A stretch of 64,000 nucleotides of DNA from Rhizobium sp. TH2 (lineage in GTDB: Bacteria; Pseudomonadota; Alphaproteobacteria; Rhizobiales; Rhizobiaceae), in NCBI RefSeq assembly GCF_024707525.1, contig NZ_CP062231.1:4708501-4772500 (forward strand). Direction: 5' to 3'. Positions within the stretch are counted from its first letter, which is position 1, and every line of letters starts with the position of its first letter. Positions 1 through 64,000 of the stretch are shown here, in pieces. A program made the position numbers and the translations under genes. Under the pieces are notes generated by a model, which was not told the DNA's origin, did not search any database, and saw only the letters and a list, made by a program, of their open reading frames with translations.

Positions 1-598
1 TCTTCAGTGCGATATGGGTGAACTGCTCGATCAACAGGATGCCGGTGCCCTGTTCGGCGAGCTTGACCACTACGCCCATCAGCCGCTTGACGATCAGCGG
101 CGACAGGCCGAGCGACATCTCGTCGGCGAGGATGAATTTCGGCCGCGCCACCAGCGCCTGGCCGAGCGCCAGCATCTGTTGCTGCCCGCCGGACATCGAG
201 CCCGCCTTTTGTCCCTTGCGTTCGGCAAGCTCCGGGAAGATGCCATAGACATCCTCGACCGCATCGGCCGCCACGCGTGCCGTGTGGCCGAAGCCCGCCG
301 CGAGAAGGTTGTCGTTCACGCTCATGCCGGACAAAACGCGATGGCCCTCGGGCACTGCGGCAAGGCCCGCCGCGCGGATCGCCTCAGGCGCCTGCCCGCC
401 CATCGGCCGGCCGCCGATCTCGACAACACCCTTCTCGATCGGCAGAACCCCGGCGAGCGCCAGCACGAGCGAACTCTTGCCAGCGCCGTTGGGACCGAGC
501 AGCGCCGTGATCTTTCCCGGCTCCAGCGTCAGCGACAGGCCGTCGACCACGAGCTTGCTGCCCCGCCGGACGAAGAGATCGGAGATCATCACGCTCAT
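1..598 (-). CDS. livF: Branched-chain amino acid-type ABC transporter ATPase LivF (3' end beyond window)
   Basis: ATP-hydrolysing subunit of a HAAT-family importer; it acts on the cytoplasmic face with LivG. Reading from the ATG at 598, a Walker A (GPNGAGKS), an ABC signature (MSGGQQQM) and a Walker B (ILADEMSLGL) appear in order, followed by the H-loop region (LLIEQ). The C-terminal part runs off the left edge, so the gene is partial. Its ATG overlaps the livG stop as ATGA (595-598), which indicates translational coupling at the end of the operon. The family is certain. The substrate is not shown by the sequence: the upstream alcohol and aldehyde dehydrogenases suggest that this importer feeds them rather than taking up leucine. 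Confidence 0.9.
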   Translation of the reverse strand, partial: MSVMISDLFVRRGSKLVVDGLSLTLEPGKITALLGPNGAGKSSLVLALAGVLPIEKGVVEIGGRPMGGQAPEAIRAAGLAAVPEGHRVLSGMSVNDNLLAAGFGHTARVAADAVEDVYGIFPELAERKGQKAGSMSGGQQQMLALGQALVARPKFILADEMSLGLSPLIVKRLMGVVVKLAEQGTGILLIEQFTHIALK

Positions 599-1311
599 GC
601 CACTTCCTCCACGCCGAGATACACCGCTCGCACGCGGGGATCGCTGAGCACGGTGCGGGTCGGGCCGCTCGTCACCAGCGAGCCGAAATCGAGCACCATC
701 GTCGAGGAGCAGACAGCCTGGATGAGATCGACATCGTGGTCGATCAGCAACGTCATAGCGCCGTTGAAGGCGTGGACATCCGAGATCGTCCGCCGCAGGA
801 TCTCGACCTCGTTCTGTGACAGGCCGGCGCCCGGTTCGTCGAGCAACAGCACTTTTGCCGGCCCGGCGGAGCAGCGCGCAATCTCCGTCATCCGTCGCTG
901 GAAGGCATTAAGGCCCGCAGCACGCTCCCGCCGGACGGAGGCCAGCCCGGCGAATTCCAGCGCGGCCGAAAGATGACGCTCGCGCTCGGCCGCGCTCAGC
1001 GGCAGGCTGTCGAGCACCACACCGACATTGTCTGCCACCGTCAGTTCGTCCACCACCTGCTCTTTCTGGAAGGAACGGCGCAGGCCCCAGCGGCTGCGCA
1101 TATGCGGCTTCAGGGACAGGAGCTCGGTGCCGAAGGCGTTGATCGAACCGGTTTTGGGCGTGAGGAAGCCGGAGAGCACGTTGAGCACGGTGGTCTTGCC
1201 GGCGCCGTTCGGGCCGATGATGCCGACGACGGGATCGGTCAGATCGACCGTGACCTTGTTAAGGGCGATCACGCCACCGAAAGTGACGGTGATGTCACGG
1301 ATCGCAATCAT
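595..1311 (-). CDS. livG: ABC transporter ATPase LivG with a non-standard signature motif
   Basis: Second ATPase of the same importer, 238 aa. Walker A is GPNGAGKT (about residues 33-40) and Walker B is VLLLDEPGAGL. At the place where LivG proteins normally carry LxYGxQRR, this one reads LNAFQRRMTEIARC, so the signature glycine is absent. The LivF partner keeps a normal SGGQ motif, so one of the two composite ATP sites may be degenerate. The start overlaps the livM stop (ATGA, 1308-1311). The family call is secure; the effect of the altered signature is inference. Confidence 0.88.
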   Translation of the reverse strand: MIAIRDITVTFGGVIALNKVTVDLTDPVVGIIGPNGAGKTTVLNVLSGFLTPKTGSINAFGTELLSLKPHMRSRWGLRRSFQKEQVVDELTVADNVGVVLDSLPLSAAERERHLSAALEFAGLASVRRERAAGLNAFQRRMTEIARCSAGPAKVLLLDEPGAGLSQNEVEILRRTISDVHAFNGAMTLLIDHDVDLIQAVCSSTMVLDFGSLVTSGPTRTVLSDPRVRAVYLGVEEVA

Positions 1312-2327
1312 CGCTGCCTTCCCCGCGCCGTGAGGCGATTGAACAGATCGGTGAGCTGACCGGCAATGCCGCGCGGTGCCGTCATCAGCGCGTGGATCAG
1401 CGCCGCGCCGAAGATGATATAGGCCGCGTCACCGCTGACGCCGACATCGTTCAGGAGTGCCGGAAGGAAGCGGTAGAGCATCGCAGCGATGATCGCGCCA
1501 TACCAATGCCAAGCGCCTCCGACGATGGTGAGCGCGAAGATCATCACCGATTCCGCTGGCGGAAAGGAGCGCGCATCGAGAAGCTGGAGATTGCCGGCGA
1601 GCAGTCCGCCCGCGACGCCAGCGAGGAATCCGGACAGACCAAACCCCCAGATCTTGTAGCCGGTGACATTGATGCCGACGGCCATGGCGGCCGCTTCGCT
1701 CCGGCGGATCAGCGACCACGCACGGCCCGGCTTGCCGCGCTCATGCAGATGGATCAGCAGGAAACCGAGCGCCACGACGCCGCAGCAATAGCGGAAATAC
1801 GCCTCATCGGTTTGCGCTATCCATGGCCGCGGCATGTAGGAAACCGCCTTGACGGCGAATCCGAGAAAGCCCGCGCCGCCGTTCGGGAACTGGATGACAT
1901 TGATCAGGATACCGAAGCCGCCCGCTGCCATCAGCGTCACCAATGCCAGATAGAGTCCGCGCATGCGGAGCGCCGGGTAGGCGAAGATCATGCCAACGAT
2001 GGCAGCAAAGAAGCCCCCGACGAGAATATTGACCTCGAACGGCAAGCCGGTGCCGTAGGATAGCCTGAGCGCCATCCAGCCGCCGCAGCCCATGAACACG
2101 ACCTGTGCGAGCGAGACCTGGCCGAGCTTGCGATAGAGCAGGGCGATGCTCGCCGCCGTCAGCGCATAGATGACGACCGAGGTCAACACCTTGAGCCAGA
2201 GTGCCGCGACCAGGAGCGGAATGGCAATCGCCAGCAATATGGCTGCGGCAAACGGCCAGACCAGACCGAGGCTGGGACGTGCCTTCGACTCTGGCTCGGC
2301 GGAAGAGATTTCGTTGACTACTGCCAT
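1308..2327 (-). CDS. livM: ABC transporter permease LivM
   Basis: Inner-membrane permease of the HAAT importer, 339 aa, with multiple hydrophobic segments starting near residue 20 and the family's conserved block (LGQVSLAQVVFMGCGGWMA) in the first third. An ATG farther upstream at 2372 is in frame, but the one at 2327 overlaps the livH stop as TGATG, fits usual LivM length and avoids a 45-bp overlap, so I chose it. It partners LivH in the translocation pore. The substrate is unknown. Confidence 0.88.
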   Translation of the reverse strand: MAVVNEISSAEPESKARPSLGLVWPFAAAILLAIAIPLLVAALWLKVLTSVVIYALTAASIALLYRKLGQVSLAQVVFMGCGGWMALRLSYGTGLPFEVNILVGGFFAAIVGMIFAYPALRMRGLYLALVTLMAAGGFGILINVIQFPNGGAGFLGFAVKAVSYMPRPWIAQTDEAYFRYCCGVVALGFLLIHLHERGKPGRAWSLIRRSEAAAMAVGINVTGYKIWGFGLSGFLAGVAGGLLAGNLQLLDARSFPPAESVMIFALTIVGGAWHWYGAIIAAMLYRFLPALLNDVGVSGDAAYIIFGAALIHALMTAPRGIAGQLTDLFNRLTARGRQR

Positions 2328-3199
2328 CAATCCTGCCCTGCGAATGTCAGCCTGCGTCCGCGCTGCAACCACATCAGCGCCAGGATCGCGACGATGAAGG
2401 GCGAGGCAACGCGGAACGGCGCGAGCGGCTTGTAGAGCGTGATGAAGCTTTCGATGATGCCGATCGCGAGGCCGGCGAAAAAGGCGGTGCGGATCGAGGT
2501 CAGCCGCCCGACCACGGTCGTCGCGATGATCGGGATAACGATGAAGGTCAGCACCGCCGGGTCGAGCCGAACCAGGTCACCGAACAGCATGCCGGTGAAC
2601 CCGGCGAGCAGACCGGAGAAGCCCCAGGCAATCGTCTCGACCCTGCGGATCGGCGTACCCAGCACCGCCGCGAGCTGGCGATCCTCGGCCAGCGTTCGCA
2701 TCATCAGCCCCAGTCGGGTGCGGACAAGGAAGATGCTCATGCCCACAGTCACGGCGATGCCCGTCGCAAGCGCCAGCAGGCGCGTTGCCGTCATCCTGAG
2801 GCCGAGAGTGTTGAGCGAAATACCATCGAGCGCCAGGGTGAGCTTGCGCGGATTGACTACCCAAAGCAGGTTCATGGCACCGAGGATGGCGATGCCGAAA
2901 CCAAGTGTCGCCACCGCCTTCACCACTGGCTCGCGATGGCTGAGGCCCGGTGCGATCAGCATGCCGTAACCCGTCGAGAGAAAAACGCCGATGGCCAGGC
3001 AGGCCAGCCAGGCCACCGGCTCGGGATAACCCCACTGCAGAACCTGCCAGGCACACATGGCTCCGAGCGCCCCGATCGCGCCATAGGCGAAATTCAGGAC
3101 GCCCGTCGCACGATTGAGCATGACCAGCCCGACCCCGCCGAGCGCATAGAGCGAGCCCACGGCGAGGCCGGAAACCAGGAAGAGGCCATAGGCACCCAT
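2327..3199 (-). CDS. livH: ABC transporter permease LivH
   Basis: Inner-membrane permease, 290 aa, that pairs with LivM. Hydrophobic segments span the whole protein, and the N-terminal block LYALGGVGLVMLNRATGVLNF is typical of LivH, as is the GxxxRxVETIAWGFSG-type stretch in the cytoplasmic loop. It lies 12 bp downstream of the substrate-binding protein gene, in the order livK-livH-livM-livG-livF. The ribosome-binding site is weak (GGGAC about 8 bp before the ATG), consistent with coupling to livK translation. Confidence 0.9.
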   Translation of the reverse strand: MGAYGLFLVSGLAVGSLYALGGVGLVMLNRATGVLNFAYGAIGALGAMCAWQVLQWGYPEPVAWLACLAIGVFLSTGYGMLIAPGLSHREPVVKAVATLGFGIAILGAMNLLWVVNPRKLTLALDGISLNTLGLRMTATRLLALATGIAVTVGMSIFLVRTRLGLMMRTLAEDRQLAAVLGTPIRRVETIAWGFSGLLAGFTGMLFGDLVRLDPAVLTFIVIPIIATTVVGRLTSIRTAFFAGLAIGIIESFITLYKPLAPFRVASPFIVAILALMWLQRGRRLTFAGQD

Positions 3200-3211
3200 C
3201 AGCAGGTCCCG

Positions 3212-4468
3212 TCAGTTCGAGGTGATGCCGAGCTCTTTTTCCTGAGCACGGATCGGATCGAGATAAGCACTATCGACATCGGCGCATTGGCTGACCTGCT
3301 TGAAGCCATCCTTGACCAGCTGCATCATGATATTGGCATGGTTCGGCATGTGCCGATCGCCATTGCCGACATAGTAAGGGCCGCACAGCAAGTCGGATTT
3401 CTCGTTCTTGATGGCGCGAATTGCCTCGGTCACGGTAGCCCGATCGATCTTGGCGGGATCGAGCTTCAACATCGCATCGACGAAGAAGCGGGCCGAGAGA
3501 TAACCCGACTGGCTGAACGTGTCGCGCGGATCGCTCTCCGAGGCATACTTGTCCATGACTTCGCGCCAGTTGGTGGCATCCGGCCCGGTGCCGTCAATCG
3601 GGGTCAGTTCGGCATTGACATACATCACGTCCCACCACGCCTCACCGAGCAGGCCGGGCACGTCCTTGTCATAGAGCGGGGTTGAAGAGACCCACTTGTA
3701 CTGGTCGCGAGAGCCGGATTCGGTCACCACTTGCAGGAAGGCCGCCGCCATGCCAGCTGGCAGGTTGACGAGGATCGTGTCGGGGTTTGAACCGACAGCT
3801 TCGAGGAAGCCTGCATTCATGTCGGCTGCGCCAGGATCGAGTAGCACACTCGAACCCGTGAGCCCCTTGGCCTGCATGTATTTTTCCATCCAGCCGCAGG
3901 AATATTGCCCGACCGAGGGGATGGTCAGGCCGATGCAGACGACATTTTTGGAGCCGAGATTGGCGACCGCCCATTGCGCGGCACCCACGGTCGAAGGCAA
4001 CGGACCTTCATTGGTCGAGACGATGTTGGGCGACTCGAAGCATTCCGACACGGCGCAGGCAGCCGCCATCGACATTACGCCCTCGTCGGAATAAAGCTTG
4101 GCGTTGACCCCCATTTCGACGAAGGAACCGCTGGCAACGAGAGCAACGACTTGTCTGTCCTTGACCAGCTTGGTCGCGACCTGGGCGGCGACTTCCGGGT
4201 TCCACTGATCATCCTCGACGAGATATTCGATCGGCCGGCCGTTGATGCCGCCGTTGTCGTTGACGCATTTGAAAAACGCCGCCGCAGCATCCGCGGAGGA
4301 TGAAAAGTCGTCAGGGCCCGTCTGGCCGACCAGGGCGCCGACGAGGATCGGCTCGCCTTCCGCCTTCTTGCCATTGTTCAATCCGCAGGTCGGCGCGCCA
4401 AACGCGCTTGTACCGGCGAGGACGAATAGGGCCGCGGTAGCGCCCATGAGATAAGCGATGCGTTTCAT
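3212..4468 (-). CDS. Periplasmic substrate-binding protein, LivK family
   Basis: Solute receptor of the importer, 418 aa. The N-terminus is a Sec signal peptide (KR, then a hydrophobic run, with likely cleavage after TSAFG). The mature part begins with the periplasmic-binding-protein fold I pattern (ILVGALVGQTGPDDFSSS) and the family's NGGINGRPIEY segment at about residues 95-105. It has a strong ribosome-binding site (GGAGGAGAACAATA before ATG). It sits between the GMC dehydrogenase gene (91 bp upstream) and livH. The ligand is not deducible; an alcohol, amine or a precursor of the oxidised substrate is plausible. Confidence 0.88.
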   Translation of the reverse strand: MKRIAYLMGATAALFVLAGTSAFGAPTCGLNNGKKAEGEPILVGALVGQTGPDDFSSSADAAAAFFKCVNDNGGINGRPIEYLVEDDQWNPEVAAQVATKLVKDRQVVALVASGSFVEMGVNAKLYSDEGVMSMAAACAVSECFESPNIVSTNEGPLPSTVGAAQWAVANLGSKNVVCIGLTIPSVGQYSCGWMEKYMQAKGLTGSSVLLDPGAADMNAGFLEAVGSNPDTILVNLPAGMAAAFLQVVTESGSRDQYKWVSSTPLYDKDVPGLLGEAWWDVMYVNAELTPIDGTGPDATNWREVMDKYASESDPRDTFSQSGYLSARFFVDAMLKLDPAKIDRATVTEAIRAIKNEKSDLLCGPYYVGNGDRHMPNHANIMMQLVKDGFKQVSQCADVDSAYLDPIRAQEKELGITSN

Positions 4469-4498
4469 TATTGTTCTCCTCCGTGTTGTTTCGTTGCT

Positions 4499-4548
4499 GG
4501 CCGCTTCCGCGGCCTGCGGGAATGCGGCACCCTCCCCGGCGCCGTGCC
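4499..4548 (-). promoter_or_regulatory. Two hairpins between GMC dehydrogenase and livK genes
   Basis: Two GC-rich inverted repeats lie in the 91-bp gap: GGCCGC/GCGGCC around 4499-4514 and GGCAC/GTGCC around 4526-4548. Neither is followed by a T-run on the minus strand, so these are more likely mRNA-stabilising or attenuating structures that allow more binding protein to be made than dehydrogenase. This is inference from structure alone. Confidence 0.4.
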
Positions 4549-4559
4549 TCAGAGCCTTC

Positions 4560-6155
4560 TCAGGCCGAGATCTGTCTGCCTGACATGAATGCCGCAGCGC
4601 GCGCGGCGATCATCATGGTCGGCGCATTGGTATTGCCCGAGACGAGCGTCGGCATGACCGAGGCGTCGCTGACGCGCAGCCCTTCGATGCCATGAACCTT
4701 GAGATCGGGACCGACGACCGACATGCGATCGTCGGCGCGACCCATCTTCGCTGTGCCTGACGGATGAAACACCGTCTTGGCAGTCGAGCGGATGTAGTCG
4801 CGCAACGCTTGCGGATCCTTCTCGATCCCCGGCTTGGGCATCACGCGCCGTTTGACGAGCCTTGCCAGTGCCGGGGCCTCAAGGATGCGGATCGCCGCCT
4901 CGACGCCGCGCACCAAAGTCTCGATGTCGGCCGGGTCGGAGAGCGCGTTCGCGTTGAAGATCGCGCTCTCCTTCGGGTCCGCCGACTTCACCCGGATTGA
5001 GCCCCGCGACCGCGGCCTGAGGAAACACGGGCCGATGCTGAGGCCATGGCCCGGCTCCGGCTCGCGGTCGGCAAAACCGACCAGCACGGGCAGGACATGG
5101 AACTGTATATCCGGCTGGCCGGTGCCGGCAGTGTCGACGAAGCCGCCGCTCTCCACTACGTTGGAGGCGAGCAAGCCGCCCCGCGTCAGCATGTATCGCG
5201 CCATGTGCAGTGCGGCCTTTATGCCCTTGTCCTCGCCGAGGATCGAGATCGGATCACGCGTCTCGCCCTGCACCGGCACTTCGAGATGGTCCTGAAAATT
5301 CGCGCCGACGCCTGGCAGGTCTGCCACGACTGGAATACCGAGCTCGTTCAGATGAGCAGCATCGCCAATGCCGGATAGTTGCAGAATCTTTGGCGTGGCG
5401 AGCGCGCCAGCAGTCAGCACGATTTCCTTGGCTGCGGAAATCCTGGTGCCATCGAACAGCTCGACACCCGAGGCACGCCTGCCATCGAACAGCACGCGGG
5501 CGACCTTGGTCTCCGTCATGATCGTCAGGTTCGGCCGCTTCTCCGCCTCCCGCAGGAAGGCCTGCGCCGAACTCCAGCGGCGGCCGTTATAGGTCGTCGA
5601 TTGGTAGAAGCCGACGCCTTCCTGGTTCTCGCCGTTAAAGTCTTCATTCGCCGGCAGCCCCGCCTCAACCGCTGCGTTGACGAAGGCCTGGCTCAGCGGA
5701 TGGCGGTGGCGCGCATTGGACACATGGAGCGCGCCGGACCGGCCGTGATACTTGCCGTTCAGGTTGCTGTTGTTCTCCAGCGACCGGAAGACCGGCAGCA
5801 CATCCTCGTAAGACCAACCCTGGCATCCCATCTGCGACCAGGTGTCGTAGTCGTTGCGATGGCCGCGGATGTAGATCATGGCGTTGATCGAGCTGCCGCC
5901 ACCGATGACATTGCCCTGCGGTACGATCTGCGGCCGGCCATTGAGACCCTCCTCCGCTTCGGAGACATAGCCGTGAACGTCGATCCCCTTCTCCAGAACC
6001 TTGAAGAAAGTCGCCGGGATATGGATGTACGGATCGGCGTCGCGGCGGCCGGATTCGATCAGCAGCACCTTGTGAGCAGGATTTTCCGTGAGACGGTTGG
6101 CAAGCACGCAACCCGAGGAGCCGCCACCGACGATGATATAGTCGTAACTCGTCAT
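4560..6155 (-). CDS. GMC-family FAD alcohol dehydrogenase (choline dehydrogenase-like)
   Basis: Flavoprotein that oxidises a primary alcohol to an aldehyde, 531 aa. The N-terminal dinucleotide-binding motif (DYIIVGGGSSGCVLANRL, residues 4-21), the GMC signature region (GGGSSINAMIYIRG, about 86-99), and the C-terminal active-site His (VFHPSGTAKMG) and Asn (VSGNTNAP) are all present. It starts 3 bp after the upstream aldehyde dehydrogenase stop. A BetA (choline) call is possible but not supported: no betaine aldehyde dehydrogenase- or BetI-like regulator is nearby. Polyethylene-glycol-type or other alcohol dehydrogenases share this fold. Confidence 0.87.
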   Translation of the reverse strand: MTSYDYIIVGGGSSGCVLANRLTENPAHKVLLIESGRRDADPYIHIPATFFKVLEKGIDVHGYVSEAEEGLNGRPQIVPQGNVIGGGSSINAMIYIRGHRNDYDTWSQMGCQGWSYEDVLPVFRSLENNSNLNGKYHGRSGALHVSNARHRHPLSQAFVNAAVEAGLPANEDFNGENQEGVGFYQSTTYNGRRWSSAQAFLREAEKRPNLTIMTETKVARVLFDGRRASGVELFDGTRISAAKEIVLTAGALATPKILQLSGIGDAAHLNELGIPVVADLPGVGANFQDHLEVPVQGETRDPISILGEDKGIKAALHMARYMLTRGGLLASNVVESGGFVDTAGTGQPDIQFHVLPVLVGFADREPEPGHGLSIGPCFLRPRSRGSIRVKSADPKESAIFNANALSDPADIETLVRGVEAAIRILEAPALARLVKRRVMPKPGIEKDPQALRDYIRSTAKTVFHPSGTAKMGRADDRMSVVGPDLKVHGIEGLRVSDASVMPTLVSGNTNAPTMMIAARAAAFMSGRQISA

Positions 6156-6158
6156 GGC

Positions 6159-7562
6159 TCAGCTCAATACTGTCTGGATGGTGGTGAATTCCTTGAGGCC
6201 CTCCGCACCGAATTCGATGCCGATACCCGACTGCTTGACGCCCCCGAAGGGCGCATTCGGCTGGATCGCGCCATGCTTGTTGATCCAGACGGAACCGCAT
6301 TCGAGCTTCAGCGCATAGTGCTTGGCCTTTTCCGGGTCGGACGACCAGACCGAGCCGCCGAGGCCGGCCGGGTTGCGATTGGCGCGTTCGATCACCTCAT
6401 CGACGTCGCTGTAGCGGATGATCGGCAGGGCCGGGCCGAACTGCTCTTCATCGACAAGACGGACACCGTCTGCGACATCGGCCACCAGCGTGATCGGGTA
6501 GAAATAGCCCGGTCGGTCGATGGGCTCGCCACCAGTGAGCACCCGCCCGCCCTTTGCCCTCGCGTCTTCCACGAGGTCGCGCACCTTATTGTACTGCATC
6601 TCGTTCTGGATCGGGCCGAGTACGCTCTTCTCATCCATGCCGTCGCCAATGACGATCTTGCCGGCATAGTCGGCGAGCGCCGTGCAGACCTCGTCATAGA
6701 TGCTGTCATGGACATAGAGTCGCTTGAGCGCCGCGCAGGTCTGACCGTTGTTGATAAAGGCGCCCCAGAACAGGCCCTCCGCGATCCGCTTGGGTTCGGC
6801 GTCCGGCAGCACGATACCGGCATCATTGCCACCGAGTTCCAGCGTCAGGCGCTTCAACGTCTCTACCGCCGAGGCCATGATCTTCTTGCCGGTCGCGGTC
6901 GAGCCGGTAAACGTCATCTTGGCGACGCCGGGGTGAGCGGAGAGCGCTCCGCCAATCGCGTTCTCGCCGGTGATGACATTGACGACACCGGGCGGCAGAA
7001 CCTCGTTGATGATCTCGACGAGCCGGATGGTCGAGAGCGGCGTCATCGGCGAAGGCTTGATGACGACGGTATTGCCAGCGCGGATCGCCGGAATGATGTG
7101 CCAGCAGGCAATCATCACAGGCCAGTTCCAAGGCGTGATCGAACCGACGACGCCAATTGGCTTGCGGTGCAACTCGACCCGGCCCTCGTTGTTGTCTTGC
7201 AATATTTCGACCGGCAGTGAAAGTTCCGCCGTGTAGCGGGTCCAGGCGAGCGCGCCGCCGATCTCAAATCGCGAGCCAAGCCCGTTCATCGGCTTGCCCT
7301 GCTCGAGTGTCAGCAGCGTCGCCAGTTCCTCGGCATGGGCCTCGATCGCAGTCGCCACGTCACGGCAGGCCTGCGCACGCTCTTCCTCTCGCTTTTGGCG
7401 CCAGTCGCGAAATGCGGCCGCCGCGGCGTCTACCGCCTGATCGAGCTGCTCCGCCGTCGCCAATGGCATGCGGCCGACAATATCGCCGGTCGATGGGTTC
7501 CTGATGTCGTGGTGGTTGGCGGCGGCAACCTTCTGCCCGCCGATGAACAGCGTATAATCCAT
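6159..7562 (-). CDS. NAD(P)-dependent aldehyde dehydrogenase
   Basis: Oxidises an aldehyde, probably the product of the GMC enzyme encoded 3 bp downstream, to the acid; 467 aa. The catalytic Glu is in LELGGNDAGIVL and the catalytic Cys in NNGQTCAALKR; the substrate-anchoring Asn is in TPWNWPV. I placed the start at the ATG at 7562, which has GGGGAGGA six bases upstream, rather than the in-frame TTG two codons earlier. This is the first gene of the putative operon that continues through GMC and livKHMGF. The region upstream to 7713 is non-coding and separates it from the AraC gene. Confidence 0.88.
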   Translation of the reverse strand: MDYTLFIGGQKVAAANHHDIRNPSTGDIVGRMPLATAEQLDQAVDAAAAAFRDWRQKREEERAQACRDVATAIEAHAEELATLLTLEQGKPMNGLGSRFEIGGALAWTRYTAELSLPVEILQDNNEGRVELHRKPIGVVGSITPWNWPVMIACWHIIPAIRAGNTVVIKPSPMTPLSTIRLVEIINEVLPPGVVNVITGENAIGGALSAHPGVAKMTFTGSTATGKKIMASAVETLKRLTLELGGNDAGIVLPDAEPKRIAEGLFWGAFINNGQTCAALKRLYVHDSIYDEVCTALADYAGKIVIGDGMDEKSVLGPIQNEMQYNKVRDLVEDARAKGGRVLTGGEPIDRPGYFYPITLVADVADGVRLVDEEQFGPALPIIRYSDVDEVIERANRNPAGLGGSVWSSDPEKAKHYALKLECGSVWINKHGAIQPNAPFGGVKQSGIGIEFGAEGLKEFTTIQTVLS

Positions 7563-7713
7563 TATCAATCCTCCCCGGGAGCGACCCCGTGGTAGGGATC
7601 GGTCCAGCCTTCGGAAGGATCATGTGCTCTTCGTTGCCACGCGTCTTGGGCTGCCGCGCGGCGGAAATTGGAGAAAAGCGCAGATTATGCGCAATCGTCC
7701 AACAGGATGCGCA

Positions 7714-8688
7714 TCAAGCGCGACCAGCAGGTTTCAGCAGATCGGTGGGGGCGCAGTCGAACAGTTCCCGGAAACTGCGATTGAAATAGGAAATGTCGTT
7801 GAAGCCGGCCGCATAGGCCACCTCGGCGATGGTCTGTCCGCAGCGCGCATCCTTGATCTGTTCGATCTTCTCGCGGGCCAGGCGCAGCCGCTTGTCGCGA
7901 ATAATGGTGGTGCATGTCACGCCCATGCCCTGGAAATCCTGCTGCAGCGTCCGGATCGAAACCCCGATCCGCGTCGCCAGCCACTTCGCGGAAAGATCAC
8001 TTTCCGTGAGATGCCGATCGATCAGGATATCGACCATCTGCAGACGCCGCGCCGCGCTGTCATGCAGCGACTGCATGTGCTCGATCGTTGCCGCCTCGGC
8101 GACAAAGGCCTGGCGCGTCGCGTTAAACATCAGTTCCCGCAGATTGCCGGCGCTAGGGTCGGTGTCCGGTGTCGACATGATCTTGGCGATCAGAGCACGC
8201 AGCATGATCGCCATCGGATCGAAACCTGCCAGCTTACGAGCGATCTCGAACGTGTCGCGCCTCTCCGAATACATGATCTGTCGCGGCAAATGCATGGAGA
8301 GATGATTGGAGAACTGGCCGCCGAAATGAAAGGTCGTCGGCTTGGTGGAATCAACGAGAATGCAGTCGCCCACATCGAGCGTATTCTGCTGGCCGCTATG
8401 ATCCACACCGCACGACCCCTCGAGCTGGACGATCAGGAACAGGTGTTCCGCAGTGTCACGCCGGATGTCATCCCAGTTGCGATGGACGAAATCGAGGTCG
8501 TTCGATACATGGGCGAATTGCATGCCGCAGACGTCTATGCCGCGAGCCGCGCCCCGGACCGCTCTGCCCTTGTCCGTTGCCCGCGGGTCGAAACTGCCAC
8601 AAATCGAGTGCAGGTCATGCCGCCATTGTTCGTAGGCGACGAGTGACCACTGGACCGGAATGAGATTTTCGCTGTGCAGCAGTTCCAA
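7714..8688 (-). CDS. AraC-family transcriptional regulator (AraC-binding-like N-terminal domain)
   Basis: DNA-binding activator, 324 aa, with an N-terminal ligand-sensing domain (residues about 20-190, of the type found in FeaR-like regulators) and a C-terminal double helix-turn-helix ending in the AraC signature (EVAYAAGFNDISYFNRSFRELF). The start is a TTG at 8688 with GGGAGG five bases upstream; no better ATG precedes conserved sequence. It is encoded upstream of and in the same direction as the aldehyde dehydrogenase-GMC-liv genes, so it is the likely regulator of that operon. A 20-bp dyad lies about 47 bp upstream. Confidence 0.85.
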   Translation of the reverse strand: MELLHSENLIPVQWSLVAYEQWRHDLHSICGSFDPRATDKGRAVRGAARGIDVCGMQFAHVSNDLDFVHRNWDDIRRDTAEHLFLIVQLEGSCGVDHSGQQNTLDVGDCILVDSTKPTTFHFGGQFSNHLSMHLPRQIMYSERRDTFEIARKLAGFDPMAIMLRALIAKIMSTPDTDPSAGNLRELMFNATRQAFVAEAATIEHMQSLHDSAARRLQMVDILIDRHLTESDLSAKWLATRIGVSIRTLQQDFQGMGVTCTTIIRDKRLRLAREKIEQIKDARCGQTIAEVAYAAGFNDISYFNRSFRELFDCAPTDLLKPAGRA

Positions 8689-8734
8689 CTCGGCCTCCCA
8701 GCCACAAGTTGAATAAGATAGCCCTCATGGGACA

Positions 8735-8754
8735 TTCATTAGTTAACGTATGAA
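8735..8754. promoter_or_regulatory. 20-bp dyad upstream of the AraC gene
   Basis: TTCAT-N2-GTTAAC-N2-ATGAA, with 16 of 20 positions self-complementary, is centred about 56 bp upstream of the AraC-type gene start. This is a plausible operator or autoregulatory site. The identity of the binding protein is unknown. Confidence 0.4.
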
Positions 8755-9356
8755 GCATCCAATGTTAGGGCCGTGGTGTCAATTGGATTGATGCGAGACG
8801 CGCTCTCCGGCGTGCCAATTCTCTAACCCTCCGACGACGACCGTTGTGGCTGATATCCGACGCTTGTGGGTGAACGATCTGGAACAAGCGGCAAAATTTG
8901 CTTGGCTTTACATTGCCATGGGAAGGCCGCCGCTGAGCTTCCCGTTCTTGTCGCTGCCCTTGGCCACCTTGCCATCCAAGACGGCCTTAGACCCTCTTGC
9001 ATTGAATTTGACCCGGTTCTGTTGGCTGAGGCGGAGTCGGATATTCGTTCGGCCGGCGCGCGTCGTAGCCCAGCTCTACGGCCAAGCCGGCCGAACGAAT
9101 AGGCGGCCCGCTTCAGCCAACCCGGTGGGCCGGGCATCTTTCCGCCTGGATCAGAGGCGATCGGCTCGGACGTATATCTGGATATGCCCTTCGCCAATCG
9201 CCTCTGCCCAGACGAAAACCTGCTCCGGCAGAACCGGGTCAAATTCAATGCAAGAGGGTCTAGCGCTTAGGATCGCTCTTTGATCAAGCGCTTCGCTGGG
9301 ACTCGTCCGAAGTAGATCCACCGGCGCCCCTGCGGACGCCGATGGAGAATCCTTCG
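8755..9356. other. Gene-free stretch with palindromic element
   Basis: About 600 bp without a credible gene. Open frames here on both strands read through the inverted repeat described separately and lack conserved motifs. Right of the element, a GCGCTT/AAGCGC inverted repeat (about 9264-9290) and an imperfect GC-rich hairpin (about 9318-9345) lie downstream of the APC permease gene end and could serve as its terminator, although no clear T-run follows. Confidence 0.5.
8988..9262. mobile_element. 275-bp MITE-like palindromic element with perfect 34-bp terminal inverted repeats
   Basis: The arms 8988-9021 and 9229-9262 are perfect reverse complements over 34 bp and begin and end with TA, as expected for an insertion at a TA target. 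Inside are further dyads: GTTGGCTGA...TCAGCCAAC (9021-9121), a perfect 15-bp pair (9043-9057 and 9086-9100) and a perfect 10-bp pair (9152-9161 and 9197-9206). No transposase is encoded. The architecture fits a non-autonomous IS630/Tc1-type MITE or a rhizobial intergenic mosaic element. The class is inference; the inverted repeat is directly visible. Confidence 0.75.
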
Positions 9357-10799
9357 CTAGACCTTGTTCTGGCCCATGCGGGCATAGGCGGCCGGATCGG
9401 TGGCCTTGAGGCGGCTCGCCATCAGGAAGCCGATGATACCCGCAATCGGAATCAGCGCCGGCAGGATAATGCCGAGCGCACCACCCGTCGTTCCGGTCAG
9501 GTCACCGAAGTTGATGAAGATGTAGACGAACAGCGCCGCCATAACCAAGCCCGAGATCGCCGGCAGGACCAGTGTCGAGATCGGCGAATTCTGGCCGCCC
9601 TTCTTGCGGAAGAAGGCGATGACCGCAAGCGAGGTGATCGCCATGATGCCGAGCACGCCGAGCGTACCGACCTGGCTGACCCAGGTGAACATGTTCAGCA
9701 CCGGATCGAGACCGAGGCCCGCGAAGACGGCGAGGACGATCAGTGCGCCGATCGTCTGCACGATCGAGCCGACATGCGGGCTCTGATGTGCATCATGGGT
9801 ACGGCCGAAGACAGCCGGCAGCAGGCCTTCGCGGCCGGCCACATAGGTGTAGCGGGCGATATAGTTGTGGAAGGCGCTTAGCGCCGCAAACAGGCTCGAG
9901 ACCAGCAGCACGCCGGCAATAGCAGGAACCGGACCACCGACATATGTCCCGGCGAGGTCGAAGAAGAATGCGGTCGGGTCGGCCAGGGCGCCGAGCGTCG
10001 GCAGGAGCTTGTCGGCACCGATACCGACGATCATCAGCCAGGTCGTGAAGATGAAGAACAGGCCGATCATGAGCACCGAGAGATAGGTTGCGCGCGGGAT
10101 GGTCTTTTCGGGGTCACGCGCTTCCTCGGCATAGATCGTGGTCGCCTCGAAGCCGATGAACGAACCCAGGCAGAACAGGACTGCAGCCGTCAGCGAACCG
10201 GAGAAGAAGGCGGAGCTGTCGAAGATGTTGAGCGAAAGGCCATGCGCGCCGCCCTTGCCGAGAATGGCGAAGTCGACGATCAGCACGATGATATATTCAA
10301 GCAGCACGAGGAAGACCATGATCTTGGCCGACAGTTCGACTTGTCGATAGCCGAGGATGCCGACGAGCGCGATGGCGATCAGGCTCCAGACATACCAGGG
10401 GAGCGTCAGCCCGAACCCGCCGAAGACCCCGCTGGCAACGCCGCCGAGCAGGCCGATCAGGCCGAATTGCATCGCGTTATAGGCGACGACAGCGATGATG
10501 GCGACGGCCCCTGCGGTGCGGCCACCCAGGCCGCGGGCAGCATAGGCGTAAAAGGCGCCGGCATTCTTGACGTCGCGCGACATCGCGACATAGCCGGCCG
10601 AGAAGGCCAGCATGATCAGCGTCATGAGGACGAAGGTCGCCGGGATGCCGGTGCCATTGCCCAGGAGGAAGGCCAGCGGCATGGCGCCCGCCACGCCGGT
10701 CAGCGGCGCGGCCGCCGAGATGACCATGAAGGTCACCGCTATCAACCCCAGTGAATTCTTCCGGAGCTGGTTCGCTCCGCCCTGAGTAATATCAACCAT
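9357..10799 (-). CDS. APC-superfamily amino acid/amine permease
   Basis: Proton- or antiport-driven inner-membrane transporter, 480 aa, about 12 hydrophobic segments. The N-terminal segment (GLIAVTFMVISAAAPLTGVAG) and the FIGFEATTIYAEEARDP block (around residue 215) are typical of the APC family. It has a good ribosome-binding site (GAGGGAA). It is separated by 128 bp from the flavin reductase gene and carries its own upstream AT-rich motif. It probably brings in the substrate of the neighbouring ligase/ring-cleavage operon. It resembles the second APC permease at 56802-58196 in layout. Confidence 0.85.
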   Translation of the reverse strand: MVDITQGGANQLRKNSLGLIAVTFMVISAAAPLTGVAGAMPLAFLLGNGTGIPATFVLMTLIMLAFSAGYVAMSRDVKNAGAFYAYAARGLGGRTAGAVAIIAVVAYNAMQFGLIGLLGGVASGVFGGFGLTLPWYVWSLIAIALVGILGYRQVELSAKIMVFLVLLEYIIVLIVDFAILGKGGAHGLSLNIFDSSAFFSGSLTAAVLFCLGSFIGFEATTIYAEEARDPEKTIPRATYLSVLMIGLFFIFTTWLMIVGIGADKLLPTLGALADPTAFFFDLAGTYVGGPVPAIAGVLLVSSLFAALSAFHNYIARYTYVAGREGLLPAVFGRTHDAHQSPHVGSIVQTIGALIVLAVFAGLGLDPVLNMFTWVSQVGTLGVLGIMAITSLAVIAFFRKKGGQNSPISTLVLPAISGLVMAALFVYIFINFGDLTGTTGGALGIILPALIPIAGIIGFLMASRLKATDPAAYARMGQNKV

Positions 10800-10890
10800 A
10801 GTTCCCTCTCGGTTGTTGCACGAAGGCCGATCTTGCTGCCGGTTCTCCGCTGTGGGTGTTTCCGCGCCTCCGTCCCCGAAGCCGCGAAAC

Positions 10891-10910
10891 TAATTTATAT
10901 GTTAAGTAAC
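10891..10910. promoter_or_regulatory. AT-rich motif containing ATGTTAAGTA
   Basis: The segment upstream of the APC permease contains ATGTTAAGTA (10899-10908). The identical 10-mer occurs in inverted orientation at 29861-29870 and near matches occur before other catabolic genes in this window. It is a candidate operator or promoter element. Confidence 0.35.
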
Positions 10911-10927
10911 TCCTCGACTGCAAGCTA

Positions 10928-11443
10928 TCATTTGGCGGCCGACAATTGGACTGCCCGGCGATAGGCGCGTTGGCCGTAGAGGAGCGCTCCCGCATTGTCG
11001 GAGAGTTCGACCGACACGACATTGCCGACGATGATGTGATGCGTCTCCCAAAGCACCGAGGTCGCGACCCGGCACTGGAAGCTCGCCGTGGCGCCTCCAA
11101 GAATGGGCTGGCCGAGCTCGCCGCGCGACCAGGCCGTGTGGTCGAAACGCCCGGAATGCTCCCCCACCGTCATCCGGCCCGCGAAGAGATCGGAAACTTC
11201 GTGCTGGTCCTCCTGCAGTAGATTGGCGCAGAAGGCACGGTTTCTCAGAATGGCCGCGGCGGCCGGGCTCTGGTGATGCAGGCAGGCAAGCAGCGAGGGA
11301 TGCGCGCCATCGGCCGAAACCGAGGTCAGCGAACTGATGGTGACGCCAAAGCGGCCCGCCTCGCCATCGGTCGTGACCACAGCCACGAAGGTGGCCGCAC
11401 GGCTCATGGCTTCGAGGAATTGCATGCGAAGTTCTGGCTTCAT
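10928..11443 (-). CDS. Flavin reductase-like protein (HpaC/DszD-type small component)
   Basis: NAD(P)H:flavin oxidoreductase of about 171 aa. Typical features are the N-terminal substrate/FMN loop (VAVVTTDGEAGRFGVTISSLTSVSADG-like order), ANLLQEDQHEVSDLFAG in the middle and the conserved HHIIVGNVVSVEL strand near residue 140. The ATG at 11443 begins 4 bp after the ligase stop; an in-frame TTG upstream would overlap that gene. As the last gene of the operon it could supply FADH2/FMNH2 to the acyl-CoA-dehydrogenase-fold flavoprotein at 14768-16078. A second, distinct family member (hpaC) is at 32395-32907. Confidence 0.8.
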   Translation of the reverse strand: MKPELRMQFLEAMSRAATFVAVVTTDGEAGRFGVTISSLTSVSADGAHPSLLACLHHQSPAAAAILRNRAFCANLLQEDQHEVSDLFAGRMTVGEHSGRFDHTAWSRGELGQPILGGATASFQCRVATSVLWETHHIIVGNVVSVELSDNAGALLYGQRAYRRAVQLSAAK

Positions 11444-11447
11444 GGCA

Positions 11448-12797
11448 CTACCCCAGGTCAAAGAAACGTTGCAGTTCTACATCGGGTATTTTCTTGCGGA
11501 ATTCATCGTACTGGCTCTGGCGGCTGGCCGTGAACGCATCGACGAAGCGCTCGCCCAGCCAGTCCTTGGCAAAGGCCGAACCGCGCAGCCGCTCGATCGC
11601 CTCGGGCATGGAGCGGGCAAAATCCGGTCCAGCATTATCCTGGACATAGCCGTTGCCGATCACCTCGGGCTCCGGCTCGATGCCTTCGACGATGCCGGCG
11701 ATACCGGCCGCGACCGTGGCGGCGACCGTGAGATAAGGGTTGGTGTCGGCACCCGGCAGGCGGTTCTCGACCCTGAGCGAGCCGGCATCGTGGCCGACGA
11801 TGCGGAAGCAGGTTGTGCGGTTCTCGAAACCCCAGGTCAGGCCGGGCGGCGCAAATGTGCCGGGCGCGAAGCGGCGGTAGGAATTAACCGTCGGCTGGAA
11901 GATCAGCGTCATGTCGCCGATATAGCGCTGCAGCCCGCCGAGGAAGTGCCGGAAGCGTTCGGAGACGTTGTTCTTGCCAGCAGCATCGTGGAACACGGAC
12001 GTGCCCGCCTTGTCGGCAAGGCTGACATGGAGATGGATCGACTGGCTGTCGGCATCCTCGGTCCAGCGCGGCATGAAGGTGACGCATTTGCCTTGCCGCT
12101 GCGCCAGCGCGCGGACGAAATTCTTGAGCAGCACGAGTTGGTCGGCCGGTTCGAGACCCGTGCCTGCCGCGATGCAGGCCTCGAGGAAACCGCCGCCGAT
12201 TTCCTCATGCATCTTGGCAAGATTGATCTTCAGCGGCTCGCAGATCTCGGCAAGTGCCTCGTACCACTCGGTCTGCTGCACCTGATAGAGCACGAGGTCG
12301 TGGCTCTTGTGCATCGTCGCGGTCTTGAGGTTACGGTAGCCCTTTTCGTGGGCGCTTTCCGGCGTCTCGTCGAACAGCGTATATTCGAGCTCCATGCCGT
12401 ATTTCGGCACGAAGCCGGCATCAGCGCCGCGACCAAGCACTCGGGTCAGCAGCGAGCGCGGGCAGAGCGCCGCTGTCGGGCCGCTATGGTTGGAGAGGAC
12501 CAGCAGGTCGTGCCCCGGCTTCGACCACGGCAGTCGCCGCACGGTGGACGGGTCGAGCACCAGCGGATCGTCGTGAAAATCCGAGGTCTCGTCGGAGACG
12601 CCGGGAATGTTGAGGACCACATCGGTCGGATCAAGCGCGTAGGTCACGGGCGACATGCCCATGCCGCTCCGGGCGATGCCGGCCAGCGATTTGACCGAGA
12701 CCATCTGGCCGCGCAGCAGCCCGTTCGTATCGGTCATCGCTACCGTTGCGAAACGGCTTGCGGGGTCGGCGAGGTATGCGTCGAGAGTCATGATCAC
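11448..12797 (-). CDS. Glutamine synthetase-family ligase (gamma-glutamyl-amine synthetase-like)
   Basis: ATP-dependent ligase of the GlnA superfamily, 449 aa. The metal- and ATP-binding regions are recognisable: MELEYTLF (about 131-138), SIHLHVSL, the NSYRRFAPG motif and the arginine-containing GFENRTTCFRIVG and VENRLPGADTNPY blocks. It is not a housekeeping glutamine synthetase: the N-terminus is shorter in conserved content and the genomic context is catabolic. By analogy to PuuA and related enzymes it may attach glutamate to an amine intermediate. It overlaps the TetR gene by 4 bp (ATGA) and lies 4 bp before the flavin reductase gene. Confidence 0.82.
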   Translation of the reverse strand: MIMTLDAYLADPASRFATVAMTDTNGLLRGQMVSVKSLAGIARSGMGMSPVTYALDPTDVVLNIPGVSDETSDFHDDPLVLDPSTVRRLPWSKPGHDLLVLSNHSGPTAALCPRSLLTRVLGRGADAGFVPKYGMELEYTLFDETPESAHEKGYRNLKTATMHKSHDLVLYQVQQTEWYEALAEICEPLKINLAKMHEEIGGGFLEACIAAGTGLEPADQLVLLKNFVRALAQRQGKCVTFMPRWTEDADSQSIHLHVSLADKAGTSVFHDAAGKNNVSERFRHFLGGLQRYIGDMTLIFQPTVNSYRRFAPGTFAPPGLTWGFENRTTCFRIVGHDAGSLRVENRLPGADTNPYLTVAATVAAGIAGIVEGIEPEPEVIGNGYVQDNAGPDFARSMPEAIERLRGSAFAKDWLGERFVDAFTASRQSQYDEFRKKIPDVELQRFFDLG

Positions 12798-13471
12798 TCC
12801 GTTTCGGCTGATGTCGGCGGCTGAAGGGTAGCAAGGCTGGCGAGATCCGCGTCCGGCGCAGTCGAATAGGCACGCAGGAAGACGCGGAGGCCGTTGCGGA
12901 TGTAGCGTTCGAGCGTCGCCCGGTCGGGCATCGCGTCGGGAATATGCAGCACCTTATTGCGCGGCGCCGAGAGGATGAGACCCCAGAGATCCTCGGCTGC
13001 CAGTTCCGTATCGTCGAAGACAAGGCGACCGGCATCGCGCTGGCGTTCGAGATAACGCATCATACCGGCCAGTGCCTGGTCCGGGCCGGAGGCCTGATAG
13101 GCACGGCCGATTTCAGGCAGCCGCTGCGCTTCGGAGATGATCAGCCGGGCGAGATTGAGCATGTCTGGCCGCAGCACGATCTCCGCATAGTGCCAGGAGA
13201 AGGCATGGAGTTCGGCGACCATCCCCGACGCAGAAGGATACTCGAAGGATTCGAGCATATGGTCCCGCTCCTGGCTCATCATCGCGGTGAAGAGCTCGTC
13301 CTTGGAGGGGAAATACTGGTAGAGCGTCGGCTTGCTGATTCCGGCCTCGGCGGCGATATCGTCCATGGAAGCGCCGACAAAACCCTTATCGGAAAAGACG
13401 GTCAGGGCAGCATCGAGAATGCGCTGCTCGCGAAGAATGCGGTTCTGCTGGCGCTTGGGCAGAGCGGTCAT
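12794..13471 (-). CDS. TetR-family transcriptional regulator
   Basis: Repressor-type regulator, 225 aa. The N-terminal helix-turn-helix is clear (TVFSDKGFVGASMDDIAAEA followed by GISKPTLYQYFPSKDELF, residues about 20-58), and the C-terminal two thirds form the ligand-binding/dimerisation domain. Its start overlaps the hydrolase gene stop and its stop overlaps the ligase gene start (both ATGA), so it is embedded in the middle of the catabolic operon and is probably autoregulated with it. The ligand is unknown. Confidence 0.87.
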   Translation of the reverse strand: MTALPKRQQNRILREQRILDAALTVFSDKGFVGASMDDIAAEAGISKPTLYQYFPSKDELFTAMMSQERDHMLESFEYPSASGMVAELHAFSWHYAEIVLRPDMLNLARLIISEAQRLPEIGRAYQASGPDQALAGMMRYLERQRDAGRLVFDDTELAAEDLWGLILSAPRNKVLHIPDAMPDRATLERYIRNGLRVFLRAYSTAPDADLASLATLQPPTSAETE

Positions 13472-14763
13472 GTGATCACCTCCGAGAGGAACTCGGTCAG
13501 GATCGCATTATATGCATCGGGACGCTCGACATTACAGACATGGCCCGCACCGGCGATGACTTCGAATCGTACAGAGGCATTCGGCGCAGCCTCGACGATT
13601 CGGTTGGCGACGCCACGGATTTCAGTGTGCGGTGCCAGGCGGTCGAACTCGCCGGTCATCATCAGGACGGGCATGATGAGCTTCGAGAAGTCAAACCGCT
13701 CGGGCGGGTTGGTGAAGCAGGTGAGCGCATCGCGATAGGTCGCCGAAGGAATGGCGGCCATCGAGTCGAAGAGCTTCTGGCGGACATCCTCCCCGGCATA
13801 GGGACCGGCCAGCACATTGACAACGGCAGGCGCGAAATCCGCCGGTGTCTTGCCTTCGTTCAGCGGAACCTCGCGCGACCGGCGAAAGGCCTCGCGTTCC
13901 TCGACGCCGGCCTCCGACATGCCGGTGCAGCCGCCGGACAGAACAAGGCCGACGAGCTTGTCCGGATGGCGCATGGCGAAGGATGTGGCAATCCAGGAGC
14001 CATAGGAAAGGCCGCAGAGGACGACGCGGCTCGCACCCAAGTTCTCCATGATGCGTAGAATGTCGAGGCAATAGTCGTCGACCATGCTTTGTGATGGCCC
14101 GAGCTGGCTGTCGCCGTAGCCGCGCAGGTCGAGCGCTGCGGCATGCAATCGGGGCGCGACCGCATGAAGCTGGCGCCGCCAGTTGGTCCGGCCACCGCCG
14201 ATGCCGTGCAGGAAGAGCACGAGCGGCCCGGACTTAGGCGGCGTGGCGGTGATTGCCAGGCGCGGATCGCCGCCGATGAAGACAGTCTCAAGCTCTGCGT
14301 CGAAATCGTTGTGAATGGCCGAGGCCTCGCCGGCAGCGGCGCTCGCCGTCAGCTCCGCAAGTACCTCGATCCCCATCTCAAAGATCGCCCTGGTCCCCGC
14401 CGCAATCACCCCGGCCCGCTCATCCTCAGCCGTCAACCGCGCTGACCACTCAATCCGGCTACCGCCGTCCTCGCCCGGCACGACCTCCAGCCGCGCCACA
14501 TAGCTCTCCGCCCCGGCAATCCCTTCCAGATGTGTATAGACCAGCACCCGATCGCTATCCGACCAATAAACCAGCCGCTCACGATAAAGCGTATCGTCAC
14601 CCTTGGCGGTAAAGGCGCGGATCAGGGCACCGCGCGCATCGCGTTCGGCCCGGATTTCCGCGACGGCCGGATGCCAGGCCCCGCAGAAATCGCCGGCGAC
14701 GGCCCAGACAACAGCAGGATCTGCCGTCGAATGCCCGCTGACCTGAACCCGCTCCTCCCGCAT
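13468..14763 (-). CDS. SRPBCC (polyketide-cyclase-like) domain fused to alpha/beta hydrolase
   Basis: A two-domain protein of 431 aa. Residues about 1-150 form an SRPBCC-type lipid/ligand-binding domain (VWAVAGDFCGAWHPAV at the start, ending in a long helix). Residues about 165-431 are an alpha/beta hydrolase with oxyanion motif HGIGGG (186-191), nucleophile Ser253 in GLSYGSW, Asp373 in GEFDRLAP and His408 in GAGHVCN. The hydrolase half resembles N-formylmaleamate deformylase and related ring-fission product hydrolases. That fits the adjacent NicX-like gene, but the reaction is inference. It is separated from the flavoprotein gene by 4 bp. The fusion itself is unusual. Confidence 0.83.
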   Translation of the reverse strand: MREERVQVSGHSTADPAVVWAVAGDFCGAWHPAVAEIRAERDARGALIRAFTAKGDDTLYRERLVYWSDSDRVLVYTHLEGIAGAESYVARLEVVPGEDGGSRIEWSARLTAEDERAGVIAAGTRAIFEMGIEVLAELTASAAAGEASAIHNDFDAELETVFIGGDPRLAITATPPKSGPLVLFLHGIGGGRTNWRRQLHAVAPRLHAAALDLRGYGDSQLGPSQSMVDDYCLDILRIMENLGASRVVLCGLSYGSWIATSFAMRHPDKLVGLVLSGGCTGMSEAGVEEREAFRRSREVPLNEGKTPADFAPAVVNVLAGPYAGEDVRQKLFDSMAAIPSATYRDALTCFTNPPERFDFSKLIMPVLMMTGEFDRLAPHTEIRGVANRIVEAAPNASVRFEVIAGAGHVCNVERPDAYNAILTEFLSEVIT

Positions 14764-14767
14764 GTCT

Positions 14768-16078
14768 CTAGCGCAGCCCCTTCAGCGTTCCCGCATCGCC
14801 GCGCCACAGCGAGGAGCGCGCACCGCCCTCGTCTCCTGGCGCCTTGTCGAGCTCATCCATGTCGTAGAGCGTGAGTACGGAGAGATAGTCCTCCATGATC
14901 TCCGACGTATAGGGCAGCATCAGCGCGCCGCAGCGGCTGTCGCGATACATGCGTTCCAGCGGCAGCGATTTCAGCATCGACTGGCCGCCGCAGGTACGGA
15001 TCGCCTGAGCCGCGATTTCCTGCACGCCTTCCATGACATTGTATTGCGCGGCGTACATCCGCATGACTTGCGCCTTGGACGGATAGCCCTGCGCTTCCAT
15101 GAAGGCCTGCCACCACAGCGCCCGCATCGCCGCGAGCTGGGTGTACATCTTGCCGACGGTGATGCGCTTTGTGCCGAACATGCGGCGGTCCGCCGGCGGT
15201 TGGCCGGGAACCTCGCCACGCAGATAGGCGCAGGTGAAATCGAACGCGCCCTGCGCCACGCCCATATAGGTCGGCGACAGCGTTGCCATCATGTGCGGCC
15301 AGTGCGGCAGCGTCTTGATGAAGATGCCGCGCGGCATCATCAGGTCGTCCTCGGTGACGAAGACATCCTTGAGCACGAGGTCGCGGCTGTTGGTGCCGCG
15401 CATGCCGAGCGGGTCCCAGCTGCCGGTCACCGACAGGCCCGGCGCATCCTTGTGGATCACGAAGATCATCGTGTCCTCGTGGCGCGGCTCGATGCCTTCG
15501 AAATGCTCCGTGCAGACGATGGAGTAATAGTCGCAATAGCCGGCGAGCGAGGCGAATTTCTTGAAGCCGTTGATCCTCCAGCCGCCCTCGACCTTTCGGC
15601 AGGACGTCTGGGCCGGTTTCGAGGTCCAGTTCTGCCCGGCCTCGGAGATCGGCTGCGAATAGATGCCCTGTTCCTTCACCGCCCGGCGGAACTGGCGTTC
15701 GCGCAGCGGCGCGAAGGCGGCGCGGTCCTCGTCGGTGAGGTTGGGCAGCTCATACATGAAGCGCGACCACATCATCGAGGAATTGTGCATGTTGAAGGTG
15801 AGCGCCGTGGCGCCGCAATATTTGCCGATCTCAGCACCGGCCATGGCATATTCGCCAAGGCTGAAGCCGTGCCCGCCGAATTCCTTCGGTACGGTAAGCG
15901 TCAGCAAGCCTTCGGCGGCCAGGTCCTTGTAGTTCTCGACCGGGAAGGACGCCTCGTCGTCGATGGCCTTTGCGCGCGGCGCGAAGCGCTCGCGGCCGAG
16001 TTCGTTGATGCGATTGAGCACATCGAGCACTTCGGGCCGGATGCGGGAGAGGTCGTAGTAATCTGCAGGTTCGCTCAT
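14768..16078 (-). CDS. Acyl-CoA dehydrogenase-fold flavoprotein (possible hydroxylase)
   Basis: FAD/FMN protein of about 436 aa with the three ACAD domains: an N-terminal helical domain (PKEFGGHGFSLGEYA, about 65-79), a central beta domain (INGFKKFASLAG; LGMRGTNSRDLVL) and a C-terminal helical domain (AIRTCGGQSMLKSLPLERMYRD). I chose the ATG at 16078, six bases after AAGGA; upstream in-frame codons overlap the neighbouring gene and look non-conserved. In this operon a flavin reductase gene is present, so it may act as a group D-type monooxygenase rather than a true acyl-CoA dehydrogenase. No CoA ligase gene is nearby, which favours that view. Substrate unknown. Confidence 0.75.
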   Translation of the reverse strand: MSEPADYYDLSRIRPEVLDVLNRINELGRERFAPRAKAIDDEASFPVENYKDLAAEGLLTLTVPKEFGGHGFSLGEYAMAGAEIGKYCGATALTFNMHNSSMMWSRFMYELPNLTDEDRAAFAPLRERQFRRAVKEQGIYSQPISEAGQNWTSKPAQTSCRKVEGGWRINGFKKFASLAGYCDYYSIVCTEHFEGIEPRHEDTMIFVIHKDAPGLSVTGSWDPLGMRGTNSRDLVLKDVFVTEDDLMMPRGIFIKTLPHWPHMMATLSPTYMGVAQGAFDFTCAYLRGEVPGQPPADRRMFGTKRITVGKMYTQLAAMRALWWQAFMEAQGYPSKAQVMRMYAAQYNVMEGVQEIAAQAIRTCGGQSMLKSLPLERMYRDSRCGALMLPYTSEIMEDYLSVLTLYDMDELDKAPGDEGGARSSLWRGDAGTLKGLR

Positions 16079-16101
16079 CATCTGTCCTTCGTAGAATTCG
16101 C

Positions 16102-17151
16102 TCAGAGCACGAGATCGCCCTGGAGACGGCCTTCCTTCACCACCACGCGGCCATCGAGCGCGACCGTGCATTTGCGCATCGGCAGGTCGAAATGACCCTC
16201 GGTGAAGCGGCCGGCATATTGGTTGGCGCCGGTGGACCAGAGGAAATTGCCGGCCCAGGCGCGGAACTCGACGGCCTGCATGTCGCGCTTGTCATAGAGC
16301 GCGCCGGAGACCCAGCGAGCGGCAGGGTTCATGCCCCAGCCGACGTGGCTGAAACCATAGGCAAGCGGATCTTCCCAGGCTTCCATATAATCGCGGAAGA
16401 GCTCCGCATCCAAACCGTCACCCTTGATTTCCTTGACGAAATCATTCTCGACGGTGAAGTCGATGCGGCTGGTCAGGTAGCTCTTGAAGGTGAGGTTCAT
16501 GTCGCCCACATCCATGACGATGCGGCCGTTGACGGTGTTCGAACCGGGAAATGCCAGGCAGAGGCCGCCCGGCCAATGCGCGACCGCGCCCGGCGTGGTG
16601 CCAAAACCCGGCGTGCCGCCACAAGGCGCATCGGTCAGATCGATCACCAGATCGGTGCCGGCAGCAGACGTCACCCGCATCTCCTTGGCCTCGCGCAACA
16701 TCTGGATGCCGAGCGCCACCTTGGGGCCGAGTTCGGCCGTCGGCTCGCAGCGTTCCAGAATTTCGGGATGCTCGTTGCAGACCATGAGGATGCGGGCACC
16801 TGATTCCTCGACCTCAGGCCATTCGGCGGCATGGATCATGCCCTCCACGGTGCAATCGACGATGATCTCACATTGTTTCATCGCCTCGATCGCGGCGCGG
16901 TTGCCCTGGATCGCCAGTGACGTGCCCGTCGACTTGACCGGCACCGGCGCGGTCTGGCGCGGCGTCGGCATCGTGATCATGCAATAATCGGCGCCGAGAT
17001 CGTGGCAGGCGAGATCCGCAAGCTGGACGAGAACCGGACGCGACTGCGTCTCAGAAACGATCGCCACCCGCGTGCCGCGGGCGATGCCGTTGAGCGTGAA
17101 AACCCGTCGGAAGCAGGCAAGCCACTTCCCCTCAATGCGCTCTTGCAGCAT
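16102..17151 (-). CDS. NicX-like protein, 2,5-dihydroxypyridine 5,6-dioxygenase family
   Basis: 349 aa. The C-terminal half matches what I remember of NicX from Pseudomonas putida: LDVGD/MDVGD, LRDYM/FRDYM, ISHIGWG/FSHVGWG and a terminal HxD. The metal-ligand triad known for NicX (His265, His318, Asp320) has equivalents here at His269, His320 and Asp322. NicX opens 2,5-dihydroxypyridine to N-formylmaleamate using Fe(II) and O2. Automatic annotation often calls this family leucyl aminopeptidase (M29-like), which I consider misleading here. It is the first gene of the operon, with GAGAGG three bases before ATG. The exact ring substrate is not established. Confidence 0.75.
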   Translation of the reverse strand: MLQERIEGKWLACFRRVFTLNGIARGTRVAIVSETQSRPVLVQLADLACHDLGADYCMITMPTPRQTAPVPVKSTGTSLAIQGNRAAIEAMKQCEIIVDCTVEGMIHAAEWPEVEESGARILMVCNEHPEILERCEPTAELGPKVALGIQMLREAKEMRVTSAAGTDLVIDLTDAPCGGTPGFGTTPGAVAHWPGGLCLAFPGSNTVNGRIVMDVGDMNLTFKSYLTSRIDFTVENDFVKEIKGDGLDAELFRDYMEAWEDPLAYGFSHVGWGMNPAARWVSGALYDKRDMQAVEFRAWAGNFLWSTGANQYAGRFTEGHFDLPMRKCTVALDGRVVVKEGRLQGDLVL

Positions 17152-17194
17152 TGACCTCTCCCAACTGTTTGAATCGCCCTCCAGCGATTTCTTT

Positions 17195-17230
17195 ACTTGT
17201 GAGTTAAGTTTTGTCGAAGTTCACAAAACT
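17195..17230. promoter_or_regulatory. AT-rich dyads upstream of the NicX-like operon
   Basis: In the 195-bp gap before the NicX-like gene, ACTT-N7-AAGT (17195-17209) overlaps a perfect 8-bp inverted repeat, AGTTTTGT (17207-17214) and ACAAAACT (17223-17230). This is a likely operator for the operon's TetR protein or another regulator. No confident -35/-10 pair was identified. Confidence 0.4.
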
Positions 17231-17346
17231 GTCAAGAGGTAAACTCACATGTTCAGCAAACTTGTGTTGACGCTCCGGCGCGCGTGCGTCGAAATCCTGT
17301 GTAAGGAGCTGGGAACGCTGCACAATTTTTGCGGAAGATAAGCTGA

Positions 17347-18159
17347 TTAATAGACTTGACCGGAGTTTCGCGGCACTTGTTCGGACGATCCGCCGGCCTT
17401 GAAATCAGCCAACAGCTTGGTCGTCGCATTGACGAGCAGACCAACGTCGCTGCCGATACCGACGAAGGTCGCGCCTAGTTCGAGATAGCGTCGGGCGAGT
17501 GTCTGGTCGGCGGTGAGGATTCCCGCCGCCTTGCCGTGGCCCTGAATGCGCTTCAACGCATCCTCGACCGCAGCCTGGACCTCAGGCGCCCCCGGCTTGC
17601 CGAGAAAGCCCATATCCGCCGCAAGATCGGCAGGGCCGACAAAGACGCCATCGACACCCTCGACGGAGGCGATTGCGTCGAGGTTGGCAAGCCCGGCCCG
17701 GCTTTCTATCTGCAGCAGCAGGCAAACCTCGTCATTGGCGGTCTGGAGATAATCCGGGATGCGGTTGAAATTCGAGGCGCGCGCCAGCGATGCGCCGACG
17801 CCACGGATGCCGTGCGGCGGATAGCGAACGGCGCGAACCATCGCCTCGGCCTGCTCCTTGGTCTCGACCATGGGCACAAGGATCGTCTGTGCACCGATAT
17901 CGAGGATCTGCTTGATGATCCAGGCCTCGCCGATCGGCGGGCGGATGATCGGGTGGACGGGGTATTTCGACAGGCCCTGCAATTGAGCGACGAGCGTCTG
18001 GATATCATTCGGCGCATGTTCGGCATCGACAAGCAGCCAGTCGTATCCGGCGCCGCCGCAGATCTCGGCGGTATAGGCACTGGTCAGCGCAACCCACAAG
18101 CCGATCTGCGTGCGGCCTTGTTTCAGCGCCGCTTTGAAAGTGTTCGTCGGTGCCGGCAT
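17347..18159 (-). CDS. hpaI: 4-hydroxy-2-oxoheptane-1,7-dioate aldolase
   Basis: Class II HpcH/HpaI aldolase, 270 aa, that splits 4-hydroxy-2-oxoheptanedioate into pyruvate and succinate semialdehyde, the last step of homoprotocatechuate degradation. Family motifs are visible: LLVDAEHAPND, VPMVETKEQAEA, QIESRAGLANLDAI with the metal-binding Glu, and VFVGPADLAADMG with the Asp. A long upstream in-frame extension overlaps hpaH and is not conserved, so I start at the ATG at 18159, 7 bp after the hpaH stop. It is the last gene of the hpa operon. Confidence 0.88.
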   Translation of the reverse strand: MPAPTNTFKAALKQGRTQIGLWVALTSAYTAEICGGAGYDWLLVDAEHAPNDIQTLVAQLQGLSKYPVHPIIRPPIGEAWIIKQILDIGAQTILVPMVETKEQAEAMVRAVRYPPHGIRGVGASLARASNFNRIPDYLQTANDEVCLLLQIESRAGLANLDAIASVEGVDGVFVGPADLAADMGFLGKPGAPEVQAAVEDALKRIQGHGKAAGILTADQTLARRYLELGATFVGIGSDVGLLVNATTKLLADFKAGGSSEQVPRNSGQVY

Positions 18160-18166
18160 GGAGGTC

Positions 18167-18976
18167 TCACTGGAAGAAACAGGAAATGGTACCGTAGGCG
18201 CCGAAGTCAGCCGTGATCGTATCGCCATGCCGCGCCTCGATCGGGCGGATGAACGAGCCGGCGAGCACGATCTGTCCCGTCTCGATGCCCGCGCCATATT
18301 GCGCCAACCGATTCGCCAGCCAGGCGATGCCGCGCGCCGGGTGATTGAGCACGCCTGCGCCCAGTCCGGTCTCCTCGACCTCGGCATTGCGCGAAACGAT
18401 GGCGCCCATCCAGCGCATATCAACCGCGTCAGGCCGTATTTGACGGCCGCCGATGACGATGCCAGCATTGGCGGCATTGTCGGCAATCGTATCGACGATA
18501 GTGCGCGCCTTCTTCGTCTCAGGATCGACGCGCTGGACGCGCGTATCGAGGATTTCGAGCGCAGGCGTCACATAATCCGTCGCGTTGAGCACATCGAAGA
18601 CGCTGATGCCGGGGCCCTTGAGCGGCGCCTTCATCACGAAGGCGATCTCGGCTTCGATACGCGGCTGGATGAAGCGGTCGCCGGGTATTATCGCGCCATC
18701 TTCGAACAACATGTCGTCGAACAGCACGCCCGAATCCGGCGTCGAGATGTTGAGGGCATATTGCATGGCCTTGGAGGTGAGCCCTATCTTCCAGCCGATC
18801 ACCTTGCGGCCGGCAGCGATCTTCTTCTTCACCCAGTCCGCCTGGATCGCATAGGCGTCATCCATAGTGGCGTTGGGATGCTTTAGGGAAAGGAGACCAA
18901 TCTGCTTGCGATCTCTTTCGGCGGCATGGAGCGTGGACGCGGCTTCGGAGATTTGACCTTGCGTAAGCGTCGTCAT
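18167..18976 (-). CDS. hpaH: 2-oxo-hept-4-ene-1,7-dioate hydratase
   Basis: FAH-superfamily hydratase, 269 aa, that adds water to 2-oxohept-4-ene-1,7-dioate. The conserved region [14 protein letters not shown], the acidic metal-binding pattern [10 protein letters not shown] and the ALEILDTR segment match the HpaH/MhpD family. The start at 18976 overlaps the hpaG stop (ATGA); a longer reading frame upstream lies entirely inside hpaG and was rejected. Its position between hpaG and hpaI matches the order of reactions. Confidence 0.88.
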
Positions 18977-19842
18977 GCCTCGTCCTCGATTGTGTTGCGC
19001 AGTGTACCGATACCTTCCGCCTCCACCTCGACGACATCGCCCGGCTTCAACCAGATCGGCGGATCGAAGCGCGCGCCGGCCCCGGTCGGCGTGCCCGTGA
19101 CGATGACGTCGCCCGGCGTCAATGTCGTAAAAGTCGAGATATAGTTGATGATCTTGCGGAAGGAAAAGATCATTCGGCTGGTTCGATCCTGCTGGCGGAC
19201 CTCGCCATTGACGCGGGTCGTGAGCTGGATATCGGCCAGTTGCGCCTCGTCGGTGAAGGGCACCAGCCAGGGCCCGATCGATCCGGTGCGGTCGAAATTC
19301 TTGCCCTGGGTGACGTTGAACTTGGCATGCCGCACCCAGTCGCGGATCGTGCCTTCGTTGCAAAGCGACAGCGCCGCGATATGGTCGAGTGCTTCTGCCT
19401 CGGGGATGCGCCGCCCGCCCTTGCCGATGACAATGACGATCTCGCCCTCGTAATCGAGCTGCGCACTTTCCGGCGGCCGGATCAGCGGTTGGCCGTGACC
19501 GGTGAAGGAACGCGGGAAACGGATAAACAGCGATGGGTTGGACGGAGCCGCCTGCCCATCCTTGTATTCCTCGTTGCGGTCGGGAAAATTGACGCCGACG
19601 CAGATCAGCTTCTCCGGCGCCGAGATCGGGATCTCGAAGTGGAATGTGCCCGGCAAGACATCCGGCCTGAGGCTCGCGGCCTCGTCGGCCAGTTCGCCAA
19701 GGGCGCCCGCCTCGATGACCTCGCGCAGGGTCGGCCATTTCGCGTCATGCCGCGACGACAGATCGACGATCGCCTCGCCCTTCACCAGTCCATAGCCGGG
19801 CTTCCCATCTACCGAAAAGCTTGCAAAGCGAGGATGTGCCAT
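18973..19842 (-). CDS. hpaG: Fumarylacetoacetate hydrolase-family isomerase/decarboxylase
   Basis: Single FAH domain, 289 aa, with the metal-binding region LDYEGEIVIVIGKGGRRI (about residues 126-143), a D in PWLVPFTDEA and the TGTPTGAGA active-site loop near the C-terminus. In the homoprotocatechuate pathway it would decarboxylate and/or isomerise 5-oxopent-3-ene-1,2,5-tricarboxylate. The Escherichia coli HpaG is a tandem two-domain enzyme; this one has only one FAH domain. The ribosome-binding site AAGGAGAG precedes ATG. The role follows from operon position; the exact reaction is slightly uncertain. Confidence 0.82.
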   Translation of the reverse strand: MAHPRFASFSVDGKPGYGLVKGEAIVDLSSRHDAKWPTLREVIEAGALGELADEAASLRPDVLPGTFHFEIPISAPEKLICVGVNFPDRNEEYKDGQAAPSNPSLFIRFPRSFTGHGQPLIRPPESAQLDYEGEIVIVIGKGGRRIPEAEALDHIAALSLCNEGTIRDWVRHAKFNVTQGKNFDRTGSIGPWLVPFTDEAQLADIQLTTRVNGEVRQQDRTSRMIFSFRKIINYISTFTTLTPGDVIVTGTPTGAGARFDPPIWLKPGDVVEVEAEGIGTLRNTIEDEA

Positions 19843-19853
19843 CCGCTCTCTCC

Positions 19854-20834
19854 TTACGGCGCCACGATCGGCGTTGCTTTGAGGATCGAATCCCTGACCT
19901 CGGTACCCCGGAAGAGACTGCCCTCCTCAAACCAGGATTTCGGTGCCGGCGATCCCCAGAGCGTCTGGCGCTGCGGATCCTTGAGATCCCACTTGATCGG
20001 CTCGAGATCGGGATCGACGGTCTGGTAATCCGAGCAATAGATCTCGATACGGTGGCCGTCGGGGTCGCGGATATAAAGGAAGAAGGCGTTGGAAATGCCG
20101 TGCCGACCGGGGCCGCGCTCGATATTGGCAAGCCAGCCCGTGGTCGACATCAGGTCGAGCAGATCGATGATGTTGAGCGGCGTCGGCACCCAGAAGGCGG
20201 TGTGATGCAGGCGCGGGCCGCGGCCATTGGTGAAGGCGATGTCGTGCACGCCACCTTTGCGATGCGTCCACGCCGCCCAGAGCCGCCCGGTCTCGGCATC
20301 TTCGGTATATTCAGTCACCCGGAAGCCGATCTCGTTATAGAAGGCGACGCTCTCGTCGACATTCGGCGAGAAGCAGTTGAAGTGATCGATGCGCAGCGGC
20401 TTCACGCCCTTGTAGAGCGCGTATTTCTGGTGGATCGGCGGCAGGCGGTCCATCTTCGAATAGAATTCGAGCGGAATGCCATGCGGGTCTCGGGTGCGGA
20501 AAGTGCGCGACTGGTAGGGTCGCTCGATCCATTCGACCGGCAGGTCCTTGCCCTTGAAAAAATGCTCGGCCTTATCAAGATCCTCCTCGGAAAAGACCTT
20601 GAAGCCGAGATCCTGCGCTTCCGCCTTGCCAGCCTTCTTGAGAACGATGCAATGATGCCCGCGCTCTTCCATCGCCCTGAGATAGATCGTATCCGCGGTC
20701 TCGTCGGTCACCTGCAGTCCGAGCGTATCGACATAGAAGGCGCGCGATTTGACGAGATCGGTGACGGCCAGTTCGACATGGCTGAGCCGCACGATGTTGA
20801 AGGGCGGATGGAGATTGGGTTTCGGCAGGGGCAT
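19854..20834 (-). CDS. hpaD: 3,4-dihydroxyphenylacetate 2,3-dioxygenase
   Basis: Extradiol ring-cleavage enzyme of the vicinal-oxygen-chelate (type I) class, 326 aa, opening homoprotocatechuate to 5-carboxymethyl-2-hydroxymuconate semialdehyde. Two VOC modules are seen. Metal ligands correspond to His151 (IDHFNCF), His211 (RLHHTAFW) and Glu264 (HRIEIY), and the acid/base to His197, matching the pattern of Brevibacterium HPCD with a shift of 3 to 4 residues. The ribosome-binding site GAGGAGG precedes ATG. This differs from the type III HpaD of E. coli. Confidence 0.92.
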   Translation of the reverse strand: MPLPKPNLHPPFNIVRLSHVELAVTDLVKSRAFYVDTLGLQVTDETADTIYLRAMEERGHHCIVLKKAGKAEAQDLGFKVFSEEDLDKAEHFFKGKDLPVEWIERPYQSRTFRTRDPHGIPLEFYSKMDRLPPIHQKYALYKGVKPLRIDHFNCFSPNVDESVAFYNEIGFRVTEYTEDAETGRLWAAWTHRKGGVHDIAFTNGRGPRLHHTAFWVPTPLNIIDLLDLMSTTGWLANIERGPGRHGISNAFFLYIRDPDGHRIEIYCSDYQTVDPDLEPIKWDLKDPQRQTLWGSPAPKSWFEEGSLFRGTEVRDSILKATPIVAP

Positions 20835-20884
20835 TGTTTCCTCCTCATGCTGATTTGGCGGCGATGCGAGCGTCGAAGCCCGCC

Positions 20885-22399
20885 TCAGCCACCGAGTTTC
20901 TGGATCGCATGCGCCATGCTGGCGAAGGCGACGTTCTTGGTTTCCATGTAGAAATCGAAGGACCAGTCACCGCCGTCGCGGCCGATGCCGGAGCTCTTGA
21001 CGCCACCGAATGGCGCCGGCAGGTGGCGGACATTCTCGGAATTGACCCAGATCATGCCGGCTTCCAGCGCGTCGGTGAATCGGAAGGCGCGGGTGACGTC
21101 ATTGGTCCAGAGATAGCCGGTCAGGCCGTACTGCACGTCGTTGGCGAGCGCCAGCGCCTCGGCCTCGTCCTTGAACGAAATGGCAGTCAACACCGGCCCG
21201 AAGATTTCTTCCTGGGCGATCCGCATCTGGTTGTTGGCGCCGGTGAAAAGCGTCGGCGAGACATAGCAGCCGCCGCCTGGACCATTGAACTTGGTGCCGC
21301 CGGCCGCGACGGTGGCGCCCTCACCCCGGCCGATCTCGATATATTCCAGCACCTTCTTCTCATGAACCGGGTGTATCAGTGGCCCGATAACAGTTTCGGG
21401 ATCGAGCGGATGGCCGACTTTGATGCGCTTGGCCTTCTCCGCCACGAGCATGGTGAACTTGTCGTAGACGCTGTCCTCTACGAGCAGGCGCGATGACGAG
21501 GTGCAGCGCTCGCCGTTCAACGAATAGATCATGAAGACGGCGGCATCGGCAGCGCGTTCGAGATCGGCATCGGCGAAAACCACCACCGGGTTCTTGCCAC
21601 CAAGTTCGAAATGCACGCGCTTCAGCGTATCCGCGCCCTGCTTCATGATCATCGAGCCGGTGCGGCTCTCGCCGACAAAGCCGATCGCCTTGATATCGGG
21701 GTGTTCCGTCAGCGCTTTGCCGGCGTCCTCGCCGAAACCGTTGACGAGATTCCAGACGCCCTTGGGCAGGCCGGCTTCCTCTGCGATCTCGACCAATAGT
21801 CGCGCCGTCAGCGGTGAAAATTCCGCTGGCTTGTGGACGACCGTGCAGCCCGAGGCCAGCGCGGGCGCGATCTTCCAGGTCGACAGCATGAAGGGCGTGT
21901 TCCACGGCGTGATTACGCCGACGGGCCCGATCGGCACACGGGTCGTGATGTTGACCTGGCCGGGGCCGCGCAATGCCTTGCCGTCGCGGGCTTCAGGAGC
22001 CCGATCGGCGAAGAAGCGGAAATTCTCAGCGCCCCGCAGTGCAGCCTTGGCCATGAATTTCAGCGACTGTCCGGTATCCATGCATTCGACGAAAGCAATC
22101 TCTTCAGCGCGCGCGACGATCGCGTCGGCGATCTTGTGCAAGAGCTTCTTGCGTGCCGCGCCATCCATCCCCGCCCATGCCGGAAACGCAGCCTTCGCCG
22201 CCTTCGCCGCGCGGTCGATATCCGCGCTCTTGCCTAGCGCCACCTTGGCGAGCGGCTTGAGATCAACCGGCGAGATCGTCTCATAGGTCGCGCCATCGGC
22301 GGCCCAGACATCCTCACCACCGATGCGATTCATGACACCGCCATCGAATTTGGTGAGATAGGTTTTGGCCTTGGCGATGTTTTCGTCGAGCTTCGACAT
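20885..22399 (-). CDS. hpaE: 5-carboxymethyl-2-hydroxymuconate semialdehyde dehydrogenase
   Basis: NAD-dependent aldehyde dehydrogenase, 504 aa. Motifs: TPWNTPF, catalytic Glu in FELGGKNP and catalytic Cys in NGERCTSSSR, the last being characteristic of HpaE/HpcC. Start ATG at 22399 with GGAG upstream; 17 extra in-frame codons upstream look non-coding. It oxidises the product of HpaD. Gaps of 50 bp to hpaD and 69 bp to hpaF; a 9-bp inverted repeat (22466-22474 and 22492-22500) overlaps the hpaF stop. Confidence 0.92.
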   Translation of the reverse strand: MSKLDENIAKAKTYLTKFDGGVMNRIGGEDVWAADGATYETISPVDLKPLAKVALGKSADIDRAAKAAKAAFPAWAGMDGAARKKLLHKIADAIVARAEEIAFVECMDTGQSLKFMAKAALRGAENFRFFADRAPEARDGKALRGPGQVNITTRVPIGPVGVITPWNTPFMLSTWKIAPALASGCTVVHKPAEFSPLTARLLVEIAEEAGLPKGVWNLVNGFGEDAGKALTEHPDIKAIGFVGESRTGSMIMKQGADTLKRVHFELGGKNPVVVFADADLERAADAAVFMIYSLNGERCTSSSRLLVEDSVYDKFTMLVAEKAKRIKVGHPLDPETVIGPLIHPVHEKKVLEYIEIGRGEGATVAAGGTKFNGPGGGCYVSPTLFTGANNQMRIAQEEIFGPVLTAISFKDEAEALALANDVQYGLTGYLWTNDVTRAFRFTDALEAGMIWVNSENVRHLPAPFGGVKSSGIGRDGGDWSFDFYMETKNVAFASMAHAIQKLGG

Positions 22400-22468
22400 T
22401 CTATGCTCCGTGAGGGGACGGTCGCCAACGCGGTGGGAACGGCGCGGCATCCTGAGAGGGATTTGGAT

Positions 22469-22861
22469 TCACCCGGATTTCTGGCGGATCCGCGGGTGAA
22501 TGGCGTTCTTCTTCCAGCTGAGATCCGGGTCGATCTCTCGAATTTCAAGGGTGAGCGCGAAGTGCGGCGTCTCGAACAGAGGCGTCAAGAATCGCGTTAC
22601 GGTAGCGAAGATCGCCTCGCCGGTCTCACGTTTCTCCGCCTCGCTGCGGCCTTTGCCGATGCGGAAGGACATGTCGATAAAGCCATTCTCCGGCAGCATA
22701 TCGGCGACCGCATAGGCCTCGGCCCGCAGCGCGCGGACGCGAAGGGCACCCAGTTCAAACAGGCCTGATGCGATGATGGTCTCATGAACCGCCTTGCAGA
22801 GCGCCTGAAAGTCGACGGCATCGTCCAGATTGGCCGAATATTCCATCGTGAAATGGGGCAT
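22469..22861 (-). CDS. hpaF: 5-carboxymethyl-2-hydroxymuconate isomerase
   Basis: Tautomerase-superfamily enzyme, 130 aa. The chain begins Met-Pro, and Pro becomes the catalytic N-terminal base after Met removal; the following PHFTMEYSANL and the central DMSFRIGKGRS match HpaF/CHMI. A strong GGGAGGA site three bases before ATG at 22861 fixes this start over longer frames. First gene of the hpa operon, divergent from hpaR with a 113-bp intergenic region holding a perfect palindrome. Confidence 0.9.
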   Translation of the reverse strand: MPHFTMEYSANLDDAVDFQALCKAVHETIIASGLFELGALRVRALRAEAYAVADMLPENGFIDMSFRIGKGRSEAEKRETGEAIFATVTRFLTPLFETPHFALTLEIREIDPDLSWKKNAIHPRIRQKSG

Positions 22862-22890
22862 CTGTCCTCCCGTCTTGCTTCCTTTTATAT

Positions 22891-22902
22891 TTAACATGTT
22901 AA
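22891..22902. promoter_or_regulatory. Palindromic operator between hpaF and hpaR
   Basis: TTAACATGTTAA is a perfect 12-bp palindrome located 30 bp upstream of hpaF and 73 bp upstream of hpaR. MarR-family regulators usually bind such sites in divergent promoters, so HpaR is the obvious candidate. Binding is inferred. Confidence 0.6.
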
Positions 22903-22974
22903 TCATAGGTGCTGATAGTGTCAAGTGCCTTGTTCTACTGGCAGCTTGGTCATGCGATTGCAAAGAGGCTCGAA

Positions 22975-23466
22975 ATGGACGATAGAACCGCCATGAACGA
23001 TCAGTCTCCCCGCAAGTCCAAACTGGTGCAGGACGCGCTCCTGCCGCGAAACACCCGCCGCTCGCTGCCGATCGCGCTGCTTCGCGCCCGCGAAGCCGTG
23101 ATGACGCATTTCCGGCCGATGCTGGCCGAGCACGACATCACCGAACAGCAATGGCGTGTGATCCGCATCCTCGCCGAAGCTGGGACGGTCGATGCCTCCG
23201 AGATGGCCGACCGCGCCTTCATCCTCGCACCGAGCCTGACCCGTATCATCCGCTCGCTCGAGGAGCGCGGTATCATCACCAAGGCCAAGGACGACAATGA
23301 CGGGCGGCGCGTGCTGCTGCAGATCACACCGGCGGGCCTTGCGATCATCAACGAGGTCGCTCCCGAGAGCCGGCTGATCTATGACAGGCTCGAAAAGAGT
23401 TTTGGTCGCGAGCGGATCGACCAGCTTCTCGACATGCTGGACGAACTGGCCTCGATCAACGACTAA
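22975..23466 (+). CDS. hpaR: Homoprotocatechuate operon repressor, MarR family
   Basis: MarR-type regulator, about 163 aa. The winged helix is clear (ITEQQWRVIRILAEAG, EMADRAFILAPSLTRIIRSL and the wing KDDNDGRRVLLQIT), and the N-terminal block LPIALLRAREAVMTHFRPML is typical of HpaR. The ATG at 22975 has AGAGG six bases upstream; an ATG six codons later is also possible. It is divergent from hpaFEDGHI, the usual arrangement for its repressor, with aromatic acid as inducer. Its stop is 5 bp from the stop of the convergent kinase gene. Confidence 0.9.
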   Translation: MDDRTAMNDQSPRKSKLVQDALLPRNTRRSLPIALLRAREAVMTHFRPMLAEHDITEQQWRVIRILAEAGTVDASEMADRAFILAPSLTRIIRSLEERGIITKAKDDNDGRRVLLQITPAGLAIINEVAPESRLIYDRLEKSFGRERIDQLLDMLDELASIND

Positions 23467-23471
23467 GCCGG

Positions 23472-24461
23472 TCAGGCATTTTCCAGCCGGGCGGCGAGAT
23501 CCCGCGCTTCCGCAACATATCGCTTCAGCCTTTCCTCGCTATCAGGCAAGTCCGACCGCGCGCCCGCCCAGCCGATATAGGTCAGGCTCCTGAGCAGCAG
23601 GAAAAGCGGCAGATATTTGAATTCCTCCTCCATCGCCGGCCGCACGGCAGCATAACTTCGCAGCAACGCATCGCGCATTGCTGGGTAATCGGGCTCCCGG
23701 CGGTTGCGCAACAGCGCCGTCGCGACATCGAACAGCCGGAACCCAAAACCGCAGTCATCAAAATCGATGAAGGCAACGGCACCGTCGTTCACGAACACAT
23801 TCTCGCGAACCAGATCGGCATGGATCAGGCCTTTGTCCAGCGACGGGGACACGGCATCTAGCCGACGCGTCAGAGCGTGGCGAAGCCTGACGAGAAACGC
23901 CCGATCGTCGGCATCGAGGCCATCGCAATCCCAGAACCGCCCCCAGAAGGGTTTGTCACCCAGAAGGCCTGCCTCGTTCCATGATGGGCGCTCGAAATCT
24001 GCGGGCACGTGAAAGCCATCAGCCGCGACATGCATGCGCGCCATCTGTTCGCCGATTGCACCAAAGACCGCCCCGAGTTCTGGACGCGATCGGCCAAGCG
24101 GCCGCCCGCTCTCGCCCAGTGGATCGCCTTCGACCCAGCCGATCATGTCCGCATATTGCGTGATGTCGCTGCCCGTATCGATCGCGACGAGAAGCCCGCC
24201 GTCGCGATACGGAATCGGCTCCGGCACGAGAACGCCCTGCCGCCGCAGATCCGCCATCCATGTGAGTTCAGACATCAATGCCGCCCGCGAATGATAGCCC
24301 GGTCGATGCAGCCGGAGCGCCGCCTTGCCGCCATCGGCGAATGTGACTCGGAACACCGCGTTCTCACGATATTTCAGGAGTTGTGGCACCTGGTCCGGCA
24401 GACCCCAGTGCCCGAGCGCCCGCTTGGCCCGCTTCGTAAGGTCTTCTTCGAGGCTACTCAT
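23472..24461 (-). CDS. Phosphotransferase of the APH/choline-kinase fold, hydroxylysine/amino-alcohol kinase-like
   Basis: Kinase-like protein of 329 aa. The Brenner motif is intact (HADLVREN, Asp216 catalytic, Asn221 for Mg) and the DFG equivalent is FIDFDDCGFGF (Asp233). An N-lobe segment GGKAALRLHRPGYHS supplies the ATP-binding lysine region. It lies 3 bp after a class III PLP enzyme that resembles amino-alcohol-phosphate phospho-lyases. Animals use the same pair (HYKK and PHYKPL/ETNPPL). Proposed role: ATP-dependent phosphorylation of an amino alcohol before elimination. Antibiotic resistance is unlikely in this context. Confidence 0.75.
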   Translation of the reverse strand: MSSLEEDLTKRAKRALGHWGLPDQVPQLLKYRENAVFRVTFADGGKAALRLHRPGYHSRAALMSELTWMADLRRQGVLVPEPIPYRDGGLLVAIDTGSDITQYADMIGWVEGDPLGESGRPLGRSRPELGAVFGAIGEQMARMHVAADGFHVPADFERPSWNEAGLLGDKPFWGRFWDCDGLDADDRAFLVRLRHALTRRLDAVSPSLDKGLIHADLVRENVFVNDGAVAFIDFDDCGFGFRLFDVATALLRNRREPDYPAMRDALLRSYAAVRPAMEEEFKYLPLFLLLRSLTYIGWAGARSDLPDSEERLKRYVAEARDLAARLENA

Positions 24462-24464
24462 CGC

Positions 24465-25748
24465 TCAGAGACCGGACAGTACGTCATCAAGCGTGGATAG
24501 CATGAAATCCGCATTGACCTTGGTGAAGGGCATGGGCGGGCGGATCTTGGTGGCATTCTGCTTGACGCCGAGCTTGCCCATCAGCACGCCGCGCTCGCGC
24601 ATCTCGTTGATCACCCGCGTTGCGATATCCGCCGCCGGTGTCTTCTCCGCTCGGTCCAGCACCAGCTCCGCGCCGAAGAACAGGCCAGAGCCGCGCACAT
24701 TGCCGATGATCGCATGCTTCCCAGCCAGATGAGCGAGCCCGCCAACCGCGTAAGCGCCGACGTCCCGCGCATTCTCCTGCAGCTTCTCATCCTCGAGCAC
24801 ATCAAGCACGGCCATGGCCGCCGCACAGGAGACCGGGTTGCCGCCGAACGTATTGAAATAACGAAACGCCTTGCGGAAGGCATTGAGCGTCTCGGAGTTA
24901 GCCACGACGCCCCCGATCGGATGCCCATTGCCCATCGGCTTGCCGAGTGTGACGACATCGGGAACGATCCCGGCGCGCTGGTGCCCCCACATATGCGTGC
25001 CTGTGCGGCCGAATCCGGGCTGCACCTCGTCGGCGATCATCAGGCCGCCTTCCCGCTTCACGATCTCGGCGGCCTTGTTGAGGAAGCCAACCGGAAGATC
25101 AGGAAAACCCTCATTGGCGAAGAATGGATCAATGATGAGCGCTGAAAAACCGAACGGGCTGGCCTTAAGCGACGTGATCGCCTCCTCCAACGCCGCCGCC
25201 CAGGCATCGGTGAAGGCCTCGCCCGGAATCCCACCCAGTGGCCGATAGCCATCCGGTGCCGGTACATGCCGCACATGGCCTCCATAACCGCCGACCGGCG
25301 GCATGCGGGTCGAGAGCTGCGACACGGCCGCGGTATTGCCGTGATAGGTATGATCCGTTGCGATCACCCCGGTATTGCCGGTCACCGCCTGCGCCATGCG
25401 CAGCGCAATGTCGTTGGCTTCGCTACCGGTGCAGGTCAGGATCGCGGTATCGAGACTTGGATCGAATGTCGCCGTCAGCCGCTCGACATAATCCAGAATG
25501 CCCTCGTGCAGGTAGCGCGTATGGGTGTTCAGCGTCGAAGCCTGCCGGCAGATCGCCTCGACCACGCGCGGATGGCAATGGCCGACATGCGGCACGTTGT
25601 TGTAGCAGTCGAGATACTTTCGGCCGTCCGCATCCCAGACCCAGACGCCCTCGCCTTTCACCAGATGGACCGGGTCGTTGTAAAAGGTCGACATGTTGCG
25701 GCCGAGCAGCTTCTCGCGCCGCGCCAGCAATGCGCCGTTGTCGCTCAT
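24465..25748 (-). CDS. Class III PLP enzyme, amino-alcohol O-phosphate phospho-lyase-like
   Basis: 427 aa, with the PLP Lys at about Lys270 (VTLGKPMGNGHPIG), the pyridine-N-binding Asp240 (IADEVQPGFGRTG) and the phosphate cup TGSEAND. The N-terminal stretch YLDCYNNVPHVGHCHPRVV is the hallmark I recognise from ethanolamine-phosphate and phosphohydroxylysine phospho-lyases, which release phosphate and ammonia to give an aldehyde rather than transaminating. Start ATG at 25748, 1 bp after the upstream gene's stop at 25750. A conventional aminotransferase function remains possible. Confidence 0.72.
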   Translation of the reverse strand: MSDNGALLARREKLLGRNMSTFYNDPVHLVKGEGVWVWDADGRKYLDCYNNVPHVGHCHPRVVEAICRQASTLNTHTRYLHEGILDYVERLTATFDPSLDTAILTCTGSEANDIALRMAQAVTGNTGVIATDHTYHGNTAAVSQLSTRMPPVGGYGGHVRHVPAPDGYRPLGGIPGEAFTDAWAAALEEAITSLKASPFGFSALIIDPFFANEGFPDLPVGFLNKAAEIVKREGGLMIADEVQPGFGRTGTHMWGHQRAGIVPDVVTLGKPMGNGHPIGGVVANSETLNAFRKAFRYFNTFGGNPVSCAAAMAVLDVLEDEKLQENARDVGAYAVGGLAHLAGKHAIIGNVRGSGLFFGAELVLDRAEKTPAADIATRVINEMRERGVLMGKLGVKQNATKIRPPMPFTKVNADFMLSTLDDVLSGL

Positions 25749-25749
25749 C

Positions 25750-27108
25750 TCACTTGCCTTCCGCGGCCGACAGGCCGGCGTCGAGCGCCGAGATAATCCG
25801 CTGCACATCAGCAGCTGTGATCACCAGCGGCGGCGAGATGATGACATTGGTGCCCGAGGTCCGCACCATCACGCCTTCATCATAGGCCGTCTCATAGACC
25901 TTCGCGACGGCGTCCTTCGAGGCCCCGCTTTTCTTGGCGCGATCGGAAACCAACTCCAGCGCCGCCATCAGCCCCTTGCCTCTGACATCGCCAACCAGTT
26001 CGTGCTTTTCCTTGAGTTGTGCAAGGCCTGCATTCAGTTCGGCGCCGCGCGCAGCCGCGTTGGCGGCGACGTTGAAACGCGCTGTCTCCTTGAGCGTCGC
26101 GAGCGCCGCAGCCGCCCCGACCGGATGGCCGGAATAGGTATAGCCATGGCCGATCGAACCGAATGTCGTCTTGTCGGCCTCGAACACCTGGGCGACCTTG
26201 TCGGAAATCATCACCGCGCCGAAGGGGAAATAGCCGTTGGTGATGGCCTTGGCCGTGGTCATCATGTCGGGCTTCACACCCCAGCCGCGTGAGCCGGTCC
26301 AGGCGCCGGTGCGGCCGAAGGCGCAGATCACCTCGTCGGCGATGAGCAGAATGCCGTGGCGGTCGCAGATCTCGCGCATCAGCGGCATGAACGTCTCATG
26401 CGGCACGATCACGCCACCGGCACCCAGCACCGGCTCCATGATGAAGGCCGCGATCGTATCGGCGCCCTGGAAGGCGACTTCATCCTCGAACTGGCGGCCG
26501 ATTGCCGCTGCGATCTCGGCCGGATCATTCGTATTGAAGGGATTGCGATAAGGAAAGGGAGCCGCGAGGTGGATGACGCCCGGCAGCAGCGGTTCGTAGT
26601 TTCGACGAAAATTGGCGTTGCCGTTCACGGACGCGGCGCCGAAATGGGTGCCGTGATAGCCCTTCTTAAGCGCCACGAATTTGGTGCGCTCCGGCTGACC
26701 GTTGATCTTGTGGAACTGCCGCGCCAGGCGCAGCGCCGTCTCCACCGAATCCGAGCCGCCCGAGGTGAAGAAGGAACGCGTCATGCCGTCCTCCTTGAAG
26801 AACTGCGCCAGTTCCCAGGACAGCTCGATCAACGGCGAATTGGTCGTGCCGCGAAAGGTCGAGTAATAGGGCAGTTCTTCAAGCTGGTCGCGGATCGCCT
26901 GTTTCACCGGCTCGCAGGAATAGCCGAGATTGACGTTCCACAGTCCGCCCACGGCATCGAGTACCTTTTTGCCATGGATGTCGATCACCTCGACGCCCTC
27001 CGCCGCATTGATGATCTTCGGTGGTTTGGCCTGCATCTCCGCCGGATGCGCCATCGGATGCCAGAGATGGCGGGCATTGTTCTCGATCAGGAAATTGGAA
27101 TCACGCAT
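25750..27108 (-). CDS. Class III aminotransferase (omega-amine:pyruvate type)
   Basis: PLP-dependent transaminase, 452 aa. Landmarks: HLWHPMAHP near the N-terminus as in beta-alanine/omega-amino-acid transaminases, SGGSDSVETALRLAR, ADEVICAFGRTG and the Schiff-base Lys at about 287 (TTAKAITNGYFP). It likely converts a primary amine to an aldehyde with pyruvate as acceptor. Encoded directly before the phospho-lyase-like gene, and 12 bp after the HAD gene. It gives the cluster a second way to remove an amino group. Confidence 0.82.
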   Translation of the reverse strand: MRDSNFLIENNARHLWHPMAHPAEMQAKPPKIINAAEGVEVIDIHGKKVLDAVGGLWNVNLGYSCEPVKQAIRDQLEELPYYSTFRGTTNSPLIELSWELAQFFKEDGMTRSFFTSGGSDSVETALRLARQFHKINGQPERTKFVALKKGYHGTHFGAASVNGNANFRRNYEPLLPGVIHLAAPFPYRNPFNTNDPAEIAAAIGRQFEDEVAFQGADTIAAFIMEPVLGAGGVIVPHETFMPLMREICDRHGILLIADEVICAFGRTGAWTGSRGWGVKPDMMTTAKAITNGYFPFGAVMISDKVAQVFEADKTTFGSIGHGYTYSGHPVGAAAALATLKETARFNVAANAAARGAELNAGLAQLKEKHELVGDVRGKGLMAALELVSDRAKKSGASKDAVAKVYETAYDEGVMVRTSGTNVIISPPLVITAADVQRIISALDAGLSAAEGK

Positions 27109-27120
27109 CGGTCAATCCTT

Positions 27121-27771
27121 TCAAACGCCAAGCATCTCAATCGCTTGGGCATAGCTTTCGGCAGGGCGGGTGACGTCGAAATGGACGTGAGGGAGGTTCA
27201 CGGCCTCCGCACCCTCGATATTCTTCTTCTGGTCGTCGACGAAGACGCAGTTTTCACGATCGAGCCCGAGCTCAGCCAGCACCTGCTCATAGGCGCGCGG
27301 GTCCGGCTTCAGGATACCAGTGTAGGTCGCATCGACGATGACGTCGAACAGCTCGATCAGCGGGAAGCGCTGGCGGAATTCGACGCCGTAGAACAGGTCA
27401 AGCTCATTGGACAGGATGGCAAGCTTCAGCCCCGCTTGTTTGACTTTCAGTATCGCATCCCGCGCTTCCGGGCGCATGACCAACTCCGCGTCCGCGCCCC
27501 GCGCTCTTTGGATGAAAGTCTTCATGTCCGACCAGTCCTCGCCGAGCAATTGCCCAACCTCGCGCGTCCGAGTCATCCAGTAATCGCGCTCGGAAATCTC
27601 GCGCGCCTGCATGGCGCGCCAGAGCGGATCGGTCGCCGTGTCGAAGGGCCCACGCCATGTCAGCGTCCCCTCAGGCAAGCCAAGCGCGCGTTCGGTTATG
27701 TTATGCGTCTCGAACATCGTACGCGTGACGACGCCGCCGAAATCGAGGATCAGGGCTTTGTACACACTCAT
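27121..27771 (-). CDS. HAD-superfamily hydrolase (subfamily IA)
   Basis: 216 aa. Motif I is LILDFGGVVT (nucleophile Asp9 or so; the second acidic residue is Gly, as in epoxide-hydrolase-N-like HADs), motif II ILSNE, motif III Lys in GILKPDP and motif IV VFVDDQKKNI. It would be a phosphatase or phosphoglycolate-type hydrolase acting on a small phosphorylated metabolite, which fits the kinase gene in the same cluster. Its ATG overlaps the stop of the UPF0261 gene (ATGA). Confidence 0.8.
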   Translation of the reverse strand: MSVYKALILDFGGVVTRTMFETHNITERALGLPEGTLTWRGPFDTATDPLWRAMQAREISERDYWMTRTREVGQLLGEDWSDMKTFIQRARGADAELVMRPEARDAILKVKQAGLKLAILSNELDLFYGVEFRQRFPLIELFDVIVDATYTGILKPDPRAYEQVLAELGLDRENCVFVDDQKKNIEGAEAVNLPHVHFDVTRPAESYAQAIEMLGV

Positions 27772-29033
27772 GTCCGGCCCCTCGGCACGACGCCTTCGGC
27801 GACCCAGCGGTCGAAGACTTCAAGCGCCTTTACGGCGAATTCCGGTGAGTTGATATGCGCATCCATCTCTTCGAACTGCGCCGAGGCGGGAACGGTCTTG
27901 CGCATCTCGTCGAGGAAGGCGTCGAGCGCTTCCGGCTCATACAGCGGCTCACCCGCCTGGTCCCATTCCTGGATGCCGCCCGAGGGCAGGATGAAGGCGA
28001 CCGGGGCGGTTGCGCTTTCGAGCTTCAGGCCGATGACGCGGGCAACCTCGCGGCGGCCATCGGGTGATGTGGTGACCGAGCCGATCAATCGATTATGTGC
28101 ATGATACGGCCGGTCGACGAATTGCAGGGGCAAGGTCTGCCAAGCCTGGATATCGACCATGTCGACCGCGCCAGGTGCTACGATCTGTGGTATGCCCGCA
28201 CGGCCGGCATTTTCCATCCGGTCCGGGCCTGACGTCACCACCGAACCGTTGTGATGATTGGTCACTTCCTGAATGCAGAGATCGAAAACCGCAGCAAAAC
28301 CCTTCTGCGCCGCGATCGCCTCATACGCCCGACCGCCCATGCCGGTTGAATGGAACACCGCTACGTCATAGCCGCGCTTCTCGAGCTCGGGCTTGAGATA
28401 TTTCATATATTTGAGGCAGGACGAGCCGAGCGAGGTCATGCCGATCAGCGGACGGTCATTCTCCGGCTTTATCCCGACCTTTGCGGCGCCCACAACCGCG
28501 CCGCAGGCTTGCGACAGCACCGCACGGCAGATCGGGTTCAGCCCATAGAGCCCACCGGCCCAGAGGATCATCATAAGATCCGGCGAGATCCGCTCCGGCG
28601 GCAGGAGATGCGAATAGGCAATGGTCGAGACGACGAATTTTGGCACGCCGAGCGGCAGCACGGCCGCGGCATCGAGCGCCAGATCGGTGCCCATCGAACC
28701 GCCGAGCGCGATCATGCCATCGACCTGCCCGGCATCGTAAAGCATGCGCACCAGGTTGGACGCACCCTGCGCCATCAGCGCCATGGCGCTGTTTTCGTCA
28801 CCGCTGTCGATGATCTGCTGCATCGTGACATCAGCCGCCTTGGCAATGTCATGCCTGGAATAGTCCGGCATGTAGGGCGGATCGCCCAGCACGCTGACAT
28901 CGACCATCACGGGCAATCCGCCGGCCTTGCCGATAATATCGGCCATGAACAGCAATTCGTCGCTCTTGGTGTCGCCGGTGCCGATCACCAGAATATTGGG
29001 CAAAGTAGCAGATGGGCGGGCGCTTGCGCTCAT
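27768..29033 (-). CDS. UPF0261/Tm-1-like ATP-binding domain protein
   Basis: 421 aa; begins with the family start pattern NILVIGTGDTKSDELLFMAD and has the GMIALGGSMGTDLAL and GMTSLGSSCLKY segments plus TGMGGRAYEAIA. This domain is the N-terminal half of tomato Tm-1. In many bacteria it is encoded beside a TIM-barrel partner, which I do not see here. The ATG at 29033 overlaps the IclR stop (TGATG) with GAGGAGG upstream; a TTG one codon earlier is less likely. The biochemical role is not known. Confidence 0.8.
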   Translation of the reverse strand: MSASARPSATLPNILVIGTGDTKSDELLFMADIIGKAGGLPVMVDVSVLGDPPYMPDYSRHDIAKAADVTMQQIIDSGDENSAMALMAQGASNLVRMLYDAGQVDGMIALGGSMGTDLALDAAAVLPLGVPKFVVSTIAYSHLLPPERISPDLMMILWAGGLYGLNPICRAVLSQACGAVVGAAKVGIKPENDRPLIGMTSLGSSCLKYMKYLKPELEKRGYDVAVFHSTGMGGRAYEAIAAQKGFAAVFDLCIQEVTNHHNGSVVTSGPDRMENAGRAGIPQIVAPGAVDMVDIQAWQTLPLQFVDRPYHAHNRLIGSVTTSPDGRREVARVIGLKLESATAPVAFILPSGGIQEWDQAGEPLYEPEALDAFLDEMRKTVPASAQFEEMDAHINSPEFAVKALEVFDRWVAEGVVPRGRT

Positions 29034-29818
29034 CAACCGGTCCTCCTCGATTGCATCATGGGGCGAACCTGCCGGTCGGCCCCGAAAAGTGCGTCTGAAA
29101 TTCGTTGAGCGGCGGCGGAAACCGCAATGCCATGTTCCGTGATCCTGCCGTCATCGGTGCGGACAAAGGGTGCAGCGACCGTGATGCTTCCGACAGGTCG
29201 TCCGCCCGGGGGGCAGATCGCGGCCGAGACGCTGATCACGCCCGCCTCCATGCCCTGCCTGCTGATGGAGTAACCCAGAGCCCTCGTCTCTTCGATGCGC
29301 CTCCGCACCTCATCGGCATCGGTCAAGGTATGATCGGTGAAGGACTGGAGCGGTTTTGCGAGCTCCGCTTCGATCACGTCGGAGGAAGAAGCCGCAAGAA
29401 ACGCAAGCCCCGAAGCGGTCGCATGGAACGGCAATATGGTTCCGATACGCACGAAGACGCGGTGCGCCCTCGTCGATTCCTCGACATGAACGTTTGAAAG
29501 CCTTCCATTCGAGAATTCCGAAAGATGGACCGTCTCGCCCGTCAGATCTGCGAGTTCCCTGACGAATTCCATCGCCGTCCGGAGGAACGGATAGCGCTGT
29601 TCGCGTATCCGCGCGAGCCGCAGCAGCGCCGCGCCCAACCGATATTTCCGGGATTCGCTTGTCTGCTCGACGAAGCCCTGCTTTTCCAGTTCGACGAGGA
29701 AGCGACGCGTCGTCGCCTTGTCATAGCCACAGGCCAACGCGATCTCGGTGAGACCGCATTCCTTCTCCATCCCGGAGAGAATATCGAGCAGTGTCAGTGC
29801 CTTGCCGATAGTGCCCAT
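29033..29818 (-). CDS. IclR-family transcriptional regulator
   Basis: 261 aa from the ATG at 29818 (GAGGAAAAC before it). The N-terminal winged helix begins GTIGKALTLLDIL and contains LTEIALACGYDKATTRRFLVELE. The C-terminal effector domain has the family's FHATASGLAFLA, YSISRQGMEAGVISVSAAI and SITVAAPFVR blocks. First gene of the minus-strand set down to the kinase and divergent from the aldehyde dehydrogenase at 30056, so it probably controls both. An AT-rich ATGTTAAGTA site lies about 45 bp upstream. Confidence 0.87.
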   Translation of the reverse strand: MGTIGKALTLLDILSGMEKECGLTEIALACGYDKATTRRFLVELEKQGFVEQTSESRKYRLGAALLRLARIREQRYPFLRTAMEFVRELADLTGETVHLSEFSNGRLSNVHVEESTRAHRVFVRIGTILPFHATASGLAFLAASSSDVIEAELAKPLQSFTDHTLTDADEVRRRIEETRALGYSISRQGMEAGVISVSAAICPPGGRPVGSITVAAPFVRTDDGRITEHGIAVSAAAQRISDALFGADRQVRPMMQSRRTG

Positions 29819-29860
29819 GTTTTCCTCGCCCTCGTGTCCGCGCATTGGCGTTCGCCGAGA

Positions 29861-29880
29861 TACTTAACATGCGAATTAAC
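29861..29880. promoter_or_regulatory. Inverted copy of ATGTTAAGTA in the iclR-aldehyde dehydrogenase intergenic region
   Basis: TACTTAACAT (29861-29870) is the exact reverse complement of the motif at 10899-10908, followed by GCGAATTAAC. The position, between divergent genes, is right for an operator. Confidence 0.4.
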
Positions 29881-30055
29881 TTGACAGGAAGCAAAGCGTT
29901 TTGCAAGTCTATATTTAAAGCGACGGTTCAAATATTGAACCTCATACGAACGATTTCGGAACTGGAAACAACGATGGCGATCCGCCTTCAAGACTGATTT
30001 ATTCGTGACGCCATAACGGGTGGCTTTCACCGTCATCTCCCTTCGAGGACAAGAC

Positions 30056-31534
30056 ATGCAGGACAAGATCGATCACCTCCGTACGCTGCCGATCCCGGCG
30101 CAATCGCTGTTCATCGGCGGCGCATGGCAGGCCTCCAGGAATGGCGCGACGATGGAAGTCATCTCGCCGATCGACGGCACTGTCCTGACCACGATCGCCG
30201 ATGCGGGTGCCGATGACGTCGACCTCGCCGTCGCGGCCGCACGCGCCGCCTTCGAGAAGGGCGCGTGGTCGAAAGCCGCGCCGGCCGAGCGCAAGAAGAT
30301 CCTGCTCAGGATCGCCGACCTGATCGACAAGCACGCACTGGAACTTGCAGTCCTCGGCGTGCGCGACAACGGCACCGAAATCTCGATGGCGCTGAAGGCA
30401 GAACCCGGCAGCGCGGCCGGCACCTTCCGCTATTACGCCGAGGCCATCGATAAGGTCTATGGCGAGATCGCGCCGACGGCCGAAAATGTGCTCGGCCTTA
30501 TCCACCGCGCGCCGATCGGCGTAGTCGCCGCGATCGTGCCGTGGAATTTCCCGATGATGATCGGAGCCTGGAAGGTCGCGCCAGCACTTGCGGCAGGCAA
30601 TTCGGTGGTTCTGAAGCCCGCCGAGGGCGCGTCGCTGACCCTGCTAAGGCTCGCCGAACTCTGTGCCGAGGCCGGCCTGCCCGAAGGCGTGTTCAATGTC
30701 GTCACCGGCCGCGGCGCCGTCTCCGGCGAGGCGCTCGGCCTGCATATGGACATCGACGTCCTCGCGTTTACTGGCTCCGGCCCGGTTGGGCGGCGCCTGC
30801 TCGAATATTCCGCCCGCTCCAATCTCAAGCGCGTCTATCTCGAACTCGGCGGCAAGTCGCCCAACGTGGTCTTCGCCGATGCGCCCAGCATCGACCAGGC
30901 GGCAAAAGTTTCGGCCTATGGCATCTTCCGCAATTCCGGCCAGGTCTGCATCGCCGGCTCGCGCCTGCTCGTCGAGCGATCGATCCATGAGGAATTCTCC
31001 GAGAAAGTCGCCAAGATCGCCGCCGGAATGAAACTCGGCGATCCGCTCCAACTCACCACCGAAGCCGGCGCGATCTCCAGCGAGATTCAGCTCAAGAAAG
31101 ATCTCGGCTTCGCCGAACAGGCGCTCGCGGAGGGCGCTACGCTCCGGACGGGCGGCGAGCGCATCCTACAGGAAACCGGCGGCTTCTATATGCAGCCGAC
31201 AGTCTTCGACGTCACGCCCGACATGACGCTGGCGAAGGAAGAGGCGTTCGGCCCAATCCTCTCAGTCATCCCCTTCAACACCGAGGATGACGCGCTCCGC
31301 ATCGCAAACGCGACGGAGTACGGCCTCGCCTCCGCCGTCTGGACCGCCAACCTCTCGCGTGCCCACCGCATGGTGCGCGACATCAAGGCCGGGGTTGTCC
31401 ACGTCAACACCTATGGCGGCGCCGACAACACCGTGCCGCTCGGCGGTGTCAAGCAATCCGGCAACGGCCACGACAAGTCGCTGCATGCCCTGGACAAATA
31501 CGTCGATCTGAAAACGGCCTGGATTCAGCTCTGA
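30056..31534 (+). CDS. NAD(P)-dependent aldehyde dehydrogenase (PuuC/phenylacetaldehyde-dehydrogenase-like)
   Basis: 492 aa. Catalytic residues: Asn164 (VPWNFP), Lys187 (VVLKPAE), Glu263 (LELGGKSPN) and Cys298 (SGQVCIAGSR). Start at ATG 30056 with GAGGA seven bases upstream; a GTG 12 codons earlier lacks a ribosome-binding site. It is divergent from iclR and lies between the amine-processing genes and hpaBC. The best guess is oxidation of 4-hydroxyphenylacetaldehyde to 4-hydroxyphenylacetate; other amino-aldehydes are possible. The 3' end overlaps the convergent SDR gene by 10 bp. Confidence 0.85.
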   Translation: MQDKIDHLRTLPIPAQSLFIGGAWQASRNGATMEVISPIDGTVLTTIADAGADDVDLAVAAARAAFEKGAWSKAAPAERKKILLRIADLIDKHALELAVLGVRDNGTEISMALKAEPGSAAGTFRYYAEAIDKVYGEIAPTAENVLGLIHRAPIGVVAAIVPWNFPMMIGAWKVAPALAAGNSVVLKPAEGASLTLLRLAELCAEAGLPEGVFNVVTGRGAVSGEALGLHMDIDVLAFTGSGPVGRRLLEYSARSNLKRVYLELGGKSPNVVFADAPSIDQAAKVSAYGIFRNSGQVCIAGSRLLVERSIHEEFSEKVAKIAAGMKLGDPLQLTTEAGAISSEIQLKKDLGFAEQALAEGATLRTGGERILQETGGFYMQPTVFDVTPDMTLAKEEAFGPILSVIPFNTEDDALRIANATEYGLASAVWTANLSRAHRMVRDIKAGVVHVNTYGGADNTVPLGGVKQSGNGHDKSLHALDKYVDLKTAWIQL

Positions 31535-32313
31535 AAAGCCAGCGTCGGTAGATCCACCGTGCCGGCACCGCCATCGATCGCCAGCACCGCGCCGTTGATC
31601 ATCGATGCCTCGGCCGATGCGAGGAAGGCGATGGCATTGGCCACTTCCTCGGGCAACGCCGCACGCCCGAGCGGCACGTCCTTGGTGACCAGCACATAGG
31701 CCTCATCGAGCGATTTGAGGCCATGCATCTCGATAATCATCTGCATTTCGTCGTCCGCCATCGGCGTCCGTACCCAGCCCGGGCAGACCGTATTGGTCCT
31801 GACACCCTTGCGACCATAGTCACGGGCGAGCGACTTGGCCAGGCCGATCAACGCGTGCTTCATCGTGATATAGCCGATGGCCTCGGGCGCAGCGAAGAGC
31901 CCGGCGATCGAGGATACGACAACAATCGCGCCCTTGCGTTCGATGAGCGACGGCAGGCAGGCACGCGCGCTGACGAATGCCGTATCGAGATTAAGACGCG
32001 TGGCGAGCGCCCAAGTCTCATCTGACATCTCGGTGGTCGCGCCTGCCCCGTGTCCACCGGCATTGGCGACCAGTACGTCGATCCCGCCAAAGCGCTCTAT
32101 GATGCCTGCCGTCGCCTTGCCCATGACAGCGCCGTCAGCGGCGTCGGCCTGAACGATCGCCGCGCCTGTTTCGCCAGCGATGACCTCCAGCGGTTCACGC
32201 CGCCGACCGACCAGCACAAGGTTGGCACCCTCACTCGCCAACCGACGCGCAACTGCTGCGCCGATGCCGGTGCCGCCACCAGTGATCACTGCGGTTTTGT
32301 CCCTGTAACGCAT
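31525..32313 (-). CDS. Short-chain dehydrogenase/reductase
   Basis: Rossmann-fold oxidoreductase, 262 aa. NAD(P)-binding motif TGGGTGIG (residues 11-18), the NAG motif (VANAGGHG), catalytic Ser in VVSSIAG and Tyr-x3-Lys as YITMK. Good ribosome-binding site (GGGGGA). Encoded 81 bp downstream of hpaC in the same direction. Substrate unknown; it could oxidise a benzylic alcohol of a beta-hydroxylated phenethylamine-type compound, but this is speculation. It is a paralogue of the SDR at 55841-56638. Confidence 0.82.
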   Translation of the reverse strand: MRYRDKTAVITGGGTGIGAAVARRLASEGANLVLVGRRREPLEVIAGETGAAIVQADAADGAVMGKATAGIIERFGGIDVLVANAGGHGAGATTEMSDETWALATRLNLDTAFVSARACLPSLIERKGAIVVVSSIAGLFAAPEAIGYITMKHALIGLAKSLARDYGRKGVRTNTVCPGWVRTPMADDEMQMIIEMHGLKSLDEAYVLVTKDVPLGRAALPEEVANAIAFLASAEASMINGAVLAIDGGAGTVDLPTLAFQS

Positions 32314-32350
32314 ACATCCCCCGCCTCGAACGGCCGCCTCGCAAAGTGTC

Positions 32351-32364
32351 GCTTAATTAACATG
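32351..32364. promoter_or_regulatory. TTAATTAACATG motif upstream of the SDR gene
   Basis: Between hpaC and the SDR gene, GCTTAATTAACATG resembles the TTAACATGTTAA operator half-site seen at 22891-22902. It is a candidate regulator site. The evidence is motif similarity only. Confidence 0.3.
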
Positions 32365-32394
32365 AGAATGACAGGGCTGGAGGTGGAGGGGCTC

Positions 32395-32907
32395 TTACCC
32401 TCCAAAGCTACCGACCTGGCTCGGCACGTTTATGTAGTTGCGGTCGAAATAGACGAGCGCATTGCCGTCGACACGCGATCGGATGCCCAACACCTGACCG
32501 ATGAAGACGTGATGCGTCCCCACCAGCCGTGCCTCGGCGAGCCGGCAATCGAAGGAAACCATCGCATCGGCCAGCGCCTGACTGCCCGACGGCATGTCGA
32601 GCCATTTGGCCGCCGCATATCGCGCCGACATGTCGGATTGCTTGCCGGCGAAATAGCCGGCCAGTTCCTGATGATCGTCGGCCAACACGTTGACGCAGAA
32701 GCGTCTGTTTTCGAGGAAAAGGCCGCATTGCGCAGAGCGGCCGTTCATGCAGACCAGCAGCGTCGGCGGCTCATCCGTGACGCTGCACATCGCCGTGGCG
32801 GTGAAGCCGCCTTTTCCTGCCGGGCCATTGGTCGTGATGACATTCACCGGGGCGCAGACACGTGCCATGGCATTGCGGAACTCGGTCTTGGATATGGCCT
32901 CCTCCAT
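32395..32907 (-). CDS. hpaC: 4-hydroxyphenylacetate 3-monooxygenase, flavin reductase component
   Basis: 170 aa; NADH:FAD reductase that supplies FADH2 to HpaB. Features include NVITTNGPAGKGGFTATAM near residues 18-36, the CMNGRSAQCGLFLENRRFCVNVLA order and the terminal GTHHVFIGQV strand. Ribosome-binding site GAGGAGG with five-base spacing. It starts 10 bp after hpaB. This is distinct from the reductase at 10928-11443. Confidence 0.9.
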   Translation of the reverse strand: MEEAISKTEFRNAMARVCAPVNVITTNGPAGKGGFTATAMCSVTDEPPTLLVCMNGRSAQCGLFLENRRFCVNVLADDHQELAGYFAGKQSDMSARYAAAKWLDMPSGSQALADAMVSFDCRLAEARLVGTHHVFIGQVLGIRSRVDGNALVYFDRNYINVPSQVGSFGG

Positions 32908-32917
32908 AATCGCCTCC

Positions 32918-34480
32918 TCAACCGTTCAGGGGCGGCAGCCAGGTCTCGCCGGTCCAGCCGTTTTCGTCATAATCGCTCATGCATTGGTCGACCAACGCTT
33001 CCATTTCGCGGAGCCTGCCGCCACGTTCGGCGCCCTTGAGCACCTGTAGCCGCACCTCCTCGGGCGCGCCGGCATAGTTGAGCTCATAGAGTGCATGCCG
33101 ACCACCGAATTCGGTGCCCGTGGCGTCCCAGAGCAGCTTCATGATCTTGATGCGCTCGACATGGCCCATGTCGTTGGAGCCGCGGACATATTGGGCAAGA
33201 TAGCGGTCGATCTCGGGATTGTTGAAGTCCTTGACAGAGGACGGCAGATAGATGAGGCCCGAGGCGATGACCCGGCGCACGGTGTCGATCACCCGCGGAT
33301 ATGCCTCCGACATAAAGGTGCGATAAGAGAGCGCGGCCTCCAGGTTGGGCAACACCGCGCCACTGGCCCAGGGCTGCGGATTGTAGGCCATGGCATTGGA
33401 GAAGCTCCAGAACATGTGCCGAAGCGCGATCACTTCGCCGAGTGCTGCCTGGTTGCCACGGAAGGCGTCACCACCGGTGGCGCGCAGTGCTTTGGCCAGC
33501 AGGCCGGCAAGGAAATCGAGCTTCACCGCGAAGCGGGTGCAACCCTGGAAGCAATAGCCATGCATGAAACCAGAGGCCGGATGGAAGGACAGGATCTTCG
33601 GGGCATCCCGTAGGACCAGCACGTCCTCCCAGGGGATGAAGACATTGTCGAGCACCAGGATCGCATCGTTCTCGTCAAAGCGCGACGACAGCGGATAGTC
33701 GAAGGGCGTGCCGACCGTGTTGGCCGTCTGCTCGTAGGAGACGCGGCAGAACATCTTGATGCCGGGCGCATTCATCGGCACGATGAACATGACCGAGAGC
33801 GACGGATCTTCTGTGACGGTCGCCGAGCTCTGGGCGAGGAAATTGTAATGCGTCAGCGCCGACGAGGTCGCCACCACCTTGGCGCCCGAGACATAGATGC
33901 CGGCATCGGTTTCCTTGGTGATATGGACGAAGACATCCTTGACCTGGTCTGCCGGCTTATGGCGATCGATAGGCGGATTGACGATCGCATGATTCATGAA
34001 CAGCACGGATTCCTGCGAGCGCTTGTGCCAGGCCAGCGCATTGTCCTTGAATTGCCCGTACCAGTCGGCATTGGCGCCGAGCGTGTTCATCAACGCGGCC
34101 TTGTAGTCGGCGGTGCGGCCCATCCAGCCATAGGACATCCGCGCCCAGTCGGCGATCGCGCCCTGCTGGGCGACCAGTTCGGCGGAGGATTTGGCGACGC
34201 GGAAATATTTGTGGGTGTAGCCGCCGTTGCCGGTATCGGTCGGCGAAGTCAGGCGCTCCTTGGTCTTCTCGGCATGCAGCGCGTCATACATCCGCGCGAG
34301 CGAACGGACGGAGTTGCGCATTGAAGGATGAGCGGTGACGTCGGTGACGCGCTCGCCATTGATATAGACCTCGCGGCCATCGCGCAGCGAGGCGAGATAT
34401 TCGGCGCCGGTGAAAGGCCGCGTCTTGTCGGCGCGCACATCCTCGGGGCGGGCGAAAGTGTGTTGGTCGTGGACCGTCAT
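32918..34480 (-). CDS. hpaB: 4-hydroxyphenylacetate 3-monooxygenase, oxygenase component
   Basis: FADH2-using hydroxylase, 520 aa, the usual length for HpaB. It converts 4-hydroxyphenylacetate to 3,4-dihydroxyphenylacetate, the substrate of HpaD. Family segments visible: RTADYKAALMNTLGANADWY, NHAIVNPPIDRHKP, SSRFDENDAILVLDNVFIPWEDVL and the C-terminal GTEFGGRHALYELNYAG. The ATG at 34480 has GGAGG five bases upstream, which decides it over the in-frame start four codons earlier. Transcribed divergently from the AraC-type activator gene. Confidence 0.93.
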   Translation of the reverse strand: MTVHDQHTFARPEDVRADKTRPFTGAEYLASLRDGREVYINGERVTDVTAHPSMRNSVRSLARMYDALHAEKTKERLTSPTDTGNGGYTHKYFRVAKSSAELVAQQGAIADWARMSYGWMGRTADYKAALMNTLGANADWYGQFKDNALAWHKRSQESVLFMNHAIVNPPIDRHKPADQVKDVFVHITKETDAGIYVSGAKVVATSSALTHYNFLAQSSATVTEDPSLSVMFIVPMNAPGIKMFCRVSYEQTANTVGTPFDYPLSSRFDENDAILVLDNVFIPWEDVLVLRDAPKILSFHPASGFMHGYCFQGCTRFAVKLDFLAGLLAKALRATGGDAFRGNQAALGEVIALRHMFWSFSNAMAYNPQPWASGAVLPNLEAALSYRTFMSEAYPRVIDTVRRVIASGLIYLPSSVKDFNNPEIDRYLAQYVRGSNDMGHVERIKIMKLLWDATGTEFGGRHALYELNYAGAPEEVRLQVLKGAERGGRLREMEALVDQCMSDYDENGWTGETWLPPLNG

Positions 34481-34575
34481 CAACTCCTCCATTTGCTGTC
34501 GTCAGGAATAGTCCTTGCGCAGCCTCTTCGCCATGGACAGAATGGTAAAATGACTTGCACTTTTTCGGGCTTCTG

Positions 34576-35511
34576 ATGCCGGATACCATTCCAAGCTTCT
34601 TCGTCTATGGCGAACCGGACAGACCGCTCGACGTCGGCTTCATCCATGTCGAGACTGTCATGGAGCGCAAGAATGTGCATCTGGGCCATGTCTGGGCGCA
34701 TAAGCACGACCGGATGGCCCAGGTCACCTTCTGGACGAAAGGGCGCGGGCGCTACTTTCTGGAGGAGTCCGTCTTGGATTTTTCCTCGCCGGCGATCAGC
34801 TTCGTGCCGAGCGGTGTCGTTCACGGTTTCGAGGTCGAACCGGCAAAGACCGACGCCATCGTGGTGTCGATCGCCGATAGCGCTCTTCCCCCCATTCAAA
34901 CCCTCTCCCTGCTGCCGCTCGATCTGCCGGTCATCGTCACCGAGGCTCCGGATAACCCCCTCTGGTTTCGGATTTCCGATATCATGAACCGTATGGCGGA
35001 CGAATATCGCGAAGGCCGGCCGGGTATGGAAAAGATGCTGGCCTCTCTGGCCGCGGCGACGCTCACCGACATCGCCCGCCTCGCCCATGAGCGCCCCTCG
35101 GTTTCCCGGTCGGGGCGACTGGCACTCTCAACCGAGCTGAGACGTCTCGTCGACCGGCATTTCCGGGAGAATTGGGCGATCCAAGCCTATGTCGATACGC
35201 TTGGCACGACGCCGCATCTGCTGGCCAAGGCCTGCCGGGAGGCCTTTGGACTTTCTGTCAAGGAATTCATCAACGAGCGCCGGCTGCTGGAAGCGAAGCG
35301 GCTGCTGCTGTTCACGGTGCGCTCGGTCGAAGACATCGCCTACGAAATCGGCCTCAAGGACGCGGCCTATTTCTCGCGCTTCTTCAAGCACCATGTCGAC
35401 CGTCCGCCGAGCGAATGGCGGCAAGACTACCCGAAGGCGGGGAGCGCGTCCTCTAGCTCGGACGCAACTCTCGCAGCAATGCCGCCAGCCGGTCGTGCTC
35501 GATCGCGCTGA
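34576..35511 (+). CDS. hpaA: AraC/XylS-family activator of the hpa genes
   Basis: 311 aa. The N-terminal cupin-type sensing domain (GHVWAHKHDRMAQVTFWTKG) is followed by a C-terminal AraC domain (TLGTTPHLLAKACREAFGLSV and EDIAYEIGLKDAAYFSRFFK). It is divergent from hpaBC as in E. coli W, where HpaA activates hpaBC with 4-hydroxyphenylacetate. An upstream in-frame TTG (34555) is an alternative start. The last 20 or so residues, after PSEWRQDYPK, are low-complexity and lie antisense to the end of the convergent peptidase gene, overlapping it by 59 bp. Confidence 0.85.
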   Translation: MPDTIPSFFVYGEPDRPLDVGFIHVETVMERKNVHLGHVWAHKHDRMAQVTFWTKGRGRYFLEESVLDFSSPAISFVPSGVVHGFEVEPAKTDAIVVSIADSALPPIQTLSLLPLDLPVIVTEAPDNPLWFRISDIMNRMADEYREGRPGMEKMLASLAAATLTDIARLAHERPSVSRSGRLALSTELRRLVDRHFRENWAIQAYVDTLGTTPHLLAKACREAFGLSVKEFINERRLLEAKRLLLFTVRSVEDIAYEIGLKDAAYFSRFFKHHVDRPPSEWRQDYPKAGSASSSSDATLAAMPPAGRARSR

Positions 35512-36574
35512 TCTTGAAGCGGTCATAAGCCGTGCCGCCCATGTCCTCGGCCGCCAGCATCGCGTTCACCACTGCCTCCTCGACACAGTCGACCGTCGCG
35601 AGATAGACCGGATCCAGCAACTCGTCATTGACCATCTCGACAGCGAGATGACCACCGGACCCGTACAGCATCGGATGTGCATTGGCGGTGGAAAAGGCCA
35701 GGAAGATGTCGCCCGAGTTGTTGCCGCCCGGCGTGCCGTTGCGGCCGATGCCGATCGTGGCCCGGCGCGCGAGCCGCTTCAGCTGGTGCGGCATCATCGG
35801 CAGGTCTGTGGCGATGACGACGATGATCGAGCCACGCTCGAGCATCTGACTCTGCGGCGTGCCATCCTGCATATGCTTGCCGACGGGCACGCCCGCTATG
35901 GTCAGCCAGTCGCGCTGGCCGTGGTTTGCCTGCACCAGGACCCCGACCGTATAGGGCCGGTCGTCGAATTCGATTGTACGAGACGAGGTCCCGGTGCCGC
36001 CCTTGAAACCATAGGCGATCATGCCCGTGCCGCCGCCGCAGTTGCCCTCCTCGACCGGACCGGTCGCGACACTGTCGAGCGCAGCACGGACATCTGCTTC
36101 GGTAAGGTGCAGACCATTGATGTCGTTAAGCACGCCGTCATAGGTCTCGGCGATGACAGGCATGATCCAGAGAAAATCGTCTGTCTGGTAGGTTGAGGCA
36201 TAGCGGTCGATCATCCATTTGACGGTCGCGTGATGTGCCATGCCGACGCCGTGCGTGTTGGTGATGACGACCGGCCCGAGAAAATAGCCGCCATCCTCGA
36301 TCCAGTGGGTGCCGGTCATCTCGCCATTGCCGTTGAAACGATGCGTGCCGGCATAGACGGGGATCGGCGTCTCTGAATGCATGTGCGGCAGGATCGCGGT
36401 GACGCCCGTCCGCACGGGCCGCTTCCGTCCCGATCGGGGTACATCCTCAATGATGGTGCGGAAGCCGACGCCGACCCCCGACACGTCGGTGATCGCATTG
36501 TGTGTGCCCGTGCGGCCGGCAAAGGGTAGTCCAAGGTCGCGGCCGCGCGGCTTGGTCGTGATATTGATTGTCAT
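35453..36574 (-). CDS. P1-family (DmpA-like) self-processing aminopeptidase
   Basis: 373 aa, N-terminal-nucleophile-type peptidase/esterase. Motifs: NAITDVSGVGVG, NGNGEMTGTHWIEDGG, EGNCGGGTGM and, at the cleavage site, RGSIIVVIATD with Gly248-Ser249, matching the Gly249-Ser250 autoprocessing point of DmpA. Members release N-terminal D/L- or beta-amino acids from short peptides and amides. Start ATG at 36574 follows the permease gene stop by 1 bp, so it is co-transcribed with the polyamine-type ABC genes. It may trim an imported peptide-like or amide compound. Confidence 0.87.
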   Translation of the reverse strand: MTINITTKPRGRDLGLPFAGRTGTHNAITDVSGVGVGFRTIIEDVPRSGRKRPVRTGVTAILPHMHSETPIPVYAGTHRFNGNGEMTGTHWIEDGGYFLGPVVITNTHGVGMAHHATVKWMIDRYASTYQTDDFLWIMPVIAETYDGVLNDINGLHLTEADVRAALDSVATGPVEEGNCGGGTGMIAYGFKGGTGTSSRTIEFDDRPYTVGVLVQANHGQRDWLTIAGVPVGKHMQDGTPQSQMLERGSIIVVIATDLPMMPHQLKRLARRATIGIGRNGTPGGNNSGDIFLAFSTANAHPMLYGSGGHLAVEMVNDELLDPVYLATVDCVEEAVVNAMLAAEDMGGTAYDRFKISAIEHDRLAALLRELRPS

Positions 36575-36575
36575 G

Positions 36576-37406
36576 TCATTTCTGCCGGGATCGAAGGTAG
36601 AGGCCGAGCGAGGCCACGAGGAAGGAGAAGGTCAGCATCATCACCGCGATCGCGTTGATCTCCGGTTTGATACCGCGCCGGAGCATGGCGAAGATGAACA
36701 TCGGCAGCGTGGTCACATCGACGCCGGCGATGAAATAGGTGATGACGAGATCATCCATCGAGATGATGAAGGCGAGCAACGCGCCGCCGAGAATCCCCGG
36801 CATGAGCTGCGGCAGTACCACCCTACGCAAGGTGACCCACTCATTGGCGCCGAGGTCGGCCGAGGCATTTTCAAGCGTCCTGTCCATGCCAGAGAGCCGG
36901 GCCGCGACCACGATGAAGACATAGGAGATCAGGAAGGTACACTGGCCGATCACGATGGTCGTGACGCCAAGCCTGATCCCGGCACTGACGAAGAAGATCA
37001 AGAGCGCTATGCCGAGCACGATGTCAGGCATCAGCATCGGCATGAACATCACCACTTGGTAGAAGCGCTTGCCGAGGAAATTGTAGCGATGCAGCGCCAG
37101 CGCGATCGCGGTGCCGAGCACCGTCGAAATGACCGTGGTGAAAAGCGCGATCTTCAGGCTGTTGAGGACTGCGGCGATGAGCTGGTCGGTGGATTCTATA
37201 TAGAGCGCACTCTCCGACACAGTCGTCTTAAGGCCCAGCACCTGCGCATACCACTCCGTCGTGAACCCGCTCCACACCATCATGTTCACCGGATTGGCAT
37301 TGAAGGAATAGAGCGCGATCAGTGCCAGCGGAATGTAGATGAAGGCAAAAAACAGCATTGTGTAAAGGTTGAGACCCGCCTTGAAGAGGCCACGTGAAAA
37401 TTTCAT
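36576..37406 (-). CDS. ABC permease, PotC type
   Basis: Inner-membrane subunit of a spermidine/putrescine-type importer, 276 aa, starting at the ATG at 37406 (preceded by GGGGGGTGGGG). Hydrophobic segments with the binding-protein-dependent transport motif around EWVTLRRVVLPQLMPGILGGALLAF (EAA loop, about residues 180-200). Encoded 10 bp after the PotB-type gene and 1 bp before the peptidase gene. Ligand unknown: polyamine, amine or opine-like. Confidence 0.87.
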   Translation of the reverse strand: MKFSRGLFKAGLNLYTMLFFAFIYIPLALIALYSFNANPVNMMVWSGFTTEWYAQVLGLKTTVSESALYIESTDQLIAAVLNSLKIALFTTVISTVLGTAIALALHRYNFLGKRFYQVVMFMPMLMPDIVLGIALLIFFVSAGIRLGVTTIVIGQCTFLISYVFIVVAARLSGMDRTLENASADLGANEWVTLRRVVLPQLMPGILGGALLAFIISMDDLVITYFIAGVDVTTLPMFIFAMLRRGIKPEINAIAVMMLTFSFLVASLGLYLRSRQK

Positions 37407-37416
37407 CCCCACCCCC

Positions 37417-38316
37417 CTATCGCGCAAGCGCCGCGGTGGCATTTCGCCGGCCGGAAAGGATGACATGGGCGAAGAGCAGTACCAGCATGACAGCCATGAC
37501 CATCATGGCCAGCGCCGAGCCGAAGGGCCAGTTTCGCGCCGACAGAAACTGCGCCTCGATGAGATTGCCGAGCATCATCACCTTGGCGCCCCCGAGCACG
37601 GCTGGCACGACGAAGTTTCCGAGTGCAGGAATGAAGACGATAATCGAACCGCCGACAATGCCTGGCGTCGTCAACGGCAGCACGATGCGAGAGAACGTGC
37701 GAATCGGGCCGGCGCCGAGATCGAGCGAGGCCTGCACCAGCCGCCAATCGAGCTTCTCGATGCTGGCATAAACAGGCATGAACATGAAGGGGATGAAGAC
37801 ATAGACCATGCCGAGGATGATTGCGCCGTCTGTATAGATCATCTCCAGCGGCCGCGAGATCGCACCAGCCGACATCAGCGTCTCGTTGACCAGGCCGGTG
37901 GGACGCAGGATCATCACCCAGACGAAGAGGCGCACGATCAGGCTCGAGAAGAAGGGCAGTGTGATCAGGAACAGGCAGAAATTTTTCCATTTCTCGGGCA
38001 ACCGGCTGATATGGAAAGCCGCGGGGTAGCAGACCAGCAGCGTGCAGATCACCGTCAGGACCGCGATCTTCACCGAACGCAGGAAGATCGCGATATAGAC
38101 CGGATCGAATTCCTCGAAGGCCGGATCGGCGAAACCGAGGATGCGGCCGTAATTGTGCGGATACCAGGTCCATTCGACGCCGCCATAGAGGCCTGGCGCC
38201 AGGAAGCTGGTGACCACCATGATGCCGAGCGGCACGGCGAAGAAGACGAGAAGGAACAGCGAAACCGGGCCGAGCAGGATTCCGAGCTGCAGACGCCTTT
38301 GGCTGGCGATACCCAT
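37417..38316 (-). CDS. ABC permease, PotB type
   Basis: 299 aa, partner of the PotC-type permease. About six hydrophobic segments; the EAA loop is seen as ASLDLGAGPIRTFSRIVLPLTTPGIVGG (about residues 190-217). The ATG overlaps the ATPase gene stop by one base (TGATG). The longer alternative frame on the same strand that overlaps it is a shadow. Confidence 0.88.
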   Translation of the reverse strand: MGIASQRRLQLGILLGPVSLFLLVFFAVPLGIMVVTSFLAPGLYGGVEWTWYPHNYGRILGFADPAFEEFDPVYIAIFLRSVKIAVLTVICTLLVCYPAAFHISRLPEKWKNFCLFLITLPFFSSLIVRLFVWVMILRPTGLVNETLMSAGAISRPLEMIYTDGAIILGMVYVFIPFMFMPVYASIEKLDWRLVQASLDLGAGPIRTFSRIVLPLTTPGIVGGSIIVFIPALGNFVVPAVLGGAKVMMLGNLIEAQFLSARNWPFGSALAMMVMAVMLVLLFAHVILSGRRNATAALAR

Positions 38317-39407
38317 CAGGCAGCCTTCCTCTCAGTGATGATGTGGACGGTCGCGGGATCGTAATACCAGCGCGCCGACTGGCCGGTTTCGATGGCGCCG
38401 ACAGCATTGCTTTGCGACGCCGGCACCTGCGCCATCAGCCTGCGCCCGCCTGTTGTGCGACCGAAAAGCTCAAAGGCTGAGCCAACGAAGACCACCTGCT
38501 CGACGGTAACATCGAGCGACGGCGCATCGTCGGTAGGTGACGCCAGGGAGAACTGCTCGGGCCGGATCAATGCCGTGGCCCCGGTTGCGGCGCCTGCGGT
38601 AGCGGGCCAGTGCCGTATGGTCACGCCCTCGGCGGTTCTGAAATCCTGTCCATCCACCTGTCCCTCGAAAAGATTGCTAGCCCCGATGAAGCTCGCGACG
38701 AAGGTGCTGACCGGCTTGTCATAGACATGACGCGGCGCGTCGAGTTGCTGGATACGTCCATCGGCCAACACCGCGACGCGGTCCGACATAGTCAGCGCTT
38801 CCTGCTGGTCATGTGTCACAAAGATGAAGGTGATGCCGAGTTCGTGCTGCAGCGTTTTGAGTTCGAGCTGCATCGCCTCGCGCAGATTCTTGTCGAGCGC
38901 CGACAACGGCTCGTCGAGCAATAGCACTTTCGGCCGCGCGACGATGGCGCGGGCGAGCGCCACGCGCTGCTGTTGGCCGCCGGAGAGTTGTCGCGGCAGT
39001 CGTCCCTCCATACCGTCGAGACCCACCATTTGGAGAACCGCGCGCACTCGCTCGGTCCGTTCGGCCTTTGCGACGCCGGCCACATCCAGCGCATAGGCCG
39101 CGTTCTCGCCCACCGTGAGATGCGGAAACAGCGCGTAGTTCTGGAACACCGTATTGACCGGGCGGCGATAGGGCGGCCGGTCAGTCATGTCCTCGCCGTC
39201 GATCTCGATTCTGCCGGCGTCGAGATCGACAAAGCCGCTGATCGCCTGCAGAAGCGTGGTTTTACCGCATCCTGAAGGCCCAAGCAGCGTGATGAATTCA
39301 TTGCGGCCGATATCGAGGTCGACGCCGTCAAGCGCTGTAACCTGCCGTCCTTCGGGCGTCGAAAAAGCTTTGGCGGCCGAGACCAGCCGCACGATCGCAT
39401 CTCGCAT
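38316..39407 (-). CDS. ABC ATPase, PotA type
   Basis: 363 aa. Walker A GPSGCGKT (about 44-51), signature LSGGQQQRVALARA, Walker B VLLLDEPLSALD, H-loop FVTHDQQEA, then a C-terminal TOBE-type regulatory domain (about 240-360). All catalytic motifs are intact. Start ATG at 39407 with GGGGAA upstream; first gene of the minus-strand transporter operon, divergent from the binding-protein gene at 39573. Confidence 0.9.
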   Translation of the reverse strand: MRDAIVRLVSAAKAFSTPEGRQVTALDGVDLDIGRNEFITLLGPSGCGKTTLLQAISGFVDLDAGRIEIDGEDMTDRPPYRRPVNTVFQNYALFPHLTVGENAAYALDVAGVAKAERTERVRAVLQMVGLDGMEGRLPRQLSGGQQQRVALARAIVARPKVLLLDEPLSALDKNLREAMQLELKTLQHELGITFIFVTHDQQEALTMSDRVAVLADGRIQQLDAPRHVYDKPVSTFVASFIGASNLFEGQVDGQDFRTAEGVTIRHWPATAGAATGATALIRPEQFSLASPTDDAPSLDVTVEQVVFVGSAFELFGRTTGGRRLMAQVPASQSNAVGAIETGQSARWYYDPATVHIITERKAA

Positions 39408-39572
39408 AAGTCGTTCCCCAAAAATGTTATTAAATTAACTCTTGCGCGATTTGGATATGTTGATATCATTTTTTCGTACAAGTCAACGCCCGGACGGCAC
39501 GCTGTTTCAGTGTTCCAAGACGCTGGATGGCGAGGACCCGACGGGACGAAAATTCCGACAAGGGGAACCGAC

Positions 39573-40622
39573 ATGACGATTTTTCAAGGCGCCATCAGGC
39601 GCCTCCGCATTCTTGCGATCAGCGCACTGATCCTGCCCGCCGGCAGCGTGGTCGCCCAGGAACTCAACATTTATAACTGGGGCGAATACATCAATCCCGC
39701 GGTGCTCAAGAAATTCGAGGAAGAGACCAAGATCAAGGTCAACCTCTCGACCTACTCCTCCAACGAGGAGATGCTGGCCAAGATCCAGGGCGGCGCGACG
39801 GGATACGATATCGTCTTCCCGTCGGTGCATATGCAGGACATCATGGCCAAGCTCGAGCTGCTCGAGAAGACCGATATCAACACCTATGAAGGCTTCAGGA
39901 ATATCGACCCGACATTCCTGCGCGCGAAAAGCGACCCTAATGGCGAATATTGCCTGCCCTACGCCTTCGGCACGGTCGGCATTCTCTATAACCGCAAGGT
40001 GCTCGGCAAGGACATCACAGGCTGGAAGGACCTGATCGAGACGGTCAAGGCGAAGAATCTGAAATTCACCCTGCTCGACGACATGCGCGAAGTGCTGGGC
40101 GTCGGCCTGATGCTCAACGGCCACAAGGTCAATTCCACCGATCCGGCCGAATTGCAGCAGGCGGCCGATACCGTCATCGCCATGAAACCCTATGTCGCGG
40201 CGTTCACCTATGATTCGCGGCCGATGGTGCAATCCGGGGATGTTGCCGCAGCCCACTTCTTCGTTGGTGCGATGGTCGATGTATTCGGCAACCCCAAGGA
40301 TCTCGGCTATGTGATCCCCGAGGAAGGCGCCACCATGTATCAGGAGGACATGTGCGTTCTGAAGACCGCGCCGAACAAGGAGAATGCGATCAAGTTCATG
40401 CAATTCTACACCAAGCCGGAAATCGCAGCGCTCAATGTCTCGCAGCAGACCAATGGCACAGCCAATGTGCCGGGACGCCAATTGACGCCCGATAACATCA
40501 AGAATAGCAAGGAAATCAATCCGACGGACGACACGATGAAGCGGCTGCAGATATTCGAGGATATCGGCGCCGGCCTCCGTCAGGTCGACCGCGCTTGGAC
40601 CAAGGTCAAGACCGCACAGTAA
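39573..40622 (+). CDS. Periplasmic binding protein, PotD/PotF type
   Basis: Extracytoplasmic receptor, 349 aa. Signal peptide RRLRILAISALILPAGSVVAQ, then the family start ELNIYNWGEYINPAVLKKFEEE. The middle reads IVFPSVHMQDIMAKL and FGTVGILYNRK, typical of polyamine receptors. ATG at 39573 has AAGGGGA upstream. It is split from its permease/ATPase genes by the 165-bp divergent region 39408-39572, which contains AT-rich sequence (39424-39442) suitable for regulation. Confidence 0.88.
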   Translation: MTIFQGAIRRLRILAISALILPAGSVVAQELNIYNWGEYINPAVLKKFEEETKIKVNLSTYSSNEEMLAKIQGGATGYDIVFPSVHMQDIMAKLELLEKTDINTYEGFRNIDPTFLRAKSDPNGEYCLPYAFGTVGILYNRKVLGKDITGWKDLIETVKAKNLKFTLLDDMREVLGVGLMLNGHKVNSTDPAELQQAADTVIAMKPYVAAFTYDSRPMVQSGDVAAAHFFVGAMVDVFGNPKDLGYVIPEEGATMYQEDMCVLKTAPNKENAIKFMQFYTKPEIAALNVSQQTNGTANVPGRQLTPDNIKNSKEINPTDDTMKRLQIFEDIGAGLRQVDRAWTKVKTAQ

Positions 40623-40680
40623 GCAAAATCATGGCCTCTCTGCCCGCGCCACCGGGCGGAGAGTTTCCCGGAGAACCAGA

Positions 40681-41538
40681 TTGTCGAAGGAACTTCACAA
40701 GCGCCTGCAAGACGCGGATATGCGCAAGTCGAAATCCGACAAGCTGATCGCCAATTATTTCGAACGCAACCTCGCCGAGCTTCCCTTCGAGACCGCCAAG
40801 TCCATCGCAGCGCGGCTGGAAATCTCCCAGATGACGGTCGGGCGTTATCTCCGCCGCCTCGGCTTCGATGGCCTCGACGAGATGAAGGCGGCACTCCGCC
40901 GCGGTAACCGTTCCAATCCTGCCTGGCAGGTCAAGGGATCGATGGACCGGTTCCAGCAGGACCTCCGAGACGGCAAGTTCCTCGCCGGCCTCCTGCAGCA
41001 GCAGGTCGAAAACCTCGGCCGCATCTATGAGCTGACGACCTCGCCCGAATGGCAGAAAACGATCGAAGCTCTGATTTCCGCCAGCGAGATCTATGTCGCC
41101 GCCTACCAGAATGTCCGCGGCATCGCCCAATATTTCGCGTCTCAGCTTTCCTACACGAGGTCGCGCGTCCAGTTCATGGATGGCTTGAACGGCACCTATG
41201 CCGAACTGCTCGACGGCTCGGTCGAAGGCCGCGTCCTCTTCCTGCACGACGTCCGCCGCTTCGCCGCCAAGGCTCGCCCACTGGCTGAAGAAGCGCGCCG
41301 CGCCGGCGTCAAGGTCATCCTGCTCACCGACGAATTCTGCCCCTGGGCCGAAGAAGCCTCCGACATCGCCCTCGTCGTCCCGGGCTCGCACGGCCCGCTG
41401 TGGGATGGCGCAGCGACGATGACCGCGGTCATGGATCTCATGCTATCGAACATCATCGTGCTCATGGGCAACGAGGTCGACGAGCGCGTGCAACTGCTGA
41501 CCCGGCTGCAGGACGTGTTCGGCGATTTCGAGAGCTGA
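40681..41538 (+). CDS. RpiR-family transcriptional regulator
   Basis: 285 aa: N-terminal HTH (residues about 1-75, with KSIAARLEISQMTVGRYLRRLGF) and a C-terminal SIS-fold domain (about 110-270). The start appears to be TTG at 40681 with CGGAGA six bases upstream, since the residues before the next ATG match the family's N-terminal helix. Encoded 58 bp after the binding-protein gene, so it probably regulates the importer in response to a small ligand. RpiR members usually sense sugar phosphates, but amine-pathway members exist. Confidence 0.82.
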   Translation: MSKELHKRLQDADMRKSKSDKLIANYFERNLAELPFETAKSIAARLEISQMTVGRYLRRLGFDGLDEMKAALRRGNRSNPAWQVKGSMDRFQQDLRDGKFLAGLLQQQVENLGRIYELTTSPEWQKTIEALISASEIYVAAYQNVRGIAQYFASQLSYTRSRVQFMDGLNGTYAELLDGSVEGRVLFLHDVRRFAAKARPLAEEARRAGVKVILLTDEFCPWAEEASDIALVVPGSHGPLWDGAATMTAVMDLMLSNIIVLMGNEVDERVQLLTRLQDVFGDFES

Positions 41539-41569
41539 TTGATCCGCCGGACGGCGAAGCCGCTTCGGG

Positions 41570-41881
41570 TCACGCCACGCGCACGACCAGGCCGTCGAGA
41601 GATGGGTTGGCAATGATCTGGCATGACAAACGACTGCCATCCATCTTGCCGGCTTCGGTGATCTCGAGCATGTCGTCTTCGCTGCCCTCGGCGGCACCGA
41701 CCGCGTCACGCCATTCGTCCTCGACGACGACGTGGCAGGTGGCGCAGGAGAGACATCCTCCGCATTCGCCGACGACGCCGGGGACATTGTTGAAGACGGC
41801 CGCCGTCATCAGGTTGGTGCCGTCCTTAATTTCGGCGGAAATCCGCTGACCGTTTTTCAGGATCCAGGTGATCTGAGCCAT
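41570..41881 (-). CDS. [2Fe-2S] ferredoxin, putidaredoxin/adrenodoxin type
   Basis: 103 aa electron carrier for the P450. Cluster ligands fit the C-x5-C-x2-C-x37-C pattern: Cys40, Cys46, Cys49 and Cys87; Cys43 is an extra cysteine. The real start is MAQITWILKN at 41881 with AAGGA eight bases upstream; upstream in-frame codons belong to the ligase gene region. Third gene of the P450-ligase-ferredoxin operon. No ferredoxin reductase is encoded in the window, so reduction must come from elsewhere. Confidence 0.9.
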   Translation of the reverse strand: MAQITWILKNGQRISAEIKDGTNLMTAAVFNNVPGVVGECGGCLSCATCHVVVEDEWRDAVGAAEGSEDDMLEITEAGKMDGSRLSCQIIANPSLDGLVVRVA

Positions 41882-41891
41882 GGCAAAATCC

Positions 41892-43169
41892 TTAGACGTA
41901 ATGGATGTAGAAATCGCGGCGGGCATCATCGTCTTCGAGCTTGCCAACCTTCTCGATCTCGTCGCGCTTGATGAAGATGTGGTTCTCGCAGAGCAGGCGG
42001 CCGACGGCATCCATCAGCACGCCATCCGTCTCCAGCTCGTCGAGCGCTTCGCCAAGCGTGTCCGGCACGCCGTCCACGGCGTCATGCGCCGTCATGCAGT
42101 CGGCGGTTTCGCGCGGCGGCAGCGGGTATTTGTTCACATAGCCCAACCGGGCGGCCTGCAACGTCGTGGCCACCAGCGTATAGGGATTGGAAGCGCCATC
42201 GCCCATGCGGTGTTCGAGCCGCGCCTTGGGGCCGCGCTCGGCCGAGATGCGCGTCGTCACGCCGCGATGGTCTCCGCCCCAGTTCCGCCAATAGCCCGAA
42301 AGCGACGACGGACGGAGCCGCTGATAGGAATTGATGGTGGGTGCCGCCAGCGCCGACATCGAGCGATGGTGATGCATCAGGCCGGCGATCGCGCCCTCCG
42401 CGACCGGGCTCAGGCGATCGGGCTCGCCGACCGCATTGTTGCCCTGCTTGTCCTTGAACGAGAAATTGACATGCAGGCCGCTACCGCCCTTGGCGAGGAT
42501 CGGCTTCGGCATGAAGGTCAGCACGATGCCGAATTCGAGTGCCGTCTCGCGCGCCAGCTGGCGGAACAGGAAATTGTCATCGACCGCCTTGAGCGCCTTG
42601 TCATATGTCAGCGTGAACTCGAATTGCGGCGTGTCGAATTCCGAGGTCATGGAGTCGATATTGAAGCCGCGCGCCGTTGCCCGCTCCCAGATCGCCTGCG
42701 TGAAACCGCGCGGATCGGCGAAGGGGCCGGTCGAATAGACATAGGCCTTGGGCGTGTCATAGGGCACGAGGCTGCCATCGGCATTCTGCTGGAATGCGAA
42801 GGCCTCTAGCTCCAGCCCGATCATCGGCTCGAAGCCAAGCTCCTGCCAGTCCTTGATCGCCCGCTTGAGAGCATGGCGGCCGCAGGCCCCGAACGGACTA
42901 CCTTCCTCCCAGAGATCACCAACCACGACTCGCGTGCCGGGCAGCCAGTCAGCACGGATGTCTTCGCCGCGATAGCGGATCTCGATGTCGGGCAGATTTT
43001 CGAGAACCTTCGATCCCGGTGCCGGGATCAGGTCCTTGTCATAAGTCACCCCGAAAGTGGACTGACAGATGCGGGTAGCGCCGTCGCCGATCTTCGAAGG
43101 CGGCAGGAACTTGCCGCGCGCCAGATTGAGGTGATCGCAGAACAAGACTCTCAACCGATCCTGTGTCAT
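41892..43169 (-). CDS. Glutamine synthetase-family ligase (gamma-glutamyl-amine synthetase-like)
   Basis: 425 aa. Recognised blocks: MIGLELEAFAFQ (metal-binding Glu), GSGLHVNFSFKD, APTINSYQRLRPSSLSG and EHRMGDGASNPYTLVA. The context of P450, ferredoxin and amidotransferase genes points to gamma-glutamylation of an amine, not ammonia assimilation. Glutamine-synthetase-like genes also accompany P450 genes in mycobacterial morpholine/piperidine clusters. Start ATG 43169 with AAAGGGA upstream. It is only distantly similar to the ligase at 11448-12797. Confidence 0.83.
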   Translation of the reverse strand: MTQDRLRVLFCDHLNLARGKFLPPSKIGDGATRICQSTFGVTYDKDLIPAPGSKVLENLPDIEIRYRGEDIRADWLPGTRVVVGDLWEEGSPFGACGRHALKRAIKDWQELGFEPMIGLELEAFAFQQNADGSLVPYDTPKAYVYSTGPFADPRGFTQAIWERATARGFNIDSMTSEFDTPQFEFTLTYDKALKAVDDNFLFRQLARETALEFGIVLTFMPKPILAKGGSGLHVNFSFKDKQGNNAVGEPDRLSPVAEGAIAGLMHHHRSMSALAAPTINSYQRLRPSSLSGYWRNWGGDHRGVTTRISAERGPKARLEHRMGDGASNPYTLVATTLQAARLGYVNKYPLPPRETADCMTAHDAVDGVPDTLGEALDELETDGVLMDAVGRLLCENHIFIKRDEIEKVGKLEDDDARRDFYIHYV

Positions 43170-43189
43170 GGCATGTTCCCTTTTTGTTT

Positions 43190-44452
43190 TCAGTTGAGTT
43201 CGACGGCCACGGGCATCGACTTGATGCCACCGATGAAATTGGACCGAAGGAATTGATGCGGCTCGGTCTGGCGCATGCTCTTCACGCGCTTGGCAAATTC
43301 CTGGAACAGGCAGCGCACTTCGAGCCGCGCCAGCCACATGCCGAGACAGACATGCGCGCCGCCCTGGCCGAACGCCATGTGGCGATTGGGCGAGCGCCGG
43401 AAGTCCACCTCGTAGGGACGGTCGAAGGCTTCTTCATCGCGATTTCCCGACGCAAACCAGAGCAGCACCTTGTCACCCTCACGGATCGTCTTGCCGTGCA
43501 GCTCGATATCCTGGGTGGCGGTCCGCCGGAAATAGAGCGTCGGCGACGCCCAGCGGATCACCTCGTCGGGCATGGTCTCCCAGAGGCTGTCGTCACCCGT
43601 CTGCAATTCCTTGAGGAGGTGCGGATGGCTGGCGAGCGCATGCAGCCCGGCGGAGATCGAGTAACGAGTCGTGTCGTTACCGGCGGCGACGAGCAGGCAG
43701 AAGAAGTTGCGGAACTCCTCCTCGCTGATCACATTGCCCTCCTTGTCGGGCTGCAGGATGAGGTTGAGAACGCCTGATGTATCACCCTTCTTGCGCTTGT
43801 CGTGCATCAGCCGCTTGGCATAGTCGAAGAGTTCCGCGCCGGCCGGTGAGCGGAATGGCATCAGCCGGTAAGCGTCGGTATCGGCCTTGTCGAGCACGAG
43901 ATCGGTGAAATCGGAATCGGTATTGGCGATCAGCGCGTCGCCCTTTTCCACCAGCCATTCGAGGTCTTCGTCCGGCGTGCCGATGATCTGTCCGAGCATC
44001 CGCATCGGCAGCTGCCGCGCCACCATCTTGACGGCATCGAACTCGCCGCGCGGCAGAACCTGATCGAGGATGTCGTCGCAGATCCTGCGAATCTGCTCTT
44101 CGAACAGCGCCACGACCGGCTTGGAAAAGGCCTTGGCCACCAGAATCCGGACGCGGGTATGATCGGGCGGATCGGTTTCCTGGAAGGTCCGGCGCGCCAG
44201 ATATTCCTCATAGGTCTGGTCTTCCATGCGAATGCCGCGTGCGGATGAGAAGACCTGGTTGTTGCGGTTTGCCTCGAGGATATCGGCGTGGCGCGTGAGC
44301 GCCCAGAAACCCTTGCCGCCGGCGTAGTCGCACCAGGCGACGGGATCTTCCCGCCGCATGCGGGCGAACGTGTTGTAGGGCGCTCCGTTGACGAATGTAT
44401 CGTGACTCGACAGGTCGGCGTGACCATCGTCGGCTGGCGTGAAAACCGTCAT
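43190..44452 (-). CDS. Cytochrome P450
   Basis: Soluble bacterial P450, 420 aa. Heme-thiolate motif FGQGGAHVCLG with Cys369, ExxR at Glu297-Arg300 (EVIR), I-helix AAGNDTTR (256-263) with the oxygen-activating Asp-Thr, and the substrate-recognition-region motif DPPDHTRVR. The ATG at 44452 has AGGAGGG seven bases upstream. It heads an operon with a glutamine-synthetase-like ligase and its ferredoxin. Likely reaction: hydroxylation or N-dealkylation of an imported amine. Confidence 0.92.
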   Translation of the reverse strand: MTVFTPADDGHADLSSHDTFVNGAPYNTFARMRREDPVAWCDYAGGKGFWALTRHADILEANRNNQVFSSARGIRMEDQTYEEYLARRTFQETDPPDHTRVRILVAKAFSKPVVALFEEQIRRICDDILDQVLPRGEFDAVKMVARQLPMRMLGQIIGTPDEDLEWLVEKGDALIANTDSDFTDLVLDKADTDAYRLMPFRSPAGAELFDYAKRLMHDKRKKGDTSGVLNLILQPDKEGNVISEEEFRNFFCLLVAAGNDTTRYSISAGLHALASHPHLLKELQTGDDSLWETMPDEVIRWASPTLYFRRTATQDIELHGKTIREGDKVLLWFASGNRDEEAFDRPYEVDFRRSPNRHMAFGQGGAHVCLGMWLARLEVRCLFQEFAKRVKSMRQTEPHQFLRSNFIGGIKSMPVAVELN

Positions 44453-44486
44453 CGCAAACCCTCCTTTTTGCCTTTGAAATAACAAT

Positions 44487-44501
44487 TACACGTGTTAAGT
44501 A
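44487..44501. promoter_or_regulatory. ACACGTGT palindrome with GTTAAGTA upstream of the P450 gene
   Basis: TTACACGTGTTAAGTA contains an 8-bp perfect palindrome and shares GTTAAGTA with the motifs at 10899 and 29861. It lies between the divergent P450 and amidotransferase genes, about 40 bp from the P450 start. It is a candidate operator. Confidence 0.4.
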
Positions 44502-44558
44502 TATTTACAAGTGCCTTATGCACACATTAATCCCGGCCCCGCATGCAATGGATTTGCC

Positions 44559-45272
44559 ATGACTCGACGCATCGCCATCCTGCTGACCAGCACCGACACA
44601 TCGGATTTTGCCAAGCGCCATCCTGATGACGGGCAGAAATTCACCACCCTGCTGCAGCCGCTACGTCCAGACTGGCGCTTCGATGTCGTCAGCGTCAAGG
44701 ACGGCGTGTTCCCTGATGCCGTCGACAGCTATGACGGCTATGTCATCACCGGCTCACCGGCCTCGGTGAACGGGCCGGAAGACTGGGTGGCGCGGCTGAT
44801 GTCCTTGATCCGCGACATCGAGGTGCGGCGCATCCCGATGTTCGGCGCCTGCTTCGGCCATCAGGCGATCGCGGTCGCGTTGGGTGGATCGGTGACGAAA
44901 TCGGATAAGGGCTGGGGCCTGGGCACCGCGCCCACCCATTTCGATCAAAAAGCGCCATGGATGGAGCCTTTTCGCGATCACCTCGTCCTGTTCGCCGCCC
45001 ATCAGGAGCAGGTGCAGGAACTCCCTGATGGCGCCGAGATCCTCGGCGGCGACACCTTCTGCCCGATCGGCGCCTATCGGATCGGCGACCACGTCTTCGC
45101 CACGGAATACCATCCCGAGATGACCCACCGCTTCATCGCGGAGCTTCTCGACGAACTGGATGGCAAACTCGATGCCGATACGCTCGACAAGGCGCGGGCC
45201 ACGCTCGACAGCCCGGCCGAAGGGACGTTCTTCGCGCAGTGGATCGTCAATTTTCTCGAGTATCGGGGCTGA
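44559..45272 (+). CDS. Class I glutamine amidotransferase-like hydrolase
   Basis: 237 aa. Triad: nucleophile Cys98 in GACFGHQA, His185 and Glu187 in EYHPEMT. Stand-alone class I amidotransferases next to gamma-glutamyl ligases (as PuuD beside PuuA) cleave gamma-glutamyl amides, so this enzyme probably removes glutamate after oxidation of the intermediate. I start at ATG 44559; a GTG at 44511 is in frame but adds non-conserved residues. Its stop is 13 bp from the convergent GntR gene's stop. Confidence 0.82.
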   Translation: MTRRIAILLTSTDTSDFAKRHPDDGQKFTTLLQPLRPDWRFDVVSVKDGVFPDAVDSYDGYVITGSPASVNGPEDWVARLMSLIRDIEVRRIPMFGACFGHQAIAVALGGSVTKSDKGWGLGTAPTHFDQKAPWMEPFRDHLVLFAAHQEQVQELPDGAEILGGDTFCPIGAYRIGDHVFATEYHPEMTHRFIAELLDELDGKLDADTLDKARATLDSPAEGTFFAQWIVNFLEYRG

Positions 45273-45285
45273 TCAAGGCCAGACT

Positions 45286-45942
45286 CTAAGCGCGCGACAG
45301 AACCGCGATCAGGTCCATCGCCGTCACGCTGTCGAACATGACATGCGCCACCATCATCTCTTCCGCCGCCGCCGAATCCCGATCCATGATCAGCTCGGCG
45401 ATCTTGCGATGCTCCAGCGCCGACTTGGGGATCGATCCCTTGTAGCGATAGCGCGCCCGGTAATAGGCGAGCAGTTTGCGGGCGTTGATCTTGATGGTCT
45501 CCAGCAGCACCGGATTATGCGACGAGGTCGCGACGAGACGGTGGAAATTGAGATTGGCGAGATAGTAGCGGTCCGGCTCGCCGTCGCCATGTTCCGCGAG
45601 ATGGTTTTCGCAGTCACGCACGGCCTGTTCGAGCGTCCTGCCATCCTCCGCCGAGAGGCGGCGTGCCGCGAGGCCTGCCGCATGGCCCTCGAGCTTGGCA
45701 TGAACTTCGAGGATCGCGAGGAATTCCTCAAGATTGGGCTTGAACACCTCCGCCCCGCCGCGCGGCTTGCGCCTGAGGATGCCTAGTGCATCGAGCTGCA
45801 GCAGCGCCTCGCGCACCGGCGTGCGGGACACGCCAAACTGAGTGACAAGCGCCTTTTCCTCCAGCACATCGCCGGGCATCAACCCGCCCTGCTCGATTTC
45901 GCGGACGATATGATCGACGATCTGATCGGTTTGGCTTCCCAT
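45286..45942 (-). CDS. GntR-family regulator, FadR/VanR (FCD) subfamily
   Basis: 218 aa: N-terminal winged helix (MPGDVLEEKALVTQFGVSRTPVREALLQLDALG, residues about 22-54 in that order) and C-terminal all-helical FCD effector domain with the metal-binding histidine region (LEHRKIAELIMDRD). Divergent from the HDAC-like gene at 46069, which it most likely controls. Its product senses a small carboxylic or amine ligand. An AT-rich imperfect dyad lies just upstream. Confidence 0.86.
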   Translation of the reverse strand: MGSQTDQIVDHIVREIEQGGLMPGDVLEEKALVTQFGVSRTPVREALLQLDALGILRRKPRGGAEVFKPNLEEFLAILEVHAKLEGHAAGLAARRLSAEDGRTLEQAVRDCENHLAEHGDGEPDRYYLANLNFHRLVATSSHNPVLLETIKINARKLLAYYRARYRYKGSIPKSALEHRKIAELIMDRDSAAAEEMMVAHVMFDSVTAMDLIAVLSRA

Positions 45943-45953
45943 GTGCCCATCTT

Positions 45954-45992
45954 ATGTATTTTTTGTGTGATGATGAATATACAAAAACGTAT
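45954..45992. promoter_or_regulatory. AT-rich imperfect inverted repeat between gntR and HDAC-like genes
   Basis: ATGTATTTTTTGT (45954-45966) and ACAAAAACGTAT (45981-45992) are near reverse complements flanking a 14-bp spacer. GntR/FCD proteins commonly use AT-rich dyads containing GTAT/ATAC near their own start. Candidate autoregulatory operator. Confidence 0.45.
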
Positions 45993-46068
45993 CTCCTAGT
46001 GCAATTGCATCATGGATGCCGACCGCCGTTCGTGAAAGCTTAATCCCAACTCTGGGAGGAGCTTCAGA

Positions 46069-47175
46069 ATGGCCACGGCATTTTACTTCGACGAACGCTG
46101 CCTTTGGCACACGACGGGCGAACACGTCATCATCGCGCCGGTCGGAGGTTACCTGCAGCCGCCCTCCAGCGGAGGCCATGCCGAGAACCCCGAAACCAAG
46201 CGCCGGCTGAAAAACCTCATCGAGGTTTCCGGCCTCGGCGATCATCTCGAATGGCGCAAAGCTGAGCCGGTGACCCGGGCCGAGATGCAGCGCATCCACA
46301 CGCCGAAATATCTCGACGAATTCAAGCGCCTCTCCGATGCAGGCGGCGGCAATGCCGGCTACTATTCGCCCTTCGGTCCCGGCTCGTTCGAGATCGCTGC
46401 GATTTCGGCCGGTCTTGTGAAGCGCGCGGTATCGGATGTCTTCCATCGCCGGCTCGACAATGCCTATGTCATATCCCGCCCGCCGGGCCATCATTGCCTG
46501 CCGGATGCCTCGATGGGCTTCTGCCTGCTGGCCAATATCCCACTGGCGCTCGAAGCGCTCCGCGCCGAAGTGGGCCCTGTCCGGGCAGCCGTGGTGGATT
46601 GGGACGTGCATCATGGCAACGGCACCGAAGCATGCTTCTATGATCGCGACGACACGCTGACGATCAGCCTGCATCAGGAAAACTGCTTCCCGCCGGACCA
46701 AGGCCGAGCCGAAGCCCGCGGGACGGGCAAGGGCGAAGGCTATAACCTCAACATTCCGCTTCTTCCCGGCGGCGGCTACCAGGCCTATCTCGACGCGTTC
46801 GACCTGCTGGTGACGCCTGCTCTGCGCGCCTTCAAGCCCGAGATCATCGTCATCGCCTCGGGCCTCGACGCCAATGCCTTCGATCCGCTCGCCCGAATGC
46901 AGGCGCATTCGGAAACCTTCCGCGCCATGGCGTCGAAGATCAAGGCGCTTGCGGACGAGCTCTGCGGAGGACGCCTGCTGGCCGCGCATGAGGGTGGTTA
47001 CTCCGAAGGCTATGTGCCCTTCTGCGGGCTCGCCCTAATCGAGGAATTCTCGGGCCATCGCACCCCGGTGCAGGATCCGTTCCTCGATATCCTCACCGCG
47101 CAGCAACCCCCGGCCGATTTCATCGCCTATCAGCGCGCGCGGCTCGAAAAGCAGGCGGCAAGCCTCGGCTTCTGA
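46069..47175 (+). CDS. Histone deacetylase-superfamily amidohydrolase (acetylpolyamine amidohydrolase-like)
   Basis: 368 aa zinc hydrolase of the class II HDAC-like fold. The tandem catalytic histidines are His141-His142 (RPPGHHCLPD) and zinc ligands are Asp179, His181 (WDVHHGNG) and Asp267 (ASGLDANAFDP); a C-terminal HEGGYSEGY supplies the transition-state tyrosine. Bacterial members remove acetyl or other acyl groups from polyamines or amides. Ribosome-binding site GGGAGGAG. It lies between an amine-oxidation cluster and an amide-hydrolysis cluster, in keeping with an amide substrate. Confidence 0.87.
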   Translation: MATAFYFDERCLWHTTGEHVIIAPVGGYLQPPSSGGHAENPETKRRLKNLIEVSGLGDHLEWRKAEPVTRAEMQRIHTPKYLDEFKRLSDAGGGNAGYYSPFGPGSFEIAAISAGLVKRAVSDVFHRRLDNAYVISRPPGHHCLPDASMGFCLLANIPLALEALRAEVGPVRAAVVDWDVHHGNGTEACFYDRDDTLTISLHQENCFPPDQGRAEARGTGKGEGYNLNIPLLPGGGYQAYLDAFDLLVTPALRAFKPEIIVIASGLDANAFDPLARMQAHSETFRAMASKIKALADELCGGRLLAAHEGGYSEGYVPFCGLALIEEFSGHRTPVQDPFLDILTAQQPPADFIAYQRARLEKQAASLGF

Positions 47176-47280
47176 CAGGCCGCATGGTGCATTTGCATCA
47201 TTTACAGACGGCCCGATCAGCGGCCTCATGACGAAAAACAAGGGTGAACCGGCAAACAGCCGAAAATGGGAGAATGCGTT

Positions 47281-48531
47281 ATGGACTTCAATCGTCGTCA
47301 ATTTCTGTTGAGCTCGGTGGCGACCTTTGCCGTCGCCTCGCTTTCCACGCCGCTCCTGGCCGCCGACCCGATCGTTATCGGCGTTCCCACGGCGAAATCC
47401 GGTCCCGTCGGCGTCGCCGACCAGGCTGACTGGCTCAACGGCGTCACCATGGCGGTCGAGGAAATCAACGCCGCCGGCGGCGTCAACGGCCGGCCGCTCG
47501 AAACCCGCGTGGTCGACATCGACCTTTTGACCCCCGAAGGTACGGTCGCGGCCTTCCAGAGCCTCGTCGAGGGCGGCGTCCAGGCGCTCGCCCATTCCTT
47601 CGCCATCATCCCGCAGCCCGCGATGGACGTGGCGGCTTCGAACGGCGTGCCCTATCTGAACGGCAATACCAGCCAGGCCAGCCTCGACCTGATCAAGTCC
47701 AACCCGAAATACCACAACATTTTCCAGATCGATGTTGCCGAGACCTATTACGGTGCGGGCTTCGTGAAGTTCCTGTCGAACCAGAAGGCTGCGGGCTGGA
47801 AGCCGAAGAACAACCGCATCCATATCGTCCAGGAGCAGATCGGCTATACGCAGGTCATCTCGAAGGCGACCCAGGCAGCAATCGCCGCCACGAATGGCGA
47901 GTGGGTGCAGGGTCCGATCACCGACATCCAGTTCCCGGTGCAGGACTGGACACCCGTGATCCAGGCCATCAAGGAGGCCGACTGCGGTGTCATCATGATC
48001 GACCACTGGGTGGCGGCGGAACTCGCGAGTTTCGCCCAGGCCTATGTGCTGGATCCGACGCAAGGCTCGCTGGTCTATCTCCAGTACGGCCCATCGCAGC
48101 CCGAATTCCTCGATCTCGCGGGCGAGGCTTCCGAGGGCTTCATCTGGGGTTCGGTGATCGGCGTCTACGCTGACGAGAAGGGCAATGCCTTTCGCAAGGC
48201 ATATCAGGAAAAATATCCCGGCACGATGGGCATGGTCTATACCGGCTCCGGCTATGACACCATCCACATCCTCGCCGAGGTCTGGAAGACGACGGATCCG
48301 AAGGACTTCGATGCCGTCGGCAAGGCGATCAAGGCGATCAAGTATCGCGGCGTTTGCGGTACCTACACATTCGCCACCGACACCAATTCGCCGATCAGCT
48401 ATCCGACCATGACCGACGATGCCGACTCCGCCCAAGCGCATCTGATCTTCCAGGTGCAGGACGGCGCGCACAAGATCATCTCGCCCGCCAGCCTCAAGGA
48501 AGCTGACATGCGGCCCGCTCCGTGGATGTAA
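47281..48531 (+). CDS. Periplasmic binding protein, LivK/amide-urea type, with Tat-like signal
   Basis: 416 aa receptor for the second Liv-type importer. The N-terminus (NRRQFLLSSVATFAVAS, ending in LLAADP) is a twin-arginine-type signal peptide. The mature part follows with IVIGVPTAKSGPVGVADQ and EINAAGGVNGRPLE. The long C-terminal half resembles amide/urea-binding receptors more than leucine-binding ones (impression only). Start ATG 47281 is fixed by the signal peptide. First gene of livK-livG-livF-livH-livM/dmfA1-dmfA2. Confidence 0.86.
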   Translation: MDFNRRQFLLSSVATFAVASLSTPLLAADPIVIGVPTAKSGPVGVADQADWLNGVTMAVEEINAAGGVNGRPLETRVVDIDLLTPEGTVAAFQSLVEGGVQALAHSFAIIPQPAMDVAASNGVPYLNGNTSQASLDLIKSNPKYHNIFQIDVAETYYGAGFVKFLSNQKAAGWKPKNNRIHIVQEQIGYTQVISKATQAAIAATNGEWVQGPITDIQFPVQDWTPVIQAIKEADCGVIMIDHWVAAELASFAQAYVLDPTQGSLVYLQYGPSQPEFLDLAGEASEGFIWGSVIGVYADEKGNAFRKAYQEKYPGTMGMVYTGSGYDTIHILAEVWKTTDPKDFDAVGKAIKAIKYRGVCGTYTFATDTNSPISYPTMTDDADSAQAHLIFQVQDGAHKIISPASLKEADMRPAPWM

Positions 48532-48542
48532 GCGGAAGAGCG

Positions 48543-49274
48543 ATGTCGGCTGACGCAACCATCTTCGGCTGCCGGGGGATCGGAATATCCTTCGGCGGCC
48601 GGGCTATCCTGCAGGACGTGACGCTATCCGTCGCCGCCGGCGAGGTCCTCGGCCTCGTTGGCCCGAACGGAGCCGGCAAGACGTCGCTGTTCGAAATCCT
48701 CTGCGGTCGCTACACCGCCGAAAGCGGACAGGTTTTCCTCGGGGATCGCGACATCACCCGCATGTCGGTCCACGACCGCGCGCGGCTTGGGCTCGGGCGG
48801 ACCTACCAGAGCCCGGTCGTGCCCGGCTCATTGACGATAGCGGAGACCTTCCGCGCGGCGCGCTATGCCTACAAGCCCTACAAGACCCGAATGGATGCCG
48901 AACGGGCTTGCCATCTCGCCAATTTTCGCCAGCCATGGGACCGTGTCGCCGGTTCGCTCGACACGTTCGACCGCCGCAAGCTGCTGCTCTCCTGCCTGCT
49001 GATGCGCCATCCCTCGGTGCTGTTGCTGGACGAGCCCGCCTCGGGTCTGATCAATTCCGAGATCGACGAACTCGACCTGATCATCCGCCGCCTCGTCGAC
49101 GAATATAATATCGGCGCGATCCTGATCGAGCACCGGCTGGAGCTTCTGTCGGCCATCGCCGATCGTGCCGTGGTTCTCGACATGGGGCTCGTCATCGCAT
49201 CAGGCACGCCGCGCGATGTGTTCCGCGATCCGCGCGTGCTCGCCGCCTATTTCGAGGAACCCGCCCATGGTTGA
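48543..49274 (+). CDS. ABC ATPase LivG with degenerate signature motif
   Basis: 243 aa. Walker A GPNGAGKT (40-47) and Walker B VLLLDEPASGL are intact, but the signature position reads SLDTFDRRKLLLS with no LSGGQ- or YGxQ-like core. Start ATG 48543 with GGAAGAG upstream, 11 bp after the receptor gene. As in the first importer, the LivF partner has a normal signature, so the pair may be an asymmetric ATPase. The 3' end overlaps livF by 8 bp. Confidence 0.85.
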   Translation: MSADATIFGCRGIGISFGGRAILQDVTLSVAAGEVLGLVGPNGAGKTSLFEILCGRYTAESGQVFLGDRDITRMSVHDRARLGLGRTYQSPVVPGSLTIAETFRAARYAYKPYKTRMDAERACHLANFRQPWDRVAGSLDTFDRRKLLLSCLLMRHPSVLLLDEPASGLINSEIDELDLIIRRLVDEYNIGAILIEHRLELLSAIADRAVVLDMGLVIASGTPRDVFRDPRVLAAYFEEPAHG

Positions 49275-49965
49275 TGTGTTGAAAGTCGAGGGCCTGACGG
49301 CGGGATACGGCCCCCTTCGCGTGCTTCACGACATATCCTTCAAGATCGCCGAGGGCGAACGCATAGGCCTCGTAGGCCTGAACGGTCACGGCAAGACCAC
49401 GCTGTTTCGAGCCATCTCCTCACAGGTCGGCTGGCAATCGGGGTCGATCCAGTTGTTGGGACTCGAGGTCGGCGGAAGCCGCTCGACCGGTCCAGGGCGG
49501 TTGACGCCGGGCATCGTCCGGGCCGGGCTGGCCATGGCGCCGCAAGGCGACGCGATATTCCCGGGCCTCACTGTCGCCCAGCATCTCGATTGCGGCGCCT
49601 ATACGCCGACCGCCTGGCGCGAGCGAAAACAACGCCGCGAGATGATCTTCGACATATTCCCACCGCTCAGGAAACTCGAGCATGCCCTGGTCGGCCGCCT
49701 CTCGGGTGGCGAGCGGCGCATGGTCAGCGTCGGCCGTGCCCTGATGGTGGAAGCCAAGCTGTATCTCATCGACGAGCCATCGCTGGGGCTGGCGCCAAAA
49801 ATTTCCACCAGCGTGATCGAGGCGCTGTTTTCCCTGCCGCAGGATGGCCGTGCCATGATCATCGCCGAACAGAATGTGGCACTTCTGTCAGGACGCGTCG
49901 ACCGGATGGTGGGCATGCATGCCGGCCGTCTCCGGGGCGACGTCGGACATGTGAGCTTGCATTAA
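49267..49965 (+). CDS. ABC ATPase LivF
   Basis: 232 aa. Walker A GLNGHGKT, signature LSGGERRMVSVGRAL and Walker B LYLIDEPSLGLAP. The true start is the ATG at 49267 (VDVLKVEGLTAGYG follows), inside the end of livG; the longer upstream frame lies entirely within livG. It is followed 1 bp later by livH. Part of the importer that probably supplies the substrate of the formamidase encoded downstream. Confidence 0.88.
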   Translation: MVDVLKVEGLTAGYGPLRVLHDISFKIAEGERIGLVGLNGHGKTTLFRAISSQVGWQSGSIQLLGLEVGGSRSTGPGRLTPGIVRAGLAMAPQGDAIFPGLTVAQHLDCGAYTPTAWRERKQRREMIFDIFPPLRKLEHALVGRLSGGERRMVSVGRALMVEAKLYLIDEPSLGLAPKISTSVIEALFSLPQDGRAMIIAEQNVALLSGRVDRMVGMHAGRLRGDVGHVSLH

Positions 49966-49966
49966 G

Positions 49967-50896
49967 ATGGACCTCTCGATCCTCCTCGTTCACGGACTTT
50001 CGCTGGCCGCCATCTACGGCCTGATGGCCATCGGCATCAGTCTGCTCTGGTCGTCGATCGGCATGATCAACATGGCCCACGGCGCCTCCTTCGCCGTCGC
50101 CGGCTATGCAGCCTGGGGCGCGGCCGAAGTTGCCAAGCCGCTGATCCTCGCCACCCTGGGCAAGACCTTGTCCGGAACGATCGCCATGGCGGGAGTCTGC
50201 CTGTCGGCTGGCGCGCTCAGCGGGGCGATCATGGGCGGGCTTATCTATCTCCTCGCCTTCCTGCCCATTCACGACAAACCGAATTTCGCCGTGCGAAGCC
50301 TGATCGTCACGCTCGCGATCAACATGGCGACAGTCCAGACCCTGCTCTGGGTGTTCGGACCGAAGCAGAAGAACCTCCCCAAGATCTTCGGCATGGGCAG
50401 GATCGAATTCCTCGGCCTCTCCGCCCGCTACGACCAGCTGGGAACGATCATCGGAACCACCGTCATCCTCGGCCTGCTGCTTTTCTGGCTGAAGGTCAGC
50501 CGCAAGGGGCTAGAGATCCGCGCCATGATGCAAAACCCGGAAGGAGCGGTGCTGTCGGCGATCTCCGTCCGCTGGACGGCACTGCCCGTGACCATGCTGA
50601 CAGGTGCGTTGGCCGGCCTCGCATCGGTGTTGCTGTCGCAGACCATCTTCGTCTCGCCGACGTCGGGCGCCGTGCCGCTGATCAAGGGACTGACGATCGC
50701 GCTGCTCGGAGGGCTCGGTTCGGTTCCCGGCGCGGTGGCGGGTGCCGTGATCATCGGCTTCCTCGAAGCCATTATCGGCGCCTTGCCCTTCCTCGGCCAG
50801 CGCTACGTTCTGTTCGGAACCTTCCTCTTCATCATCGCCGTCCTGATCATCCGTCCGCGCGGAATCGGCGGGCTTCTGGACAAGGCGCGTAAATGA
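49967..50896 (+). CDS. ABC permease LivH
   Basis: 309 aa hydrophobic permease. The first segment LAAIYGLMAIGISLLWSSIG and the INMAHGASFAVAGY block are typical of LivH. The C-terminal region GLTIALLGGLGSVPGAVAGAV is the conserved pore segment. ATGA overlap with the next gene at 50893-50896. Confidence 0.88.
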   Translation: MDLSILLVHGLSLAAIYGLMAIGISLLWSSIGMINMAHGASFAVAGYAAWGAAEVAKPLILATLGKTLSGTIAMAGVCLSAGALSGAIMGGLIYLLAFLPIHDKPNFAVRSLIVTLAINMATVQTLLWVFGPKQKNLPKIFGMGRIEFLGLSARYDQLGTIIGTTVILGLLLFWLKVSRKGLEIRAMMQNPEGAVLSAISVRWTALPVTMLTGALAGLASVLLSQTIFVSPTSGAVPLIKGLTIALLGGLGSVPGAVAGAVIIGFLEAIIGALPFLGQRYVLFGTFLFIIAVLIIRPRGIGGLLDKARK

Positions 50897-52410
50897 CCGA
50901 GAAAAAGCTTTTCGAGATCGGTCAACGCCCGCAGGAAATTGCTCTGCCGGTGTCGGGCAGCGAGCCGCTCGACCGCCGCCGCCTGCCGTTCACGCGGCGC
51001 CACCTGCTGAAATGGCGCTCGCGGCTGAACCCCAAGACGCTGAAGCAGGAGCGCCTGCTGGCGGACAAGAAGCCGTTGTGGTGGACCATCGCGCTGGCGC
51101 TGCTCGCCCTGTCCGCGCCGTTCCTGTCGAATTCGGCGCTGACCATCGTCTCGATCTTCTGCATCTTCTCCGCGATCAATGTCCTGTGGACCCTGATCAT
51201 CGGCACCGCCGGCATCTTCAGCCTGGCGACGCTCGCCGTGGTCGGCATCGGCGGCTATTGCGGCGCCGCGCTCAACGTCTATCTCGGCCTGCCCTGGCCC
51301 CTCATGTTCCTCGCTGGCGGGATTGCCGGCTTTGTCGCCGGCGGCCTGCTCGCCCTGCCGTCGACGCGGCTCGATGGACTCTATTATGCTCTGCTGACCA
51401 TGGGTGTCGCCGAGATCTGCCGCGTCTTCGTCCAGCAGCTCAAGCCGCTGACGCCGTATAATGGGTCGATCAACAGTGTCCAGGGCTTCATCCCGAAAGA
51501 CTGGATGCTGCAGCGTCCGGGATTGCTGATCGGTTTCGCCGGTGCCTTCGTGCTGCTGCTGCTGGCGCTCCTGACCTTCCGGATCGTCAATTCCGAACGG
51601 CTCGGCATGCTGCTGCAGACCGCCCGCGAGGACGAGGACTTTGCCCAGGCTTCCGGCATCGATTACCGCAAGGCGCGCATGCAGGTGTTCTGCATCTCCT
51701 CGGCCGGGCTCGGCGTCATCGGCGCCTTCTACGCCCAGTTTTACGGCTCGATCTCGCCGGCAATCTTCTCGCTCGACCAGTTGATGCTGCTGTTCGCCAT
51801 GATCGTCATCGGCGGGCTCGGCCGGGCGGAAGGCGCGGTGATCGGTACTGCCATCGTCGTCCTGATCGACAAGGGTCTCCTTGAGATCGGACCGCTCCGC
51901 ATTCTCCTCGTCGCCGCCATCATGCTGCTGGTCACGCTCTGGACCGACAACGGCATTGCCGGCGCCCGTGAACAGTTCCGCCGCTGGCGCCGCCGCAAAC
52001 AATCAGAGGCGCGTGCGCGCCGTACCGAAAAGGGGGGCGACGTCATGCCCGAAGAAGCCATCGAAATCCACGACAAGCAGGCGATCTATTATCGCCGCTT
52101 CGACAAGCGGCTGCGCGATCATCTCAAGACCCTGATCACATCCGAACTGATCGAGGAACATCGCCTTAATCCGCTTGGCCAGCATTCCGACGGGCTTTCG
52201 CGCGTGCTGAATTATTTCCGGCGCGGCGACGTCGCCGACAAATATGCCATAATCCGCCAGTCCGGCCAGTTCCACGCCTACAAGATCGTCGCGTTCTCGG
52301 GCGTTCGCGGCGCACCGCCGCGCCTCGTCGATGACAAGACCTATGACGGCATCAACGAGGCCTATCACGCCGTGTTCCTTCTGCGCCTGAACGACTTGAT
52401 GGAAAGCTGA
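50893..52410 (+). CDS. LivM permease fused in frame to N,N-dimethylformamidase small subunit-like domain
   Basis: 505 aa in one frame. Residues about 65-365 are a LivM permease (hydrophobic segments; FSLATLAVVGIGGYCGAAL, MIVIGGLGRAEGAVIG). A basic linker (REQFRRWRRRKQSEARARR) leads to residues 385-505, which resemble my recollection of DmfA1, the small subunit of N,N-dimethylformamidase: IEEH..NP, RVLNYFRR, AYKI and AYHAVFLLRL are in the same order. LivM proteins normally end near residue 350-370. An internal ATG (52045, codon 385) with a G-rich ribosome-binding site could also yield a free 121-aa subunit. The large subunit gene starts 4 bp later. The fusion is visible; its identity rests on remembered similarity. 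Confidence 0.8.
   Translation: MTEKKLFEIGQRPQEIALPVSGSEPLDRRRLPFTRRHLLKWRSRLNPKTLKQERLLADKKPLWWTIALALLALSAPFLSNSALTIVSIFCIFSAINVLWTLIIGTAGIFSLATLAVVGIGGYCGAALNVYLGLPWPLMFLAGGIAGFVAGGLLALPSTRLDGLYYALLTMGVAEICRVFVQQLKPLTPYNGSINSVQGFIPKDWMLQRPGLLIGFAGAFVLLLLALLTFRIVNSERLGMLLQTAREDEDFAQASGIDYRKARMQVFCISSAGLGVIGAFYAQFYGSISPAIFSLDQLMLLFAMIVIGGLGRAEGAVIGTAIVVLIDKGLLEIGPLRILLVAAIMLLVTLWTDNGIAGAREQFRRWRRRKQSEARARRTEKGGDVMPEEAIEIHDKQAIYYRRFDKRLRDHLKTLITSELIEEHRLNPLGQHSDGLSRVLNYFRRGDVADKYAIIRQSGQFHAYKIVAFSGVRGAPPRLVDDKTYDGINEAYHAVFLLRLNDLMES
52031..52047 (+). promoter_or_regulatory. Internal ribosome-binding site and start codon inside the LivM fusion
   Basis: AGGGGGG (52031-52037) precedes an in-frame ATG at 52045 by seven bases. 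This would allow independent translation of the 121-aa small-subunit domain from the same mRNA. It is also a homopolymer run where a sequencing indel could hide a stop or frameshift. Confidence 0.55.
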
Positions 52411-52414
52411 TCCC

Positions 52415-54724
52415 ATGACCAATACCCGCATTTTCGGCTATGCCGATCCTCTCTGTGCCCGCGCGGGCGGGACGGTCGATTTCATGATCTCGGTCGAGGG
52501 ACAGGACCACGTGACCGCGAGCCTGGTCCGGGTCATCCATGGTGACGAGAACCCGGAAGGGCCGGGCTATGTCGAGCTCCCGACAGACCTCAAGCTTCCC
52601 GCATCGATCCCGGCCGAACGCCAGTTCACGCAGCTCGGCAGCTTCGCCAACGCCGACGATCCGAAGGGGCGGCTGGACAAGCTCTCGTCCTTCACGCTTT
52701 TCGCCCATTTCCAGCCCACCGCGCCAAAGGCGGAACGCCAGCAGATCATGGGACGCTGGGCCATCGACCGTACCATGGGCTTCGGCCTCGGCATCGATCC
52801 GGATGGACATGTCGCGCTCTGGGTCGGCAACGGTACTGACGTCGACGAGATCCGGACCGAGATCACGCTGGTGCCGCGATGCTGGTATTTCATCGCCGCG
52901 TCCTTCGATGGCGCGACGAAGAAGGCCGAACTGCATCTGATCAATTGCGTCAACGCCTGGAACAGCCGGATATCGACCGTCGTCCCCTTCGAGGCCGACA
53001 GCTGGGTGCGTGAAAGCCTGCGGGTGGCACCGGCGGCAACGGGCGGGGAAGCGAGCTTCAGGCTGGCTTCGGCCACCGCCTGGAACCCGACCCGCGGCCA
53101 TCATGCGAGCCTGCTCTATAACGGCAAGATCGACCGGTCAGGCGTCTATGAGCGCCCGCTGTCCCGGACGGAGATCGAAGCGCTGGCAGGCGGCGCTGAA
53201 CCATCGCCGGAAGGCCTCACAGCCTATTGGGATCCGACCGCGAACCTCGCGCGAGAAGGCGTCGGCGACACGATCGCCGACACCGGCCCGCATGGGCTCC
53301 ACATGCAGGGTGTCAACCGTCCCGTTCGCTGTATGACCGGCTTCAACTGGCGGGGCGAAGAGAGTTATCGCCTTGCGCCGGAGACGTTTGGCGGCGTGCA
53401 CTATCATGACGACGCGCTGACCGATTGCCGCTGGCAGAAGACTTTCTCGCTCGACCTGCCCGACGATCTCAAGTCCGGTGTCTATTGCCTGAAGATCGCG
53501 GCCGGCAATGGCACCGATTCCGTCCCATTCATCGTCCGTCCCAAGACGCCGAAGGCCAAGTTGGCCCTGCTGCTGCCGACCTTCACCTACCTCGCCTACG
53601 GCAACGAGCATCTGTCCTACGAGGCTCCGATCGCCCAGGCGATCACGGCGCACACACCCGTCCTGAACGAGGAGGATCTCGAATACAAGAAGCTCGAGGA
53701 ATTCGGCCTCTCCACCTATGACCACCATTCCGACGGAGCGGGATGCTGCTATTCGTCCTGGAAGCGCCCGATCATCACGCTGAGGCCACGCTATCGCCTG
53801 CCGGCGATGAATTTCCCGTGGTCGCTGCCAGCGGACCTGTCGCTGATCTGGTGGCTGGAGCATGCGGGTATCGACTATGACCTGATCACCGACCATGACC
53901 TTCACGCCGAAGGGCTCGACTGCCTCAAACCCTATCGGACAGTGATGAACGGCACCCATCCCGAATACTATTCCGAGGAGATGATGGATGCGACAGAGGC
54001 CTATCTGAGAGAGGGCGGTCGGGTCATGTATCTCGGTGGCAACGGCTATTATTGGGTCACGGGCACGCGCAAGGACGAACCGCATTGTATCGAGGTCCGC
54101 AAGCTCGATGCCGGTTCCCGCGCCTGGCAGGCGGAACCCGGTGAGGGATACCTCGCCTGTACTGGCCAGCGTTCGGGCCTCTGGCGGTCGCGTGGGCGGG
54201 CGCCGCAGAAGGTCGTAGGCCTGGGCTTCACCGCCGAGGGCATGGATGCGAGCCAGCCGTTCGAACGGATGCCCGACAGTTTTCACAAGCGTGCCTCCTG
54301 GATTTTCGAAGGCATCGGCGACGATGAATTGATCGGCGATTTCGGCCTTGCCGGCGGCGGCGCGGGCGGCATCGAGATCGACCGCTACGAGCTCGGCCTC
54401 GGAACACCGCCGCATACGCTGCTTGTTGGATCGACCTCCGGCCATTCCGACAACTACCCGCTCGTGTCCGAAGAAGTCACCTATGCTTTTCCCGGACGGG
54501 GCGGCACCCAGGACGCCCAGGTGCGTGGCGACATGATCCTGTTCACAACACCAGAACACGGCGCCTGCTTCAGTGTCGGCTCGATCGCCTGGAGCCAGGC
54601 CCTGCCCTGCCACGGCGGTGAAAACAATGTGGCCAAGATAATGCTAAATGTGTTAAATGCTTTTCTGAGAGAAGGAGCGCTGCCCGGCAGCCAATATACC
54701 GGAGACGAAAAGCTCTGGCGCTGA
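52415..54724 (+). CDS. N,N-dimethylformamidase large subunit-like iron amidohydrolase
   Basis: 769 aa, close to the 762 aa I recall for DmfA2. An N-terminal LamG/concanavalin-like domain (about 85-255) is followed by the catalytic domain. In the Paracoccus enzyme a mononuclear Fe(III) is held by two Tyr and one Glu (Tyr399, Tyr440, Glu521). Equivalents here are Tyr395 (TYLAYGNEH), Tyr435 (STYDHHSDG) and Glu517 (GTHPEYYS), a constant shift of 4-5. The enzyme class hydrolyses N-substituted formamides to formate and amine. It starts 4 bp after the fused permease/small-subunit gene, which fits subunit co-expression. The natural substrate may be another N-substituted amide. Confidence 0.85.
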   Translation: MTNTRIFGYADPLCARAGGTVDFMISVEGQDHVTASLVRVIHGDENPEGPGYVELPTDLKLPASIPAERQFTQLGSFANADDPKGRLDKLSSFTLFAHFQPTAPKAERQQIMGRWAIDRTMGFGLGIDPDGHVALWVGNGTDVDEIRTEITLVPRCWYFIAASFDGATKKAELHLINCVNAWNSRISTVVPFEADSWVRESLRVAPAATGGEASFRLASATAWNPTRGHHASLLYNGKIDRSGVYERPLSRTEIEALAGGAEPSPEGLTAYWDPTANLAREGVGDTIADTGPHGLHMQGVNRPVRCMTGFNWRGEESYRLAPETFGGVHYHDDALTDCRWQKTFSLDLPDDLKSGVYCLKIAAGNGTDSVPFIVRPKTPKAKLALLLPTFTYLAYGNEHLSYEAPIAQAITAHTPVLNEEDLEYKKLEEFGLSTYDHHSDGAGCCYSSWKRPIITLRPRYRLPAMNFPWSLPADLSLIWWLEHAGIDYDLITDHDLHAEGLDCLKPYRTVMNGTHPEYYSEEMMDATEAYLREGGRVMYLGGNGYYWVTGTRKDEPHCIEVRKLDAGSRAWQAEPGEGYLACTGQRSGLWRSRGRAPQKVVGLGFTAEGMDASQPFERMPDSFHKRASWIFEGIGDDELIGDFGLAGGGAGGIEIDRYELGLGTPPHTLLVGSTSGHSDNYPLVSEEVTYAFPGRGGTQDAQVRGDMILFTTPEHGACFSVGSIAWSQALPCHGGENNVAKIMLNVLNAFLREGALPGSQYTGDEKLWR

Positions 54725-54828
54725 GGTTTCAGCCGATGAACCGGGCCTGCTTTCCGGATGCGGAAGGAGTTTCGAGCCGACCCGACAGGGCGTCTTGCCG
54801 AGGGTCTGGCCTGCGGTCTGGGGGGCCT

Positions 54829-55806
54829 ATGGGACTGGGAATAGCCAGCTTTTCGCGTTTCATCACCGAGATGAACCATGAGGCGTCTCATATGCGGGCC
54901 GAAGAGCTCGCACGATGGGCCGTTACTGAACTCTCCGTCGCACTGGGTTTCGACGCTGCCTGGTATGGCTGGGCGAGACTTCATCCGGCAGGCGTCGATG
55001 TTTTCGCCAATGCAACACACCAGCTACCGGACGATTTCTTTACGACATGGCAGCGCATGGCCGACCAGGATCTGCTGGCCCGATCCAAGATCGAACACCC
55101 CCGGCACGCAGCGATCTATAGTCGCAAGCAGCGTCAGCAGACCGACGGAATGGCGGATCTCTCTGATCGTTATGGATTGACCCGCATGACGACCGCGATG
55201 GAGAATCCAAGCGGTGGGTTGCCCAACTTTTATCTCTCGTCCTACCGGGTGGGTAATCGCGCGAAGAGCTGGAGCCCCGAGGAATGCGAGTTCCTGCAAT
55301 GTGCCGTTAGCCATCTTACTGCCGCCATGAAACTTTCGACGGCGGAACCCGGTCGCGCCGCCGTGCCTGGTTCGGTGACGATCCTCGCTTCGAGGGATGG
55401 CATAGGCTTTCTCTGTCTCGACGCACTCCGGGAGCAGTTCGGCGATGTATGGCCGCGCTGGACCGGCGACAACCTTCCGGAACAACTGGCCTCCCTGATC
55501 GGCCATCCCGGCACCCATGTCCTGACGGATCGCAACCTGGTCGTATCGGTCGAAACGACGCCCGGCTTTGAGGACATGGACCTTCGCCGGCTGACGTTGC
55601 GCCGCCTCAACCGCTTCGATCTCCTGACCCGGAGAGAGCGCGAGGTCGCGCGCGAGCTGGCAGGCGGAAAGAGTGCCAAGGAAGTCGCCCGTCATCTCGG
55701 CCTTGCGCCTGCAACGGTGCGCAACCAGACGCAGTCGATCTACCAGAAGCTCGAAGTCGATAATCGCGCGGCGCTGGTAGCAGCCGTGCCGGCCGGCACA
55801 GGCTGA
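54829..55806 (+). CDS. LuxR-type transcriptional regulator
   Basis: 325 aa. C-terminal LuxR helix-turn-helix (LTRREREVARELAGGKSAKEV, GLAPATVRNQTQSIYQKL). The N-terminal 240 residues are a sensing region without a clear autoinducer-binding signature, and no luxI-like gene is present. Start at ATG 54829 (GGGGGG upstream) rather than 54736, because the extra 31 codons look non-coding. It follows the formamidase gene by 104 bp, so it probably regulates that operon. Confidence 0.78.
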   Translation: MGLGIASFSRFITEMNHEASHMRAEELARWAVTELSVALGFDAAWYGWARLHPAGVDVFANATHQLPDDFFTTWQRMADQDLLARSKIEHPRHAAIYSRKQRQQTDGMADLSDRYGLTRMTTAMENPSGGLPNFYLSSYRVGNRAKSWSPEECEFLQCAVSHLTAAMKLSTAEPGRAAVPGSVTILASRDGIGFLCLDALREQFGDVWPRWTGDNLPEQLASLIGHPGTHVLTDRNLVVSVETTPGFEDMDLRRLTLRRLNRFDLLTRREREVARELAGGKSAKEVARHLGLAPATVRNQTQSIYQKLEVDNRAALVAAVPAGTG

Positions 55807-55840
55807 TCGCACCGCGCCGCCGGGACTTTCGATTCCGGTT

Positions 55841-56638
55841 TCAAGTTTCGACGATCTTGTCGAAGAAGGTCATACCGACATTGGCGATCAACGAGCCGCC
55901 ATCGACGGGCAGGACCGCGCCGTTGACGAAGGAGGCGGCAGGCGACAGAAGCCAGGCAATGGCCTCGGCTGCTTCGTCGGCGCTGCCCGCGCGGCGCTGC
56001 GGAACATCTTCGCTGACCTTGGCATAGGCACCCTCAAGGTCTTCGGCGATATTCATCGTGGCCATTTCCTCATCGCCCATTTCGGTGCGGATCCAGCCGG
56101 GTGCCACGATATTGGCGCGCAGGCCGTGGCGAGCATGTTCATAGGCGATAGCCTGCGTCATCAAGGTGAGCCCGGCCTTCGAAGCGGAGTAGGCGGCGAG
56201 GCCGGGACCGGTCTGGACCGCGCCGACGGAGCTGACCGAGACGATGGCGCCCTTGCGCTCGAGCAGGTGGGGCAACGCCGTCTGCGCCAGCACGAACGGA
56301 CCGGTCAGGTTGATCGCCAATTGCTGGTTCCAGTCATAAATCGAGGTCTGGGCAAAGGGCTTGGTAATGACGATGCCTGCATTCAGCACCAGCCCGTCCA
56401 GTCTGCCGAAACGCGCGACCACATCGCCGACGAGCTTGGCGGCTGCAACGGGGTCGCCGACATCGGCGACAAACGGATAGATGCCGTCGGCGCGCCTCGC
56501 GACCGCATCCAGCGCGGCACCGCGTCGGCCGCAGATTGCGACCTCATGATCGCCTGCAAGCCGCAAAGCAGTCGCAAGGCCAATGCCGCTGCCCCCGCCA
56601 GTGACCAGAACAACCGGTTTTCCTTTGTCGGGAATCAC
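55841..56638 (-). CDS. Short-chain dehydrogenase/reductase
   Basis: 265 aa Rossmann oxidoreductase: VTGGGSGIGLA, LNAGIVI, Ser in VSSVGAV and YSASK catalytic Tyr/Lys. I chose GTG 56638, five bases after GGAGG, over the in-frame GTG four codons upstream that has no such site. Convergent with the LuxR gene (35 bp apart). Paralogue of the SDR at 31525-32313. Substrate unknown. Confidence 0.8.
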   Translation of the reverse strand: MIPDKGKPVVLVTGGGSGIGLATALRLAGDHEVAICGRRGAALDAVARRADGIYPFVADVGDPVAAAKLVGDVVARFGRLDGLVLNAGIVITKPFAQTSIYDWNQQLAINLTGPFVLAQTALPHLLERKGAIVSVSSVGAVQTGPGLAAYSASKAGLTLMTQAIAYEHARHGLRANIVAPGWIRTEMGDEEMATMNIAEDLEGAYAKVSEDVPQRRAGSADEAAEAIAWLLSPAASFVNGAVLPVDGGSLIANVGMTFFDKIVET

Positions 56639-56710
56639 GAAGGCCTCCACTTAAATTACCAGAAAATACATATAGTTGAGTGATGATGACGATGACTGGT
56701 GGATGAAAAT

Positions 56711-56743
56711 GCTGGGTGACATCCATTCCAGATGTCACCCAGC
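56711..56743 (-). terminator. Perfect 13-bp stem hairpin after the APC permease gene
   Basis: GCTGGGTGACATC (56711-56723) and GATGTCACCCAGC (56731-56743) form a perfect 13-bp stem with a 7-nt loop, 59 bp beyond the APC permease stop. On the minus strand it is followed by ATTTTC, a weak T-tract. It is a likely rho-independent terminator and may also separate the SDR gene from read-through. Confidence 0.7.
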
Positions 56744-56801
56744 AATAGCTCCTCTTCAGGGGGAGAGGGATCCGTCTACACTGGCCGGCGCGGTCACCCC
56801 A

Positions 56802-58196
56802 TCATGCACGCGAACCGACGGCGGCGATCCGTGAGCGCGGTGCAACGGCAATGCCGATCATCGCCGCTACCGGAATGATCCAGGGTGCATAGTCCAAAAG
56901 CCCCAGGCTGCCCGTCAGCGTCGAATAATTCCTGACCACCAGTATCGCCGCGATGGACAGACCAGCAGTGGCAAGGAGCGCGATCACCAGGTTCGGCATC
57001 GAACCGGCTTCCTGTCGTGTGCGCCAGGTGAAGACCACGACCGAGAGCGATGTCGCTGCCTGCAGCAGGATGATGCCCAGTGCCGCCAGACCAAAGGTGC
57101 TGGAAAGCACGGTCATCAGCGGATCGGCATTGCTGATCGCAAACAGCGCCGTGAACACCACGGAGATCACCGTAACCGCGACGCTGGCAATGTGAGGGGA
57201 TTGCAGCTTCGGGTGAAGCCTCGCGAGCGCCGAGGGCAACATGCCTTCCCGGCCGAGCGCGAACAGATAGCGCGACGCGGCATTGTGCAAGGCAATGGTT
57301 GCCGCCAGCGCACTGGTCACCATCAGGAATTCGACCGCCACGGTGAACGCCGGATGCATGTAGAGGCCGAACGCCCGGAAGATCAGGGTGCCGGGATTCT
57401 CGCCCGCCGCCGCGACGACCTTGTCCTCGCCGAAGGCAATGATGATGCACCACATGGCGATCGCGTAGAAAACGGCAATGAACAGGACGGCGGCAATCAG
57501 AGCCCGGCTTACCGTGCGATGGCCATTCCGTGCCTCGTCGCTGTAGATGGCAGCGGACTCGAAACCGAGGAAGGAAACGAACGCGAACATCAGGCCGACG
57601 CCGATCGAGCCGCTGAAAATGTTGGACGGGATGAAGGACCCGAATGTCACGCTCGCGGGGCTGGATGGCCAGAAAACCGCCAAGACCAGCGCGACGAGGA
57701 TCAGGACTTCGAGCGTCAGCAGGACCGACAACAGGCGCGCACCGAGTGTGATCTCGCGATATCCAACGAGACCGACGACGACGATTACGAGCGCCCCCCA
57801 GACCTTCCAGGAGATATCCCAGCCCAAATTCTCCACGAAGAACACGTTGGCGAAGAAGCCGAACCCGGCAACACTGCCAACCACCATCATAAGGTAGACG
57901 ACAATCGCCACGAAGGCGGCGGCACCGCCGGCACGCGCACCCAGGCCGTGCCTCACATAAGCGTAGAAGGCACCCGAATGGGTGACATGCGGGCTCATCC
58001 GCACGAAGCCGATGGCAAACAGGATGAGCACGATGCCAGCGATCAGATAGGAAGCCGGCATTCCGACGCCATTGCCCAGGAGCACGCCGAGCGCGCCATT
58101 GCCGGCGACGGCGGCCAATGGCGCAGCGGCGGCCACCACAAGAAAGAAAATATCGAGCGTGCTAAGACTACGCCTTGGTGATGATGCGGTTGACAT
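56802..58196 (-). CDS. APC-superfamily amino acid/amine permease
   Basis: 464 aa, about 12 hydrophobic segments. LDIFFLVVAAAAPLAAVAGNG at the N-terminus and FLGFESAAIYSDEARNG near residue 215 mark the APC family. Start ATG 58196 (STASSPRRSLSTLDI follows); a longer in-frame extension overlaps the nitrilase gene region and was rejected. It lies 88 bp after the nitrilase gene in the same direction, suggesting uptake of that enzyme's amide or nitrile substrate or export of its product. Confidence 0.85.
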   Translation of the reverse strand: MSTASSPRRSLSTLDIFFLVVAAAAPLAAVAGNGALGVLLGNGVGMPASYLIAGIVLILFAIGFVRMSPHVTHSGAFYAYVRHGLGARAGGAAAFVAIVVYLMMVVGSVAGFGFFANVFFVENLGWDISWKVWGALVIVVVGLVGYREITLGARLLSVLLTLEVLILVALVLAVFWPSSPASVTFGSFIPSNIFSGSIGVGLMFAFVSFLGFESAAIYSDEARNGHRTVSRALIAAVLFIAVFYAIAMWCIIIAFGEDKVVAAAGENPGTLIFRAFGLYMHPAFTVAVEFLMVTSALAATIALHNAASRYLFALGREGMLPSALARLHPKLQSPHIASVAVTVISVVFTALFAISNADPLMTVLSSTFGLAALGIILLQAATSLSVVVFTWRTRQEAGSMPNLVIALLATAGLSIAAILVVRNYSTLTGSLGLLDYAPWIIPVAAMIGIAVAPRSRIAAVGSRA

Positions 58197-58284
58197 GATT
58201 TTATTGTCCCAGTTGGTTTCGCGGGTCCGCTCATAGGTCTCGCCTTTGTGTCGCGGGCCGATGTGGAGGAATGCCTGTCTTCGA

Positions 58285-59475
58285 TCAGCTGTTGTGCCAA
58301 GGTCGCCACATGACCTTGGCGTCATTCCAGTCGTCCTCCCCCTCAGGCGCGGACGGCGTGTAGCGGGCGCCCGGCACCTCGTGCGCCGGCAGAGTCCAGC
58401 TGCCACGTTCGACAAGACGCTGGATGTTCGCGCGGTAGATGTCATCCACCTTGGCGTGACGTTGGGGATCGCGCTCGAGCCAGAGATTACGGGGGTGGAT
58501 CGGTTTCTCGTACATCTTGGCAAACAGCTCCGTGCGGAGATCCTTCATCCAGTTGGAGTTGAGATTCATCGCCCGGAATTGCCGCAACGCCTCGATGTCG
58601 ATCAGGCTCGCCACCATTGTGTTGGCGCCGCTTGACGCATAGGAGGCAATGTTGCCGCGGTAATCGACGATGTGACCGTTGCCGCCGGCGATATCGATCG
58701 GATGCTTGGAGCTCGGTGAGAGATAGACCGGCCCGATATTCGGGCACAGCATATAGACGCTGTTGAAATCGGCGTGTGCCCGGTTCTGGATCATCCAGCT
58801 ACCGCCGCCGGGATAGCCGGAGCCTGTCATCGGCATGGCTTCTGACGGCCTGTAGACCACCTCTGCGCCGTTGAAGGCGAGCGCCCGGACGGCTTCCGGA
58901 TATTCTCCGTCCGAGCAGCAGATGGTACCGATATTGCCGATATCGTCGGTCCGAAGCACGGGATAGAACGCCTCGATCCCGTCACCAAAAAGCTCGACCC
59001 AGCGGTCGTAGACGTCATGCGGCGTGCAGCTGCGCTCGCGGCACCAGATGTGGTTCTTGGCGGCACGATGCACGACCTCGCCCTTGCGATCGATGACGAA
59101 GAGCGTGTTGAAGAAGCGATCCTTCATCACGTCGGGCCAACGCGCTTTGCACTGGCCGATGATATAGGTGTCGTAATGCCGCGCGAGCTTGCCGAGTGCC
59201 TCGGTTTCCTCACCCGGCAGGTCTATGAACATTTCCTTCGCGGCCGTCACATGTGGAACGTCGAAGATCTCGTCGGTAAAGCCCGTCAGCGCGCCTTCGG
59301 CAAGAGCCACGACCCGCACCGGCGCATTGATCGAGCAGATGGAGATCGAGGCGTGTATGGCTTCCTCGATCGTTTCGAGATTGTGCCGGATGTGTCGTCG
59401 TTCGGCGATGCCGGTCACAATGGTCGACAGGCCGATTGCCATATAGGGTGCGACATAGTCGGGGCGCTTGTTCAT
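58285..59475 (-). CDS. Nitrilase-superfamily carbon-nitrogen hydrolase
   Basis: 396 aa. The catalytic triad can be read as Glu60 (ALAEGALTGF), Lys140 (AAKNHIWCRE) and Cys187 (ICCSDGEYPE, aligning with the C-x-D-x2-[FY]-P-E pattern). Length exceeds typical omega-amidases because of a C-terminal extension (from about residue 300) containing HPRNLWLERD. Amidase activity is more likely than nitrilase, but the substrate is open. Start ATG 59475 with CGGAGAAACAC upstream. The 294-bp gap 59476-59769 to the divergent LuxR gene holds the promoters. Confidence 0.83.
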   Translation of the reverse strand: MNKRPDYVAPYMAIGLSTIVTGIAERRHIRHNLETIEEAIHASISICSINAPVRVVALAEGALTGFTDEIFDVPHVTAAKEMFIDLPGEETEALGKLARHYDTYIIGQCKARWPDVMKDRFFNTLFVIDRKGEVVHRAAKNHIWCRERSCTPHDVYDRWVELFGDGIEAFYPVLRTDDIGNIGTICCSDGEYPEAVRALAFNGAEVVYRPSEAMPMTGSGYPGGGSWMIQNRAHADFNSVYMLCPNIGPVYLSPSSKHPIDIAGGNGHIVDYRGNIASYASSGANTMVASLIDIEALRQFRAMNLNSNWMKDLRTELFAKMYEKPIHPRNLWLERDPQRHAKVDDIYRANIQRLVERGSWTLPAHEVPGARYTPSAPEGEDDWNDAKVMWRPWHNS

Positions 59476-59769
59476 GTGTTTCTCCGTTCGAATTCGCGGG
59501 AGATCGTCGGCACTGCACAGGCGCTGTCGCGATATGTCCTGGCTGCGTGGCGAGGCGGACATTGTCAGGTCGAACTCGCCGCCTGACTTCCCCACCCCTT
59601 TAGCTCCCGGCACAGATTAGAAAAATCGCGGCGGGAGGGATATGATACCGGGGTATTACACGCAAAAGGCACCAATCAGGTGAGACGCAGGCATCCGGGA
59701 CCGTTGACACGCCGCCTGGGGTGCTGCTTCATTACAAGTGTATGACACAATATCGTGTATCGGCATGTT

Positions 59770-60456
59770 ATGACCAAAACAGAAAACGCTTTCCCGCAAC
59801 GAGACTTTGCAGAGCAGTTTCTGGGCGTCGTGGCGTCGGCCATGCCCCTGAGCGGCTGTTGTTTCTATCGGGTCAATGGCAGCCAGCATGTGCTGGACCA
59901 TCAGTTGTTCAACCTGTCGCCATACTGGGAGCAGCGCTACTATCATCACTTCTGGCGTTTCGACCCGCTCCATCCCCGGCGCGTGATCAATATGCAGGCT
60001 CGGCTGCAGGTGCTTAGCCACGACATCGCCAGCCAGGATCCCGGAACTCTCGAATATTACGAGCAGTTTCTGAAGCCACAGAATACCGCCCACCAGACCG
60101 AACTGTACTTCCGGCTCGGATCGAGGATCGTCGCAGGCGCCTCCTTGCTGCGCAGCGATGCGGAAGGTGCCTTCACTGAGGACAATATCGGCTTTCTTCA
60201 GAAATTCATGGAATTCACCGAGCGCAACGTGTTTCCCACGGCTCCGGCGAGCATCACTACCTGGCAGGGCCTCACCGACATGACGCCGCGAGAACGCGAA
60301 ATCGCTTCTCTCATCGGCGAAGCCTTGTGCAACAAGGAAATCGGCCGTCGCCTCAATATTGAGCTTCCCACCGTCAAGGCCCATGTGAGCCGGGTCCTGG
60401 CAAAAGCTGGCGCCCGCAGCCGAGCCGAATTCATCAAGAAGCTGCAATCGCACTAA
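59770..60456 (+). CDS. LuxR-type transcriptional regulator
   Basis: 228 aa: an N-terminal domain (about 1-155, FRFDPLHPR and aromatic-rich, no recognised family) and a C-terminal LuxR helix-turn-helix (TPREREIASLIGEALCNKEIG, LNIELPTVKAHVSRVL). Start ATG 59770; a GTG five codons earlier is in frame. Divergent from the nitrilase-APC genes, so it is their likely regulator. The 243 bp after its stop (60457-60699) hold no gene I can support. Confidence 0.8.
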   Translation: MTKTENAFPQRDFAEQFLGVVASAMPLSGCCFYRVNGSQHVLDHQLFNLSPYWEQRYYHHFWRFDPLHPRRVINMQARLQVLSHDIASQDPGTLEYYEQFLKPQNTAHQTELYFRLGSRIVAGASLLRSDAEGAFTEDNIGFLQKFMEFTERNVFPTAPASITTWQGLTDMTPREREIASLIGEALCNKEIGRRLNIELPTVKAHVSRVLAKAGARSRAEFIKKLQSH

Positions 60457-60700
60457 ATGCGAGCGTATCGAACGCCTCGCCGTGATTGGCCTTGCCGGCC
60501 GGACCAACCATCTGGTGATGGCGATGCAGATCGCCGTTGATGCGGAATTCGATACTTTCAAGCAATAGAACCTGCATGATCAACGCGCTTCAGCTTCATA
60601 GCCGGCGGTCGAATTGCATGCGCCGGGAGACATGCAACTGGACCGTGGCGATGCCCGGCGTGGTCGCGATCCGACGCCGCACGGTGTCGAGTTCGGCAAC

Positions 60701-60730
60701 AAAAAAGCCGCCACATTTCTGTGACGGCTT
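60701..60730 (-). terminator. Rho-independent terminator of the rRNA operon
   Basis: An 11-bp stem (AAGCCGCCACA at 60705-60715, TGTGACGGCTT at 60720-60730, one mismatch) with a 4-nt loop, followed on the minus strand by six T (60701-60706). It lies 6 bp beyond the tRNA-fMet gene and ends the 16S-23S-5S-tRNA transcript. Confidence 0.88.
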
Positions 60731-60735
60731 TGATT

Positions 60736-60812
<77 letters not shown>

Positions 60813-60891
60813 TAATTTTGAGCTGCCGAGCATTGCCCGGTCTTCTTTGTTTTGCCGGTCCTCGAAGTCTTTGGCTTCTGCGGGTCGGCGG

Positions 60892-60912
60892 GGGCTGCTC
60901 CACCCCGCGTAA
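60892..60912 (-). repeat. 21-bp duplicate of the tRNA-fMet 5' end
   Basis: GGGCTGCTCCACCCCGCGTAA at 60892-60912 repeats exactly 60795-60815, i.e. the 5' acceptor/D-arm of the tRNA-fMet gene plus three upstream bases, in the same orientation 97 bp apart. It is probably a remnant of recombination between rRNA operons or an incomplete tRNA copy. Confidence 0.8.
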
Positions 60913-60959
60913 GTCTTCGGACATTGGGTCCGGCTTATCTATGATCTTACAACGACAAT

Positions 60960-60980
60960 GGGCCGCTTTGAGGGCGGCCC
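60960..60980 (-). other. Hairpin between 5S rRNA and tRNA-fMet
   Basis: GGGCCGC (60960-60966) pairs with GCGGCCC (60974-60980), 7-nt loop. No T-run follows on the minus strand, so it is more likely an RNA-processing stem than a terminator. Confidence 0.5.
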
Positions 60981-61044
60981 GTAGTATGTCCGGTCGTTGC
61001 CGGTTGTGATCGTTTGCTGAGAATGATTAGTTTTGCGTTTTGCA

Positions 61045-61162
61045 GACCTGGCAGCGACCTACTCTCCCGTGCCTTAAGACAAAGTACCATCGGCGCTGGG
61101 GCGTTTCACGGCCGTGTTCGGAATGGGAACGGGTGCGGCCACCCCGCCAGAACCACCAGGTC
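61045..61162 (-). rRNA. rrf: 5S ribosomal RNA
   Basis: About 118 nt. The minus strand starts GACCTGGTGG, contains CCCGTTCCCATTCCGAACACG, and ends GGTCGCTGCCAGGTC, whose ends pair to form helix I. Ends are estimated within about two bases. Confidence 0.95.
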
Positions 61163-61429
61163 GGCAAAGCGCAAAGCTAATCATGAGAAGCTGGCGAGAT
61201 CGCGGGCTTGATAAAGCTCCGCATCATCTCTTTGTTTATTTGAATGAATGCAGTGTTTTCACAATGTTTCTCAACAGCCTGCGATGGAATTACCCATACA
61301 GGCCGGTAGGCCGTCGCCACGCGTGTGGCGGAGCCCGTCCGGAGCGCTCTTTCGCGCGTCAGGACAAAGAAAGCAGATGATGTTCACCGGAGAAGGCAAA
61401 GCCTTCGCCGGAAGATGAACATTATCAAT
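61163..61429 (-). other. 23S-5S internal transcribed spacer
   Basis: 267 bp without a gene. It contains a strong bulged hairpin (61380-61422: ATGTTCA-CCGG-GAAGGC arms around an AAA loop) just after the 23S end, a likely RNase III processing structure, and a CGCCACGCGTGTGGCG palindrome around 61315-61330. Confidence 0.75.

Positions 61430-64000
<2,571 letters not shown>

Follow-up and report, generated by a model that had tools for sequence, protein, structure and literature searches.

A LivM-type importer permease joined in frame to a DmfA1-like amidase subunit, with a predicted internal translation start, in Rhizobium sp. TH2

Introduction

Can a single gene supply both part of an importer and part of the enzyme that hydrolyses the imported compound? 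This question is raised by a locus of Rhizobium sp. TH2 in which the frame of a LivM-type permease runs on into a domain resembling the small subunit of N,N-dimethylformamidase (DMFase). The physical coupling of uptake and catabolism in bacteria is an old question, and a hard one when the coupling is transient. In this study, we analyzed the architecture of the locus, its occurrence in relatives and the translation signals at the junction. The window is the whole stretch of 64,000 nucleotides that was analyzed, and positions are counted from its first nucleotide.

Architecture of the operon and of the fusion gene

The transporter, hydrolase and regulator genes were assigned as follows:

47266..48531, forward strand: livK-type periplasmic substrate-binding protein, 421 aa, with a Tat-like RR signal (Peripla_BP_6, E 3e-36; closest solved chain 3h5l_A, E 4e-55)
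48522..49274, forward strand: livG-type ATPase, 250 aa (ABC_tran and BCA_ABC_TP_C)
49267..49965, forward strand: livF-type ATPase, 232 aa from the Met codon at 49267, with a longer frame possible from GTG 49165 (ABC_tran, E 3e-25)
49967..50896, forward strand: livH-type permease, 309 aa (BPD_transp_2, E 4e-27)
50893..52410, forward strand: livM/dmfA1 fusion gene, 505 aa, with permease, helix 355-379, junction 380-385 and DmfA1 domain 385-505 (ORF, Pfam, PDB match, AlphaFold2 model)
52415..54724, forward strand: dmfA2-like large subunit, 769 aa, with iron ligands Tyr395, Tyr435 and Glu517, also His515 and Asn543 (PDB 6lvb_A; DMFA2_C, E 3e-93)
54736..55806, forward strand: LuxR-type regulator, 356 aa (GerE, E 1.5e-14)

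The RR signal of LivK was read from the sequence; Pfam TAT_signal gave a weak match (E 0.13) that did not reach its cut-off. The preliminary description had claimed one frame leading from LivM into a DmfA1-like domain, and the gene is indeed a single open frame of 505 aa with neither a stop nor a frameshift in the linker. The next ORF (769 aa) begins 4 bp past its stop codon. The permease part matched BPD_transp_2 over residues 87-347 (E 9e-28, Pfam scan) and has LivK, LivG, LivF and LivH partners, as is typical of LivM-type ABC permeases. It stayed below the NCBIfam cut-offs for LivM, UrtC and related models, including PRK11301, the LivM equivalog for branched-chain amino acids (90.9 bits vs a cut-off of 366), and a comparison of the LivM part alone with solved structures gave chance matches only. 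Helix 355-379, which follows the permease, is rich in Arg and Lys according to both the sequence and the AlphaFold2 model. These linker residues had a pN/pS of 0.14, compared with 0.12 for LivM and 0.11 for A1 (23 disjoint pairs); judged by these ratios, purifying selection acts on the linker much as it does on the two domains.

The DmfA1-like nature of the C-terminal domain, likewise proposed at the outset, was confirmed by sequence and by structure prediction. Residues 8-118 of the 121-aa tail matched the DMFase small subunit (PDB 6lvb_B, E 7e-11), and the domain is 37% identical to DmfA1 of pAMI2. An AlphaFold2 model of the full 505 aa (pLDDT 81.8, pTM 0.72) had 6lvb_B as its best PDB match in Foldseek (probability 1.00, TM-score 0.78 by target length). 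The published description gives the small-subunit fold as four helices and two strands, the N- and C-terminal helices being long (PMC7686228), and the modelled domain has the same fold: helices 395-414, 417-425, 433-444 and 487-504, a short helix 386-389, and strands 450-455 and 463-468. It departs from DmfA1 in not being a separate polypeptide, as it is in frame with LivM; a separate form is predicted from an internal start (see below).

The large subunit matched 6lvb_A across residues 4-757 (E 3e-175) and is 41% identical to DmfA2 of pAMI2. For the published enzyme, Y399, Y440 and E521 are described as iron ligands and H519 as essential (PMC7686228). Y395, Y435, E517 and H515 align with these residues in 6lvb_A, which bears out the 2-Tyr-1-Glu iron site that had been proposed for the gene 4 bp downstream and shows the catalytic His to be kept as well. 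As regards DMFase activity, the hydrolysis of DMF to formate and dimethylamine, Tyr690 aligns with the specificity position F693 of the Paracoccus enzyme. According to the same source, that enzyme is alpha2beta2, the large subunit is inactive without the small one, and the N-terminal helix of the small subunit is placed between two large subunits.

Occurrence of the fusion in relatives

Related genomes were searched for the fusion, as the preliminary description had advised, and close relatives turned out to be mostly fused: 70 of 80 fetched loci, mostly from Pseudomonadota and Actinomycetota, carry it in the order livK-G-F-H-M/A1-A2. A fusion unique to the present genome is thereby ruled out. 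Two further phyla are represented by one metagenome-assembled genome each and the main two by many genomes; enzyme family members at a greater distance are not fused to LivM. Among the matches listed (the best 120 of 784), all 120 proteins had both Pfam accessions, with lengths of 475-518 aa. Where source names were given for listed fusion matches, they read permease or branched-chain amino acid transporter.

In 55 of the 70 fused loci livK, livG, livF and livH all lie upstream in the same order, and in the other 15 the sequence ends within 3.5 kb upstream. The large-subunit gene follows every fused gene of the 80-locus set except in L082, where the contig ends. The seven-gene unit livK-G-F-H-M/dmfA1-dmfA2-luxR can be upheld as a coherent transporter-plus-hydrolase operon, the core of which recurs in other phyla. 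A LuxR homologue is clustered in 33 of the 71 loci (fused or edge, out of 80) that were used for flank-gene counts. DmfR-type regulation through the neighboring LuxR gene was considered and provisionally set aside, as the gene gave no match to the LuxR regulator of pAMI2 (BLASTP, E 1e-3).

In none of the 80 loci was A1 found as a separate frame directly after LivM, and no LivM match was found directly upstream of the 9 split A1 copies of this set, with only 252 bp of upstream sequence covered in L098. One candidate, L125, is not a fusion although its open frame extends over 483 aa. L117 was scored as split through its second, free A1, its fused copy lying upstream. The tree of relatives, which left out rows shorter than 600 aa as well as L010-L012 and L077, had five changes between fused and split, with the L117 large subunit counted as following the fused gene. 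L104 ("uncultured bacterium") was put with the Actinobacteria by eye, and the tree agrees.

A predicted internal translation start at the junction

The junction contains a feature that was absent from the preliminary description, namely an in-frame ATG at 52045 with the Shine-Dalgarno (SD)-like AAGGGGGG upstream:

52030..52047, forward strand: predicted internal translation start, AAGGGGGG (52030-52037), 7-base spacer, in-frame ATG 52045-52047 at residue 385 (sequence; anti-SD energy; conservation)
52045..52410, forward strand: predicted second product, a free DmfA1-like small subunit of 121 aa (PDB 6lvb_B, E 7e-11)

By anti-SD energy, this ATG ranks first of the 21 in-frame start codons of the fusion ORF. 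A junction start codon was present in all 58 non-actinobacterial coding sequences of a first set and had the best anti-SD energy among the in-frame starts in 54 of them. When distinct loci were counted (92 fused loci minus 9 duplicates), the start was kept in 69 of 71 non-actinobacterial fusions, and 61 sites counted as strong with the threshold set at -9 kcal/mol, a limit chosen after the values were seen. A conserved in-frame start with an SD at workable spacing, as expected of a dual-product gene, is therefore present here; it fails in the Actinobacteria and in 10 of the 71 other loci. These ten weak or lost sites fall into a subclade whose members include Methylobacterium and Bradyrhizobium as well as Rhizobium plasmids. 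Among actinobacterial fusions, an SD was found in none of 12 distinct loci, and no more than 2 of 13 have a start codon.

The codon choice points in the same direction. GGA or GGG encodes Gly381 in 56 of 63 sequences (0.89), compared with a mean of 0.29 (sd 0.13, maximum 0.60) over 28 other conserved Gly columns; L061, a metagenome-assembled genome in which the frame breaks inside A1, was left out of this count. GGA alone reaches 0.56, vs a maximum of 0.175 in other Gly columns, which is that of the neighboring Gly382. By this measure, the junction codons appear to run against the genes' own usage. Synonymous resampling predicted 20.4 strong sites, whereas 61 of 69 were observed. For single loci, only 23 of 69 fell below 0.05 (median p 0.17), since the KGGE motif in the protein already makes an SD likely; the evidence holds collectively, across related sequences. 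The start is retained through Met, Val (GTG), Leu (TTG) or a Met one codon earlier. In loci without Met at either junction position, Val was GTG in 5 of 5 cases, which is unremarkable because GTG accounts for 136 of the 219 Val codons in those genes, and Leu was TTG in 4 of 6. The remaining two Leu loci, L122 (CTG) and L160 (CTC), lack a junction start.

Separate free small-subunit genes

L122 and L160 each possess a separate small-subunit gene between the fusion and the large subunit, and loci with weak junction sites (L089, L117, L165/L180) have a free small-subunit gene too. Beside strong-site fusions, none was found within the flanking sequence examined (0 of 61). The loss of the start accompanied by a separate free gene may represent compensation. 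The gains of free copies correspond to about two or three events, as estimated from 80 of 83 rows (three short rows, L089 among them, were out). At five further weak-site loci (L099, L119, L149, L150, L161) a free copy was not found. The fetched flanks of 12 distinct actinobacterial fusions contained no second A1 either; as these fusions also lack an SD, the need for a free subunit is not general.

Proposed mechanism and alternative explanations

In our view, livM/dmfA1 probably belongs to an ABC importer of a small amide and yields two products, a tethered and a free small subunit. The sequences show that LivM and a DmfA1-type small subunit share one frame, which selection maintains in distant lineages and which lies directly before the large-subunit gene of the iron hydrolase. 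Initiation at the junction (SD with ATG, GTG or TTG) is strongly indicated in most non-actinobacterial lineages examined and would yield a free small subunit about 120 aa long; in Actinobacteria, only the tethered form seems to be in use. Given the alpha2beta2 structure of the known enzyme, its dependence on the small subunit and the position of the N-terminal helix between large subunits, the LivM-borne copy would dock the large-subunit dimer at the cytoplasmic face of the permease. The free copy would fill the second small-subunit place or make an additional soluble pool. More speculatively, the anchored enzyme might hydrolyse the imported amide on arrival, so that a low cytoplasmic level would pull uptake. 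The original proposal of a hydrolase with one half tethered to the transporter is right in that the fusion is real; with two predicted products in most lineages, however, the tethered half is only part of the picture.

Of the alternatives, the one that survives best, although unlikely, is regulatory: the DmfA1 domain on LivM, alone or together with DmfA2, might act in the cytoplasm as a gate or sensor through which transport follows the state of the enzyme, and not serve to pass substrate. C-terminal regulatory domains adjust transport in other ABC importers, the domain here lies at the permease C-terminus behind the Arg/Lys-rich helix, and one LivM per importer would mean one tethered small subunit. 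The domain is, however, an enzyme subunit whose large-subunit gene comes next in all fused loci of the 80-locus set but L082, and the Pfam scan found no ligand-sensing domain.

Also improbable, and next in order, is that the 505-aa chain is the sole product and the SD-like sequence a by-product of the conserved motif in the protein or a site where translation pauses between the membrane and the soluble domain. The actinobacterial fusions, the bias inherent in KGGE and the five weak-site loci in which no free copy was found would all fit such a gene, whereas the GGA/GGG excess, the start codon kept through different amino acids and the coincidence of a lost start with a separate free gene argue for initiation at the junction.

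Far less probable is a read-in without function, in which the internally started subunit would be the working form and its joining to LivM a neutral result of the loss of a stop codon. It is true that a complete small subunit would come from a strong internal start, and that the subunits are separate in the characterised dimethylformamidases (PMC7686228). Against it stand the linker under purifying selection, the 70 fused loci with no A1 frame standing separately behind LivM, and the missing internal start codon of most actinobacterial fusions. Finally, an assembly or sequencing error in the six-G run 52032-52037, suspicious as a homopolymer at the junction, has practically no chance of having created the fusion, since 70 of 80 relatives are fused likewise, among them independent genomes with other codons there (e.g. 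GGA GGT), and a chance origin fails for the same reason.

Neighboring genes and possible substrates

One further gene adjoins the operon:

46069..47175, forward strand: HDAC-like amidohydrolase (Hist_deacetyl, E 1e-73)

Its closest solved structures are the deacetylase 9glb, HDAH 5g0x, dimethoate hydrolase 9gkw and propanil hydrolase 9gku. A homologue occurs in the flanks of 9 of the 71 fused-or-edge loci, many of these flanks being incomplete, and the protein is a possible pathway partner of the operon. Elsewhere, P450 and GATase1 genes lie beside two Limnohabitans fusion loci, and the formaldehyde genes gfa/fghA adjoin one plasmid copy of the fusion. Together, these neighbors (HDAC-like, P450/GATase1, gfa/fghA) are suggestive of N-substituted amides as substrate; dimethylformamide or formamides would be unproven candidates.

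Significance and comparison with known systems

We see about an even chance that the locus represents a class of ABC importers that has not been described before, in which one gene provides a permease carrying an amidase subunit as well as the free subunit, an alpha2beta2 iron amidase is put together half on the importer to form an integral machine for uptake and hydrolysis, and an internal ribosome-binding site sets the ratio of tethered to free form. A description of a LivM-DmfA1 fusion was not found in the literature searched; most subscription-journal papers and bioRxiv preprints lay outside the scope of this search, and absence from print is unproven. If the proposed reading is correct, coupling would be encoded in the gene itself, conserved across large evolutionary distances and separable by one stop codon (free form only) or one start-codon change (tethered form only). 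For annotation, the transporter names hide an amidase subunit and a likely substrate class.

Paracoccus DmfA1/DmfA2 (6lvb; pAMI2) shares with the present locus the homology of both subunits in sequence and fold, the A1-A2 order, the iron ligands with the catalytic His, and a nearby LuxR-type gene. On pAMI2, however, the small subunit has its own gene behind a luxR gene and no transporter occurs in the 8-kb stretch examined, whereas here it forms the C-terminus of LivM and is predicted to be made in free form too. The Liv and Urt importers (LivKHMGF, UrtABCDE) have the same five components and the same permease family as the present operon; LivM is not otherwise known to carry a hydrolase subunit. 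With respect to the two predicted products, AerR is reportedly encoded by a dual-product gene with an in-frame internal start. For SpaO/SctQ, too, one frame yields a long form and a short one that corresponds to its C-terminal part, as predicted here, and in SpaO the short form is described as assembling with the long one (PMC13059759). What sets the present gene apart from these two systems is that its long form is a permease in the membrane and its predicted short form a subunit of an enzyme. Transport components are coupled to cargo-modifying enzymes in peptidase-containing ABC exporters and in vectorial acylation by FadD. The former act in export and FadD is a separate enzyme, whereas the present transporter is an importer and has one of the two subunits of a hydrolase attached to it.

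Fusion gene and downstream large subunit

The gene livM/dmfA1 is a single open frame of 505 codons, in line with the preliminary description of a LivM that continues in frame into a 121-aa domain. In the window it lies downstream of livK, livG, livF and livH; the large-subunit gene begins 4 bp past its stop and is followed by a LuxR-type gene.

50893-52410, + strand: livM/dmfA1, LivM-type permease with a DmfA1-like small-subunit domain (A1, residues 385-505)
52415-54724, + strand: dmfA2-like large subunit, 769 aa

The Pfam permease domain BPD_transp_2 covers residues 87-347 of the 505-aa protein. Residues 385-505 matched PDB 6lvb_B, the small subunit of Paracoccus dimethylformamidase (E 7e-11), and residues 4-757 of the 769-aa protein matched the large subunit 6lvb_A (E 3e-175). 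In the alignment to 6lvb_A, the iron ligands and the essential His, taken from the published account (PMC7686228), are conserved as Y395, Y435, E517 and H515, so that the 2-Tyr-1-Glu site assigned to this gene is kept. An AlphaFold2 model of the whole 505-aa chain (67-sequence alignment; pLDDT 81.8, pTM 0.72) consists of the permease, a long Arg/Lys-rich helix (355-379), a short linker and a C-terminal domain that has two strands and whose first and last helices are long, which agrees with the published description of the small subunit. Using this model in Foldseek, 6lvb_B ranked first (probability 1.00, TM 0.78 by target length), which upholds the proposed resemblance of the tail, and a second dimethylformamidase entry was followed by a weak match to the B12 permease BtuC (E 0.19). 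Because the helix is charged and the large subunit has no signal peptide recognisable by eye, the C-terminal domain is probably cytoplasmic.

For 23 disjoint close pairs, pN/pS was 0.12 for LivM, 0.14 for residues 355-379, 0.03 for the junction (residues 380-385) and 0.11 for the A1 domain. Neutral read-in of A1 would not give a linker value this close to those of LivM and A1; the linker is selected as protein. The fused LivM starts with a segment of ~55 residues (50893-51060) that is missing from its matches to the 18 other LivM-like places in the own genome, all of which begin at residue 55 or later. This segment includes residues nearly invariant among fusions and is possibly a docking element.

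Occurrence and history of the fusion

Among 784 matches, all 120 proteins listed (475-518 aa) carried both the permease domain and PF26354, the precomputed accession on their tail domains. A small-subunit alignment of 20 rows, a query biased towards close relatives, was used to fetch 80 loci from species genomes. The preliminary description had named relatives always encoding two separate proteins as one outcome speaking against it; this is not so, as A1 was in frame with LivM in 70 of the 80 loci. Nine were called split, including L117, which also has a fused copy, and one was cut by a contig end. The upstream order LivK, LivG, LivF, LivH was found in 55 of the 70 fused loci, the remaining 15 being cut within 3.5 kb upstream. 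Record titles place the fused loci in Pseudomonadota and Actinomycetota. Gemmatimonadales and Desulfobacula are represented by one metagenome-assembled record each, so the occurrence in these two phyla rests on a single bin apiece. In the metagenome-assembled locus L061 (5785-6147), the fused frame is interrupted after 11 residues of the small-subunit domain, by error or as a real pseudogene.

The livM/dmfA1 system is accessory. A large-subunit match at E 1e-60 was present in 61/394 genomes of the own family, and small-subunit matches at E 1e-10 were present in 39/397 genomes of the order, 16/385 of the class and 5/398 of the phylum sample, many of them weak, separate relatives. Of the foreign large-subunit loci, the seven closest ones examined (L010-L016, identity from about 48% upwards) were all fused, and within the 1.5-kb flanks of 22 more distant ones (L017-L038) the LivM fusion was absent. 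Five changes of the fused state are required on a rapidly built tree of 99 large subunits (some forks weak, rooting inferred); a single gain and four losses would fit. In two genomes of the own family (L027 and, by eye from its similarity to L027, L031), the small subunit heads the large-subunit frame (open frames of 917 and 903 aa), an alternative kind of fusion within this enzyme family.

Predicted internal translation start between the two domains

The commonest junction motif, E-K-G-G-E-V-M-P-E-E-A, occurred in 59 of the 120 listed proteins; that of the window is E-K-G-G-D-V-M, with its predicted internal start at ATG 52045-52047. The K-G-G codons, seven bases 5′ of the ATG, are mostly AAR GGA/GGG GGN, e.g. 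AAAGGAGGT, AAAGGAGGC and AAGGGGGGC. In a first set of 58 non-actinobacterial coding sequences, every one had ATG, GTG or TTG at the junction site or one codon earlier; this start had the best anti-Shine-Dalgarno energy among in-frame starts of the scanned stretch in 54 and the second best in 4. For actinobacterial fusions, a junction start codon was found in 2/13 and the best energy in 0/13.

Codon choice at Gly381 was biased as well: the GGA/GGG share was 0.89 (63 sequences), compared with a mean of 0.29 (sd 0.13, max 0.60) for 28 further conserved Gly columns in these genes. This control, in which the sequences are equally related, includes the neighbouring Gly382. In an enlarged set of 83 distinct fused loci, 69 of the 71 non-actinobacterial ones had a junction start, 61 of them strong (at least as good as -9 kcal/mol, a threshold chosen once the values were known). 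Drawing synonymous codons from each ORF, 20.4 strong sites were expected among the 69. Most single loci were not significant (23/69 below 0.05; median p 0.17), as SD-like sequence is already favoured by the protein motif. Where Met is lacking at both junction positions, GTG was used in 5/5 Val loci, which is unremarkable alone (GTG is 136/219 Val codons), and TTG in 4/6 Leu loci (background 31/223 Leu codons in these four), the exceptions being L122 and L160. Another group of fusions has ATG one codon earlier than usual.

Free small-subunit genes

Loss of the junction start goes with a separate free small-subunit gene. Two loci lack the start, L122 (on an Ensifer adhaerens plasmid) and L160. 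In both, a further small-subunit gene stands on its own between fusion and large subunit, and L089, which has a weak site, is arranged alike. Weak sites also occur in L117 and L165/L180, where fusion and large subunit are followed by a free small subunit and then another large subunit. A second A1 copy was found in 4/10 loci without a strong site (5/10 counting L180) vs 0/61 strong loci in the DNA fetched around each (one-sided Fisher p 2e-4, overstating the independence of related loci); some loci had flanks of 1.5 kb or less, where a copy past the large subunit would be missed. On the tree, from which L089 was excluded for length, about two events account for the free copies. Whole-genome searches for L149, L150 and L161 gave no other A1 match among at most 11 candidates scored per genome.

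A 122-aa protein of Bradyrhizobium betae (P0146), listed as separate, resembles the A1 of loci with strong starts. In L120 (7001-11744; Aminobacter sp. MDW-2 plasmid pMDW2), the fusion is followed by two consecutive large-subunit genes and then propionyl-CoA synthetase and haloacid dehalogenase; a second A1 match was not found in this locus.

Neighbouring genes and candidate substrates

43190-45272: cytochrome P450 and class-I glutamine amidotransferase
46069-47175: HDAC-like amidohydrolase, upstream of livK

The large-subunit family includes dimethylformamidase and an N-acetyl-(R)-beta-phenylalanine acylase. The HDAC-like amidohydrolase is a recurrent neighbour; among its nearest relatives of solved structure are hydrolases of dimethoate and propanil. 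Since four actinobacterial loci (L084, L095, L102, L106) have a homologue immediately after the large subunit, it may be part of the same pathway as the operon. Homologues of the P450 and the glutamine amidotransferase (69% and 53-54%) occur together near the operon in Limnohabitans (L076, L080). In L119 (9687-12671; Rhizobium sp. plasmid pMK-2), gfa, fghA and a metal/formaldehyde-sensitive repressor follow the operon on the opposite strand; these formaldehyde-detoxification genes hint at a methylated amide as substrate. A plausible candidate is a small amide, secondary or tertiary, from which a methylated or other small amine is released.

Proposed assembly and comparison with known systems

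An importer has one LivM. According to its description (PMC7686228), the Paracoccus enzyme is α2β2 or a dimer thereof, its large subunit alone is inactive, the N-terminal helix of the small subunit is wedged between two large subunits, and the active-site cavity runs between large and small subunit. We propose an importer-anchored amidase with mixed small subunits, because the permease-borne one could hold one place in the enzyme dimer and a free one could fill the other. The genes strongly imply the anchor and strongly indicate the free form; from these we infer the mixed assembly, and amide hydrolysis on arrival would be a speculative extension. Judging by the actinobacterial branch, the tethered form may suffice by itself, provided that those genomes have no free copy at another place.

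In the literature searched, no paper on dimethylformamidase also mentioned an ABC transporter, and nothing pointed to a LivM/amidase-subunit fusion. The gene joins members of two known families, one of enzymes and one of importers, in a way that we found undescribed, with a translational device of known type. AerR is reportedly another two-product gene with an internal in-frame start, as proposed for livM/dmfA1. The same likeness holds for SpaO, whose two products arise via an internal in-frame start (PMC13059759).
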